A DNA stretch of 64,000 bases from Ianthella basta (taxonomy: Eukaryota > Porifera > Demospongiae > Verongiida > Ianthellidae): NCBI GenBank assembly GCA_964019415.1, contig OZ025870.1, positions 3,031,908-3,095,907 on the forward strand, read 5' to 3'. Both the position numbers and the translations under genes were made by a program. Under the pieces are notes generated by a model that searched no databases, had not been told where the DNA came from, and saw only the letters and a program-made list of their open reading frames with translations. Positions 1 through 64,000 of this stretch are shown piece by piece (the first letter of the stretch is position 1; the number at the start of each line of letters is the position of its first letter).

Positions 1-1030
1 CATAACCTGTAGCTGCGTATGTATGTAAGCATTGATGGAAATAGACGACATTTTCTTTAGTGTACTTTAGTGCAAGTGCAGTTGTAGGGTCGTACTAGAG
101 TAAGGCTGGTGTGCATACACCAAACATGACTGAGACTCAGAGTTTGCATGCAGTGCACAGGAATTTTCACAACACTAGTACTGTATCACAACAAGAGCTT
201 ACAGAGAACTGTGAGCTGTGTGGTAGTATCTTATATCTTATAGCCAATTATATAATTATAATTATGCAGTTAACTTAATGGAGGATAAATGCAATTGCTA
301 GATTGTGTAAGAAAACAACCTCGTGTGGGCATTCCAGTTGGATCAAATTTGCGGGAATGGTGTGTTTGCTGAGGCTGCTCTCTGGAACAGTTCATGATCA
401 GCTCAAGTGGATGACAGGCCTCAGAAACTCAATAACTGCAAGTAATTTCGAAGATGATGTATGAGGCAAACCCATTGTAAAGGCAAAAGAGGCGATCATT
501 GTGCTGGCTTTAATACAATTTGTTTACCCTTGTAAAACTGTACTTGTGGTTTGCTGATGCTAGCTTTGAGACGGCCATTTTCTGCTTCAAGAAACTTACT
601 CCTAGCTAGTAGAGTAGTGCTCACCATACTCTGACACTGACACTTCATGCATACTCAACATGAACAGATCTATCCCTGCATGTGTCAGTGCATGGACTGC
701 ATAATTATGAAAGTCATATTTCTGCAATCAATACAACACGCAGACCTCGACAAACCTTATAGGTTTAGCTAACTAATTAACAATTCAAGCTATATGTGGA
801 ACACACCATGCAGCTCACCTGTTTGTCAGCTTGGTATAATTACGTATGAAGGTGCTAAGAACTGCAAGCTATATAATTATTATAGTGAAGCTTTGAGTGC
901 ATTCCTTCAGCTTGCAACGACTGTGCTGCAACAGACAGGCCTGGGCATACCCACACAGATCGACCTTGCAGTGGCTTCGAATTCCATTTATAAGGGACAT
1001 GAGTGACAGGAGAATGTTCTCAATTGGTAC
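1..1030. other. Non-coding, no gene recognised
   Basis: This AT-rich stretch has no long open frame that looks like protein and no clear repeat. Its right end lies just past the poly(A) signal of the minus-strand gene at 1152-2021, so it is 3' flanking sequence of that gene. Confidence 0.5.
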
Positions 1031-1037
1031 AAAATAT

Positions 1038-1043
1038 TTTATT
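1038..1043 (-). terminator. Poly(A) signal AATAAA of the APOL-like gene
   Basis: The plus strand reads TTTATT, which is AATAAA on the minus strand. It lies about 110 bases downstream of the stop codon at 1152, a normal 3' UTR distance. This supports transcription of the APOL-like exon toward lower coordinates. Confidence 0.6.
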
Positions 1044-1151
1044 AAAAACAAAGAACCTGTTACAAAAATTTTCACACAAAATTTCACTGCAAGCAAGCAT
1101 GCAAGCAAGATGGTCAGATGCATACCACCATGCAAAAGCTTAATTTTGACG

Positions 1152-2021
1152 TCATAACTGTACATGCTGAGTTCCCTGTCCATCTAAGCTAGCCAGTCTC
1201 CGTATGACCTCTGTCTCCTCCTCCATTTGCTCTGGTGCCCCTCTCAGGCACTGCCCAAGAGCAGATCCTGCCCGTTCCTTCTTTCCCAGCCCATAAGCTG
1301 TCTTTGCGAGCAGGGCTATGTCTACTACAATGAAAACAGCTGACAAGCCCACAGCAACTCCAGTAGCGGCACGGGCTGCAGTACGAGCTACAGTTGCACC
1401 TGTTTCCACTCCCGCTTCAATCCCTTCTGCCACTCCGGTTGCCATGGCAGCCCCAGCTGGTGTCGCTATGTTGAGGGCCAGCCGAGCTGCAGTATCAGCA
1501 CCCAGCTCTAGTGCTTTCCTCCACTCACTGACTGTGTCCTTCACCTCCTCAAGGGCGATACCCAGTGCATCTGGATCAACATCAAGCACATTTGCAAGGA
1601 GATCATCAAAGTCCCAGTCCGGGAAGACTTCCCTAGCACGATCCATCTCAGCCTCAAGGTCATTAAATTCGTCCACCAGTCTTTGACAATATTCTTGGTT
1701 CTGTAAAACCCACTCATTAGCCCGCTTCACTTCTTTCTTCTTCAGCACAAGCTCGCTGGTGGATGCCCCTAAGTTGGTGACTCCGCCCAATGCAGCCATA
1801 GTGGCTCCAACTGCTAAGAGGGGAATCCCCGCTGCAGCAGTCACGCCTCCCAGGATTAGTCCCCCGCCCACCACACTCAGAACACTTCCCACTACACCAG
1901 CCGAGTACCCAGCAATGTGGGCTTTCAAGACGTCCTTACACAACTTATCCATCTGATCTGCAGCCTCCCTCAGATAGGCCATCCCCTCATCCCTGTCGCG
2001 CACAAAAGTGGTTCGCACAAA
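1152..2021 (-). CDS. Apolipoprotein-L-like protein, main exon
   Basis: The open frame gives about 288 residues. The N-terminal helical part has charged residues. It is followed by a long hydrophobic Gly/Ala/Val hairpin at about residues 38-88 (motifs SVVGGGLILGG and GIPLLAVGATMAALGG), a charged coiled-coil-like middle, and a second hydrophobic helix at about 218-243 (VGLSAVFIVVDIALL). This order and the glycine-rich hairpin are typical of the apolipoprotein L family, membrane-associated proteins linked to lipid binding, ion permeability and cell death. The first ATG in frame is at 1982. The frame stays open upstream to a minus-strand acceptor-like CAG just before 2021, so a short 5' exon beyond 2021 is likely and the true start is unknown. 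The AATAAA at 1038-1043 supports the 3' end. Function here is inferred from family. Confidence 0.82.
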   Translation of the reverse strand, partial: FVRTTFVRDRDEGMAYLREAADQMDKLCKDVLKAHIAGYSAGVVGSVLSVVGGGLILGGVTAAAGIPLLAVGATMAALGGVTNLGASTSELVLKKKEVKRANEWVLQNQEYCQRLVDEFNDLEAEMDRAREVFPDWDFDDLLANVLDVDPDALGIALEEVKDTVSEWRKALELGADTAARLALNIATPAGAAMATGVAEGIEAGVETGATVARTAARAATGVAVGLSAVFIVVDIALLAKTAYGLGKKERAGSALGQCLRGAPEQMEEETEVIRRLASLDGQGTQHVQL

Positions 2022-2134
2022 CTGTGTTGACAGCTACTGGTGAAATTGTTTTTGTTTTTTTTAAATACTTTCATTTTGGCATGACATATTACGTAGCTAC
2101 CTAGTCTCGCGTAGCTAGTAGCTACCTACACATC

Positions 2135-2540
<406 letters not shown>

Positions 2541-2566
2541 AGTGTTGCCTGTAATATATATGTTAC

Positions 2567-2724
2567 TTAAAGTGTGCTAGGAGTGCTTTACGCGATTTAT
2601 GGCTCGAGGTGTGGGGGTCTGGTTGCTGATAAAGCACTCGGCTTTGCCTCGTGCTTTATCACGCTACAAGACCCCCACACCTCGAGCCATAAATCGCGTA
2701 AAGCACTCCTAGTCCACTTTAAAT
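2567..2724. repeat. Palindromic hairpin repeat A
   Basis: This is a near-perfect inverted repeat. The arm from TTAAAGTG through TAGGAGTGCTTTACGCG to the GACCCCCACACC complement is mirrored, and an inner inverted repeat GATAAAGCAC / GTGCTTTATC flanks the loop. The loop core, read on the minus strand as CACGAGGCAAAGCCGAGTG, resembles the loops of the hairpins at 27447-27575 and 59977-60078. It abuts the TIR element that starts at 2727. Confidence 0.85.
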
Positions 2725-2726
2725 GA

Positions 2727-3454
2727 TATAGAGTAACTTGCGCGGGCGGACGGTCGGCCTTCAGTTTTCCATTTTCCAATTGCGTCATCTGCACGCCATA
2801 TTTGGTTGATTCGATTGCATCATCTGTAATCCGATTGGTTGACTCCATTCAAACTTGCCTCGCATTCTGGTCAGAAGGAAGGTATAGAGCGAAGCGAGTA
2901 TCTGTAGCAGTAGTGGGCGAAAACGCTCCTTCGCTTGCAAGAAGACTCTCAATGCGCCTTAATAGAACAAGTTTGAGCTGTGCCATGTTCATTTTATTAC
3001 CGCAGAAGCACAACTATTTGCTGCCGTTGTTACTATCCCTTTGGCTAGCTAGCTAACTAGCTAGTGCGCAGATGCCTGCTCGGACTGCCAGTTCAAGAGC
3101 CGCAAAAAGAACTAGCGAAGCGCCCTTTCTCTGCCATTAGAGCACTTGTTGTTGCCTTCCAGAAGCGAAGGATGGATAGCAGGCTAGGCTTTTACTTACG
3201 GAGCGGCGAGGTCACACTTCGGCAGAAATGAAAAGTAACTTTGTAATTCGCGATCTCAGTCAGACCACGCTGGACAGAATCCACCCTTAATAGCGTAAGA
3301 AGGAAGTTTTTAGTGCTTGCGTTTCTTGCTCGAGTTTTATGGCACTCCTAGCGATCTTTAACTTCCATAATGAACAGCCATAAAGCACGCTGCAAGATTA
3401 CGCAATAAAAAGTACTCAAAATTTCTTTGATCCGCCCACGCAAGTCACTCTATA
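2727..3454. mobile_element. Non-autonomous TIR DNA transposon, 728 bp
   Basis: The ends are 24-base inverted repeats with about two mismatches, TATAGAGTAACTTGCGCGGG inward from 2727 and its partner ending at 3454. A TA or ATA target duplication is possible. No transposase is visible. The interior holds short open frames without recognisable domains. Confidence 0.7.
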
Positions 3455-3643
3455 ATGTCTTATTGTACATTGGCCTGATACCAGTTTACCCAGCCCAGCA
3501 CCAGTTATGTACACTTGTGTATACATGAGCACACTACAAGTAAAGGTAACACTGCTATTGTGACTTGAGTAGGTAATCATGACATGTTCTGAATCTGATT
3601 ATACTGAGCTGAGGCTAGCTACACGTGTTTCTCTTCACACTAG

Positions 3644-3897
3644 GATGGTTAGAAACCTTGAAAGTGAATGAACACCAGCTCAATGGGACAGCCTTGCTGT
3701 GTGACATTGTGTTTGATGCCAATGAACACACATTGGAGTGTGAACATTCTATATCCAATGCACAGCACATGTGTAGTACAAACTGTCCTTTGGCCCTGTA
3801 CAACCAACACAGCTCCCAGCATGAAAACACCCATACACCACACAGCACCAGTGATATGCATTCACATAGATGTATTACAAGTGAAAGGATTCTCTGA
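3644..3897 (+). CDS. Hypothetical exon-like open frame
   Basis: An acceptor-like CTTCACACTAG precedes an open frame of about 84 codons beginning WLETLKVNEHQLNGT. The first 60 residues have balanced composition and several Cys/His. The rest becomes His/Ser/Thr rich. No donor is obvious and I do not recognise the family. It could be a single coding exon or chance. Confidence 0.22.
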
Positions 3898-4074
3898 CTA
3901 TTAGTGTAAATGGGATATCTTACTGTTGTGTCTCCCAGCTGAAAGTATTTTCACGATGTGGTTGTGTCATGTGTGTGTGTGTGTGTGAGTCAGTGTTCTG
4001 TGTTATTGAAGGGTACTACACCCTTCTAGATCCCAAGGAGCCCTCCTAAACATGACCCTTCTCTATGGTATATG

Positions 4075-4590
4075 TACCACCAGTCTTGTGGCATAGGCTT
4101 GCATGCAATGCAGTGATTATCCAAGCATCCTCCCTACTGTACTTTGAAAAGGAAGCTGACACCCTCTCCCACACCCTCTCTCATTCATTAGCCAATCTTC
4201 CAGTGCACCATTCTTAAACTATATTTTTGATGACAACAGTACTGTCCCCCACTGTTCACCCTGTCCCCCTGTCCCCATCACCTGTCGGGCCCAGTCCCTC
4301 CTGTCTCCCCCACCTTTCCCCCTGCACCCCATGTCCAACTCACCTGCCCCCCTCCATCCCCCCACTTATCCTCGGCCCTTCACTTTCCACCCACCTGTCC
4401 CCCACCTGCCCCACACTAGTCATGTGGCATAGGCTGCATTCACTACATTCTGTGTCTCCATGCATCCTCCCTACTGTGCTGTGCAAGGGAAGCTGACACC
4501 CTCTCCCACACTCCACCATCCACTAGCCAGTCCTCACATGACTAGTGGTCTAGTGCAATGTTCTTAACCATTTTCTGGGAAGAACACTGG
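4075..4590. repeat. Two tandem copies of a 150-170 base repeat
   Basis: Copies at about 4075-4240 and 4420-4590 share GTGGCATAGGCT, GCATCCTCCCTACTGT and GAAGCTGACACCCTCTCCCA, ending just before a (GT)n tract. A pyrimidine-rich, C-heavy stretch lies between. A third copy lies at about 6050-6240, also next to (GT)n. Confidence 0.75.
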
Positions 4591-4804
<214 letters not shown>

Positions 4805-4920
4805 CCATTCCAGCTGAATACCATTTCCTATACTCGGCTGTTCCTGTTAATTCAACAGTACTATACTATTCATCCCTTCTCCTTTTCCTTGTTCCACTGC
4901 TGACAGTGCTAACTCTATAG

Positions 4921-5084
4921 TGTGTGATGTTAGTGGTAAGGAAGACAAAGAGGAAGAGGAAAGGAAAGACAAGGAAGGAGAGTTGACATCTTGTGAGAGT
5001 GTACAGGAGAGAAGGAGGCAGGAGTATGAGAACAGTGCATTGGAGGGAATTTGGGAGAAGGCAGCATGTTACTGGCCAGAGCAT
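4921..5084 (+). CDS. Hypothetical charged exon
   Basis: An acceptor-like CTCTATAG and a good donor (CAT|GTGAGT) bound an open frame. The frame has a Lys/Glu-rich stretch (GKEDKEEEERKDKEG), then ELTSCESVQERRRQEYENSA and ALEGIWEKAACYWPEH. The composition and splice sites suggest a real internal exon, probably with a coiled or disordered segment. I do not recognise the protein, and no partner exon is certain. Confidence 0.35.
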
Positions 5085-5714
5085 GTGAGTTTGAATGTGT
5101 GTGTGTGCTATATACACACTCCATACTATTTATGTGTGTATAAATCCACTATATGCACTAGTAGGAGTCTTGTTTACTGTATGTGGGGGTGCCTTTAGTC
5201 ATCCGGGTACCCACACTACATACAACATGAACACACACATACAGTAAATCAGGCAGTTTGTTATCTGTTCTGTAGGCATTGTTTGTTGTATAAATACATT
5301 GTATTCATTCTTGTCACGATGTCATATAGTGCAGATTTGCATGCGTACCTCTTTTGATTTGCTGCTTTTTGTTGAATAACATGTTTTGTGCCTCATGTTA
5401 CATGTTCATTGATGTTCATGGGTACAGACTATCCATTGTTCTTCCTGCAATGCTCCATCTCAGGCCAGTGCTGTTTCACAGTTACCCGTCAGTGAAGTGT
5501 CTGATCTCCATGGAGACTGATTGAATTGTCTGAGTTGAAACGCATAATTATTATATTGGATATGCTGCTTTGTTCACTGTTGTATCACCTTTCACCAATG
5601 TCATAGCTACAAGGTTTCTGAGCTTGGATCAGTAGTCGTGAAATGAATTCTGCATTTTTTAACTCTATGATTATTACTAATGTACTTTGGAGCTTTTAGC
5701 AAGGGAGGACTGAT
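5085..5714. other. Non-coding, no gene recognised
   Basis: I see nothing in this stretch beyond short chance frames. Confidence 0.5.
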
Positions 5715-5890
5715 CAAACGTCTCCCCCGCCTGTGTGCATGTATGCTTGTGAGTGAGATGAGGGTGGAAGGGGACATAAATATGGCTGACCTACTTGATG
5801 GAGACTGTGTGACCAGATGGATCAAATGATTGTGCTACTCTGTCAGGAATTGTTGCTAGCTGTATTGTCCTAGTTGTACATGTAACCACT
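5715..5890. repeat. Diverged duplicate, copy 1
   Basis: The segment around ATGCTTGTGAG, CTACTTGATGGAG and ACCAGATGGA(T/C)CAAATG is repeated in the same order and orientation at about 7110-7330. Together with the 6050-6240 repeat this indicates local duplication around the GT block. Confidence 0.65.
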
Positions 5891-6049
5891 ATACAATCCA
5901 CACCCTGGGCATGTGACTGGGTGCATTTGTGTGCTGTTGTGCCATGCTCTCCCACACAGTGGACAACACCAGGAAGAAGCATGCCCCTTCACCTAACCTG
6001 TCCTTCCTGTCCCCCTTGCACTCCCCTCCCATGCACCTGCCCCGACCCA

Positions 6050-6240
6050 CTATAGCCATGTGGCATAGGCTTGCATTCCGTATCACAAAGCTCTCCATGC
6101 ATCCTCCTTAGCCACTGAAACTGACACCCTCTCCCACACTCCATCTGCTAGCCAGTCCTCACATGACTGGTCACAGGTCTTCACATGGTCCAGTCCACCG
6201 GCCCTCATTGAACTATGTTATGTTGAGCTTGAGAACACTG
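6050..6240. repeat. Third copy of the 150-170 base repeat
   Basis: It matches 4075-4590 (CATGTGGCATAGGCTTGCAT, CTGACACCCTCTCCCACACT) and again ends immediately before a long (GT)n tract. Confidence 0.75.
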
Positions 6241-7012
<772 letters not shown>

Positions 7013-7109
7013 TGTGTGCTGGTTCACGCATGTGTACTTGCACAACAGTGAGTGTGAGTGTGTATGCATGTATGTGTATATTGTACTAGACACTTTAAAT
7101 TTGTACAGT

Positions 7110-7330
7110 AAGAGTTAGTGTGTATATGCTTGTGAGGTAGAGGAGGGTGGAGAGAGAGCGGGCAGATGGGAGGGTGGGACATGGAGATAGCCGACTTAGC
7201 TACTTGATGGAGGCTGCACAGACCAGATGGACCAAATGTGTAAACAGCTTATGCAGCTAGTTACTCAGAGTCACTGTGTCTGGACTATAGGTAGTTAGCT
7301 GTTGCTGTATTGTCTCAGTTAGCTACCTAC
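7110..7330. repeat. Diverged duplicate, copy 2
   Basis: This is the partner of 5715-5890 with extra internal purine-rich sequence. Confidence 0.65.
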
Positions 7331-7507
7331 CTACAATGTAGACAACAAAACACATGCACTGTGTCATATCACTGGTAGTCATGTACGCATCTCCTGACCG
7401 TGGAGTGGGCAGATTGGTGCATGGGTAGGTTTGAGATATATATAGCTCTATAGCTGGCTAAAATTTAATGTTAGCCATAAGCTATGCGGACTCTGTGTAG
7501 CCTGTAG

Positions 7508-7584
7508 TGTACCCTGGAACTGATGTTTTCCTTGTTTGCTACTCTGTTGTCTCACCAGAAAGTTTTAGAAATGTAAAGAAGATG
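7508..7584 (+). CDS. Rho-family GTPase exon (isolated)
   Basis: Translation gives [20 protein letters not shown] followed by NVKKM. This is the beta-4/alpha-3 region of Rac/Cdc42/Rho GTPases (consensus YPxTDVFLxCFSVVSPxSFxN). It is bounded by an acceptor (CCTGTAG) and a donor (ATG|GTATGT). No exon for the P-loop, switch regions or the later NKxD-like and CAAX parts is seen within several kilobases. It is either one exon of a gene with very long introns or, more likely, a relic or duplicated exon. The sequence has no lesion. Confidence 0.7.
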
Positions 7585-7608
7585 GTATGTCTGTACATAA
7601 GTATCTGT

Positions 7609-7612
<4 letters not shown>

Positions 7613-7678
<66 letters not shown>
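7613..7678. repeat. (GT)n followed by (GA)n
   Basis: A compound microsatellite follows directly in the intron after the Rho exon. Confidence 0.95.
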
Positions 7679-7679
7679 T

Positions 7680-8100
7680 GTGTGCATGTGTGTTTATGCA
7701 CATGTGCACATTCATGATACGTATGTGCATGTGCACATGTTATATATAACACTGTCTATCTATATACCATGATGAATAAATTATATCTCTTCTATTACTG
7801 GAGGATAGCTAGCTGGCTACCACAAGTCTATCAGGGTATCTTATTTAGACTGGGGAGCCTTTAGCCATAGGCTATTCTCCCAGGCACCCAGTAAGTCTAT
7901 CAGTAAATCAACCACTAACCAGTGCATCTATGCACAAGTAGTGGCCACTTTTAAGTTCATGACGGTATCCCTCCTAGTGTGGCAGTCGATTGCACGTGCA
8001 TGACCATGCATTAATTTGCTGTTTGCATGTGCTGTATTATATCTAGCTAAAATAGCTATAACACTGAGCACTTACCATCTTTGCGGAAGTGGTGGGCTGG
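7680..8100. other. Non-coding, no gene recognised
   Basis: I see no supported gene or clear repeat. Confidence 0.5.
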
Positions 8101-8706
8101 GCATGTCACGCAGATAAGTGACCCCCACCAAAAACGGTCCCCCCGAACCGTTTTCGGCAAGAGGCGCTTGCCGTAACCGGTCCCCCACGGCAGGAAAGTG
8201 TCCCCCTGTACGAAATATGAAAGTCGAAGCTGTGGACACCGTAAATAAAGGAAAGTGGTGAAATGTATGGGGAAATGTGTGCAAATATACTGACGCCATC
8301 GCACAATCTGTACAAGAAGTAGCAGCGGCCAACAACGGCATAACGTCCATTACCCTTCGACGTAGAGTACAAGTTGCATAATAGGCGGGCCGAAGTGTAT
8401 TAAAGTGGCGTATTAGGCGGACCAACTTCAGACGAACAGTAGTTTTGAAATGACTGTGACTCTGAATGATCTTACTTATATTTTCCTAACCTAGCAATTC
8501 CAATCCAGATTTCAAACTACCGTATAGCGGGAAAATTTCACGATTTTGTTCGAAACCAAACATTTCGCGGTTTTAATTTCGCGATTTCCAACCTCCAAAA
8601 GATCTCCTTGGCAGGAAAACTACTAGTTGAAAGGACGTTTCGGGCACAGAACAGTAAAATAGCACTTAAACGGCTAAATCCACTTCTGCGCTTCGTGGCG
8701 GCCATC

Positions 8707-9395
8707 AGTATCAGTATCAGTATCAGTATCAGTAATTATTATCCTGGCACTCCACTTAGTCCACAGGACTACTTTCCAGGGAGCCCAGTTAACATTGTAA
8801 ATACAGATAGGGGGTAAGAAAAGATGAGTGATGAAATGATGAAATATGGTACAGGAAATAGGTAATAATATAAGTATAATGTATGACTACTAAAAGTTAC
8901 ATATTAAATTAAATTGTAATGATGTGATATGCAATAGTTACAGAAAAGGATTATGGGGACTTGTGAAAGTTTACATATGCATAATAATTATACATGCAGA
9001 AGAAAAACGAATGGTGAATCTAGACGTTACAATGATGAGTTCCATGCATATGCTAACTGGAAACTAGGTGACCTCTTACCAAATTCTGATCTAATCTTGG
9101 GTAGGATTAGACGGTTGCATGATTTCCCTCTGGTATTGTGGCTATGAGAGAGTGATGTTAATAACGAAGATAGATAAGGAGCAGATGACGTAGGCTGGAA
9201 TAATATTTATTTTACTAACTTGATCCGGTTGAGACGATGGTAGTCTTGCAGGCGTTTCCAGCCAAGGTTTGACAATGCATCCGTAGCCGGGGATAGTCTA
9301 CTTCTCCTCAAGATGATTCTTGCTGCACAGTTCTGTAGCCGCTGCAGCCGTTGTAGGTCTGATTGGTTGCTGCAGGCTGCCCAAACTAATTGACA
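8707..9395 (-). mobile_element. 5'-truncated CR1-like LINE
   Basis: This minus-strand insertion runs from a truncated reverse transcriptase end at 9395, through a 3' UTR with GGGCTCCCTGGAAAGTAG, to a terminal hexamer tail (GATACT)n at about 8707-8735. GCCATC at 8701-8706 and 9396-9401 forms a target duplication. The tail microsatellite and the 5' truncation are typical of CR1/L2-type retroposition. Confidence 0.75.
9027..9395 (-). pseudogene. Non-LTR reverse transcriptase, C-terminal fragment
   Basis: Minus-strand translation shows the typical end of CR1/L2/jockey-type polymerases: LQRLQNCAARIILRRS, LSNLGWKRLQDYHRL, HNTRGKSCNRLILPKIR and EFGKRSPSFQLAYAWNS. There is one in-frame TAA after the KLVK motif at about 9204, so the fragment is dead. 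The polymerase catalytic region is missing because of 5' truncation at 9395. Confidence 0.8.
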
Positions 9396-9549
9396 GCCAT
9401 CTTATTATGACGTTTGCATATAATTATAATCATAGGTGGAGAAAATTCGCGAAGGAAAATTTCGCGAATTTGGTTAAATCGCGAACATTAAACCTCGCGA
9501 AAGTTTCCCGCTATACGGTATTCGACTTGCACTCTTTCGCTATCAGTTT

Positions 9550-10150
9550 ACTGTACACAAAATGCCCTTCATTCTGTTCTCATGCCTGTCTCCTCATGCC
9601 ATGTTTACTTTAAGGCATACTTTAGAAACGCTAGCCATCTGCTGTAAGGCCTCTTCACTGTCAGCTTACTGTACACAAAATGCCCTCCATTCCGTTCTCG
9701 TGCCTGTAAATGGCTTGCATGCCTCACGTACACCATAGCTAGAACAGTATTAACAACATACAAATGTGCGTATACCTCACAGTATATTCTCATTCAACTA
9801 TATGCACACAAATGTACGTACATACAGCAGTACAGTATAGCTTAATTCATGAGCTTGCATATGTGTACTGACTGCTGCATTCTAGTTTTGCATTTTAGTA
9901 CTAGTTCTTCTACTCATTTTGTAGCATGCAGAAGTCAGCCATGTACATGATTTGTGTATGCATGCACATGCAGAAGAACACATGTACACCTTCCTGAAGT
10001 CTACATGCATGCATGCATGGTGTGCATATAGGCAGCTGAATGTCTACTGTTTGATTGATGCCTGGGAGTATGTGCAAAGCAAATTGTTTATTTATCTTGC
10101 ACCATGCAAGCCAAGATGGGAGCAATGGGCAGTCCTTCATCTTGCTAATT
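9550..10150. repeat. Dispersed repeat, copy 1
   Basis: It matches 41700-41935 and 42710-43270, for example CTTACTGTACACAAAAT, GCATGCAGAAGTCAGC and TGTACACCTTCCTGAAGTC. At the start, two tandem sub-copies of CTGTACACAAAATGCCCT occur 120 bases apart. No open frame looks protein-coding. Confidence 0.8.
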
Positions 10151-10802
10151 TATTCCATTGTATATTGTCTATTGTCCATTATGTCTTTGAATTTTATACC
10201 TGCTTGCATGGAAATTAGCTAGCTAGCTGTTAGCTATACATTCACTTGGAAGGAAGGTTAGCAATATTGTTATTAGCAATTATTTAGCCGCTAAGCGTAT
10301 ACATCTGTCAGTCACTGTAAGCAGTTAGACATCGCTTCGCCTATAAACGTCCGACCGGATCGTCAGGGGGACATCTTTAGCCCCCACCTCTTCAGCTGCG
10401 TCTGGGCTGGAGTAGTGCGTCAACATGCGTACCATCATAGATCTTTGTGAGCAGAAATCGCTCCGCCTACGTAGTACCCGGAGGAAATCGTGAGGGGGAA
10501 CGCTTATCGGTCGAGGGGGACATGATTCGGCAACGACCATTCTGCCGATAACCGTCCGGGGGGGACCGGTTTTGGGGGGACCATTATCGGCACGACACGC
10601 CATTTCCCTGGACCCGGTGATTGACCAGTTATCGACCGAGCGTACAAACGCCTATACCAATTGTCGACCGTTTCACAGAAATCGTTCAGTAACTTCGCTT
10701 CACAACAACCCAGCAATCTGGCCAGGATTGCAGAGCAAGGTGTGCCACGTCTGGGTAGCAAATTTCGAGAGGAAATAAAGCTGGTACCGTTCGCGAGTTA
10801 TA

Positions 10803-11273
10803 ATGCGTTCTGACAAGACGCGTACACGTTCACTCTTCGCTGATCTGCGCAGCTACGATTTTCTTGTAAAGAAGTCCTTCCCTCTCTTAAAGACGACGGC
10901 TAATGTTTACCAGGGTCTTCAGGAAGCCTTTTATCAACGCGCAAATGTCCGTCACTCTGTACAGTTCCGTAAACGTCTACGGACTATCCGTGCATGTTTC
11001 AGGATACTCAGGCACACAAAATGGCGTGATGATTTATGCATACAATGTAATGCGTTTTCTGTCCCCTTGTACAACCTAGCTGAAGCTTTTGCTGTTTTCT
11101 TCGAGTGGAAGAGTGGCCAAGACGTGAAGCGCGACCCACAGCTGAGGGCTAGGCGAAACAGTCGCCCTGGAAAGCGTACCCGAACTGAAGCCATTTTCAA
11201 TACAATCAAATCCTGGACAAATGGGAATAAATTTTGCACTCTCCTAGTTACTACATTATGTTCTCTAATGTGA
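10803..11273 (+). CDS. Hypothetical basic protein, 156 residues
   Basis: An ATG-started frame rich in Arg/Lys (RSDKTRTRSLFADLRSYDF, RKRLRTIRACFRILRHTKW, RARRNSRPGKRTRTEAIFNT) ends at 11273. It contains a possible WKSGQDVKRDP motif and two Cys near ICIQC. I do not recognise it. It lies between short repeats of TTATCGACC at about 10630-10670 and GGTCGATAAT at about 11655-11685. These are inverted relative to each other, so it may be the remnant of a transposon-encoded protein. It could also be chance. Confidence 0.25.
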   Translation: MRSDKTRTRSLFADLRSYDFLVKKSFPLLKTTANVYQGLQEAFYQRANVRHSVQFRKRLRTIRACFRILRHTKWRDDLCIQCNAFSVPLYNLAEAFAVFFEWKSGQDVKRDPQLRARRNSRPGKRTRTEAIFNTIKSWTNGNKFCTLLVTTLCSLM

Positions 11274-11699
11274 CGTAGGTGCTTCACTGTAGGACTCGAT
11301 CACCAGCGCCGAGAACGGGTCAAAAGGATGCTGAACGGAAGCATTCTGCAGCGCGAAATATGCTTCTCCAAAAGCTACCATAGCCTCTACAAACAAGCAC
11401 CTTGGCCAAAACTCGTGATTCGTAGTGCTGAATAGCATAATGACTGCGAAAGGAGCAAAGAAGTACCCCTTCTTCTCCGTATGTGAGTCGTTTCCGATTC
11501 ACTTAGCCATTTGCTTGGTGTCCGCCATTTTGAACTAATTAGGTCCCTAGGCCCTATCCTTTATATACGCATACAGGAAGTCGTGGTCCGCTGTATAAAC
11601 AATGGGGCGGAACCCGTACAGGGCCAGTCCTTAATGGGCCTGAGTACTATACCGGTCGATAATAGGTACTGGTCGATAATTCGCAGGTTACGCTATACA
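11274..11699. other. Non-coding, possible transposon flank
   Basis: Apart from GGTCGATAAT-type repeats near 11660-11685 I see nothing supported. Confidence 0.4.
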
Positions 11700-11709
11700 C
11701 ATTCCACTA

Positions 11710-11965
11710 GTGAATAACAGTTACTCAAGAGGTGATCACGATTCAAGACAGACTGGTTTTGCAAGCAAGGACAAGCCTGTGCAATGGCTCTCTCCCACAG
11801 CCTAAGTACTGTAAGTGGCTGTACCAACCTGAGTGATGGCAGAGTCACAAGTGTAAGGTTTAGAAAGTGCTAAAAGCTGCATGGTTAACAACTTCAATGA
11901 AGTGGAAACTGGTAGTAGCTAGTTCAACTAAGAGTTGATAGAGGCTCATATATACGGTATAGGTA
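11710..11965. repeat. Dispersed repeat
   Basis: It matches 56945-57185 in the same orientation (AGACAAGCCTGTGCAATGGC or its close variant, CCAACCTGAGTGATGGCA, TGCTAAAAGCTGCATGGTTA). Weaker copies are at about 42120-42290 and 43690-43870. Confidence 0.8.
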
Positions 11966-12069
11966 CAAATATTAATTCTTAGAACTAGAAGTTCGGGCGT
12001 CGGGGCGAAGTTTGTACCTATACTATAAGTTCGGGTTGGGTAGCTTTCGGACCGAAACGGAAGCACCGG

Positions 12070-12665
12070 TGTCACGGTTTATTCCATCCCCCCAGTTTTG
12101 TATCCCCCCGGGTAAAATAAACTAGGATACTTTATCCCCCGACTTCGATTTTCGGAGTATTTCTTAACTCTGTTTGGTGTGTTTCACCTTGAGGGGTTGT
12201 TCTGACATCCATCAACCCTGCTCTGACAAGCACTAGCTAAGATTCAGACCGTTTCGTGCTCCTCACATGCTTAGGCTGTAGCGTCGATGTACCTGCACAT
12301 CGATGTCCACCAGTTTGCGAAAGTGCACGCCGTACTGCTACTCAAGCACTTCTGCTCGTTGTAGTAGTGCCCTCTTGACATTCTTCGAGAACCCAGAGGA
12401 CTACACAAGCATCCCAGCCATGGTAGAAGGACAAAAACCTCACCGCGGTCGTCAGTTAACAAGATTGATGTGGTCTTCTGCAGGGACTGCAAAGGAAGTG
12501 CAGGGTTCGCAGATATCGTCACCTAACCGTCTCTTCTGGTAGTGGTAAGTCTCATCCTGCAGCAGGGTGCATTTTACTAGCTTCTATCAGCATTTCTGTG
12601 TCGTTTAACCAACCTTCGGTTACCCGGGGAGATACTTTATACGGGGGGTAAAATAAACTGTGACA
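12070..12665. mobile_element. TGTCA-ended MITE, TSD CCGG, 596 bp
   Basis: The ends TGTCACGGTTTATT and AATAAACTGTGACA form inverted repeats, with C-runs (CCATCCCCCC and GGGGGGTAAAAT) just inside. CCGG directly flanks both sides, giving a four-base target duplication. TGT termini plus a 4-bp TSD are features described for Ginger-type elements. No transposase is present. Confidence 0.75.
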
Positions 12666-13901
12666 CCGGATCGGACCAGGATTGGATAAGGCCCTGTGTG
12701 GTCGATCAAGCTGCTCTCACATTATTGCCCTTTGTATCGACTTGTCTTGCTCTCGATTCTCTGTGCTTGGTATGCCTCTCCAGTATAGAGTAGCGTTCGG
12801 CTAGCTAGCTATATAGCTACAGGATGTTTCTCTGTAAACAGTAAAATGTAAGTTAGCCATACCGCGGTCTATTTACTCTTCCAACGAATAACGTTGACAT
12901 GCATATGAAGTTTACTCGCGAAGTTCGTGCGAAGTTTGATTCATTTTCGGCGCCCCAATATTGTTTTGAGATTTTGGTAGGGTAAAACGGGGGAATTCGG
13001 GATATAATTTCATCGTGGTAACTAAGATATTACATTTTACGAAAACTACAAAGGGTACCAGAACGAATTTCTTTAAGAAGTCGGAGAAGACGTGGCTGTT
13101 TCATATTGTACACAAATCATCTCAAACCGGCTATGACAGGGAATGCAAGGTAGCCTGATTCATTTTCTTAGAAATTTTACAGCAAAATGGCCGACGGGGC
13201 AATTTGAAATACAATGTGTTGGGAACGGCCGAAGTGAAATTGAACCACTACAGTGCATTGAATCTGCAGTCAAAGCTGTGTGAATGCTGGTTCTATACAT
13301 TGGAGAACTATTGGACAATGTCACACCTTCGTTGGAGGATTTCCTTCAAAGGAATGAAATATTTGTGATACTGTGCGTTTCGCTTGGCACACGTCTTCCA
13401 GCGTGCATCATCGACAGACCTCTGGCTTCCAGACCCTTGTACTCCATCTCCTAAGCTCAGCTTTGTACTTCGTGACAGTTTGAAAGTCATTCTTTGGCCG
13501 AAATACCAGTATTTTAACGAATAATGTCGATGGACCTGTCATGAAAAAATTAGACCCACCTGAAAAGGTTCCCCCCAGTCCAAATATTTCAAAATATTTG
13601 GACCCCCGGTCCCAATATTTTGAAATATTTGGACCCCCCAGAACTAATATTTCAGAAATGGACTGAAATCTTTGGACCTATCATGAAATATGTGGACCCC
13701 CTCATCTATGTTTAGATTCTGGGCTTTCCAGGCCTAATAGCTACTTGATATGCATTTCATTTTCACCATCAACACAATACATGCATGGGGATTTGAACTT
13801 CATAAAAGTACATTATTTAAGCAGAATGTGAATAAATACAAATGCAGCTATAATGTTGCAAAAATGAAGTTGTAGCTTACATAGCACAATGTCATGCACA
13901 G

Positions 13902-14312
13902 TCAGTACAAATCCACTGTTCCTCTAAACTGCATGTGGAACCATTGATCACATGAATTACACAAGACCATGTCGCTCCAGGTCTCTGGCATGAGACAATT
14001 GCAATACAGACAGATGTTCTTCAGCTTTCGTGGGTGCAAGAACTTGGGCCTATGCCTATCCCTTGGGAAAGGGAGCATCTTTCCCGTGCAAAAGCACTTT
14101 GCCAAGTGACTTCTCATATTTCCTGTCTAAAAAAGATGCCCGTAATATCTTTTCGGGCTGTATGGTATGCATAGGCAATGGCATACATACCACAATCTTT
14201 GCTCCCCTCCTGTTGTGGTATAGTTGGAACTTTGACTGTCAGCTGTGGCTCCACGTGGTTGCATCCCTCCCCCAAAATAGCGAATTTTAATTCTACAGAG
14301 CAGTGATCAAGA
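13902..14312 (-). pseudogene. C48/Ulp1-like peptidase C-terminus plus PHD-like finger
   Basis: On the minus strand, ELKFAILGEG is followed by VPTIPQQEGSKDCGMYAIAY. This is the Gln-x-Asp-Cys-Gly active-site motif of Ulp1/SENP-type cysteine peptidases. Then come CLYCNCLMPETWSDMVLCN and CDQWFH, a PHD-type zinc-binding pattern. A one-base frameshift near 14115 separates the two parts. The catalytic His region is missing. An acceptor-like CTCTGTAG starts the exon near 14312. It is part of the Ginger-like element. Confidence 0.65.
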
Positions 14313-14463
14313 CAAATGAGTAACAAGATGTGACCATGATTCCATGATAATACATGCAGCTACGTGTCTAGCAGAAACATCTACTAGCTACATGCACATG
14401 AAATCAGTTACACATGCGCATGTACATAGCTAGCTAGCTGGCCACTGGATATAGCTATGAACT

Positions 14464-14802
14464 TACCAGCTCCCTGACATCACTGGCTAGACCTTTCCAA
14501 TAGAAGCGTTCGAATACCCTTTGCCAGGTCTTCGTTACGCCAAAGTGGCTTGATGTTGGGTCCGAACGGCAGGCTTTGAGGATAAATCGCTGCTCCTCTA
14601 CAGAGGTCACTACTTTGACCCTTCTCCCTTTCCTCTGAACGAAAACTTCACCCTGTTCTGCTGTTAGCGTCGCCGCTCTCTTCCGCACTGCACGCTTTCG
14701 ATCCTTGACTAGGTCAGAGGGGTAGCCATTACCCAGCACGTACTCAATAGCAAGCTCCAATATAACGTCTTCTTCAGTACCAGGTTCTTCCTTCTGCTCC
14801 AT
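14464..14802 (-). pseudogene. Ginger integrase N-terminus with H2C2 zinc-binding domain
   Basis: An ATG-started frame of about 110 codons reads MEQKEEPGTEEDV and later SSHFGVTKTWQRVFERFYWK and GLASDVREL, then a donor (CTG|GTAAGT). HxGxxKT...RFYWxG..DV is the N-terminal zinc-binding module of gypsy-type and Ginger integrases; the second Cys pair would be in the next exon. The following integrase core is not found before the peptidase exon. The frame itself has no lesion. Confidence 0.7.
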
Positions 14803-15333
14803 CTCAATTGTTATTCTCTACAGATTCTCCACTCTCTTTATAGGCGCTAGTGCCCGCCATTTCGTTCGTTGTGTGAACCGCCATTTCGTTCTATGTGTGG
14901 AATGTAGGGAACTTATATTTCAGTAGTGGTCCAAATATTTCGAAATATTTGGACCGGGGGGAACGTATATTATGGGGGTCCAATTTTTACGTGACAGACC
15001 CCGTAATTCTTCGCAACGCTGCTCGGCAGTTTGATCACTTTAGTCGATCTTCTTTGCACCAAGCTTCCCTCACTGTGTATGCTACCTCAGGATATCAACT
15101 AAGCTCTGATTTTGGCAAAGGTGAGTTTTCAGTGTATAATTTAAGCTGTAAATTACCATAAACTTTCTGATAACCCTGTGATACCAATGTCTTCTAGCAA
15201 AGATTTTGAATGCAGGGAACCGTCGTATACTGGGCTTGGTTGTGATGGATTATTAGGCGGTTTGTGCCATTCTTCATTGAATGCAAGCTGACTTTCCAAA
15301 TTACCCCATATTTCAAATTACCCCGCTTTACCC

Positions 15334-16025
15334 TATACGTATGGCTTCATGAACGTAGCTATTATATTTCCGTCATTGCAAATGCCGGCGCTCATGTCAT
15401 TCTTTACAAAGCTTAAAATCATTTCTAATGGCCTTTCGTCGTCTATCAATCGAAAGAAATGTGTTCATGAACAAGTGCTGAGAATGATATACTCGTAAAA
15501 AGCTGAACGAAAGAGTCTTCTGCGAGATACAGCTTATGGACGGACATTGTAAAATGGCCGCGCTCGATGCTCTCTGTTTGCTAGACTCAAAATTATCTTT
15601 CTTCGTATTTCGATGTGTATCCAAAGAATGAAAGATATTTCTAGAACATGTTTAAGTAATACTATTGTAGTAGAAAACGTAGTAACATGTACATCCTCAT
15701 CCAGAGCGTTATGTAGATCAAAAAGCGTCAGCAAAGCATTTTTACAGTTTGATAGGGGTGCTTCATTGGATGACTTGCTGGTTTGGGGTCTTGAAACTCT
15801 TGCACACCCTAAAGTCTATGGCATCATGATGTATCTTTTGGTCATCAGCAATGCTGCATCACCACTTATCTGAACTATTGAAGATACACAGGGAAGTTGC
15901 TAGCAAGTAGTTCAAGTTCATGGGCACCCTGGTGCCCCACGAGTTATTTTTAACTTGAAATACTTGTTCTTCCGTACATCCAAAGGTTTGATGTTAGCCA
16001 GAAGTTTGCATGTATGTATGTATAC
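15334..16025. other. Non-coding, no gene recognised
   Basis: Short open frames on both strands show no domain. Nothing else is supported. Confidence 0.5.
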
Positions 16026-16027
16026 GA

Positions 16028-16190
16028 AGTTGCCTTCAACTTTGTACAAAGTTGCCCCAAACTTTGTACTAAGTTTACTTCCGAAGTTTGTGCCAATTTA
16101 CCTTGACCTTTATACAAAGTTTTCTCTCAAAGTTTGTGCGCAGTTGACGTTGAAGTTCACGTGAAATTTAAATTTTGCAGTGAAGTTCGC
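16028..16190. repeat. Degenerate 20-base tandem repeat
   Basis: The motif AACTTTGTACAAAGTT and variants recur about eight times with spacing near 20 bases, partly palindromic. Confidence 0.6.
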
Positions 16191-16229
16191 TTCCAAATGT
16201 AAACATATTTTTGCGTCCACTGTAGCTAC

Positions 16230-16745
16230 GTTGGTCAATCAATCATGAAAAATGCCGAGCAATACTGCAGCTTAAATTAAAGAGCACAAAAACAGGACAC
16301 TTCGACCCAGCGGTGTTAAGACCATTGGGTCGAAGCGTCCTGCTCCCACCTTATGTTCTTTAAGCTGCAGTATTGCTCACCTCCTTTCATGATTGAGAAT
16401 TATATAAATTCAGTAACTTTATCTTGAACTTCTGCTGTTCTGCTGTCTCTTCCACAGACAGTTGAAGTTGCTTAGCATTGATTTGTGCTCTATTTTTTGC
16501 AAAGAACATTCATTTCATCAGAAATCACCCATCAAAGATTTTCAAAGAAGCACTTTTGCAATCATATGTTCATTGCCTTTCAACTGCTCTTTCTTCACAA
16601 TATTTTTCTTGTTATATTGTGTAAATTTACTTTCCATGCAGCTTTGTAAACATCCAGATTCTTCCTCTATCTCATTCTGAAGGTCTGCCTTAAGCGCTTT
16701 ACACTGCAGCAACGTCTTCTTCCAATTTGCTTGCGTCTGTATGTT
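16230..16745. repeat. Dispersed palindromic repeat with coding remnant, copy 1
   Basis: 16236-16395 is a foldback. AGCAATACTGCAGCTTAAA and GGACACTTCGACCCA are mirrored by TGGGTCGAAGCGTCC and TTTAAGCTGCAGTATTGCT. Sequence continues colinear with 57188-57680 for about 500 bases, so both are copies of one larger repeat. Confidence 0.85.
16560..16742 (-). pseudogene. Coiled-coil protein fragment
   Basis: Minus-strand translation gives QTQANWKKTLLQCKALKADL, then QNEIEEESGCLQSC and KKEQLKGNEHMIAK before a stop. The copy at 57480-57660 shares the frame but has an early stop. The motif EQLKGNEHMIA resembles DQLKGIEQLIA in the exon at 43967-44133, so all three may derive from one coiled-coil gene carried by a repeat. 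Confidence 0.45.
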
Positions 16746-16875
16746 TACATTGACCTATAATAGCAAAATAAACAAGTATTTCGAGTTAAAAAACTCATGG
16801 GGCTGCCGACCCAGTTTGAAATACTGGCTCCCACTAGTCGCTGCTATGTTATCAATATACTAGACAGAATACAAT

Positions 16876-17055
16876 TTTCTACAAAAATTGTAAGGATGTA
16901 GGGATGGCATAAAAAGGACAGAAACAAGTAAAGGCTCTTACACAGTGGAGCATTTACCATGGTCCCTACATGCAAGAATGTTGCACCGTATAGTCCTACA
17001 CCCTTGAATGTAGGAACAATGGTTTTTGTAGAATTTTTTATTTCTAGTTTCTGTA
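16876..17055. repeat. Diverged inverted repeat
   Basis: TCTACAAAAATTGT...GGACAGAAAC is mirrored by GTTTCTGTACTTTTTATGG and ACAATGGTTTTTGTAGAA, giving a foldback element of about 180 bp. Confidence 0.6.
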
Positions 17056-17552
17056 CTTTTTATGGTGTGCAAGCTGCACATGCTAAGTGCCACTAGAGGA
17101 CATCCATGCAGGTTACAGTATAGGACCTTATTTCCGTAATCCTGGAGCTCGAGTTGTCAGCTATCTCCCAGCTTCCACGCCAGCCCACCTAAGAGCTTAG
17201 AAACAGTGACCAGAAGTTAGCTGAGTACTAATTAAAAATGGCGGTCCACGGATGACCTTTTGAAACGACACGCAAGATAACTTCGGCCTAAGCACTTGTC
17301 TCGTATACGCCTCAAACGGCCTCCTGATGGTGTTGGCTGGCTTTTGGACAGAAACTTAAAGAACAGTAGGCGGAAAACTGCTCGACGTCATCATAAAATA
17401 GCGTCTTGCCCGTAGCAACGTCTCCTGAAAGACTCAACAACCCCAATGTGTGAACAATACGCTTTCAAAGCCTATACTTTGAAAGAATACTGTTCAGTTA
17501 ATGTACAGTAGTTTCGTCTTCGAATTAGTTTGATAGCTAATTCTGCTCGTCA
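17056..17552. other. Non-coding, no gene recognised
   Basis: I see no supported gene or repeat in this stretch. Confidence 0.45.
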
Positions 17553-17644
17553 CACAGGGTAGTTATACCAGGAAACCTGTACTTTAGGTGAAAGGTGTGG
17601 ATAATCGCTAAATTCCTTTCATTAACAGTTTTGGAGGGAGAAAC

Positions 17645-17693
17645 TTAGTGATGTCACGGATGACATCACTGATGTCACAAATGACATCACTAA
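17645..17693. repeat. Compound palindrome of TGACATCA motifs
   Basis: CTTAGTGATGTCA is mirrored by TGACATCACTAAG. Between the arms are a further TGACATCA and TGATGTCA. Four ATF/CREB-like half-site pairs therefore lie within 49 bases. Confidence 0.8.
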
Positions 17694-17927
17694 GCTAGAG
17701 CTCACACAAGAGACCAGCACTCCACTAGAGTGCTTATACAATAGACCAAAACTCAGCTAGAGTGCTTATACAACACACCAGCACTTCGAAGTACTCACAC
17801 AACAGACTAGCCCTATGCTAGAGTGCTTACATAGCAGATAAGCACTTGCTACAGTGCTCACACAAATTATTCTCTGTATTCCAGTATTTGTCTACAGCAA
17901 TAATCGAGTTGGTACTGAGTATGTGTA

Positions 17928-18235
17928 GAGCGAGACAGCGTGTGGAATGAGAAAACGTTTATGGAGCGAAGCAGCGCGTCGAATGAGACTGTGTTAAATT
18001 AGCTACGTACATACGTAGCGTGTAGAGTGAGACAGCGCGTGGAGAGAGGCGTGTGTTGAGTGAGGTCGCGTACGGAATGAAGCAGTGTGCGGAGTGAGAC
18101 AGCGCATGAGGAGTGAGACAGCGCATGGACTAAAACAGTGCGTAGACTGAAGCTGCGTGTGGAGTTAGGCAGCGCGTGGAGTGAGACAACGCGTGAATTG
18201 AAGCTGTGCAATGACTTAGGCAGCGTGTAATGTGG
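17928..18235. repeat. Degenerate ~21-base minisatellite
   Basis: About 14 imperfect copies of GGAGTGAGACAGCGCGT lie head to tail, interrupted once near 17995-18015. Confidence 0.85.
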
Positions 18236-19387
18236 CACACATGGATGCACCCCAACGTACCTTTACTAAATCATCCTCTTCCAGTTCTGTGGGCCTGACA
18301 ACAATAACAGATACTGTCCTCGATCTGCTGCACTTTGGTTGACGAGCCGTGTCCTAACTTCCCTTTAACACATTGCTATTCTACAACGTTAGTGACGTTT
18401 GTCGACGTCATCACAATGGCTGGTTTGTTGTTCAGGAAATTTTGTATAAAAAATGGCATACTTAGAGCCCCTTCTTGGTGAGTGTGCTGCATATCATCGT
18501 TAGTAGTAAATATGCCTTCATATTCGACTGAGAACAGAAGTGTGCTGTAGTCTCTTTTCGAGAAAATAGCATTTAAACGTGCGAATTGTGACAAAATTAC
18601 TACGAAGAAGGTGCTTTTCTTTATTTTTTCTCTGAACAGATGCATATATGCCCAGTTCTCAGTCGATTCTGAAACTTTACATTTCCCTACACCTAACCAG
18701 TGCAGCTACGTGTGTTTCAGGCGTCATCTAGATATGCCGGTTTTGCGCTGAATGTCGGCGAGTATGCCATTTTCAACACCTTCAAATATCATTATCCAAG
18801 CTTTCTCCTTTGTGCTGATTGACTTTTCTGATAAAGCTAAGATCATACTTCCTTCTCCTGACATTCGATTTTCGTAGAATCATTCAGAGAGCGAAAATAT
18901 GATGTTTCAAAAAGGTGCAAATTTAGAGGCGATGTTAGTGTTTCCAGGTATAACTACCCTGTGCAGTTACAGCTGGTGAAGAAGAATATAAAGACAAAAA
19001 TGGATGTTTTCGAGTGTCATTTTCTCACTGAAAGACCATGTTTGCTTGCCTTCCAGGTCAGTTTAGTGTATGAATATTTCATATTTAGCCCTACGAAGCC
19101 TCGTTTTGACGCTTTTCGACACTTTTCCCGATTTCGTCCCTATACCAGTGTATTGCGAATTCGAAACACCCTGTACCATCCCTACATAGAGAGTACTATC
19201 GCACTCTCTTACAAGTTACAAAATACTAGGGTGAAGCCATACAAGGAATGCACTCAAAAAGTGCATGTATGTGGCAGCAGCATGGGATGGCCTGGCAGAA
19301 ATGTGCTTGCCACAATATTAAAGCTCTCATCATTTGGCGCAGAACAAATTGTGTATTTTTCCCGATTAGGCCTTTGCTCTTGTGTGT

Positions 19388-19407
19388 GGGGGGGGGCGGG
19401 GGGGGGT
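19388..19407. repeat. Poly-G run
   Basis: Two G-runs of nine bases each are separated by one C. Confidence 0.9.
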
Positions 19408-19916
19408 TGAAAGTTCACATATAAATGCCCATAGGAGAATACTGAATGTACTGTAGGGTGTGGCATCAATAATCGGAAGTAATCAATAATCGGTAACCAG
19501 ATCTCGACCGTTACAGCTTCTTTCGCCGCGATTCTTGGTGCACATGTAGAGGAGAAGTATTCAAGAGGATGCAGAACGTTTGGCGTGGATCCGCTTTTCC
19601 GAACACAAGATATTGCTTCAAATACGCTATTTCCGAAATAACATAAATTCGGTTGGAAGTCATCTAAATTCGGTCGGCGACTTGTACATCGCGAAGCTAG
19701 AAGATTTGTGCACTCTCACCATCTAAGCAGGTGAGTACACTCAAGTCCTGGCCGCAGCAGAAGATTAGGACGAATTGGTTTACTGGCGACGACGCACCAC
19801 TGCCTTGAACAGGAAGCGCTGGGGTCATCAAAAATCGGAACAGAGTGAGACTACAAAATGGCGACAGGCAGAAAAGCTGGCATGTGTGGTCACTACAGCA
19901 CATTGTGGAGATATGG

Positions 19917-20150
19917 TCAAGACTGCAGGGTGCAAGCAGGACACTTGTACGTCTTCTCCTTGGCGCATTTGTGGGCTATCCCTGCGCACAGACAGTGATA
20001 CCACCGCGGACAGTGGTCGCACCAAACCCATTTCCTTGCCTTCAGATGCCCGCACGGCCCAGTTTGACAGTCTGACTGTTCTGGAGATGAAGGCGAGTCG
20101 TTGTTTGCTGCTGGTTGGCACGGAAGTTGATCCTGCTGTGTCAGTGCCAC
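19917..20150 (-). pseudogene. PHD-like C-terminal finger of the pogo transposase
   Basis: Minus-strand translation contains RKWVWCDHCPRWYHCLCAG and KCAKEKTYKCPACTLQS, a C4HC3-like zinc-finger pattern. Just upstream, in a different frame, lies YTRRKEEGYNLPDPRYRQW, the kind of C-terminal tail seen in related transposases. The frame change means the tail can no longer be read through to the finger. It belongs to the element at 19456-21983. Confidence 0.55.
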
Positions 20151-20272
20151 TTGCCAACCACTGCCTGTATCGTGGATCGGGTAGGTTGTAGCCTTCCTCC
20201 TTCCTCCTTGTGTACAAGCGTACCTCCTCAGTGCTGAATTGTTGTGTAGTTGGTGCTGGATCTGCGGCTTGC

Positions 20273-21316
20273 TTAATTGCAGAAGAGGATGATTTCCTCT
20301 TCTGCAGCCATAGATATGGTATTTAGGTTGTAATGAGATGAGTGGCCATCTAAGAGAAGGAGAAGTGGCCGACTCGATGGTGCATGCACCAGGAAGTGGT
20401 TACTGAACCACTCATGAAACAAGTCAGTATTCATCCATCCGCTGTCAGATAAATCATAGAAGGTTCCCGGAACTTCTCCCATGGTCATTTCGATCTGAAG
20501 GTGTTTCCGGTCGAAAATGACCATAGGTGGTATGCTGTACCCGCTCGCGCTGGCACAGGCCATCACAGTGATCTGCGATTTGTCACCTGATGTTAAGGTG
20601 TATGGATGCTTCTGGCCTACACTTGTAACCACTCTAGGTGGCTTTTGTGTTAGGGGCATCCCTGTTTCGTCACAATTATAGATTTGCCCCGAACAATGGG
20701 CCAAGCCATATTCTGCAATGGTCTTTTCAAGCAAATTGAAGTAAGCTTCAATGATTTGCGGATTATTGGCGATCGCTCGGGCATAAGAGAGGGGCTCAGC
20801 ATGTCTGAGTGAGATCTCTGGATGCCGTTGGCGGAATCTGTCCCACCACCCTTTTGTCAGTTCAACATCACAATCAGGATTGCGGGCATTGACCATCTGC
20901 AGGGCAATTGCGAGCACATCTTGTCGGGATTTAGCATACCCTACTGAAGCACAATCAACCAAAAACTGTACAAGTTTGGCTTCATCTTCATCCGTAAGAT
21001 ATGCTCTCCTGCCACTTTTGGCCTTGACAGGGACCTTCCCAGTTACCTTGTCATACAAGGTAGATTTGGGGACTCCGTATTCTTCAGCAGCTGCTCCTAC
21101 AGTTAGCTTGCCTGTCAGCACAGCTTCGCATGCCTTGTCCATACTAAGGATACTGTATCCTCGGTAGGTCTGAGGGCGTGTAGTAGTGAAGGGTACAGCT
21201 ACTTTGTCATGGGATCTTGCAATCCTTGATTGCAAGGAAGACTGACCAGCAACACGAAGTGGAGCACAGCCAGCCATGTCTACAAGGGAACAGTCACATT
21301 TACACTCAGTAGACAT
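20273..21316 (-). CDS. pogo/Tigger transposase, truncated before third catalytic Asp
   Basis: The frame is 347 residues from ATG. Residues about 57-100 form a psq-type helix-turn-helix (VGAAAEEYGVPKSTLYDKV). Residues about 105-170 are a CENP-B-like second DNA-binding region (GWWDRFRQRHPEISL). The DDE_1 core follows with YNCDETG (Asp216) and LLLLLDGHSSHY (Asp323). A full pogo enzyme continues past a third Asp, but here the frame stops after EEEIILFCN. The C-terminal tail and finger lie beyond in other frames, so an internal deletion removed the end of the catalytic core. The role was cut-and-paste transposition at TA sites; this copy is predicted inactive. Confidence 0.88.
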   Translation of the reverse strand: MSTECKCDCSLVDMAGCAPLRVAGQSSLQSRIARSHDKVAVPFTTTRPQTYRGYSILSMDKACEAVLTGKLTVGAAAEEYGVPKSTLYDKVTGKVPVKAKSGRRAYLTDEDEAKLVQFLVDCASVGYAKSRQDVLAIALQMVNARNPDCDVELTKGWWDRFRQRHPEISLRHAEPLSYARAIANNPQIIEAYFNLLEKTIAEYGLAHCSGQIYNCDETGMPLTQKPPRVVTSVGQKHPYTLTSGDKSQITVMACASASGYSIPPMVIFDRKHLQIEMTMGEVPGTFYDLSDSGWMNTDLFHEWFSNHFLVHAPSSRPLLLLLDGHSSHYNLNTISMAAEEEIILFCN

Positions 21317-21985
21317 TATTGTGTTTGGTCATGGCCAGCTGTTTAATGAATGTTTATTTTGGAAGCCTTATTAATGTATACTTTGTGAAGCTTTGTTATG
21401 GAGTGTGACTTAACCACAAATATGCAAATGGTTGGCTGGCGTGCATGCTGAAGGCATACCTTGAGGCTCGTTTGAAACGTTTCGGCACACAGTTCGCTCC
21501 CAGGCACTCAGAGAGGAAAGGGAAAGACAATTGATATAAACTGCAGTCACGGACAAGTCGCAAATTCAAAAAACCTGCAATGGGATAGTTTAGGAAGTTG
21601 CCGATTTTTGATGACCCCAGCGCTTCCTGTTCAAGGCAGTGGTGCGTCGTCGCCGGTAAACCTATTCGCCCTAATCTTCTGCTGCGGCCAGGACTTGAGT
21701 GTACTCACCTGCTTAGATGGTAAGAGTGCACAAATCTTCTAGCTTCGCGATGTACAAGTCGCCGACCGAATTTAGATGACTTCCAACCGAATTTATGTTA
21801 TTTCGGAAATAGCGTATTTGAAGCAATATCTTGTGTTCGGAAAAGCGGATCCACGCCAAACGTTCTGCATCCTCTTGAATACTTCTCCTCTACATGTGCA
21901 CCAAGAATCGCGGCGAAAGAAGCTGTAACGGTCGAGATCTGGTTACCGATTATTGATGACTTCCGAATATTGATGCCACACCCTA

Positions 21986-22328
21986 CATTAATACTGAAAC
22001 ATAGTGATGCCTTGTATTGAAACAAAAAAGCCGCATACAGTCATGAACTGTGGCAGCCGTGCCCTGGTGGTCCATTTGACCCATGGCATGGGCACGATTG
22101 CATAATGCACCTCAAGATAGCCACTATAAATGGGGTAATCAAATTATAGCACCAATCAGCACCAATTAGCAGGAATCAACACCTATGCAGTAGCCCAGCC
22201 CTTAGCACAGTTGCCTGACAATCCCTACAGTGCAGGGTCCAAATCCTACTTCACCCATTCCCCCTCTCTTTTTTGCTTGGCTTCATCTGCCCCTGCCCCA
22301 CTACCACCTCCACCACCAGCACTGGTCA
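21986..22328. other. Non-coding, no gene recognised
   Basis: It holds a short imperfect inverted repeat around GTGCCCTGGTGG / CCCATGGCATGGGCAC. Nothing else is supported. Confidence 0.45.
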
Positions 22329-22358
22329 CCACCACCACCACCACCACCACTACCACCA
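22329..22358. repeat. (ACC)n trinucleotide microsatellite
   Basis: About nine ACC units with one CTA variant. Confidence 0.9.
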
Positions 22359-22408
22359 TGTTGCTGATGGTACCCACGATAAGTTCGAAATCCAGTAGAG
22401 TACTTGGG

Positions 22409-22485
22409 CACCATTGGAGAGCATCATGCGGCAAGCAAATGTAACTTGTACCCAGTTGCTTGTCGCATGATGCTCTCCAATGGTG
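22409..22485. repeat. Hairpin with 30-bp stem
   Basis: CACCATTGGAGAGCATCATG and the next ten bases are mirrored with one mismatch across a 17-base loop. Confidence 0.9.
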
Positions 22486-22915
22486 TCCATGCAGTTAACA
22501 TTCACCAACTACAATGCTACAACTGTATGTATCCATCTGTGGTACTGGTCAGTTCATATATATTGTTTAATATATATCTCACACGCAGGGTAAGGAAATA
22601 AAGCTGACAACCCCTCAACCATGCATGTCTCTTAGCTAAAATTTGTTATTATCTTATCTGTGCATCAGGTGACCCAGAATTACCTGATTGACTAGTGGTT
22701 TGCATAATTGGCTAATTGGTGTCATGATGAATGGTCATGCATGCACTCATGGTACACCTACACATTCCTATCAAAGGTGTCAAATTACTTCGTAACAGTT
22801 ACTGCAAGTCAGCAATACAGCTTATACAGTAGGTGTATTGCTAGTATAAATTATATATTATGTTCTACTGGTCAGCCCCCCCTAGTCCCTTACAGTATCA
22901 TATTCATGCACTCAC

Positions 22916-23617
22916 GCACAGTGTCTGTGTGCTCCTTATCACGAGCTTTCTTAAATCTTGGCAACCTCCAACGATCTCCTTCATTGATGTCATCTGGGAG
23001 TTCATATTCCATGTCAACCTTTGAAAGAGAATGTATATTATATAAAAGATTGAGTGTATGTACAGTTAGTAGCTATGTACGTATCATTCTGCAAGGTTAG
23101 TTAGTGAACCCAAGTGAACGTCTTGGTTGATCTAAATTGAAGACAATATTATATTGTACTAGTGTACAAAAATTCCATTAGAATTAAAAGGGATTTAGGA
23201 ATGGCCAGTAGAAAAAGCATAGAAACAAGCAACAGTACCTCAACACCACGATGAGCCACATTTCCGTGAAGTTCACTCTGCATTCCTAATTTCCTTGCAG
23301 CTACATGGGACTAATTAGCTAGCCATTTGGGTCCATGCATCCACAAGGATAAGGATCACCCCTCCTCTGCTCCGGCGCCCACCGCAGGTGCTTCCGATGC
23401 AGCTGACTCCTCTTCCACCACAAATCACCTTCTGCAAGGTCAAGCGTCTTGTATTGCCCTCATAATTAAACGGAACTGACTCATGATGGCCCCTTTGAGT
23501 TGATTCATGGTTGTTCTCTTGAGCTGACTCCCCTTGAGCTGGCTCCTGCTTTTCCCCTAGTGGTGACTCCTGTGAGTGAAGGTTGAGTGATGGTCTTGCA
23601 GTTCTGACAGTTGTCAT
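22916..23617 (-). CDS. Hypothetical two-exon gene fragment
   Basis: Exon 1 (23617-23429) starts MTTVRTARPSLNLHSQE, is Glu/Gln/Ser rich, and ends RRLTLQK at a GTGATT donor. Exon 2 (23018-22916) follows in phase after TTTCAAAG with VDMEYELPDDINEGDRWRLP and RFKKARDKEHTDTV, then a GTGAGT donor. If not spliced there, it stops 25 bases later. Exon 2 looks like real protein, conserved in composition (acidic, then basic). I do not recognise the family. The intron contains a dispersed repeat. A perfect CRE lies about 110 bases upstream of the ATG. Confidence 0.3.
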
Positions 23618-23726
23618 TCGTTCCTAAGAGCTCTCATCATCCCCGAATGTCTTGACTTCTTGGTTAGTCAGGTGTTGCCCTTAATGTTCGGCATAGGTTG
23701 CAAATGGCTTTGTTTGTATGATACAA

Positions 23727-23734
23727 TGACGTCA
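23727..23734. promoter_or_regulatory. Perfect CRE palindrome TGACGTCA
   Basis: The full CREB/ATF palindrome lies about 110 bases upstream of the minus-strand ATG at 23617. A chance occurrence in 64 kb is not unusual, so function is inference. Confidence 0.4.
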
Positions 23735-24324
23735 TGAAATCGTTGCGCAAGCCTAAAACCCGCATAACTTGTGCCCATCCTTTCACCATCGAGCCGCTTT
23801 CACTCGCGTAAGACAGCGCTTTCCGCTATATAGCTTATGTCACCCACAGCCTTCTACAGATGCCAAAACGACAGCAAAGAAGCCGCCGCACCTTCTCCCC
23901 AGGAGGATTTTTGTAACAAAGGAATTAGCTGCGAATTCCATAATTTACTTCGTTTTCCTCCGTATAACGAAAATGGCGTCCTATAGTAACGTATGACAAG
24001 TTGGCGCAAAACCTTCATTTTGCACGTTTTCGCAGGAAAACCCAGCCGAGGACACCCTCCGGATAGCACTTTAACATTAGGACCACGTTTTCTGCGAACC
24101 CTCTGCACAGTTCCGGAGATTAGCGCGGACAAAAAAATTGGCCTATCTCCATTATATTATATAAATGCAAGTGCAGTTATGCTACCGCAGTTTGCATTTA
24201 TATAAACATACATACATACATACCGACATACCAGTGGAAGCGTGACGCGAAGCCATACAACAAAATGTCAAAACGAAAACAATTGTAGAGACAAAAGACA
24301 TAAATTATTAGTAATAGTTACTAT

Positions 24325-24553
24325 GTATACAAATTCCTGTTAGAATGAAAAGGGGATTTAGGAATGGCCAGTAGAAAAACCGTAGAAACAAGCAACAGTA
24401 ACTACAAATTCCTGTTAGAATGAAAAGGGGATTTAGGAATTGCCAGTAGAAAAACCGTAGAAACAAGCAACAGTAACTACAAATTCCTGTTAGAATGAAA
24501 AGGGGATATAGGAATGACCAGTAGAAAAACCGTAGAAACAAGCAACAGTAACA
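24325..24553. repeat. Three tandem copies of a ~75-base unit
   Basis: The unit TACAAATTCCTGTTAGAATG...GAAACAAGCAACAGTAAC repeats three times. A related single copy lies at about 23165-23300. An inverted relative lies at 25215-25375 on the far side of the MULE-like element. The block may be the arm of a foldback element. Confidence 0.85.
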
Positions 24554-24650
24554 CCAAAATATATCACATTTCCGTGAAGTTCGCTCTACATTCCAAATTT
24601 TCTTGTAGCTGCATAGACTAAAATGTCTAGCTATAGGCCTATGTAGGTAC

Positions 24651-25208
24651 TAGTCAGGCATCGCGTGACCCCTCCTCACGGAAGGGTCAGGTTAAGTCTA
24701 ATACATTGACTTGTGCAGCATGCCACAATGGTTGCGTGCCCAATCAGATTGCAGGAAATGTGTGAAATATTTATCGCTCACATGTCCGCAAATGGCAGCT
24801 GACCAGAGCATGGACCAGAGAGTGTTATACGCTGCGACGGAAGCTATCCAGCGCCGCCTTGGTTATTCTACCATGAAGCCAGAGCAACTTCAGGTCGTGT
24901 CTGACATCGTTTCTGGGTGTTTGCTGTTTTGCCAACCGGCTTCGGCAAGAGCCTGTGCTATGTGCGCCCGCCGACAGTGTTCGGCCTGGTATTGCCTGTC
25001 GAAGAAACATTGATAGTCTTTGCTGTCGCTCCTTTGACGGATATTACAAAGGATCAGGAGCTGTCTCGCGTACTTGCGGCCACAAGCGAGGCATAATGTT
25101 GTGCAATAATTACATTCCACAGTGCATAATTGCATTCCGCGTAGACAAGTCAATGTATTAGACTTAACCTGACCCTTCCATGAGGAGGGGTCACGCAATG
25201 CCTGACTA
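24651..25208. mobile_element. MULE-like element carrying a RecQ-helicase fragment
   Basis: The ends are 64-bp inverted repeats with two mismatches, starting TAGTCAGGCAT. The nine bases TGTAGGTAC flank both sides (24642-24650 and 25209-25217). Long TIRs plus a 9-bp target duplication are the hallmark of Mutator-like elements. Between the TIRs there is no transposase, only a piece of a RecQ-like helicase gene, as in plant Pack-MULEs. Confidence 0.8.
24792..25096 (+). pseudogene. RecQ-like ATP-dependent helicase, N-terminal fragment
   Basis: The first frame reads MDQRVLYAATEAIQRRLGY and KPEQLQVVSDIVSG. After a frameshift near 24915 it continues VFAVLPTGFGKSLCY, the Walker A motif I of RecQ-like helicases, then LIVFAVAPLTDITKDQE (motif Ia region). 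It stops at TAA 25094-25096. Only motifs 0, I and Ia are present; the DEAH box and RecQ C-terminal regions are missing. It lies entirely between the TIRs of the element at 24651-25208. Confidence 0.8.
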
Positions 25209-25214
25209 TGTAGG

Positions 25215-25375
25215 TACAAGGAATATAGGAATGTAGAGTGAACTTCACAGAAATTGGTTTATTATGTTGTTGAGTTACTGTTATTTGTTTCTATTCTTTT
25301 TTCTGCTGGCCATTCCTAATTTAAAATCTCTTTTAATACTAAAAGGATTTTTTCTACACTAGTTTGTACAGGTTT
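25215..25375. repeat. Inverted relative of the 24325-24620 repeat
   Basis: Its reverse complement shares AGGAATGGCCAG(T/C)AGAAAAA, GAAACAA(G)CAACAGTAAC and GTGAAGTTC(A/G)CTCTACATTC with the left arm. The MULE-like element may thus sit inside a foldback. Confidence 0.7.
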
Positions 25376-26225
25376 TGCATATCCAAAGGACTATGGCTAC
25401 GATCAGATTAATACCTGTGCTGACTAATTCTCCTTTCTTAAATTAGATGAAGATTGCACAGAACACTGAGCACAGTTATGCAACTCTAGATAAAAAAAAC
25501 AGCTGTTGTGTTACCATAATAGTGTATACCAAAACAAAATGGCAGCATCGGAGTGTCATAGTACACGTGGAAGACCAATTTTCTACCCGCTCCAGCTCTG
25601 TAGTGCCAGCCATGCTCAAATCCAGTCCTGCACGTCCGTACACTAGTCCTTCTACACCACATGGGTCCGTAGGTGCCCTGTGCCAATAGGGTACAAGCAG
25701 CCTATGGCACTATTCACTGCAGCAAATGGAGAAGATTTTCAACTACACTGGCTCGAGGAAGTCGAGTGAACATGTTGGCAACAGGAAGGTCATCCGAAAG
25801 ACTGCTTGGAAGGTGCAACTAGGCGTGCGAAGATGGCTGCACAAACATCTTGTTCCATTACACAAAGCCAAGGAATGGTACAGGGTCCGAGTGTTCCTAA
25901 GTTTGCTTCAATTCAATCCTTTAAGGCTTGTTCTGTCCTGTCCATGTAGTGCGATGCCCTAGGAATGAGTCTGCAGTATTCCAAGCATGTGTGTGCTCAT
26001 TTGTCCTTGTTTTAATGCATCGGCTTGATGCCCTTTCCATATACTATTTGCCTATTCTCTTTTGCTCGATGCCATGCATTGGACAACTTCAGATTTCTTT
26101 GATGATGGTCATCATGCAAAGACTCTGTTATGTCTAGATCTCCTTTACATAGCAGCTGTCTTGTATTGACAGCTGCAGCTCTCTCCATTGACCAATGCAA
26201 TGTGAGAATTTCAACCAGTGTGATA
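25376..26225. other. Non-coding, no gene recognised
   Basis: Two short frames (25447-25689 and 25726-25962, plus strand) have ordinary composition but no domain and no splice support. Confidence 0.4.
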
Positions 26226-27024
26226 TCTATATATATAAAGAGAAGTGCAAAACCGTTGTCCGCAAAGTTCTCCCGCGAGCGGCCACCAATTGAAACCAAA
26301 CTTTCCCAGATTATGGAAGCCATACCGGGTCTCGATCTAGGGGGGCGACTTGCGCGAAGAAGCTCCTGCCGAGGAGCGCGCGACGAAAAACCTCGAATTG
26401 ACCATCCGCCATCTTGGATCTACGGAGAAAATCTACGGTTTTCCGGGCACGCTCCTATGCTGCCAATACAAAAGAAGAGCCCCAACCGTTGTCCGCGAAC
26501 TCCTCTCGCGAGCGTTGACGAATAGCGACCAAACGTTCCCATCCGTCACACTCTGTACCCCGTCTCAACATAAAGTGGTAGACGTGCTGAAATAAGCTGC
26601 TGCCAAGGAGCACGCGGTGGAAACCCAGGATGAACCGACCGTCGGCCATCTTGGATCTTGGAAGAAAGTATGCCGTATCCTAGGCGTTCGCGCAGGTGCG
26701 AGGATGACACCCAAGCTAGCGCGATGCCGAAGCGGAGTAAAAAGGAAAGAGTAGTTGTCTCACACACAGAGACCATCAACTTCTTACAACTATCCGTTCT
26801 TTGTCTACCGTGATCTTCCATGTAAATTGCATGCACACATGGTAGGTCAGTCACACTGACATCACCAGGCCAGCCTGGAGTATCCTTTGCCAGAGCATGC
26901 ATGACCAGCCAGTGCATTACTAGCTGGGGCCTGAGTAGCAATGGCACTACCAGCCTGTGTTCGACCAGCTGGCATACGTCTAGCACGCGGAGAGGCCCGC
27001 CCGAAGGGTGGGTTTGTTCGCTAG
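26226..27024 (+). mobile_element. Non-autonomous Helitron, 799 bp
   Basis: The 5' end is A|TCTATATATATAAAGAGAAG. The 3' end is CTAG|T, preceded by a hairpin AGGCCCGCCC-GAA-GGGTGGGTTT and a short spacer. TC at the start, CTRR at the end, a subterminal hairpin about 7 bases from the end, insertion between A and T and no target duplication are the defining Helitron features. The interior has two diverged direct repeats of about 220 bp (AACCGTTGTCCGC(A/G)AA...) each with CCATCTTGGATCT. No Rep/helicase gene is present. Confidence 0.8.
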
Positions 27025-27134
27025 TTGATAATATAACACAGGTCACACTACCAGCCCTGGGACCTTAGGTGATATATTTCTCAACCCATGGTTACCATGG
27101 TAACAAGATATATTTTCATTATTGTATTATGTAG

Positions 27135-30100
27135 CATGGTGCAAAAACAAAAGCACCACTTGCTACATCTCAATGGAACAAACCAGTAATACAGAGGAAA
27201 CGTGGTCCCAACTGGAAAGAGACTTACCAGCAAAGAAGCGCACAATGTGTCTATACTGCCATGCCTACAAAGCCTACCAGAATTTTGAAGAATAAAATGA
27301 TGGTAAGTAGCTAATGACCATTTAGCTTTCTTTCCATTTATTATGTGCGTAATATTGTGCCGCATGATCACATGTGTCTGTTATTAAGTGGTTTTAACTA
27401 ATATATATAGTGTGTATTTATGTGTGTGCTCAGCTGTCTTATTTATGTAATAGTTAAATGCTGACCAAGAGGTGTCTCTGAGATTTAGAGCACGAGCCAT
27501 GAGGGTGCGAAGCGCCCGAGTGCCAAGTGGTCTAAATCTTCAGAGACACCGATTGGTCAGCATTTAAGTGTTATAGATCCCAACGATTGGGTAAGGAGCG
27601 CCAGCAAATCAGTTTAACTAGTCGTACTTGCGTCATCACGCGTCTTCCGGAAGTAGTTTGCAATTTCTGACAATGGCTGAGAAAACGTTGTTTGGTTATT
27701 GGATTTGTCATCTCGCAGCAGGCGTTCCTAAAGGTCGGCAGTGGATGCGGCGCGTAAGCTAAATGTAAGCTTACTCACTGTCAGCCCCGTCAGCCACAGT
27801 GTTTCCCAGAGTGGTGTCTTAAGCCTGTTCCCAGCTCGTAACCAGCTCCATTCTTGGCTCTGGTTGGTAGGCCGCTACATGCCGGATTGTTGCTTTACCC
27901 TGTTTGTCAACGAAACAAGTAAACCGAGCGACCTGTGCATCATATGTTGTGGAGTTAGCTACTATTGTTATCGCAGCTGCAGTTTCTCTGCTATAGATCA
28001 CGGGCCCAAGCCACGCCCATGCTCTAAATTGCTATTTAGAGCATAGGCGTGAACGCGCGCGTCGAATTAGAACACGGCTAGACGAAATAGACCACGGCGC
28101 GAAACAACACCCGGGGTATCTAAGACGTTTAGAAACATCGTATAGACGCACGTTACCATGGCAAAGGGATCTATACTCCATTAATTTTGATACCCTCCAC
28201 AGCTTTACTACTGGTATTATTAATTGTAATGCACTAGTGTATTCGTAGATCCACAACAATGATTGGACAAGCAACTTTCACTGTGGCCATGGACTGTGGC
28301 AACTAGCTAATTGCAAGCAATCCTAGGTCTATTGCATAGTGTGCTTGTGTACTTATGTCTACAGCTCATTAATTCACTGTACTGTACTGTACTAATGAGT
28401 GGTGACTGCACTTGCTAATTTTTATTATACATAATATAGCTGCTATTACCATTGGATTGTGCATGAATATAGCACAGTGACTATTATGTTGAGGCATGTT
28501 CAACTTGTTTGGCCACTGTTACTATGTGTAATGATATACACATAATATATATACTTTATATATGTGAGTCAGACAAAGCTTATATAATTGTTGCAATTCT
28601 CTATAATAATACAGAAGATGGAGACTGCCCCAGAACCATTGACTGCAGGCAGTGCCATTGTGTCAGGTAATTTTATTATCATACTGTGCATGAAAAGCTG
28701 TCGACAAGATTATACATTTCAGACTTAGTGCAACCAGTGTATTGGCAATGATAGATCCTGTTCAGTGACCCTTCATTATCTGTGTCATTCTTGCAACAGC
28801 TGAAGAAGATCTACAGAAGTACTGCTACATGGCTACTAACATCCAACAGCTCTTCATTGGTCCTGGTGGAGGGACCTTTACTCTGGGAAGTGGAGATGCA
28901 ACACTAGTGTTTCCCAAAGGAGCTGTTAAGAAGAAAACTTCCGTCCGCTATGCCATCATCCTTCACGGTCCGTTTGTCTTCCCTGATGGGAGCAAGCCAG
29001 GCTCAGTGATTGTGTATATAAACATGGATGGAGCCATCTTGGTGAAGCCTGTTCAACTGAAACTCTCCCACTGGTGCATCACTGAGAAAGGAGGTAAAGA
29101 CTCTCTGAATTTTGTACATGCTCCACACACACTGGAAAGTGGGAAGCAGACATACACTTTTGAGAAAGAGGAGGATGAGGAAGATTTCACTACTTATACT
29201 GATCAAGGAGTCCTGACTATACGAGAACCAAAGTGCCTGACATGTGTAGAAACTAACATTGCGACAAAGGCAAGGTACAATGCCATCACATTCACTCAAT
29301 ACATCCATGAAGAAGACACCTTGCTCTTCAGAATACAATTTATATGTGATTCAATTGAATGGAATGAGGTATGAGGGAGCATAGTATGCACTTGACTAGA
29401 CTTTCATGAATTTGGGTATAAACTTACACCCAATCTTCAATATATTCCATAATATTACATATAACTTACATCAAATTATAATAACTAAAATATTAAGCTT
29501 ACTGATTCAGTGTATGCATTTTCTGACTGTACGACATTGTGCATGCATGTAGAAAATGACAAGTACACTGGAAGAAAGCAATTGGAAGAAGAGCAACTGC
29601 AGTGGTATGGTGCAAAGGTTTTGCTTTGCTCCTTCCAAGCGTATGGCTGCCATAACTGCCACCCCCCCTGAACCACATGGACCTGGATGGACAGCAACAA
29701 TTGAAGGGGCACATGCGGTTAGTGAGATTGCAATTTGCAAATAAGGTGCAGCAACTATAATTTACATTTATTTATACTATTGCATTATAATAAGTATAGC
29801 AATACTATGAAAGACTGGAATTTCTGACTTCCCTTACGCATAAATATGTAGATCAAAGAGAATGATTTTCTGCTGCCATTGGGAAAATGTACCTCTGACA
29901 TGGAACGTGAAGTCAAATGTGGATATTTCCCTCCAAGTGTCTGCTACAAGATTCTGTACACTGTCCCTGAAGAGAAACGGGTGAGACCAGCTCTACTAAA
30001 GGTTCACCTGCAGGGAGCTGATGTTCCACTCACCTTTAGCTGCACAGTCAAGGAGGAGGCAAGTGAGTTTGCTCTGCATAATATTGTTATTCACTGTATG

Positions 30101-31243
30101 TTAAATTGTGTTACTGTTTATGTATTTTCATATGGTTTCAACTGCATGCTCCTTTTATTTTGAAGGCATGTATATTCTACAGCGTTTTCCTGCAAGTTAC
30201 ACTTCCTCTGCATGCACAGCTCCATCCTTCCCTGTCCTGCCAGTTCTCTCTAAATCATGCAGTGCAGGAATTGTGCAAAGTTAATTCCAGAATCTTATAC
30301 TAATACGCTGTAATGATAGTGGCATGCATGCATTCATATTGTACCTATGTTACATAATTTTATTGATCTCACCCCTACTTAGTATAGTTCCAATAATATG
30401 TAGTAGCTGTTATGTTTTGCTACATATTAAATATTGTTTTCATGGATGACCTTTACTTTCTCTGCAGCTGCCTCCTCTGGGATCTCTTCACGTGCTGAAA
30501 TGCCCTCTAGCTCACCACAGACAGATATTCGTGAAGCTGCAGGTAAGAACGAAGTTTGTTATATACTCTACGTTACACATTATCTGGTGGTCAACCAGCA
30601 GCAACTAGGTCACAGCTGCAGTTATGAGCCATGGTTAATGTTTAGCTGTTTTCCCTCACTTGCCCATTGCTATGACGATTGCACTGAAGAGACTGACAAA
30701 TTATATTAATATTATCAGCAGATTTAGGTACATATTTTTGGAATGAAGAAGCCCTCAGATATTCACTTTACATTAAATATAGTTCCCAATGCTTGCACAG
30801 TCATACAATTATAATTGCATACGTATATACCTACACATGCAAGCCATGCACTACTACATGCACATTTCCCATAGAATTGTATGATACAAAATTTGACAAA
30901 AACTAAAATTTCAATACGTTTCTAATAATTGTTTGTTCCAAAGATGATGCCACTATCCACTTGTCATATAGATGTGATTACAGCCCTAAATCATCAGTTG
31001 GATGCAAGGTGGAAGGAGTTTGGAGCATTTCTGCATGTATGTCCGGAATTAATGGATAGCATTGAACAGGATGAATTAAATGTTGGACGGCGCATGTTGT
31101 CTCTGGTGGGGAAGTGGTTGGGCCGTGAATATGGAACTGGTAAGCGCTGGCGTACCTGGAAGACAGTGGTGCAAGCAGTGAAGAATATGGGCAAAGAACC
31201 TTTGGCAGAACAGTTGGCACAACAACACAGAGTGCAACTATAA
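27135..31243 (+). CDS. ZU5 and death-domain protein, copy 1 (intact)
   Basis: Seven exons, 27135-27302, 28615-28666, 28800-29368, 29553-29717, 29852-30062, 30468-30542 and 30972-31243, join with consistent phases into 504 codons including the stop. Residues 1-73 are basic and low in structure (motifs PVIQRKRGPNWKE and METAPEPLT); translation may begin at an internal Met or in an upstream exon. Residues about 86-190 are a ZU5 domain (GGGTFTLGSGDATLVFPKGA, GPFVFPDG). Residues about 200-390 are a probable UPA-like part (ending VPLTFSCTVKEE). Residues 390-413 are a Ser/Pro linker. Residues 414-503 are a death domain (ALNHQLDARWKEFG...WRTWKTVVQAVKNMG). ZU5-UPA-death is the cytoplasmic module of UNC5 and PIDD, which signals to apoptosis or NF-kB by death-domain binding. 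No transmembrane segment is seen. Intron 1 holds a 730-bp insertion. Confidence 0.85.
27443..28174. mobile_element. Hairpin-headed insertion B in intron 1
   Basis: Compared with the homologous intron of copy 3 (58020-58060), about 732 bases are extra. They begin with a palindrome (27447-27575; GAGGTGTCTCTGA(A)GATTTAG and mirror, loop GGGTGCGAAGCGCCCGAGTG). A body then starts TATAGATCCC and ends GGGATCTATA. No transposase is recognised. The absence in the paralogue proves it is an insertion or a paralogue-specific loss. Confidence 0.75.

Positions 31244-34936
<3,693 letters not shown>

Positions 34937-34984
<48 letters not shown>
34937..34984. repeat. (GT)n microsatellite, right of the LINE
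   Basis: Pure GT tract, probable continuation of 32159-32320. Confidence 0.97.
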
Positions 34985-34986
<2 letters not shown>

Positions 34987-35780
34987 GTATTTGCGTGCGG
35001 GTGTACATGTGTGTGTATGCTTGTCCAAGGTGTAAGAGTACAATTCTCTGTTCATCCTTTATGGTAATTGTAGTCATCTGCTGAAACATCCGAAGCACTC
35101 CTCAAGCTACTTGCAGTCGAACAATATACCTCAGCGTGTCTCATGTGACTCACACTGTATAATATTAATGTACCATGTATGTACAACACAATATAACTGT
35201 AGGTTTTTGCACATATAATTTAGGTTGCCTGCATGTATTACATACTATATTCATGTATTAGAGCTGTGTTAATATTAATGTTACTGCAGAAGTGTGTAGA
35301 ATTTGAAGTATAATATAATTATATGCATATGAATCATTTTGGGTGGAATAGGATGTAGTCACAATTCATTGTGTACAAATAGTTAGTTTAGCATGCTAGA
35401 CCCACTCCGACCTTGAGTGCTTTTACCCAGGGAAAGCCCCCCCCTCCCCCCCAGAGGGGGAGTGTTTCTAGTGCTCTTGACTAACTATAACAGCATGAAG
35501 CAGCTGTATACATGGCTTGGCATGAATTAGTCAGTATAGCTAAGCATTATCATGTGGCTAAATAGGATGACTTCTATAATTGCAGTAGAGCTACCAGGGG
35601 TGGTTAAGGTACCACGCTATTATTACTGTACATGCCCACAACATGAAAGGGTTTCTATGATTTCTCTGTGGTTAGAGCGACCAAACAAGTGATGCATACC
35701 TCCACTTTCCCATCTTAAAATCATACAAGTAGGCACTCTTTGATCTGCACGTCTTTCAAATTATAGCATCTAATAAACGT
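34985..35780. repeat. Segmental duplication, copy A
   Basis: Colinear with 53290-53945 in the same orientation, for example GTCCAAGGTGTAAGA, TTCTCTGTTCATCC and CATCTGCTGAAACATCC, and more weakly to the end. Both copies follow a GT tract. The copy of the minus-strand exon (see 53764-53943) is broken here at about 35640-35780. A C-rich/G-rich stretch lies at 35440-35461. Confidence 0.8.
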
Positions 35781-36189
35781 TCACTAATCAACTGAGAATG
35801 ACTAATTTAGTAATGTGCTGTAACGACTGTGTATAGTACAATTAGCACTTTACATGTGTGAACATACAGTATATTAATCAATGTGTAGCTAACTTAATTA
35901 AAGATGCTAATATTATATAGTAACTCTGTTGTATTATAAATTGAGAAAAACCCATGCATTCAAGCAATTACAGAGTACACCAAACATAACAGCCTTAGCC
36001 ATCTCCATTTGCAGTATATCATTCTGTAATTACAAATGCATGACATAATGTTAGCATGAACAAAGCCATAGTATAAGGTATGAACACAGATGTGGAAGCT
36101 CTGTAACTGCAACCACTGCAGCCACTAACATGCACTTACATGACCAATAAGGCAGTACCAAGGTCTCAGTGAGGTGACCTTTGCCACAC
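35781..36189. other. Intergenic
   Basis: AT-rich, no feature recognised. It presumably includes the promoter and 5' UTR of the receptor gene. Confidence 0.45.
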
Positions 36190-39100
36190 ATGGCACAGAG
36201 GATGATGTTGGGAGGAGTAGACACAGTATTGTGTCTTGTTCTCTTATTGGCTGGACCACATCATTGGTGCTGCTCAGCAGGTGAGAGGGGTTAGAGAGTG
36301 AAGGCTTATATCATACATTTAACCTTCTGTAGCTACTCACACAATGTCATTCATTATCAAACTTAGATAAAACCGTACATTATGAGATCTAGGAACACTG
36401 GCTGCAGTTCTCTGATAGAGCAGATTTTTTATACTTCATTCTTATATACAGTATTTGCCCCTTCTTTCTGTAGTATCTCCTGAGGTAGTGATTAATGGCT
36501 ACACACACAACAAGATACTCTCATCTGGGGAATCAGTTTCCTTAGGAATTCAACTCATCTTGGTCTGTCAGGTTGTTGGTCTGCCTTATGGAGTGCCAAT
36601 CAGCTACACCTGGATCTGTCCACAAAAAGCACTGCAGCAGGGTGGTATGGTCAAAAGATTTATAATGAACACACGTTTGCCATCAACATTACATCCACAC
36701 ATGATAGAGGAAAATACATATTATGTCAGGTGACAACTCTGTATTCAGCCAGGCAGGAAGTTAATGGCAGCTTCATAATCCATGTTTCTGGTATGTGCAG
36801 ATGTATCATGTTGTCCTGTAGGTAAAGACTTAAGAATGGAAGATGGTGCTTGAGTTGCATAATAATGGACTTTGCTTCATCTTGTATTTTTTCAGGTGGT
36901 CATGTAATCCACAGCTATGGGAGGCTTATACCTCATGAGTTCCCAATTACAAATCTGCAACAGTTGTCTGGTCCAGATAGGACTGGGAGAATTACTTGCA
37001 CTTTCAACAGTGGAATAACTTATTTTGCTGCCAATGGAGAAAGGATTGTAGTTGGTGGGGGAGTAACTCAGATTAAACATGGGACTACAGCAACACTGAA
37101 AGTGATTCTAACCAGTGCTAACAGTTTTCAAGATAGAGGGGTGTACTGTACCAACAGCTCCAACTCATCAAGTCGTATTTTCTTTTACCTCTTCCTCTCT
37201 GACATCAGTGAGTTCTTCTTAAATATTTAGCAATATACTGTACTGTAAAACTATTGACCACTTTAAATTTGGGGTACACTGAGATTATGTTTAGAATTTA
37301 TAATCTGCCCATGGTAGACAATCACTAAATAAGCTGCAGATTTTAGACTTAATATAGAGTGGTGTGAATGAATACATGCATTGTCCATATAATTGACATG
37401 GGGACCTCAAACGTGAATGACATTATCTATTATTGCTCATTCCTTTTATAGGGCTAATGGCCCCAGGGCTTACTGTCCGCACACCTACTGAGTCAGAAGT
37501 CAGCTATGAATTAATCAAACATGATTCAAACACAAATATTATAGTGGCTGGCTATGAGGTGTTACGCTTTGGAGTACCAATGATAGGAGAGTATATGAAC
37601 GCAGGTACAAGGGGAATGGCTACAGAAAAAATCAGCCCCACAGTACCAGGTGCTCAATACAAGATTTCAGCGTGGGCACTTGGCCGCATGGGTAGTAGTG
37701 CAACAGCAGCAGTGGAATATGTTACTGCTGTAGAGGCAAGTGAGTCAAATTGACTGCTAGCTGAATGCATGACAACAGGAGAATCAATTCAATCCACTCT
37801 ATAAGTATGCATCACAGATACCAATTCTTCCATAAAGGAACTGTAGTATATGCAAGTGCATGCATGCATTATTTTTGATGCCTTCCAGGGTGAATCTGTG
37901 GCTATTATGAATGTAGCAGTGTGGTTGCGCATGATTGTATCATTACAATAATCACATGCACCATGTATTGACTCTTACAGTATACCACATATTATGAGGT
38001 CTTATAATTATCTCTGACAGAGCCATCACCTCCAAGGCTTCCAACTACTACCAGGGCATTTGAGGATGGAATAGAACTGAACTGGCTACCTCCTATTAAA
38101 CCCAATGGAGAGGTGCACTATGTCATATACTACACACTAGAAAATGGCACAGAACAGTCAATTGACACAGGGAGCAATCTGAACCACTACAACTTGACAG
38201 GACTTGAGAGGAGCAGAGTGTACACCAACATTGCAGTCAGGCAGTCAACTCAACTGGGAGGTCAGACAGGAGTGCAGTAATAGCACGGTACAACCACACA
38301 CCACCCACAGGTAGGTAAGCTATATGCAAACATCACTATGCATAGTATTATATAGTGCAAGGCATTTCACTTATTAATAATGTGCTGCAATAATATTTCC
38401 TGAGCCAACTGTAGATCGATTTAAGATATATTGGTCACAATGTTCTTCATCATCTGCTGATTTCCAGGCTGAGTGATTTAGTCTTACCAGCTGACAGAGG
38501 CCATTTGTGCACATGATTACATGCAGATGTGACTGCTAAAAATACTAGCTCATTCAGTCACTTCAAACTAATTCAGACGTTTTGGTAGCACTGATGGTGT
38601 ATTTCAACCACCTACATTAGATTATCCGGGGCACAGTGATGGTCTATTTATCTGTCCCAAATAAACTACCACTGGTGGGTAGAAACCACCACTATTTTTA
38701 TAGTGATACAGCTGCCTTCATCAGTATTAGTAGTGCAGTCAGAGGTTTTGTGATAGTCCTGGCTAGTATTATTTGGTAGACGTACCATGACTCTATATAC
38801 CTACTGGCTGCCATACACTCAGGCCTTTGCTGCATGGTTGTATGCCTTTGCAGTTGACAGCTTACCATCATTATACATGTACAATAACACTGCAGCTGCA
38901 CAATACGCTGTAACATTACAGTTAATGGCATAATTATGTTTAAAAGCTGTTTCTCACCTGTAAACCTATATGCATATTCCATTTTGTTTGCACATCATGA
39001 CTGTTTTCATTAACTGCAGTACTCAGCAGCGATCAACCTGAAAATACAGGTGCGAACACTAGTGCATCTTCTCCCCCAGCCACCATTATAGCAGGATCAA

Positions 39101-39747
39101 TGACCTCTTTTCTGGTGGTGGTGCTCTTCCTTGCACTGGCTGGGGGAGTGGTGGCAGTGGTTGTGCTGGCAATGAGAAGGAAGAAGAGAAGCGAAGCAGA
39201 ATGTCCAGGTCCCCTGGCCACAGACAATGACAATAAGTCCCATAATGCAGAGACCAACGAGGAAGCATATTGTTATGCCACTACTAATAAACTTGCCTTC
39301 ACCAAACCAGCCTCTGCTACAGCTTCATTCAGTGCTCACATGACTGAAGATGATCAGTGTGATGTGAGTACAGAGGAGAAGGGTCCAGTTACAATGAACC
39401 CTGAAGAGTTGTACACTGTACCAAACAAAGTGAAGAGGGATAAAGCCGGGGATGATCTGGACAGCCAAGGCAGTATAAAGGAAGAGACAATTATTGCTGC
39501 CTCTTCAGATAATTTGTATGCCAAACCAGACAAGTCTAAGAAGAAGGGGCAGAGAGGCCAGGACATTGAGATGGAGGAACAGTGGGAGAACAGGAAGGAA
39601 GTGAAGTATGCTCCAATAGCACCCCTTCCATACAGGGAGCACAAAGAAGCACAAGAGGAGGGAGAAGACGATGAGGAGGTTGGATCTGGAGTTATTCCTC
39701 AGGAGAGGCAGTTTGATTATGCTGCACTGGACTGGGACAGGAGGTGA
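36190..39747 (+). CDS. Ig/FN3 single-pass receptor with tyrosine-motif tail
   Basis: Six exons: 36190-36280, 36474-36790, 36896-37207, 37452-37739, 38021-38310, 39020-39747. Exon 1 encodes a signal peptide (VLCLVLLLAGPHHWCCSA). Exons 2 and 3 are Ig-like (LVCQVVGLP with YTWICP, then THDRGKYILCQVT; ITCTF and DRGVYCTN). Exons 4 and 5 are FN3-like (ELNWLPPIKPNGEVHYVIYY). Exon 6 holds the transmembrane helix (SFLVVVLFLALAGGVVAVVV), a stop-transfer RRKKR and a tail of about 185 residues. Tyrosine motifs there are EELYTVP, DNLYAKP, KYAPIAP and FDYAALDW, likely SH2-type sites. Exons 2 and 5 are each one base short of phase (near the A-run at about 36625 and near 38245). This suggests either two consensus errors or a recent pseudogene. 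The ligand is unknown; a role in recognition or adhesion signalling is inferred. Confidence 0.78.
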
Positions 39748-40228
39748 CTAACAATTGTACAGGTTAATGAAAATCCCTATATCAATATAAGGAAAACACG
39801 AAGTGTGTACTTTTGTAGTGGTAACTGCAACACATGAGTGATACAAATGCATAATGCTGGCTTACCAGCACATCTTTGAAAGTTGTATGTAGATCTAAAC
39901 AAATATACGTTTGCATTATCACATGAAATATATTGATGGCACAATCAATTTAAGTTTAGAACTAAATTTCAAACTGTTAACTGTCACTGAAAATGATGGT
40001 TGCACAATTCCAGCCTAACAGTATGTAAGTACCACTAAAATGCAGAGTGAGCAAAACGTGGTGGTGGCAGGTAAGTGCATGGATGCTATTTCCATCTAGA
40101 CAACCTCCCCACTTATACTTTTGGTCATCACACAACTACTACACTTTGCTGTGGTAATTATTTTCCTCACAGCACCAATGCGTGACATGATTATGAATGT
40201 ACACATAATTGAATAGGCTGAAACAACA

Positions 40229-40266
<38 letters not shown>

Positions 40267-40899
40267 ATTTGCAGCTGTAAAGTATAGCTAGAGAGAGAAG
40301 CCCGTTTACAGCATTTTCCATTTGCAATGTATATGCACTTGCATATGTTACCATAAGAGCTAGCACACATAGCCACTTATCAGGTAAACATAGATGCGGG
40401 TCACCATTATGTACTGCATCCATTAGCATGTTAAGTTGCACAACATTATGAGGTAGTAGTCCATTTGCGTGTTAAGTACTTAAGGCCATAGTCAAGTGAC
40501 CTGTCCATGTACACATGCAAGTAGCAGTTTACAGAACAAAAAGGTGTGTGAACACAACAAGCCTTTAATGCACTTTGTATAACCTGCTAATGTGATATGG
40601 ACAGGTACAAGGCACATTAGGGATAACAAATGGAACTGATGTAGTGAATGAGTAGAAGAACTAGTATAATATTATTATACTACAATGCAAACTGGAATGC
40701 AGTAGTACACTACACATATGCAAGCTCATGAATTGTGTTACTATACTGCTGTGTGTGTATTTGTGTGCATATAGTAGAATGAGAATTTAATTTGAAGTAT
40801 GTGCACAGTTGTATGTTGCTCGACTGTATATAACCTTATGCACATATATAAGGTATAGTACTGCTCTAGCTGTGGTGTACGTCAGGCACGCAAGCAATT
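39748..40899. other. Intergenic with one compound microsatellite
   Basis: (CA)n(GA)n lies at about 40228-40266. Otherwise AT-rich with no recognised gene. Confidence 0.5.
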
Positions 40900-41130
40900 A
40901 CTGGTATGAGAACAGAATGGAGGGCATTTTGTGTACAGTAAGCTGATAGTGAAGAGACATGACAGCGGATGGAGCCCACTTACTTTGGAATGGTTGTAAC
41001 TTAAAGGTAGAACTAGCTGGCTACCTTACAACCATTCCACAGTAAGTGGGCTGTATCATGTCATACCTTTTCACTGTCAGTTTCCTGTACACAAATGCCC
41101 TTCATTCTGTTCTCATGACTGCCTCCTCAT
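40900..41130. repeat. Long palindrome (foldback) of the dispersed repeat family
   Basis: ATGAGAACAGAATG(G)AGGGCATT...AGCCCACTTACTTTGGAATG is mirrored by CATTCCACAGTAAGTGGGCT...AATGCCCTTCATTCTGTTCTCAT. The single-arm versions at 9550, 41700 and 42720 belong to the same family. Confidence 0.85.
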
Positions 41131-41399
41131 GCCATGTACTAAGTATACTATACTAGGGCATACATAGAAATGTAAGAAGCCTCGCTGGCGAATGCCCATA
41201 CACAGTGCAGTGAGAAGTTAAGAAGCTGACACATGAGAATATAGATGCAGTGCAAGTTTCAGTGCACTTTTAAATAGCCTTGTAATTCTAAAATGGTTAA
41301 CAGCCCTAATGAGTACATATATATATAGCTAGCCTAGCTAGTTGTAAGCTGGCCTGGCAAGTTAACATGTAGCATCCATGTGCATACTTGCTGTGGCTT

Positions 41400-43900
41400 G
41401 CGGTATAATGAAAACTCTTTTGACCTTAGCAGAGTGCTCCAGCGTGGCAGTGAGAGCTGTATAAGCAACCAAATAGTGAAATAACTTGCAAGCGTCAATT
41501 GCTGTGTGAACATGCATCTAGACAGCCCACAGTCATCCCCCTGGGCTCATTTGGCCTCAGTGTTGCACAAGCATTGCCCAAGTGGCATGGAAATACATAC
41601 AACATTGTGCAAGGGCCTGCATATGCCATTCAATTAAGACTGCATACATACTTGAGAAGCGTGCAATAATTATAGCTTACAACCACTCCAAAGTAAGTGG
41701 GCTCCATCCGCTGTACAAGCCTTTTCACTATCAGCTTACTGTACACAAAATCCCCTCCATTCTGTTCTCATACCTGTAAATTCCTCACATGCTTCACATA
41801 CGCCATAGCTAGAACAGTACTATATTATATTATATATAGCATTAGGTTATATAGAACAACATACAACTGTGCATAAAAATATACCTCCCAGTATATTCTC
41901 ATTCTACTATGCACACTAATAATTATAGTAATGTATATGTCATAGTCTAAGAATTGGCCATTTCATATGTAGTATAGTGTGTGTGGTATAATATGTGTGC
42001 AACTCATTATACTACATATTTTGGAACGTGACAGCGAAACTCATTAGACATGTGCAAGTATAAATCACCATGAACCTCTTCTCCAATTCAAACAAGCAAG
42101 CTGTTTGAACGAGGAGCAGGAGCATTGAAAGGTTTACAAGGACAGCTGCAGGTCAGTGTAGTGACTCTCCACCATGGCCTAAGTAATATTGATTATGCAA
42201 GCTACTATGGCTGTAACAACTGAAATGATGGCAGTATCACAACTGTAAGATTTGGAAGTTCCGGATTACAGTTAGTTATCTCAGTAAAGAGGCAACTGGC
42301 AATAACATGAACTGAAGATTACAATAAACTCTAGCTGGTACCCTTTTTATCCATAAGAGAAAACTATTATTTCTCTTTAGGGCATCCTTAATACACAAGA
42401 CTAGCAGAAGAATTAAAGCAGATTGGAAGAAGACACTCAGCCTGAGACAGTGTTCCAGTGTGGCAGTGAGAGCTGTATAAGCAGCCAAATGGCCAAATAA
42501 CTTGCACTCGTCAATTGCTGTGAGAACCTGCATCTAGACTGCCCACAATCATCCCACTGGGCTCAGTTTGGCCTCAGTTTTGTGCAAGCATTGCCCAAGT
42601 GGCATGGAAATACATTCATCATCATACCGTATGGTAGGATCTGCACATGCAGTACCCCTATGGCTGCATATATACCTGAGAAGCAATATAGCTACCTTGC
42701 AACCATTCCGAAGTAAGTGGGCTCCATCCGCTGTCATGCCTTTTTCACTATCAGCTTACTGTACACAAAATTCCCTCCATTCTCTTCTCATGCCTGTAAA
42801 TTGCTTGCATTCCTCACGTACACCATAGCTAGAACAGTATACTATACCTTACATATGTGCATTAAGTTATAATAGAAAAACTTACAACTGTGCATGTATA
42901 TAACACACAGTATTTTCTCATTCTACTGTATGCACACAAATACATTATACATAGTATATTTACAGCAGTATAGTAGCTTAATTCATGAGCTTGCATGCGT
43001 GTAGTGACTGCTGCATTCTAGTACTAGTTCTGCTGCTCATTCTGTAGCATGCAGAAGTCAGCAATGTACATGATTTGTGTATGTATGCACATGCACACTG
43101 GAGCACACATGTACACCTTCCTGAAGTCTACATGCATGCATGGTGTGCGTATAGGCAGCTGAATGTCCACTGTTTGAATGATGCCTGGGAGTATGTGCAA
43201 AGCAAAGTGTTTATTCATCTTGCAGCATGCAAGTCAAGATAGGAGCAATGGATAGTCCTTCATCTTGTTCCAGGGTGAAATTATTAACTCCCTAAATATT
43301 GTGTTCCTAGCTAGAAACCTACAGTACATTTGTACAGTTTGTATATGATACCATGAATATCAATGTTGACAGTATGAATATGATTATACATTCATTACTT
43401 GGGTTAACGGTGTTGATAAAAGTCTGTTAACTTACAACTCTGTTAAACTATGTTAAGTAAGCTGTTATTACAAGTTATCAAGATAATTTACAACTCTGGT
43501 AACTAAGGCAGCTGGTGCAGTGATTTATAATACATACATATAACACCACTGGGGCATCTCCTATTTTTTGTGGTATACTGTGTGTGCACTCACTGTACAT
43601 ATACACTCTAGGACATGAACTGCAACATAATCAAATTCATTGGGCATGCACAAGTATAAATTACAATGAACTGTTTCTAGAGCCCCACCCGAGCAAACTG
43701 TTTCAGGAAGGAGTAGGAGCAATTAAGGACTGATTTAAAGGACAAGCCAGGGAATGGCTCGCCCCCACGCCCAAAGTATTGACAGTGGCTATACCGAGCA
43801 AAATAACAGCAGTATAACACCTGTAAGCTTTGAAACTGAAGACAGCTAGTTGTCTCAGTAAAGTTGAATTGAATATTATATCCTTGTTCAATTGAATATT
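41400..43900. repeat. Tandem ~1-kb segmental duplication
   Basis: GTGGCAGTGAGAGCTGTATA, GCATTGCCCAAGTGGCATGG, AAGTAAGTGGGCTCCATCCG and later blocks occur at about 41450-41780 and again at 42455-42780 in the same order. The blocks that follow (GTGCAAGTATAAAT..., AGGAGCAT(A)TGAA) at 42050-42290 reappear at 43650-43870. No coding frame is supported. Confidence 0.8.
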
Positions 43901-43966
43901 ATCCATATCACTTCAGCTGTACCTCCTTGTCATGTATAATGAAGTGCATTCTTTCATAAACTGTAG

Positions 43967-44133
43967 AGCATCTGATAATGCGTGCAGACACTAGCAAATT
44001 AGAGACAAATGAAAAATATCAATGCTTACAACAGCTGGAAAATATAAGCACACGCTCAAACCTGCAAAGAACAATAGATGAGAGGGATGATCAGTTGAAA
44101 GGCATTGAACAGCTAATTGCTGTTAAACCTTAA
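43967..44133 (+). CDS. Coiled-coil terminal exon, hypothetical
   Basis: An acceptor (AACTGTAG) precedes an open frame reading HLIMRADTSKLETNEKYQCL, QQLENISTRSNLQRTIDE and RDDQLKGIEQLIAVKP, then a stop. The Glu/Gln/Leu pattern predicts coiled coil. The end resembles the minus-strand fragments at 16560-16742 and 57480-57660. The upstream exons are not identified, so this may be another repeat-borne fragment. Confidence 0.4.
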
Positions 44134-44571
44134 ACTTTCTTTGGCAGCGTATAAGCAGGGTTCCAGCCTGCCCTACAGCCCATGCAATCCCAAGTTTGTG
44201 TCTTTAAGATTCTCTGATTGTATTCTGTTTTGGCAAGAAAAGAATCCCCCTTCGTCAGCCAGCCTATAGCTACGTGCCCATAGATATATGGTGTGTGTCT
44301 ACTGCATTATGTGTGTGCATGTGTGTACTTGTGTATGTAGTGCATTGTGTACGACGTATATAGCCTGAATATCTGTGCATGCATGCAGGCATATGGTGAT
44401 GTGACCACTTGATTGGGCACTGTTCTGTTGAGATGTTCAACTTGTTTGGCCACTTTTACTAGGTGTAATGATATAATACTGTATAATAAATAATTATACT
44501 GTATATTATGTGAGTCCATGCAACAAAACTTATTATAATTCTTATTGCTACAATTCTATAATATTATATAG

Positions 44572-47538
44572 AATATGGAGACTGCCCCAGAACCATTGAC
44601 TACAGGCTGTGCTGTTAAAAAAGGTAATTTTATTACCATACTGTGCATGAAAACCTATTGACTAGATTATACATTGCAGACTTAGTACAACCATTGTATC
44701 TGATTGATAGATCCTGTTCAGTGACCTTAATTATCTGTGTCATTCATGCAACAGCTGAAGAAGATCTACAGAAGTACTGCTACATGGCTACTAACATCCA
44801 ACAGCTCTTCATTGGTCCTGGTGGAGGGACCTTTACTCTGGGAAGTGGAGATGCAACGCTAGTGTTTCCCAAAGGAGCTGTTAAGAAAAAGACTTCCATC
44901 CGCTATGCCATTATCCTTCACGGTCCATTTGTGTTCTCTGATGGGTGCAAGCCAGGCTCAGTGGTCGTGTATATCAACATGAATGAAGCCACCTTGATCA
45001 AGTCTGTCCAACTGCTACTTTCCCACTGGTGCATCAGGGAAGAGGATGATGGGGTCACTCTGAAGTTTGCACATGCTCCGCACACATTGGAAGCAGGGAA
45101 GCAGAAATACACTTTGAAAGTGTGGAGGAAGAGGCAGAATTTACTCTAAATAAGGGAGCCCTGACTATACGAGAGCCAAAGTGCTTATATTGAGTAAGAT
45201 CTGACAAAGCGACAAATGCTAGGTACAATGCTGTTACATTCACACGTTACATCCCCAAAGACGATATTCTGCTCTTCCGAATACAGCTAATTTGTGATTC
45301 AATTGAATGGAATCAGGTACGTATGATGACATACATATAGCTGTAGATTTGACAGTGATTACCTTAAGGCTACATATTGTAGCGGAAGTTAAAGTTAGTG
45401 TTTTAAAAGTGCAGGATTAGGTGGGTGCAAAATTAACTGACTTTCCAGCCTTTGCATTGCTAATTATTTTTGCCTGTACGAAAATTGCAAAAGTACAATT
45501 ATTCTTCTTTAGTGAAAGCAAATATTAGTGATTTTCACTACTCGAAGATTTGCTAAAACAAAGTACCCATTACAATCAATAGTCCTAAGATGTATGACAA
45601 TGGGTATGTACACAAGGTCTTCAATTTATTGCATGCAAAAGCTTTCCAGTTTCTGTGCATGCATACTTTTGACTGTATTTGTTTAGAGAATGACATATGC
45701 ACTGGGCAAAAAGGGTTGGCAGAAGAGCAATGATGTTGACTCTGTGCCTCGGTTTCGCTACGCTTCTGCTAAGATACACACAACACTAGCCACATTCCAG
45801 GGACCTGGCTGGGAAGCAGCAATTGAAGGGGTACACGAGGTTAGTGAGATTGCACTCCATTTGCAAAACACAGTGACAATATTCATAATAACTTTTGTAA
45901 CTGCCTATGCATTGACTGCCTGAATTAATTCCCTTATATGAAACATGTAGATTGAGGAAATGGAGTTTCTGCTGCCCTTGGAAAAGTCAAAATCTGAAAT
46001 TGATCAAGAAATCATCCACGGATATTTCCCTCCATGTTTTTGCTACAAGATCGTCTTTACTAGTCCAAAAAAGAAACGAGTTTGACCTGCCTCACTAAAA
46101 GTTGATCTGCAAGGTGCAAATGTGCAACTTACCTTTAGCTGCACATTCAAGGAGGACCCAAGTGAGAGTGAGTGTGTGTATATACCGCTATGTGAATGTG
46201 CACATATTTGTGCACACTGTTAGTATGTATAATTATAGCAATGTTTTGATGTTTATGCCTGATGGAATATAGTTAAATGCATCTTAACTACCCACTTTCT
46301 GCTAATCGTTCATCTGATGTTGCAATATCTATATAAAATTATATTAAATCAGATAGTGACTTTCTGCTACAGAGCAATGCTATGATTATACTGCTGCATG
46401 GGCACCATACATTGTAATTCTCTTTCAAACCTTTATTAGCAGTATACATTGTCTTGCACTGTTTACTTGTGTATGTATCACCTTTCATTATACCCCTACT
46501 TGTTGTACATATTAGCCTGTTCCCTCAGAGTCATGCATGCAATACAGGTACCATGCAAAGTTCATTCCTAACAGTAATACATAGGAATGATTGCAGCATG
46601 CATTCCTTTACTCATGTTGGCAAAGTCTTGTTTATCACAGAATACATGTTGCATTTATGTATTATAATGGTTTGCTCTATATCTCTCTTCACATGCAGAA
46701 TTGCCTATTTCTTTCCCTAAGGTACCATCCAGCTCACTACCAGCAGATATTCGCAATACTGCAGGTAGGAATATGTAGTTTGTTGTGTATACTCTACATT
46801 TCACATTCACATTATTATACTGATCATGAATGGTTTGGCGGTTGAGCAGTGGCTGCATGTGCTAACACAGTGTGAAGTTGTGGCTGTATAAATTCCCCTC
46901 ACTTACGTAAGATTATAGTTATGAGCTGTACACTGAAAGTGGCAATTAACTAAAAGCTTTAATGTAATTGTATTATATAAATTATATGATTGCATTGTGT
47001 CCCGGAAGATTTAGGTAAATATATGTGTCATTCAATTGCATGAATAAAGAAGTCCTTATGCATGCAGACATCTACTTTTAAATAAAATATTCTCAGTGCA
47101 TGCACACTAATACAGTTTGTCTTGCAGTGCACATGCACACACTAGCCGTACACTGCAGTATTCATTTAGTGTTAAAATCATTGAGCTAGGAGAAAAATTT
47201 CAATAGGAATCTCATATTGTTTGTTATAAAGTTGTGCCATGCACTATATTAATTGTCATCCAGATGTGATTAAAGCCCTGAATCACCAGCTGGATGCCCG
47301 CTGGCGGGAGTTTGGAACCACTCTATATATGGATCCTGCCATCATGGACATCATTGAACAGGATAATGTACATGTTGGACCCTGCATGTTGTCTTTGGTA
47401 GAAAAGTGGTTGCGCTGTGAACGTGGAACTGGCAGCCTTCCTCGCACCTGGATGACAGTGGTACAGGCAGTGAAGGATGTGGGGGAGGAAGGCCTGGCAG
47501 AGCAGTTGGCCATAACATATGGTGTGCAGCTGCAGTAA
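44572..47538 (+). pseudogene. ZU5 and death-domain gene, copy 2 (disabled)
   Basis: The exon order matches copy 1: 44572-44623, 44755 to about 45315, 45687-45839, 45951-46161, 46699-46764 and 47264-47538, with the same splice phases. The first exon (PVIQRKRGPNWK) is not found upstream. Three lesions are visible: a one-base loss after GKQKYTL near 45115, a TGA where the other copies encode Cys after CLY near 45193, and a TGA in place of the Arg of KRVRPA near 46085. The death-domain exon (DVIKALNHQLDARWREFG...) is intact and as conserved as in copy 1, so a shorter transcript using only the 3' exons cannot be excluded. Confidence 0.8.
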
Positions 47539-48183
47539 GCTTAACTCACACATTATGTGTAACTTGACTCACACAATTGCAATGCATAACAACTTTAAAC
47601 ACTGTGCATACATACACAGCAGAAGTTCCAGACTCTGTTCACAATGAATGATTAATATGTAAATTAAAATAATGTAGAAAATTATCATTCTACAACGATT
47701 TTGTTTAATTGCATATCACCACTTTATGCAGCCTTTGTATACAGTATTATTTAGGTAATGGCATTATTATGTGTGGTATGTGCAAAGTTAATTGGCTGTT
47801 TTGCCTATATAGCTTGCATGTCCAAGCTGCGTGCATGCTGTAGGCTTGTAACTGCACTATTACAATTGCGGAGTCCTGGCTGTCTGCAACTACACTGCCC
47901 TGGCGTCTAATTTCCTTAAGTACTTGTATAATAGAGTAGAATATTATATAAAAGAATTGTATTATAATGCTGAATAATTTGCCTTTAATACAAGATGAAA
48001 TGATTAAGTATTGCTCAGTATACAAGTGCGCACAACAGAAAGGGGTGCACAGTATACACATATACAGTCAGACACAAACAATAAATGATAAAGCTACTGT
48101 GTGCATGATAGAGTGAAGCTGCAGATAAGGGGAGTCACATAATAAGAGATTTGAATTTTTACACGGTACTAGTGGAGCTATAT
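47539..48183. other. Intergenic
   Basis: AT-rich, no feature recognised before the minisatellite. Confidence 0.5.
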
Positions 48184-50372
48184 AGGAGGACACCACGTAT
48201 CAAATGGGCAGCGTACTAGGGGGACACCATGTATTAAATGGGCAGTGTGTTAGGGGGGACACCACGTATTAAATGGGCAGTGTGTTAGGGGGGCACCGCG
48301 TATTAAATGGACAGTGTGCTAGGGGGGGACACCATGTATTAAATGGGCAGTGTGTTAGGGGGACACCACGTATCAAATGGGCAGTGTGCTAGGGGGACAC
48401 CATGCATTAAATGGGCAGTGTGCTAGGGGGACACCATGTATTAAATGGGCAGTGTGCTAGGGGGACACCACGTATTAAATAGGCAGTGTACTAGGGGGAC
48501 GCCACGTATTAAATGGGCAGTGTGCTAGGGGGACACCACGTATTAAATGGGCAGTGTACTAGGGGGACGCCACGTATTAAATGGGCAGTGTGTTAGGGGG
48601 ACACCGCGTATTAAATGGGCAGTGTCCTAGGGGGACACCACGTATTAAATGGGCAGTGTGTTAGGGGGACACCATGTATTAAATGGGCAGTGTGCTAGGG
48701 GGACACCACGTATTAAATGGGCAGTGTCCTAGGGGGACACCACGTATTTAATGGGCAGTGTTCTAGGGGGACACCACGTATCAAATGGGCAGTGTGCTAG
48801 GGGGACACCACGTATTAAATGGGCAGTGAGCTAGGGGGACACCACGTATTAAATGCGCAGTGTCCTAGGGGGACACCACATATTAAATGGGCAGTGTCCT
48901 AGGTGGGACACCACGTATTAAATGCGCAGTGTCCTAGGGGGGACACCACGTATTAATTGGGCAGTGTCCTAGGGGGGACACCACGTATCAAATGGGCAGT
49001 GTCCTAGGGGGACACCACGTATTAAATGGGCAGTGTGCTAGGGGGACACCACGTATTAAATGGGCAGTGTGCTAGGGGGACACCACGTAATTAATTGGCA
49101 GTATGCTAGGGGGGGCACAATGTAATGTGCTAGGGTGGGACCACATACTAGATGGGCAGTGTGCTAGGGGGACACCGCGTATTAAATGGGCAGTGTGTTA
49201 GGGGGACACCATGTATTAAATGGGCAGTGTACTAGGGGGACACCACGTATTAAATGGGCAGTGTCCTAGGGGGACACCACGTATTAAATGGGCAGTGTGC
49301 TAGGGGGACACCACGTATTAAATGGGCAGTGTGCTAGGGGGACACCACGTAATTAATTGGCAGTATGCTAGGGGGGGCAAATGTAATGTGCTAGGGTGGG
49401 ACCACATACTAGATGGGCAGTGTGCTAGGGGGACACCGCGTATTAAATGGGCAGTGTGTTAGGGGGACACCACGTATTAAATGGGCAGTGTACTAGGGGG
49501 ACACCACGTATTAAATGGGCAGTGTGCTAGGGGGACACCACGTATTAAATGGGCAGTGTACTAGGGGGACACCACGTATCAAATGGGCAGTGTCCTAAGG
49601 GGGACACCACGTATCAAATGGGCAGTGTCCTAGGGGGAACACCACGTATTAAATGGGCAGTGTGCTAGGGGGACACCACGTATCAAATGGGCAGTGTACT
49701 AGGGGGACACCACGTATTAAATGGGCAGTGTGCTAGGGGGACACCACGTATCAAATGGGCAGTGTGCTAGGGGGACACCACGTATTTAATGGGCAGTGTG
49801 CTAGGGGGACACCATGTATTAAATGGGCAGTGTGCTAGGGGGGACACCACGTATTAAATGGGCAGTGTGCTAGGGGGACACCATGTATTAAATGGGCAGT
49901 GTGCTAGGGGGACACCACGTATTAAATGGGCAGTGTGCTAGGGGGGCATCACGTATCAAATGGGCAGTGTCCTAGGGGGGATACCACGTATTAAATGGGC
50001 AGTGTGCTAGGGGGACACCACGTATTAAATGGGCAGTGTGCTAGGGGGACACCACGTATTAAATGGGCAGTGTGCTAGGGGGGCACCACGTATCAAATGG
50101 GCAGTGTCCTAGGGGGGACACCACGTATTAAATGGGCAGTGTGCTAGGGGGACACCACGTATTAAATGGGCAGTGTGCTAGGGGGACACCACGTATTAAA
50201 TGGGCAGTGTGCTAGGGGGGCATCACGTATCAAATGGGCAGTGTCCTAGGGGGGACACCACGTATTAAATGGGCAGTGTACTAGGGGGACACCACGTATC
50301 AAATGGGCAGTGTGCTAGGGGGACACCACGTATCAAATGGGCAGTGTGCTAGGGGGACTCCATGTATTAATA
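48184..50372. repeat. 34-bp minisatellite, about 64 copies
   Basis: The unit GGGGGACACCACGTATTAAA TGGGCAGTGTGCTA (34 bases) repeats head to tail for about 2.19 kb with low divergence. A variant block (ACGTAATTAATTGGCAGTATG, then ATGTAATGTGCTAGGGTGGG) occurs at about 49084 and again at about 49347, giving a higher-order period near 263 bases. Each unit brings one G-run of five to seven on the plus strand. Confidence 0.97.
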
Positions 50373-51157
50373 TTCTTTTACCTTCACTATATAGCCATGT
50401 GCACTCCACTCCACTTCCATAACTCCTCATTCTTTTACTGCACCATCTCTTCCTGCTCTATGTACACCCTTTAATCCCCTCCTCTTCTCCTTTCTAATGC
50501 TTCTTAGAACTCACCTTAAGCATAAATTGTCTCCATCCCACATCCACCTTCGAACTCCTTCACAATCCTCTCAAGACATTCAACCCCATCACAGCATACT
50601 TGACTCGATCCTGATCCCTCCCCATCCCTCCCTCCTCCTTTTCTTCACTGCACCCTCCAACCTCTCATTACTCCAGAGTACCTTTAAGTTCTTCAGGAGC
50701 TGCCACAAATTGCTGACCTGGAGACACATTATGTCGCTGCAAAACTTCTGGCTCTATGGAATGGTTGTTGGTAACAGTCTAGTCACTGTGGAAACAGCAC
50801 TCAAATCACTCTTGCATTCAAAGGTGTAAGGAAACAGATTACAACTTGCAATGACAATATGCCTCTACACATAGGTATATACATAGTGCATTTCATGTGA
50901 AACTGGAGAAGAAGCATCTTAATAAATTTTGCTTCTTGTTCTTCCTCTTAAGCTTACTTCCATGTTTTAGCAGGATGTGCTGTCTGTAAAATTGGAGGAT
51001 TGAATGGCCTTCATCCTGGGACTGGGTGTGTTCTGTCAGTGGTGTGGACTACTACACTTCCTCAGCTGCTACTTTGAATATTACAATGTAAGTGAATGCT
51101 AATTAAGATGGTCCATGTACCATGGTGACACGAATGAAAGACAATGTTTGAAACTAC

Positions 51158-51427
51158 ACATGGTAAGGAAAGAAGTGGGGAAGGGAAAAATGGCAGTGAA
51201 CCGGAACAGTACCGGCAACCTCCAGATCTTTAGCCAACCCTTTAGCAGCCAAGTCACCGGTCATCGCCAACAGCAGTATATAAGGAGGGAATGAATTGGT
51301 TGCTGGTAATTGGCAGTGACCAGTGACCCGGCTGCTAAAGGGTTGGCTAAAGATCTGGAGTTTGCCAGTGCTGGTCCGGTTCACTGCCATTTTTCCTTTA
51401 ATTCTCTCCTTCTTTCCTTACCATGTA
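51158..51427. repeat. Palindromic MITE within the TRPML-like intron
   Basis: CATGGTAAGGAAAGAAG and later AAAAATGGCAGTGAACCGG, AGATCTTTAGCCAACCCTTT are mirrored by AAAGGGTTGGCTAAAGATCT, CCGGTTCACTGCCATTTTT and CTTCTTTCCTTACCATG. It is a full-length foldback of about 270 bp with a loop near 51290. Confidence 0.9.
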
Positions 51428-51794
51428 TAGCTCTGAATGTTGTCTTACAATGTAAGTGAATGGTTTGGAGTGATTGCATGGAAGGGGTCAATGGGTAGAA
51501 AGAGAGGAGGGTGGAGAGAGGGCAGGTAGGACTGATGAGAAGGAAGAGTTGGGTGGAAAGGGAAACGAAGAGTGAGGAGACGGGAAAGAGAAAAGGAGAG
51601 AAGGAAGAGGCAGATCTAGAAGTATGAGATATATTGCAAAGTTGTGGATTGATAAATGCAGTGATGTTGCTATTGTAAGTCTCTTCCTTTTCTTCAGATC
51701 TTCCTGATAACCCTTCAGATTGCCTTCCCAAGTGTTGTCCGATTAGTTGTGTGTGCTGGAATCCTCTACATTGCCTTCATGTTCTTGGGATGGC

Positions 51795-52115
<321 letters not shown>

Positions 52116-53130
52116 TCAACATGACTGTAAAGAGTAAAGGGCTGTACTACAGGAAGGCAGACTTCATTGTGTCATCTGTTTCAGACCCTTTCATGTTATA
52201 GCTCTCTTCAATGCTTTCTCTCCTTTCCCCTCCTAGTTTGCTGACCTAACTATCACCTCAGAATGCCTCTTCTCCCTGCTCAATGGAGATGACATGTTAC
52301 AAAGAAATGACACAGACATCTCAAGCTCTCTGGATCTACCTCTTTGTATTCATTGCCCTCTTCATCTACGTGGTGCTTAGTGTGTTCATTGGACTCATCA
52401 CTGTCACCTACGAGACACTCATTGTGAGTGTGCTAGCCTTACATATCTATAATTGGTGTAGCTATTGTATTGTCTCAATTTTGGTGCATTTGCAGGAGTT
52501 AAAGATCTGCATTGGTTTACTGTATATTTGGCACCTTTCCCTCTCTTTCCCCTCTGCCCTTCCATGCCCTCCTAACTTGTCCCGTCTCCTCTTCCATTTC
52601 CTCCACCCCTGATTCACAGGAACACTGGCCTTCCCATTCCAAAGGATTCCTCCACGAGTTTGCTCAAAATGGCATGGAGCTTTTAGAGAAGAGGATAAAT
52701 ACAATGCAGACGGGAAGAACTGGAGAGGAAGTAGAGGAAACACTGATGGTAGTTACGGTGGTTGCCATAGCAACAACTGAGACAAATCAACCACCGTCAA
52801 TAAGGAAGTTCATGGCTGTGCTTCCAATACTGTGAAGAACTATGGCTCAATCATTCCATCAAGCAACACTAGTCTGCAAGCTACTGCTGTAGCCTGTGAG
52901 TATGTGCAAATTGGGCTGGGACTAGACGTCAATAACTACCCCTCTCTTGTACACCTTCATCTCACATCAATTGTCCAATTTCCTTTCTTACCTTCTTCCT
53001 ATAATTATATCTCACAGGCCACACCACTGCCCACCATAGTCCAGATTCCCATGCCAGTTTGACTGGAAACAGCTCAACAGCAACTGCTGAACTGGCTGCT
53101 GTTGTATGAGGAATTGCACATGTGAGTGCA

Positions 53131-53289
<159 letters not shown>

Positions 53290-53945
53290 ATGTGTGTATG
53301 CACGTCCAAGGTGTAAGAATATAATTCTCTGTTCATCCCTGCAAATGTAGCCATCTGCTGAAACATCCAAGGCACTCTTCCTTGCAGTGAATACCTTATC
53401 ATGTCTCATGTGACCCACCTTGTAGATATTAGTGTACATGCATCACATTGTGCTATAGATTTTGCATACAATTTAGGTGTATACTACGTAGATACTGCAG
53501 AAGTGTTGTGTACAATTATGAGTAGTAGTCATTTTGGACAGAGCAGTTGTACACTATTATATAATATACACATGTGCATACATTGTATTATTATACGTAC
53601 TGTGGTCCGTACACTGCAGTACTAGTCCATTAGGATGTATTCACACTTAATTGTGTAGTAACAGCTTGCATTAGGCAACTGTAGGGCTATGGGCAATTAA
53701 CTAATTGTAACAACTGTAGGAATAAGTATTTAACTATGCCTCTAGTACTACTGCCAGTGGTGACTAAGGTATAGACTCTGTGTGACCATCCCAAGAAAAA
53801 TCTTCTATGTTTTCCTGTAGAAAGGCTTCTGCACTTTCCTGTGGTCCGTATTGTGGTTCCTGAGGGGGCAAGTGTCCTTCCCTCATCTTGAAACCGTGCA
53901 AGCAAGCAATCTTCTGCATGTTGCACACATTGTAGCATCCAGCCT
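53290..53945. repeat. Segmental duplication, copy B
   Basis: Partner of 34985-35780. It contains the minus-strand open exon at 53764-53943. Confidence 0.8.
53764..53943 (-). CDS. Hypothetical terminal exon, 59 codons
   Basis: After a minus-strand acceptor-like GCAAAG the frame reads AGCYNVCNMQKIACLHGFKM, REGHLPPQEPQYGPQESAEA and FLQENIEDFSWDGHTESIP, then a stop. Composition is protein-like. The homologous stretch at 35640-35780 is broken. Family not recognised; it could be the last exon of a gene to the right or a relic. Confidence 0.33.
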   Translation of the reverse strand, partial: AGCYNVCNMQKIACLHGFKMREGHLPPQEPQYGPQESAEAFLQENIEDFSWDGHTESIP

Positions 53946-55558
53946 TTGCCAGTCAATGTCTCAGCAGAGATTGAGAATGAATATAGTAATATTCAAAGTG
54001 TTGCACTGTTTAGTACTGCACATGCATGTATGGACAAAATTATATATAGTCAATGTGCATGTAGCTATAATAGTTTGAGGTTGTTTACACACTGTAGTAT
54101 CCTGTTTGACCTGTTGTTGTTTAGTCTTACCTTTCACATGATTGTAGCCTTATTTCATGTCTTACTTCATGTTTTGGTCTAGGTGCATGGTTATCTCATA
54201 GTTACCTTGAGTGATTGTACTTTATCAGGATCTAGAACTTTCTGCTTGCATATATGTACTGTTATAGGACCATGTGTAGTCAGTCTTGCAATCTGCTTGT
54301 ACAGGTCATTGGTTGTTGTTCATTGAGTTACTGTTGAACTTGTGCGAGTGAACCAGTTCGTGCACGTATCGACGAGATACCACACACACATTATCATAAA
54401 GCAGTAATGTTCTACTCAGTACACACATAGCTTATGGGCTTAGAAAGTTTCGTAGATTCATAATTCAGTAATTGAGGAATGACATGACCTCAGTCATTGT
54501 CTTGGAAAATTAATTATAACAGAATAGAGAAACAAATTCACAGAAATTAGAGCATGGATTTGGCAAAATAGCACAATGTCATAATGTGTGCATATAATCA
54601 TGTGAAAGTTGCTTTCCTATAAATAGTCCTCTAGAGTGTATACAGTTTTGAGTGTGCAGTACAGTAAGGAGCTTATAATACTATTATTATATAATAATAT
54701 ACATTATGTGCAACTCACTGTACATTACAGATCAAACTGCATGCTGTTGTGCAATGTATTTTATTGGGCATTATATTATACATATATATATATATATACT
54801 GTATATGAATAACAATGAATCTTTGTGACGTGTAGCGTGCTCATTAAAGACTGCTACTTGTATGTATGTACGTGTACACTTGTGTGCATACATCTTTGAG
54901 CTGAACTATCTGTTTATAGCAGGCAGGTGGATGTTTTGGTTGTATACAGCCATTTGTGTAACTACTCAGCTGATGCATTTATAGTAATGGACTTAGCATA
55001 ATTATAGTATGCACATTGTTTTTCCCTTTAGTGCTATTAGCTACCTTTTAACTACTTTAGTTCCTATTTGTAATCTTACCTGTGTACGTGTGTCAATGTA
55101 CACTTAGGTAATGTACTAAATGCCTGTTCACTCAGTCTTATCATTATACAACAACACTAATGCTTAAGAGGTGGTCACGATCTCAACATGTAACTCAATG
55201 ATTGACAGAGAGCTTCATGTGAAATTGCCTGTTCATTGACATAATTATAATTATCCGGACATGTATGAGCCATGGGTACACACAGCATAGTAACATTCAA
55301 TTTGGCAAAGCTGTTGAGTGCTGTGCTTGCCTGAATTCATGTATGCTCTTGTTAATCTTTTATTGTGGGTCTCTGCATTCAAGCCTATATCCTAAATGCT
55401 AAATTGTACAGTAATTATGCACTTTATTATGGTATGTATTTACTAGTATTTGCTAAGCACTGAATGTACCTGATCTTAACAATCTGGCTTTATATACACT
55501 GGTCCTTCTCATCACCCATTTCTAGTACTGTATTATGTGAATTTATATGTGATATTTA
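53946..55558. other. Intergenic, no gene recognised
   Basis: AT-rich with a short (TA)n near 54780-54800. No coding signal is supported. Confidence 0.5.
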
Positions 55559-56359
55559 TAGGGCCGTCGGAGGCAATTTAGAAGTGGTAAGGCCATTGGG
55601 CGAAGGATACAAAATGTCGCGAGCGAAAAAATTTTTTAGCTACTTTTCATTATCATACAGATAATGTTTGCTACGGATCTGTGCCTCAAGAATGGTGATG
55701 CCTTTGCTAGCCCAGCATGCACTCTCGATCAGTCAGTAAGTCGTTTTAAGAGGGTTACATAGATTTCACAATAAATCATGTTCTTGTTTTGCATGCATTG
55801 TCTGTACACAGTATATATAATATATTAATGAACGAAGCCATATCAATATTTCCACAGATTAGCAATTTCTGAAAACCTGCGCGAGGCTGATGAGGCTTGT
55901 CACCTATTGTCGGCGTTCTTAGGTCCACGTGCTTCGACGATGAGACCATTTTGAATTGTTACATCACCTTTAGGGTATAGCGATTCGCTGACGTGTGGTT
56001 CTACAAGCCATGCTTCGTAGCGCCAGGTGATGCGAGAAAACGATTGCCTACGTACGCGCTGCTGGCCTCCATCTTTATTACGTTTCGAATCGATTACGTA
56101 ACAAAACATGGCGAAAGAAAGGAGCGTGCTTGCAAATCGTGAAGTATTGGACCCTACTTGATATCTCCGGTTTCATTGCATCTGCTAACAACCTAAGATC
56201 ATTGCTTCTTTGTTTCCTCAACGGTTAGTTTGGGTAGGGTAGGGTTTATCTGGTTTAGTAGCTAAAAACACTGCTTTTGAAAATAAAAAAAAAACTGCTA
56301 GCTGTTCAAAAAGTGGTACGGCCATGGCCGTACCGGCCGTACCGCCTCCGACGGCCCTG
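55559..56359. mobile_element. hAT-like non-autonomous element, 801 bp
   Basis: The ends (T/C)AGGGCCGTCGGAGGC are inverted repeats of 16 bases, with GGTA(A/C)GGCCAT-like sequence further in. The flanks GATATTTA and GATATTAT look like a decayed 8-bp target duplication. CAGGG-type ends and an 8-bp TSD fit hAT elements. No transposase is seen. Confidence 0.7.
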
Positions 56360-56944
56360 GATATTATTCACTATTGAGTGCTATATAGTTTTGCCTAGCT
56401 GGACTGTATACCTTCTAGAGTCTAGCTAAGTGAGACTAGTTCAGTGCATGTCTTCCTCACTAAGTATATAGACAGACTATAATCCTGTAGTGTTTCTGTT
56501 AAGATGTCACCAATTGAACCAACAGCAAGCTTAGTAGGTTTCACTAGAACTTCCAAGCTGCATAAAGGATTGTCACATATAATCCCTAATACTTAGTATT
56601 TGAGATGCACCCTGAAGTACGTACATAATATGTAGTAATAATAATTACTTTTGGCCTATGAATACCATAATTTGCATATCATTTGTAAGTGCTCAGGAAA
56701 TATGCCGGATGCATGCTCTCTATAGAGTTGCAGTTGCAGACTGCATGGCCATGCATTGTCACTCACAGCCACCTATGCCAGGTACATTTCACAGCATATT
56801 ATGTTTTGGAGGAAGGTGACTTTAGATTGTATCAGTACTCACTGCATGTCAATGTACATTAGTGCTATTTAACTAATGGTGTATAATGTATGGAAGTTGT
56901 GCTTTACATGTATGCACTCCTATTTAGACCTGCCGCTTCAGTTA
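56360..56944. other. Intergenic, no gene recognised
   Basis: Nothing supported. Confidence 0.5.
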
Positions 56945-57185
56945 GGATTTCAGGACAGGCTGGTTTACAAGCAAAGACAAGCCTGTGCAATGGCTCTCTC
57001 CCACAGCCTACGTAAGTACTGAAGATGACTGTACCAACCTGAGTGATGGCAAATATAAAATCACAAGTGTAAGCTTCAGAAATTGCTAAAAGCTGCATGG
57101 TTAGCCACTTCAATGAAATGGAAACTGGCAGTAGTTGAGCTGAGAGTAATATTTAATTAACATAATAGAGGCTCATAGCTGCATT
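56945..57185. repeat. Dispersed repeat, partner of 11710-11965
   Basis: Same blocks in the same order as at 11710-11965 with small insertions. Confidence 0.8.
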
Positions 57186-57187
57186 GG

Positions 57188-57680
57188 TCAATCCATATAT
57201 CAGAAAATAGGCTAAGCAATACTGCAGCTTAAAGAACACAAAGACCACCAGGTCGAAACGTCCTGCTATCACACTGTGTTCTTTAAAGGGCAGTATTGCT
57301 TGCCCCACTTCATGATTGAGAATTACACTTAACTATCTCAAACTTCTTCATGCTGTTCTGCAGTCTCTTCCACAGATAGTTGCAAGCAGCTTATAGCATT
57401 GATTCGTACTCTATCATTTTGTAAAGATGGGTCATTTCATCAGAAATCACTTTTGAAAGATTTTCAATAAAGCGCTTCCACAATCAGTATGTTTATTGTC
57501 TTTCAACTGCTCTTCCTTCACAATATTCCTTTGCTACTGTGTAAATTTCCTTTCCAGCTTTAATTTTGTAAACACTTAGATTCTTCTTCTATCTCATTCT
57601 GAAGGTCTGTCTCTGGCGCTTTACACTGTGGCAATGTCTCATTCCAATTTGCTTGTGTCTGTTTGTGTGTTTGCCCTGTA
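57188..57680. repeat. Dispersed palindromic repeat with coding remnant, copy 2
   Basis: Colinear with 16230-16745: the AGCAATACTGCAGCTTAAAG foldback, then the minus-strand coiled-coil remnant QTQANWNETLPQCKA with an early stop. It directly abuts the first recognised exon of ZU5 copy 3. Confidence 0.85.
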
Positions 57681-57729
57681 GCAAAGAAAAATAGCGCAAA
57701 TTACCATTTTTCTTTATTGTATTACATAG

Positions 57730-60700
57730 GTGCAACAGCAAAATCACCTCTTGCTACATCTCAATGGAGCAAACCAGTAATACAGAGGAAACGTGGTCCC
57801 AACTGGAAAGAGTCTCAGACTCACCAGCCAAGAAACACACAAAGTGTCTATAGCGCCATGCCTACAAAGCGTACCAGAAATGCAAAAAATAAAACAATGG
57901 TAAGTAACTTATGACCACTGAGTTTTCTTTCCATTTATTATGTGGCAGTGCATGTACATGTGCATATTATTGTGCTGCATGATCATGCATGTCTGAAGTA
58001 GCTATACAATGAGAATCTGTCTTTATGTGTGTGCTTAGCTGTCGTATTAACTCCATCAATTTTGATACCCTCCACATGCAGCTTTACTGCTGGTATTATT
58101 GTAATGCACTAGTGTATTTGTGGATGTCCATGCACAACAGTGATTGGATAAGCTACTTTCACTGTGGCCATGCATGGACTGTGCCAACTCGTTAAATGCA
58201 AGCAATCGTAGGTCTATTGCATGGTTTGCTTGTGTACTTATGTCTATAATATTATACATCAGTTCTCAATCTCAATTCACTGTACTGTACTGATCAATGA
58301 TGTACTGACTGATGGGTGGTGACTGCACTTGATAATTTGCATTATACATAATTTAGCTGCTACTACTAGTGGATTGTGCATGAATATAGCACTATTCTGT
58401 TGAGACGTTCATCTTGTTTGGCCACTTATACTAGGTGTAATGATATCATAATATAATTATGCTCTATATATGTGAGTCCAATGAAGCTTATATTATTGCT
58501 GCAATTCTATATAATTATATAGAAGATGGAGACTGCCCCCGAATCATTGACTGCTGTTGAAAAGGGTAATTTTATTACCATACTGTGCATGAAAGCCTGT
58601 TGACCAGATTATACATTGCAGACTTAGTGCAACCATTGTATTGGCAGTGATATTGATCCTGTTCAGTGACCTTAATTATCTGTCATTCATACAACAGCTG
58701 AAGAAGATCTGCAGAAGCACTGCTACATGGCTACTAACATCCACCAGCTCTTCATTGGTCCTGGTGGAGGGGCCTTAACTCTGGGAAGTGGAGATGCAAC
58801 GCTAGTGTTTCCCAAAGGAGCTGTTAAGAAGAAGACTTCTGTCCGCTATGCCATTATCCTTCATGGTCCATTTGTCTTCCCTGATGGGAGCAAGCCAGGC
58901 TCAGTGATCGTGTATATAAACATGGATGGAGCCATCTTGGTGAAGCCTGTTCAGCTGAAACTCTCCCACTGGTGCATTACTGAGAAGGGAGATAAAGACT
59001 CTCTCAAGTTTGTACATGCTCCACACACACTGGAAGCAGGAAAGCAGACGTACACTTTTGAAAAAGAGGAGGATGAGGAAGATTTCACTACTTATACTGA
59101 TCAAGGAGTCCTAACTATACGGGAACCAAAGTGCCTAATATGTGTAGAAACTAACATTGTGACAAAGGCAAGGTACAATGCCATCACATTCACTCAATAC
59201 ATCCATGATGAAGACACCTTGCTCTTCAGAATACAACTTATATGTGATTCAATTGAATGGAATAAGGTATCAGGGAGTATAGTATAAAATTGACTAGACA
59301 TTTATGAAATTGTGTATAATCTAACACATGATATTGATCTTCAAGAATTTATTCTACAATTATACCTTGCATAACACTATAATAGCTCACTGTTTCAGTT
59401 TATGCATATTTTTACTGTACGACATTGTGCATGTAGAAAATGACAAGTACACTGGTCCAAAGCAACTGGCAGGAGAGCAGCTGCAGTAGTATGGTGCAGC
59501 GGTTTTGCTTTGCTCCTGCTGAGCATATGGCTGCCATAACTGCCACTCCCACTGAACCACAGGGTCCTGGATGGACATCAACAATTGAAGGGTCACATAA
59601 GGTTAGTGAGATTTCTATTTGCAAATAAGGTACAGCAACTATAATTTACATTTATTTATACTTTTGCATTATAATAATTATAGCAATACTATGAAAGGAC
59701 TGGAAGTTCTGACTTCCCTTACGCATAAATATGTAGATCAAAGAGAATGATTTCCTGCTGCCATTGGGAAAATGTCCCTCTGACATGGAACATGAAGTCA
59801 AATGTGGATATTTCCCTCCAAGACTCTGCTACAAGATCCTGTACACTATCCCTGAAGAGAAACGGGTGAGACCAGCTTTTCTAAAGGTTCATCTGCAGGG
59901 TGCTGATGTTCCACTTACCTTTAGCTGCAGAGTCAAGGAGGAGGCAAGTGAGTTTGGTCTGCATGATAAGTACTAGTTATAACATGGCCGCGAGGGCGCT
60001 GGCTGATTTATCACACGAGGGCGCGAAACGCCCGAGTGCGATAAATCAGCTAAACGCCCGAGCGGCCATGTTACAACTGACTTGTTACGATTCAAACAGC
60101 AGCGATTAGCGTTTGAATTCGTTCGCTGTCGAATGAATTTATCGAACCTGACTGAAGTTACTATAGAAAGCAGAGAACACTCTCTTCTCGGAGCACAAGG
60201 CGAAAGGCGAGAAACGTCGCAAGAAAAAGACTGTCAGCGGCCTCTCGTACTGAATAAAGCGTCAGCGCCGCTTGAGTCGGCACTAGGGCAGATGATTAGA
60301 AGTCCTACAAGCAGCGTATGAAGGGATAACTTTCTTTTTTAGAGAGTGTACTAGGATCTAAACAACTGGAGAACTTGGGGGTGGCGAGACCTACCTTCAA
60401 GTTGATCCATCAAGTGAACTCGGTAAAGGGAATCTGAGTTTCTCTGTCACTAAAGACATTACATGCACAATTACATGTCACTGCCATAAAAGTACACATG
60501 CAGTGCTGTGCTAGGCATAAATTTATGTTGATGACCATGCTTCCAAGTGCCAAACACTCATCATTCCAGAGCCAATGTTCATGAGAAAGTTTACAAGGTG
60601 ATGAATATCAAAGGCATTTTGCTAAAGCAGTAGACAAAACATTTGTTTAAGGCTAGAAAGTGATTGGGTTAGCAAATAAGAGCCCCGTTCGACACAGTGT

Positions 60701-63134
60701 GTTATGAGGTGTGAAAGTGTAAACAGTGGCATTATGCGAAATTAGCACACTGCAGATTGCTTTGATGTATGGCTTCCTCATGTAACAATTAGTTTGTTCA
60801 CTGTGTTAAATTGTGTTACTGTGTATGTATTTTCATATGATTGTAACTGTATGTTCCTGCTTTTATTTTGAAGGCATCTATATTTTACAATGTCCTGCAA
60901 ATTAAGCTTCTTCTGCATGCACAGCTCCATCTTTCCTTGTTCTGTCATTTCTCTCTAGGTCATACAATGCAGGAACCATGCAAAGGTAATTCTCGAATCT
61001 TATATTAATATACTGTAATGATAATGGCATGCAAGCATTCATATTGTACTTATTTTGCATAATTCTATCAATCTCACCCCTACTTAGTATAGCTCCAATA
61101 GTACGTATGTAGCAGCTGTTATTTAGTAGCTGTTATGTTCTGCTTCATATTAAATATTGTTTTCATGGATGACCTTTACTTTTCCTGCAGCTGTCTCATC
61201 TGGAAGCTCTTTATGTGCTGAAGTTCCCTTTAGCTCACCACAAACAGATATTCCTGAAGCTGCAGGTAGGAATAGAGTTTGTTATGTACACTACATTGCA
61301 CAATATCTGGTGGCTGCGTGCATGCACACATTTTGACGCGTTTGAGTGACATAAAATTATTACAACTGTTGCAACAGCATTCATTGCTATTTTGTTAACA
61401 ATCACTTCATTGTCTTTATCCTTCGTGTAGCAGTTGAAGAAGATCTAAATGAACTCTGCTATATGGCTACTGACATCAAACAGCTCCTCATTGAAGACGG
61501 CGGAGGGACGTTCACACTTGGAAGTGGTGATGCCACACTAGAATTCCCCCTTGGAGCTGTAAAGGAGCAGACACCACTCCACTATGCCATTATCCTTCAC
61601 GGTCCATTTGTGTTCCCTGAAGGGTGCAAGCCAGGCTCAGTGATAGTATATATCAACATGAATGGAGCCACTCTGCTGAAACCTGCTCAGTTGACCCTCT
61701 CCCACTGGTGCAGCAGGGAAAAAGGAGACGAGAACACTCTGAAGTTCATACATGCTCCACACTCACTGGAAGCAGGGAAGCAGACGTATTCTTTCAATGA
61801 AGAGGACGATGAGGCAGATTTCACTATATTTGGTGATAAGGGAGTCCTGACTATACGGGAGCCAAATTGCTTATATTGCGTTAAGACTAACAGAGCAAAC
61901 ATTGCTAGGTACAGTGCCATCACGTTCACACGTGACAACCCAGAAGAAGGCACGCTGCTCTTTAGAATACAGCTTATATGCGATTCGATTGAATGGGACG
62001 AGGTATGAATAATTGACCAGTTAATATGAATTGTATATGTATATGAAATTGTGTATATTATATTATTTATAATGTTTATATATACATGTGCTTCAATGTA
62101 TGTGCAAGCATACCCTCCCCTTTGAGTGTGTGAATACATACTTCTTATCATATGCGTGTAGAAAATGACAAGTTTACTGTTCAAAAGAGGTTGGAGGAAG
62201 ATCAGCTGCAGTGATAGTGCACCTCAGTTTTGCTTTGTTCTTGCTACAAGGCTCATATCCGCCACACCCATTTCAGCACATGGACCTGGATGGACAGCAA
62301 CAGTTGAAGGGGCACATGAAGTTAGTGAGATTTCTATAATTATAATATTATACAATTTGCATAACAAGAGATAGTGACTGCTGATATATTTACAGTATCA
62401 GTCTATGCACTGTCTAAATTCATTGTAAATATAGGTCAAAGAGGTAGAGTTTCCATTGCCTGCCAAAATATCTAAAGTGGAATTTGAACAAGAGGTTATC
62501 AGAAGATGTGTCTGCTACAAGATCCTATATACAAGCCCACTAAAGAATAGAGTGAATCCTGCCTTTCTCAGGGTTCATCTGTGTGGTGCAGATTTGCAGC
62601 TTACCTTTAGCTGCACAGTCATGGAGGACCCAAGTGAGTTTGTGCATGCATGTTTTGTTCATCTACTTTGTTACAGTACATTATCTGCAAGACTGAGTAT
62701 ATGCAAACCATGCATGCAAAGGTTTATTCCTGCATGTTCCCATTATAATTGTTTGTGGCATGCATGCATTTGCATATAATCATTATGATTATGCATTAAG
62801 TTTTCCTATTGTATTAGTACTTTTGCAATTTAAGTAATCACAATGTCATTCATATCACTCAATCAATTAGTCACATTGTCAAGCAGTGATGACTCCATAT
62901 GCATGCAGGAGAGTGCCTACTTAACAGAACATGATTCAACTATAGCTGTAGAAAACAGTACTTCTTAATTATGTTAACATGGAAGTTGTAAATTTGAGTA
63001 TGCCCTTCCTCGGTTGCATTCATTGTAATTAATTTTTGCTTTGCAATTTTTTATTTAATGACTCACCTATTGTTTTTCCTCTGCAGCTGCCCCTTCTAGA
63101 CCATATCCCTGTGTTGAGATAACCAATGTTGCAG
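57730..63134 (+). CDS. ZU5 gene copy 3 with two ZU5 modules (3' end outside window)
   Basis: Ten exons in consistent phase: 57730-57899, 58523-58565, 58698-59266, 59437-59601, 59737-59947, 61191-61265, then 61434-62002, 62162-62320, 62435-62633, 63087-63134. Together they give 736 codons without a stop. The first six mirror copy 1 up to the Ser/Pro linker. Instead of a death-domain exon the next exon is another ZU5 (VEEDLNELCYMATDIKQLL, GGGTFTLGSGDATLEFPLGA) preceded by its own in-phase acceptor, then its UPA-like and linker exons. No METAPEP-type exon or promoter-like first exon lies between, so a tandem-domain fusion is the simplest reading. The end (a death domain or further module) is beyond 64000. 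Intron 5 carries an 822-bp insertion. Module 1 is much closer to copy 1 than module 2 is. Confidence 0.78.
59972..60793. mobile_element. Hairpin-headed insertion C in copy 3 intron
   Basis: Copy 1's homologous intron (30063-30467) lacks about 822 bases. The insert starts ACTAGTTATAACATG and ends CATGTAACAATTAGT (inverted). It opens with a near-perfect hairpin (59977-60078; ACATGGCCGCGAGGGCGC, GCTGATTTATC and mirrors, loop CGAGGGCGCGAAACGCCCGA). A frame of about 79 codons at 60082-60321 has no recognised domain. Confidence 0.8.
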
Positions 63135-64000
63135 GTAGGAAAAGAGTATACAGTTATGTACAATGGAAATGGTATGGTAGTTAATCAGTGATTGACACTC
63201 CACAAATGAGCTTACATGGCAAGTTCTAAGATGTAAACCTTAGTTAAGAATTGTGCACAGCAAATTTCTCTTTACTTGCCTATCAGCTATGGATGTGCAG
63301 AATGGCAGCGAAACATATTTTCTGCTTTTTATCACAGTTGAATTAAGGCAGTGTACATATATACCAACAGAGTTAGGTACATATTCTTGATTAAATGACT
63401 CAAGAGTTCAACTTATCAGACATAATTAAAATCATACTTTACCTGCATGGAATACTTTTGTACAAATCCCAATGTATGTAGGTCATATAAGCTAGTCTTA
63501 CCAAAGTCATACATGTGTATGTATTGCATTTGGCATACTCATATCACTACCATAATATTCATTCAACGTATACTGTGTACATGTTAAACTTGCGTCAAAA
63601 TGAATCATGCAGGCTATTAGTAAGTGAAACTCCAATCTAACATATTAAAAGCTGATAGTGTGTGTGCATGCGTGTGTGTTCGCTGTGTGTGCGCGCGTTT
63701 CTTGCTCCATCACCGCTGAACTTGCTGTGGTTGCTAGAGGCACCGGGAGTCAGGTTATAGAGGGTTGACATTGCCTGTCTTGTGGTTCGCAGAGAGTTAT
63801 CAGTCCATTTCCACTTTTTCCTTTGCGGAAGACAGCCATTTTCTAATTATTGTCCCCATTGACCAGACTTGATTGGCTGTCATCCCACATGCAGTAGATT
63901 TTAAACCAATAATCATCACGCCAGCTAAAATTATATTTTAGCTGTAGTGGTATCATGGTTGCCGAGGGAATTGGGGGACAGGCATTGGGCGTGGTAGCTC
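63135..64000. other. Intron or 3' flank, possible second Helitron 5' end
   Basis: A|TCTAACATATTAAAAGCTG at 63636 followed by GTGTGTG-rich sequence resembles a Helitron 5' end, but the 3' end would be outside the window. A short palindrome AGCTAAAATTATATTTTAGCT lies near 63925-63945. Confidence 0.3.

Follow-up and report, generated by a model that had tools for sequence, protein, structure and literature searches.

Two neighbouring immune-type signalling genes of Ianthella basta appear, from comparison with their paralogues, to have been joined into one by a deletion within introns. The gene concerned, copy 3, begins in a window of 64,000 nucleotides and was analyzed together with copies 1, 2, and 4 of the same tandem array. 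It is predicted to encode two ZU5-UPA modules, a and b, and we consider it likely that it represents one fused gene which was born by deletion from a copy-1-type and a copy-4-type neighbour.

The exons of copy 3 were predicted on the basis of paralogues and splice borders. The chain comprises 10 exons, 2322 nt, and 773 aa with no internal stop (Table 1). The two ZU5 exons are located on the same strand with 2.7 kb between them, and all exons between and after them share one reading frame in the predicted order leader-ZU5a-UPAa-linker-ZU5b-UPAb-linker-Death with phase-matched GT-AG splice borders. The linker exon of module a and the leader exons end in phase 1; therefore, the linker leads in frame into the second ZU5 exon. 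A sequence-only reading had proposed the succession ZU5-UPA-linker-ZU5-UPA-linker in one frame, ten exons being open for 736 codons. Each of the ten exons that it named or implied is present with AG/GT borders, the chain from the 5' exon (57732-57899 in this count) to position 63134 indeed has 2209 nt corresponding to 736 codons, and the common frame was confirmed. It had also recommended examination of the sequence beyond position 64000; there, a death-domain exon closes the frame with a stop codon. A tblastn search with the copy-2 death domain revealed no further death-domain exon from that of copy 2 (47242) to that of copy 3, the sole match in between being short, on the minus strand, and with an E-value of 0.79. 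Copy 3 thus combines two ZU5 modules with a single death domain.

Table 1. Predicted features of copy 3 (positions in the window; the last exon lies just past its end).
Feature	Position	Strand	Remarks
Possible 5' exon (UTR or N-terminal extension)	57730-57899	+	AG/GT borders; phase 0 out; open in the frame of the leader
Leader exon from ATG, METAPESLTAVEK	58526-58565	+	Phase 1 out; counterparts in copies 1 and 4
ZU5 exon a (copy-1 lineage)	58698-59266	+	94% aa identity to copy 1
UPA exon 1, module a	59437-59601	+	UPA label from position and colinearity with single-exon paralogue
UPA exon 2, module a	59737-59947	+	Phase 1 out
Insertion in UPA-linker intron, module a	59969-60793	+	Absent from copy 1
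Linker exon, module a	61191-61265	+	Phase 1 in and out
Chimeric intron	61266-61430	+	61266-61313 copy-1 type; 61318-61430 copy-4 type; 61314-61317 assigned to neither
ZU5 exon b (copy-4 lineage)	61431-62002	+	87% aa identity to copy 4
UPA exon 1, module b	62162-62320	+	UPA label from position
UPA exon 2, module b	62435-62633	+	Phase 1 out
Linker exon, module b	63087-63134	+	Phase 1 out; 86% DNA match including surroundings in copy 4
Death-domain exon with stop codon	64094-64377	+	66% aa identity to copy-2 death domain

In the 104 kb examined, the possible 5' exon has a single counterpart, located at copy 1 (27138-27320, 85%); it may thus represent a genuine exon but could also be 5'UTR, and the chain from the leader ATG runs without need of it. 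At least the first 430 bases of the insertion in module a belong to a dispersed repeat that has inverted arms; a query with positions 59966-60400 found at least 40 full-length places including itself with 93-100% identity (40 of 346 candidates scored).

The domains were identified by profile searches and by paralogy. The spliced copy-3 protein matched the Pfam ZU5 model with 23.7 bits, above the cut-off of 21, with the best stretch in module a. ZU5 exon a alone reached 19.5 bits, which is below this cut-off, and ZU5 exon b alone gave no Pfam match; over 189 residues, exon b shares 70% identity with exon a (E 9e-91). Pfam ZU5 was matched by 19 of the 26 aligned ZU5 exons at E-values up to 0.1. 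With respect to the ZU5 domain, the predicted copy 3 protein therefore qualifies for the class of ZU5-UPA-Death adaptors. The spliced copy-1 protein scored 14.4 bits for ZU5 and 16.2 bits for Death, both under the cut-off, and the copy-1 death-domain exon 22.5 bits for Death (E 1.3e-4, cut-off 22.6). The death domains of copies 3 and 2 gave no Pfam match, and the predicted C-terminal exon of copy 3 counts as death domain by paralogy. Pfam UPA matched neither the copy 3 exons nor the spliced proteins. Profiles of all three domains had been recommended by the sequence-only reading; in copy 3, ZU5 was confirmed by this route, UPA and Death were not. On C20 there is a single-exon paralogue, itself without a match to UPA or any other Pfam model; it aligns colinearly with ZU5-UPA of module a (E 3e-30), and its colinearity with module b extends as far as the first part of the death domain (E 4e-23). 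A PDB sequence search with the ZU5-exon profile returned no ZU5 chain and one weak match, a lipoprotein (E 0.057); the C20 paralogue gave three matches (E 1.5). The structure model of ZU5 exon b was of low confidence (mean pLDDT 53), its best fold match being UNC5b 3G5B with E 0.023 and none at E up to 0.001.

The two modules differ in origin. Module a groups with copy 1 and module b with copy 4, the gene immediately downstream, and in the tree they fall into separate starred clades; a clade of a and b was 229.6 log-likelihood units worse and rejected by the AU test (p-AU 7e-147). Calculated over the exons of ZU5 and UPA, the lowest dS of module a is that to copy 1 (0.167) and the lowest dS of module b that to copy 4 (0.118), while dS between a and b is 0.65 (0.73 for ZU5 alone). 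Furthermore, the intron which joins the modules is chimeric: its left 48 bases resemble the linker-to-death-domain intron of copy 1 (82-86%) and its right 113 bases the leader-to-ZU5 intron of copy 4 (86%), with the breakpoint between the two parental types at 61313/61318. Exon-block duplication within one gene, as proposed in the sequence-only reading, would agree with the exon order and phases shared by both modules; however, since a and b are not sisters and the intron combines two parental introns, we rejected it and assign it next to no probability, which is in line with the dS values.

A single occurrence of the intron junction was found in the 209-Mb genome, with one half matching copy 1 and the other half copy 4. 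The region upstream of position 61440 convincingly matches only the last 116 of the 945 bases before the copy-4 ZU5 exon (leader included); therefore, neither the leader nor the near upstream region of copy 4 is present. The junction contains neither a copy-4-type leader nor a copy-1-type death domain, and the C3 cluster has 7 ZU5 exons but 6 death-domain exons. From the module origins, the chimeric intron, and the single junction we infer a probable fusion by intron-to-intron deletion: a deletion between phase-1 introns probably fused two tandem ZU5-UPA-Death genes and removed one death domain and one leader. Compared with copy 4, the DNA of copy 3 is 77% identical in the death domain, 93% in ZU5, and 90% in the 3' flank of 400 bases. 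That the death-domain exon had undergone gene conversion was considered as well and dropped; none of the four other death domains compared was closer to that of copy 3.

Instead of one fused gene, copy 3 might comprise two separate genes, with module a stopping early and module b having its own promoter. If the intron were retained, module a would terminate some 23 codons past the linker, which speaks for such an arrangement; however, the exons of both modules are only 165 bases apart, the intron between them contains neither AATAAA nor ATTAAA, and the leader and near upstream region expected from copy 4 are absent before ZU5 exon b. A transcript end or a separate start between the modules had been named beforehand as arguing against a single gene; by these sequence features, signs of neither were found, and two genes appear very improbable. 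The same low probability is given to an assembly artefact in which two reads or haplotypes would have been misjoined, to which near-identical tandem stretches are prone; copies 3 and 4 are 94-100% alike over 64500-65500. Yet the ZU5 protein of the two halves differs by 6% and 13% from the nearest copy, so they are not a join of copies 1 and 4 themselves. Additionally, no N occurs in 56001-64000 nor in the DNA just past the window end, and copy 1 has no match beyond 61313 in the joining intron; therefore, the switch lies outside any stretch shared with copy 1.

Constraint was analyzed for both modules. The branch of module a carries 16 synonymous and 15 nonsynonymous changes with a neutral mean of 23.2 (P 0.0012), indicating constraint, although a portion of this branch may be older than the fusion. 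For the branch of module b, constraint was not detected (8 synonymous and 24 nonsynonymous changes, neutral mean 24.1, P 0.56). The chance of staying stop-free under neutrality is 0.28 (0.275) for a and 0.34 (0.337) for b; the open frame alone is thus weak evidence, because neutral sequence often stays stop-free. Hence, the fusion might be genuine at the genomic level and its product unused, a decaying or silent chimera heading toward the state of copy 2, with the open frame reflecting a young event. The neutral appearance of the module b branch is consistent with this, as is copy 2 of the same array, which is disrupted by a frameshift and stop codons, and the probability of about 0.09 (0.275 x 0.337) for both modules being stop-free under neutrality is not small. 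However, the module a branch shows fewer amino-acid changes than expected, and splice borders, frame, and death-domain exon are all intact; we regard an unused chimera as unlikely.

For the fused gene, the following course is proposed. A copy-1-type gene upstream and a copy-4-type gene downstream, belonging to different sublineages of ZU5-UPA-Death genes, would have been joined by a deletion from the linker-to-death-domain intron of the former to the leader-to-ZU5 intron of the latter. The donor of the first intron and the acceptor of the second would splice in frame, because both parental introns are phase 1, and one mRNA would be transcribed. The protein would act as an UNC5-like adaptor signalling through its C-terminal death domain; ZU5b-UPAb would pack against the adjoining death domain and restrain it, and ZU5a-UPAa in front would add a second regulatory or binding platform.

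UNC5 and UNC5CL share the order ZU5, UPA (by position), Death with each parental gene and, like copy 3, have no HF/S triad. They possess one ZU5-UPA module per chain, whereas copy 3 has two before one death domain. A receptor part as in UNC5 was not seen in the predicted exons of copy 3, and we take UNC5CL to be the nearest receptor-free kind. Ankyrins, with the architecture ZU5-ZU5-UPA-Death (also the title of 4d8o), resemble copy 3 in having two ZU5 domains before the death domain, but these are adjacent and accompanied by one UPA and by ankyrin repeats. PIDD1 (LRR-ZU5-ZU5-UPA-Death) likewise combines two ZU5 domains and one death domain per chain; its ZU5 domains are adjacent, carry HF/S sites, and share one UPA, whereas UPA exons lie between the ZU5 exons of copy 3. 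The sequence-only reading had listed PIDD as a one-ZU5 protein, which had to be corrected: two ZU5 domains are described in an excerpt of PMC3210808, and a PIDD-like gene of this genome, located on C15 separate from copy 3, shows two ZU5 stretches. At positions aligned with the HF/S sites of this PIDD-like gene, in an alignment of low identity, copy 3 has PKC and PNC; the PIDD-type self-cleavage triad is missing from the predicted protein. Self-cleavage at the conserved SHWC or AITFS/AITFT of a 26-row ZU5 alignment was dropped, because the HFS triads of the PIDD-like gene align elsewhere, at PKC/PNC. The FIIND proteins NLRP1 and CARD8 (ZU5-UPA-CARD) have ZU5-UPA before a death-fold domain (excerpt of PMC3210808), as does copy 3. 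Their C-terminus is a CARD, that of copy 3 is of the death-domain kind, and copy 3 has neither SF/S nor HF/S at the PIDD-aligned site (aligned to the PIDD-like gene, not to NLRP1 or CARD8). Self-cutting as in PIDD or NLRP1/CARD8 would not be expected for the copy 3 protein.

A six-frame search of the genome gave 19 matches with Pfam ZU5 alone, and addition of paralogue queries led to 212 listed places. Among these, one other ZU5 pair less than 3 kb apart was found, on C6, likewise joining two lineages. Close ZU5 pairs are rare in this genome, in agreement with the unusual architecture noted in the sequence-only reading. A third tandem pair (C9, 7198776/7203385, 4.6 kb) was discarded; by eye, its members belong to two distinct ZU5-UPA genes and further exons intervene, and tblastn gave no death-domain match there. 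At least 102 NACHT matches exist in the genome (102 of 469 candidates scored), and 0 of these 102 lie in the C3 cluster (2.95-3.11 Mb). This bears on a comparison with NLR proteins with ZU5, for which a NACHT domain in the same gene would be expected. Among the titles and abstract beginnings listed by searches of the open-licence PMC literature, none describes this ZU5 family or any ZU5-UPA-ZU5-UPA-Death protein.

Of 25 intron-to-intron pairings between neighbouring genes, 13 keep the frame; about half of such deletions would be in frame, since phase 1 is shared by the leader-to-ZU5, UPA-to-linker, and linker-to-death-domain introns. It is conceivable, albeit tentative, that this built-in phase code gives rise to new architectures by fusion, that double modules arose at least two times (C3, C6) from unlike parents, and that fusion continually supplies diversity to a family with about 200 members. 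The survey exposes a very large ZU5 family, mostly missed by the Pfam ZU5 model in six-frame search, and the predicted gene, in which one death domain follows two ZU5 modules, is an unusual though understandable outcome for this very large, fast-changing family. The effect on signalling of a second ZU5-UPA module before one death domain is directly testable, and deletion between unlike, phase-matched introns provides a readable route from a tandem array to a new domain architecture.

The genome searched comprised 209 Mb in 96 contigs, with the window at C3:3031908-3095907. By tblastn of the window, extended by 10 kb on its upstream side and by 30 kb on its downstream side, ZU5 exons were located at 28799 (copy 1 of the tandem ZU5-UPA-Death array), 44754 (copy 2), 58697 and 61436 (modules a and b of the fused copy 3) and 73950 (copy 4). 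Death-domain exons lie at 30959, 47242, 64084 and 76416. Exon borders of copy 3 were predicted from its paralogues. All nine introns are GT-AG, and the predicted exons were spliced to 2322 nt encoding 773 residues and a stop, with no internal stop codon. The open chain of 736 codons counted in the sequence-only reading was regained once a possible 5' exon at 57732-57899 was joined to it. That reading had missed the death domain of copy 3 because the last exon lies past the window end; the exon was found beyond position 64000, where a look for a death domain or further ZU5 modules had been proposed.

Predicted exons of copy 3 and other open frames (window coordinates, continued past 64000)
Feature	Coordinates	Strand	Basis
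Copy 3, predicted exons	58526-58565, 58698-59266, 59437-59601, 59737-59947, 61191-61265, 61431-62002, 62162-62320, 62435-62633, 63087-63134, 64094-64377		matched to paralogues
Reverse-transcriptase-like open frame	33340-34869	+	translation by eye
DDE-transposase-like open frame	20273-21328	-	translation by eye

The two modules of copy 3 resemble different genes. Copy 3 matched copy 1 over 58050-59968 (86%) and, past an insertion, over 60794-61313 (82%). Its matches to copy 4 span 61318-63312 (86%) and 64030-65500 (92%); the intervening intron matched poorly, and the death-domain exon matched that of copy 4 at only 72-80%. Over the ZU5 and UPA exons, dS was 0.167 between 3a and copy 1, 0.118 between 3b and copy 4, and 0.65 between 3a and 3b. 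A tree built from 17 ZU5 exons grouped 3a with copy 1 and a copy at 2.959 Mb (99/99; 3a and copy 1 alone only 83/56), and 3b with copy 4 and a copy at 2.976 Mb (100/99; 3b and copy 4 alone 94/95). The double module had been explained as an exon-block duplication of ZU5-UPA-linker; 3a and 3b as sisters were rejected on these 17 exons, being 229.6 log-likelihood units worse (p-AU 7e-147, AU test post hoc, with the pattern already seen).

The switch from copy-1-type to copy-4-type sequence lies inside the intron joining the first linker to the second ZU5. Its left 48 bases resemble the linker-to-death-domain intron of copy 1 (49 of 58 columns including the exon end) and its right 113 bases the leader-to-ZU5 intron of copy 4 (111 of 129 columns including the exon start); the four bases 61314-61317 fit neither. 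A genome-wide DNA search with 61191-61460 returned four places, namely itself, copy 4 (bases 128-270), copy 1 (bases 1-123) and a brief segment of copy 2. Of the 945 bases preceding the copy 4 ZU5 exon, only the last 116 were convincingly matched within 59948-61440; the three other matches there were 19-25 bases long (E 0.05-0.6). A tblastn search for a death-domain exon between the modules (59948-61440) found none. The insertion in the copy 3 intron spans 59969-60793. The stretch 59966-60400 is a dispersed repeat whose arms (59975-60078) are inverted; it occurs full-length at 93-100% identity in at least 40 places among the best 40 of 346 candidates.

The simplest account of copy 3 would be a single deletion between tandem copy-1-like and copy-4-like genes, judged from relatives of the parents rather than from the parents themselves. 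Such a deletion would take out the death domain of the first gene together with the leader and promoter of the second. It agrees with the tally of the cluster at 2.959-3.109 Mb of the same contig, which holds seven ZU5 exons and six death-domain exons, one of the latter (2.976-Mb copy, L060:about 680-980, C3:2979280) carrying an in-frame TAG. The reading frame was kept across the fusion because the leader-to-ZU5 and linker-to-death-domain introns are both in phase 1; since 13 of the 25 intron pairings between two such genes keep the frame, its retention alone is unremarkable. The origin of the copy 3 death-domain exon is less clear than those of modules a and b. Its nearest relative among five others compared is that of copy 4, at only 77% DNA identity; fast change or conversion may account for the low value. 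Directly after this exon (72-80%), copies 3 and 4 are 94-100% identical over 64500-65500 (L020:30-2046, window 64030-66046). Further 3' lies a gene (L020:3556-5090) whose exons, judged by eye, look Ig-like and fibronectin-like; stretches resembling it at 73-80% recur around 83-85 kb and 88-90 kb of the window numbering.

Predicted splice borders, frame and death-domain exon of copy 3 are all intact. The 3a branch (outgroup 2.959 Mb copy; 314 codons) had 15 amino-acid changes beside 16 synonymous ones, where 23.2 amino-acid changes would be expected without constraint (P 0.0012, 5000 simulations). The 3b branch (outgroup 2.976 Mb copy) showed 8 synonymous and 24 amino-acid changes over 306 codons, matching the no-constraint expectation (P 0.56). 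Thus, constraint was seen on the first module and none on the second; part of the former may be older than the fusion. The chance of staying stop-free under that many random changes was 0.275 (3a) and 0.337 (3b). Copy 2 (44754-47535), by contrast, is a broken ZU5-UPA-Death gene: a frameshift lies near 45113-45161, and a TGA interrupts both its ZU5 exon and its second UPA exon. Its death-domain exon is intact.

The Pfam ZU5 model scored 23.7 bits with the spliced copy 3 protein (cut-off 21; best stretch in module a), 19.5 bits with exon a alone, which is under the cut-off, and only 14.4 bits with spliced copy 1; exon b alone gave no match. At E up to 0.1, 19 of 26 aligned ZU5 exons matched. The AlphaFold model of exon 3b was poor (pLDDT 53); its best PDB match was the UNC5b cytoplasmic domain 3G5B (E 0.023, TM 0.47), ranks 2 to 8 were ankyrin or ankyrin-spectrin entries, and none of 55 matches reached E 0.001. 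The UPA exons of copy 3 owe their name to their position and to a single-exon paralogue on contig C20. The paralogue aligns with module a along ZU5 and UPA (E 3e-30); its alignment with module b reaches ~30 residues into the death domain (E 4e-23). A Pfam search of this paralogue gave no match, and the UPA model matched none of the sequences searched. Pfam Death scored 22.5 bits with the copy 1 exon (cut-off 22.6) and did not match the death-domain exons of copies 3 and 2, which are 66% identical.

Genome-wide, ZU5 matches numbered 19 with Pfam ZU5, at least 151 with exon 3b (150 used) and at least 150 with a C6 exon, the protein queries being scored on the best 150 of 225 and the best 150 of 231 candidates, respectively. 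Pooled, these gave at least 212 places separated by more than 700 bases, a number slightly inflated by mutually repeated contigs (C5, C25 and C76 had identical scores) and including some fragments or copies with stops. A search of equal kind with the Pfam model missed most of the places listed. Death-domain matches numbered at least 150 and NACHT matches at least 102. Only two pairs of same-strand ZU5 neighbours less than 3 kb apart were present among the matches listed, copy 3 and C6:9092806/9094287. In the C6 gene (L055:1154-5273, C6:9092653-9096772), whose exons were assigned by eye, leader-ZU5-UPA-ZU5-UPA share a single frame and have the phases seen in copy 3. This gene has no linker exon and carries an in-frame TGA shortly past the start of its death-domain exon. 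Among the matches listed, its first ZU5 is closest to C13:6203245 and C6:9076104 (87% each) and its second to C10:865191 (86%), and the two are only 48% identical; hence, two unlike lineages were joined there too. A cluster on C9 (7197500-7205500, L056) has a different architecture, in which ZU5-UPA-like genes precede one more exon that looks helical by eye; a death-domain match sought there was not found.

Early animals have been reported to possess NACHT-Zu5 proteins, and sponges large sets of NLRs (PMC12909245). Also reported are large families of TRADD-N proteins in the sponge Amphimedon, as well as TRADD-N fusions to FIIND and UPA-ZU5 modules (PMC8195603). In the titles and abstract openings covered by our literature search, no double-module ZU5-UPA protein appeared, nor did a comparably large family of stand-alone ZU5-UPA-Death proteins.

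ZU5-UPA adjoins a C-terminal death-fold domain in UNC5, PIDD and CARD8/NLRP1; an HF/S or SF/S motif is the cleavage site in PIDD, CARD8 and NLRP1, and cleavage is severely impaired when histidine takes the place of the phenylalanine (PMC3210808). A PIDD-like gene on C15 (L059, C15:6952600-6955000) encodes LRR, two ZU5 stretches and both triads, DHFS and NHFS. Copy 3 has PKC and PNC at the HFS positions in a low-identity alignment with this gene. Judged from the effect of a substitution by other residues than these, self-cleavage of the copy 3 protein is therefore unlikely, and its product would be expected as an uncut adaptor. By analogy with UNC5, PIDD and CARD8/NLRP1, we expect that ZU5b-UPAb would restrain the death domain and that ZU5a-UPAa would supply a second platform.
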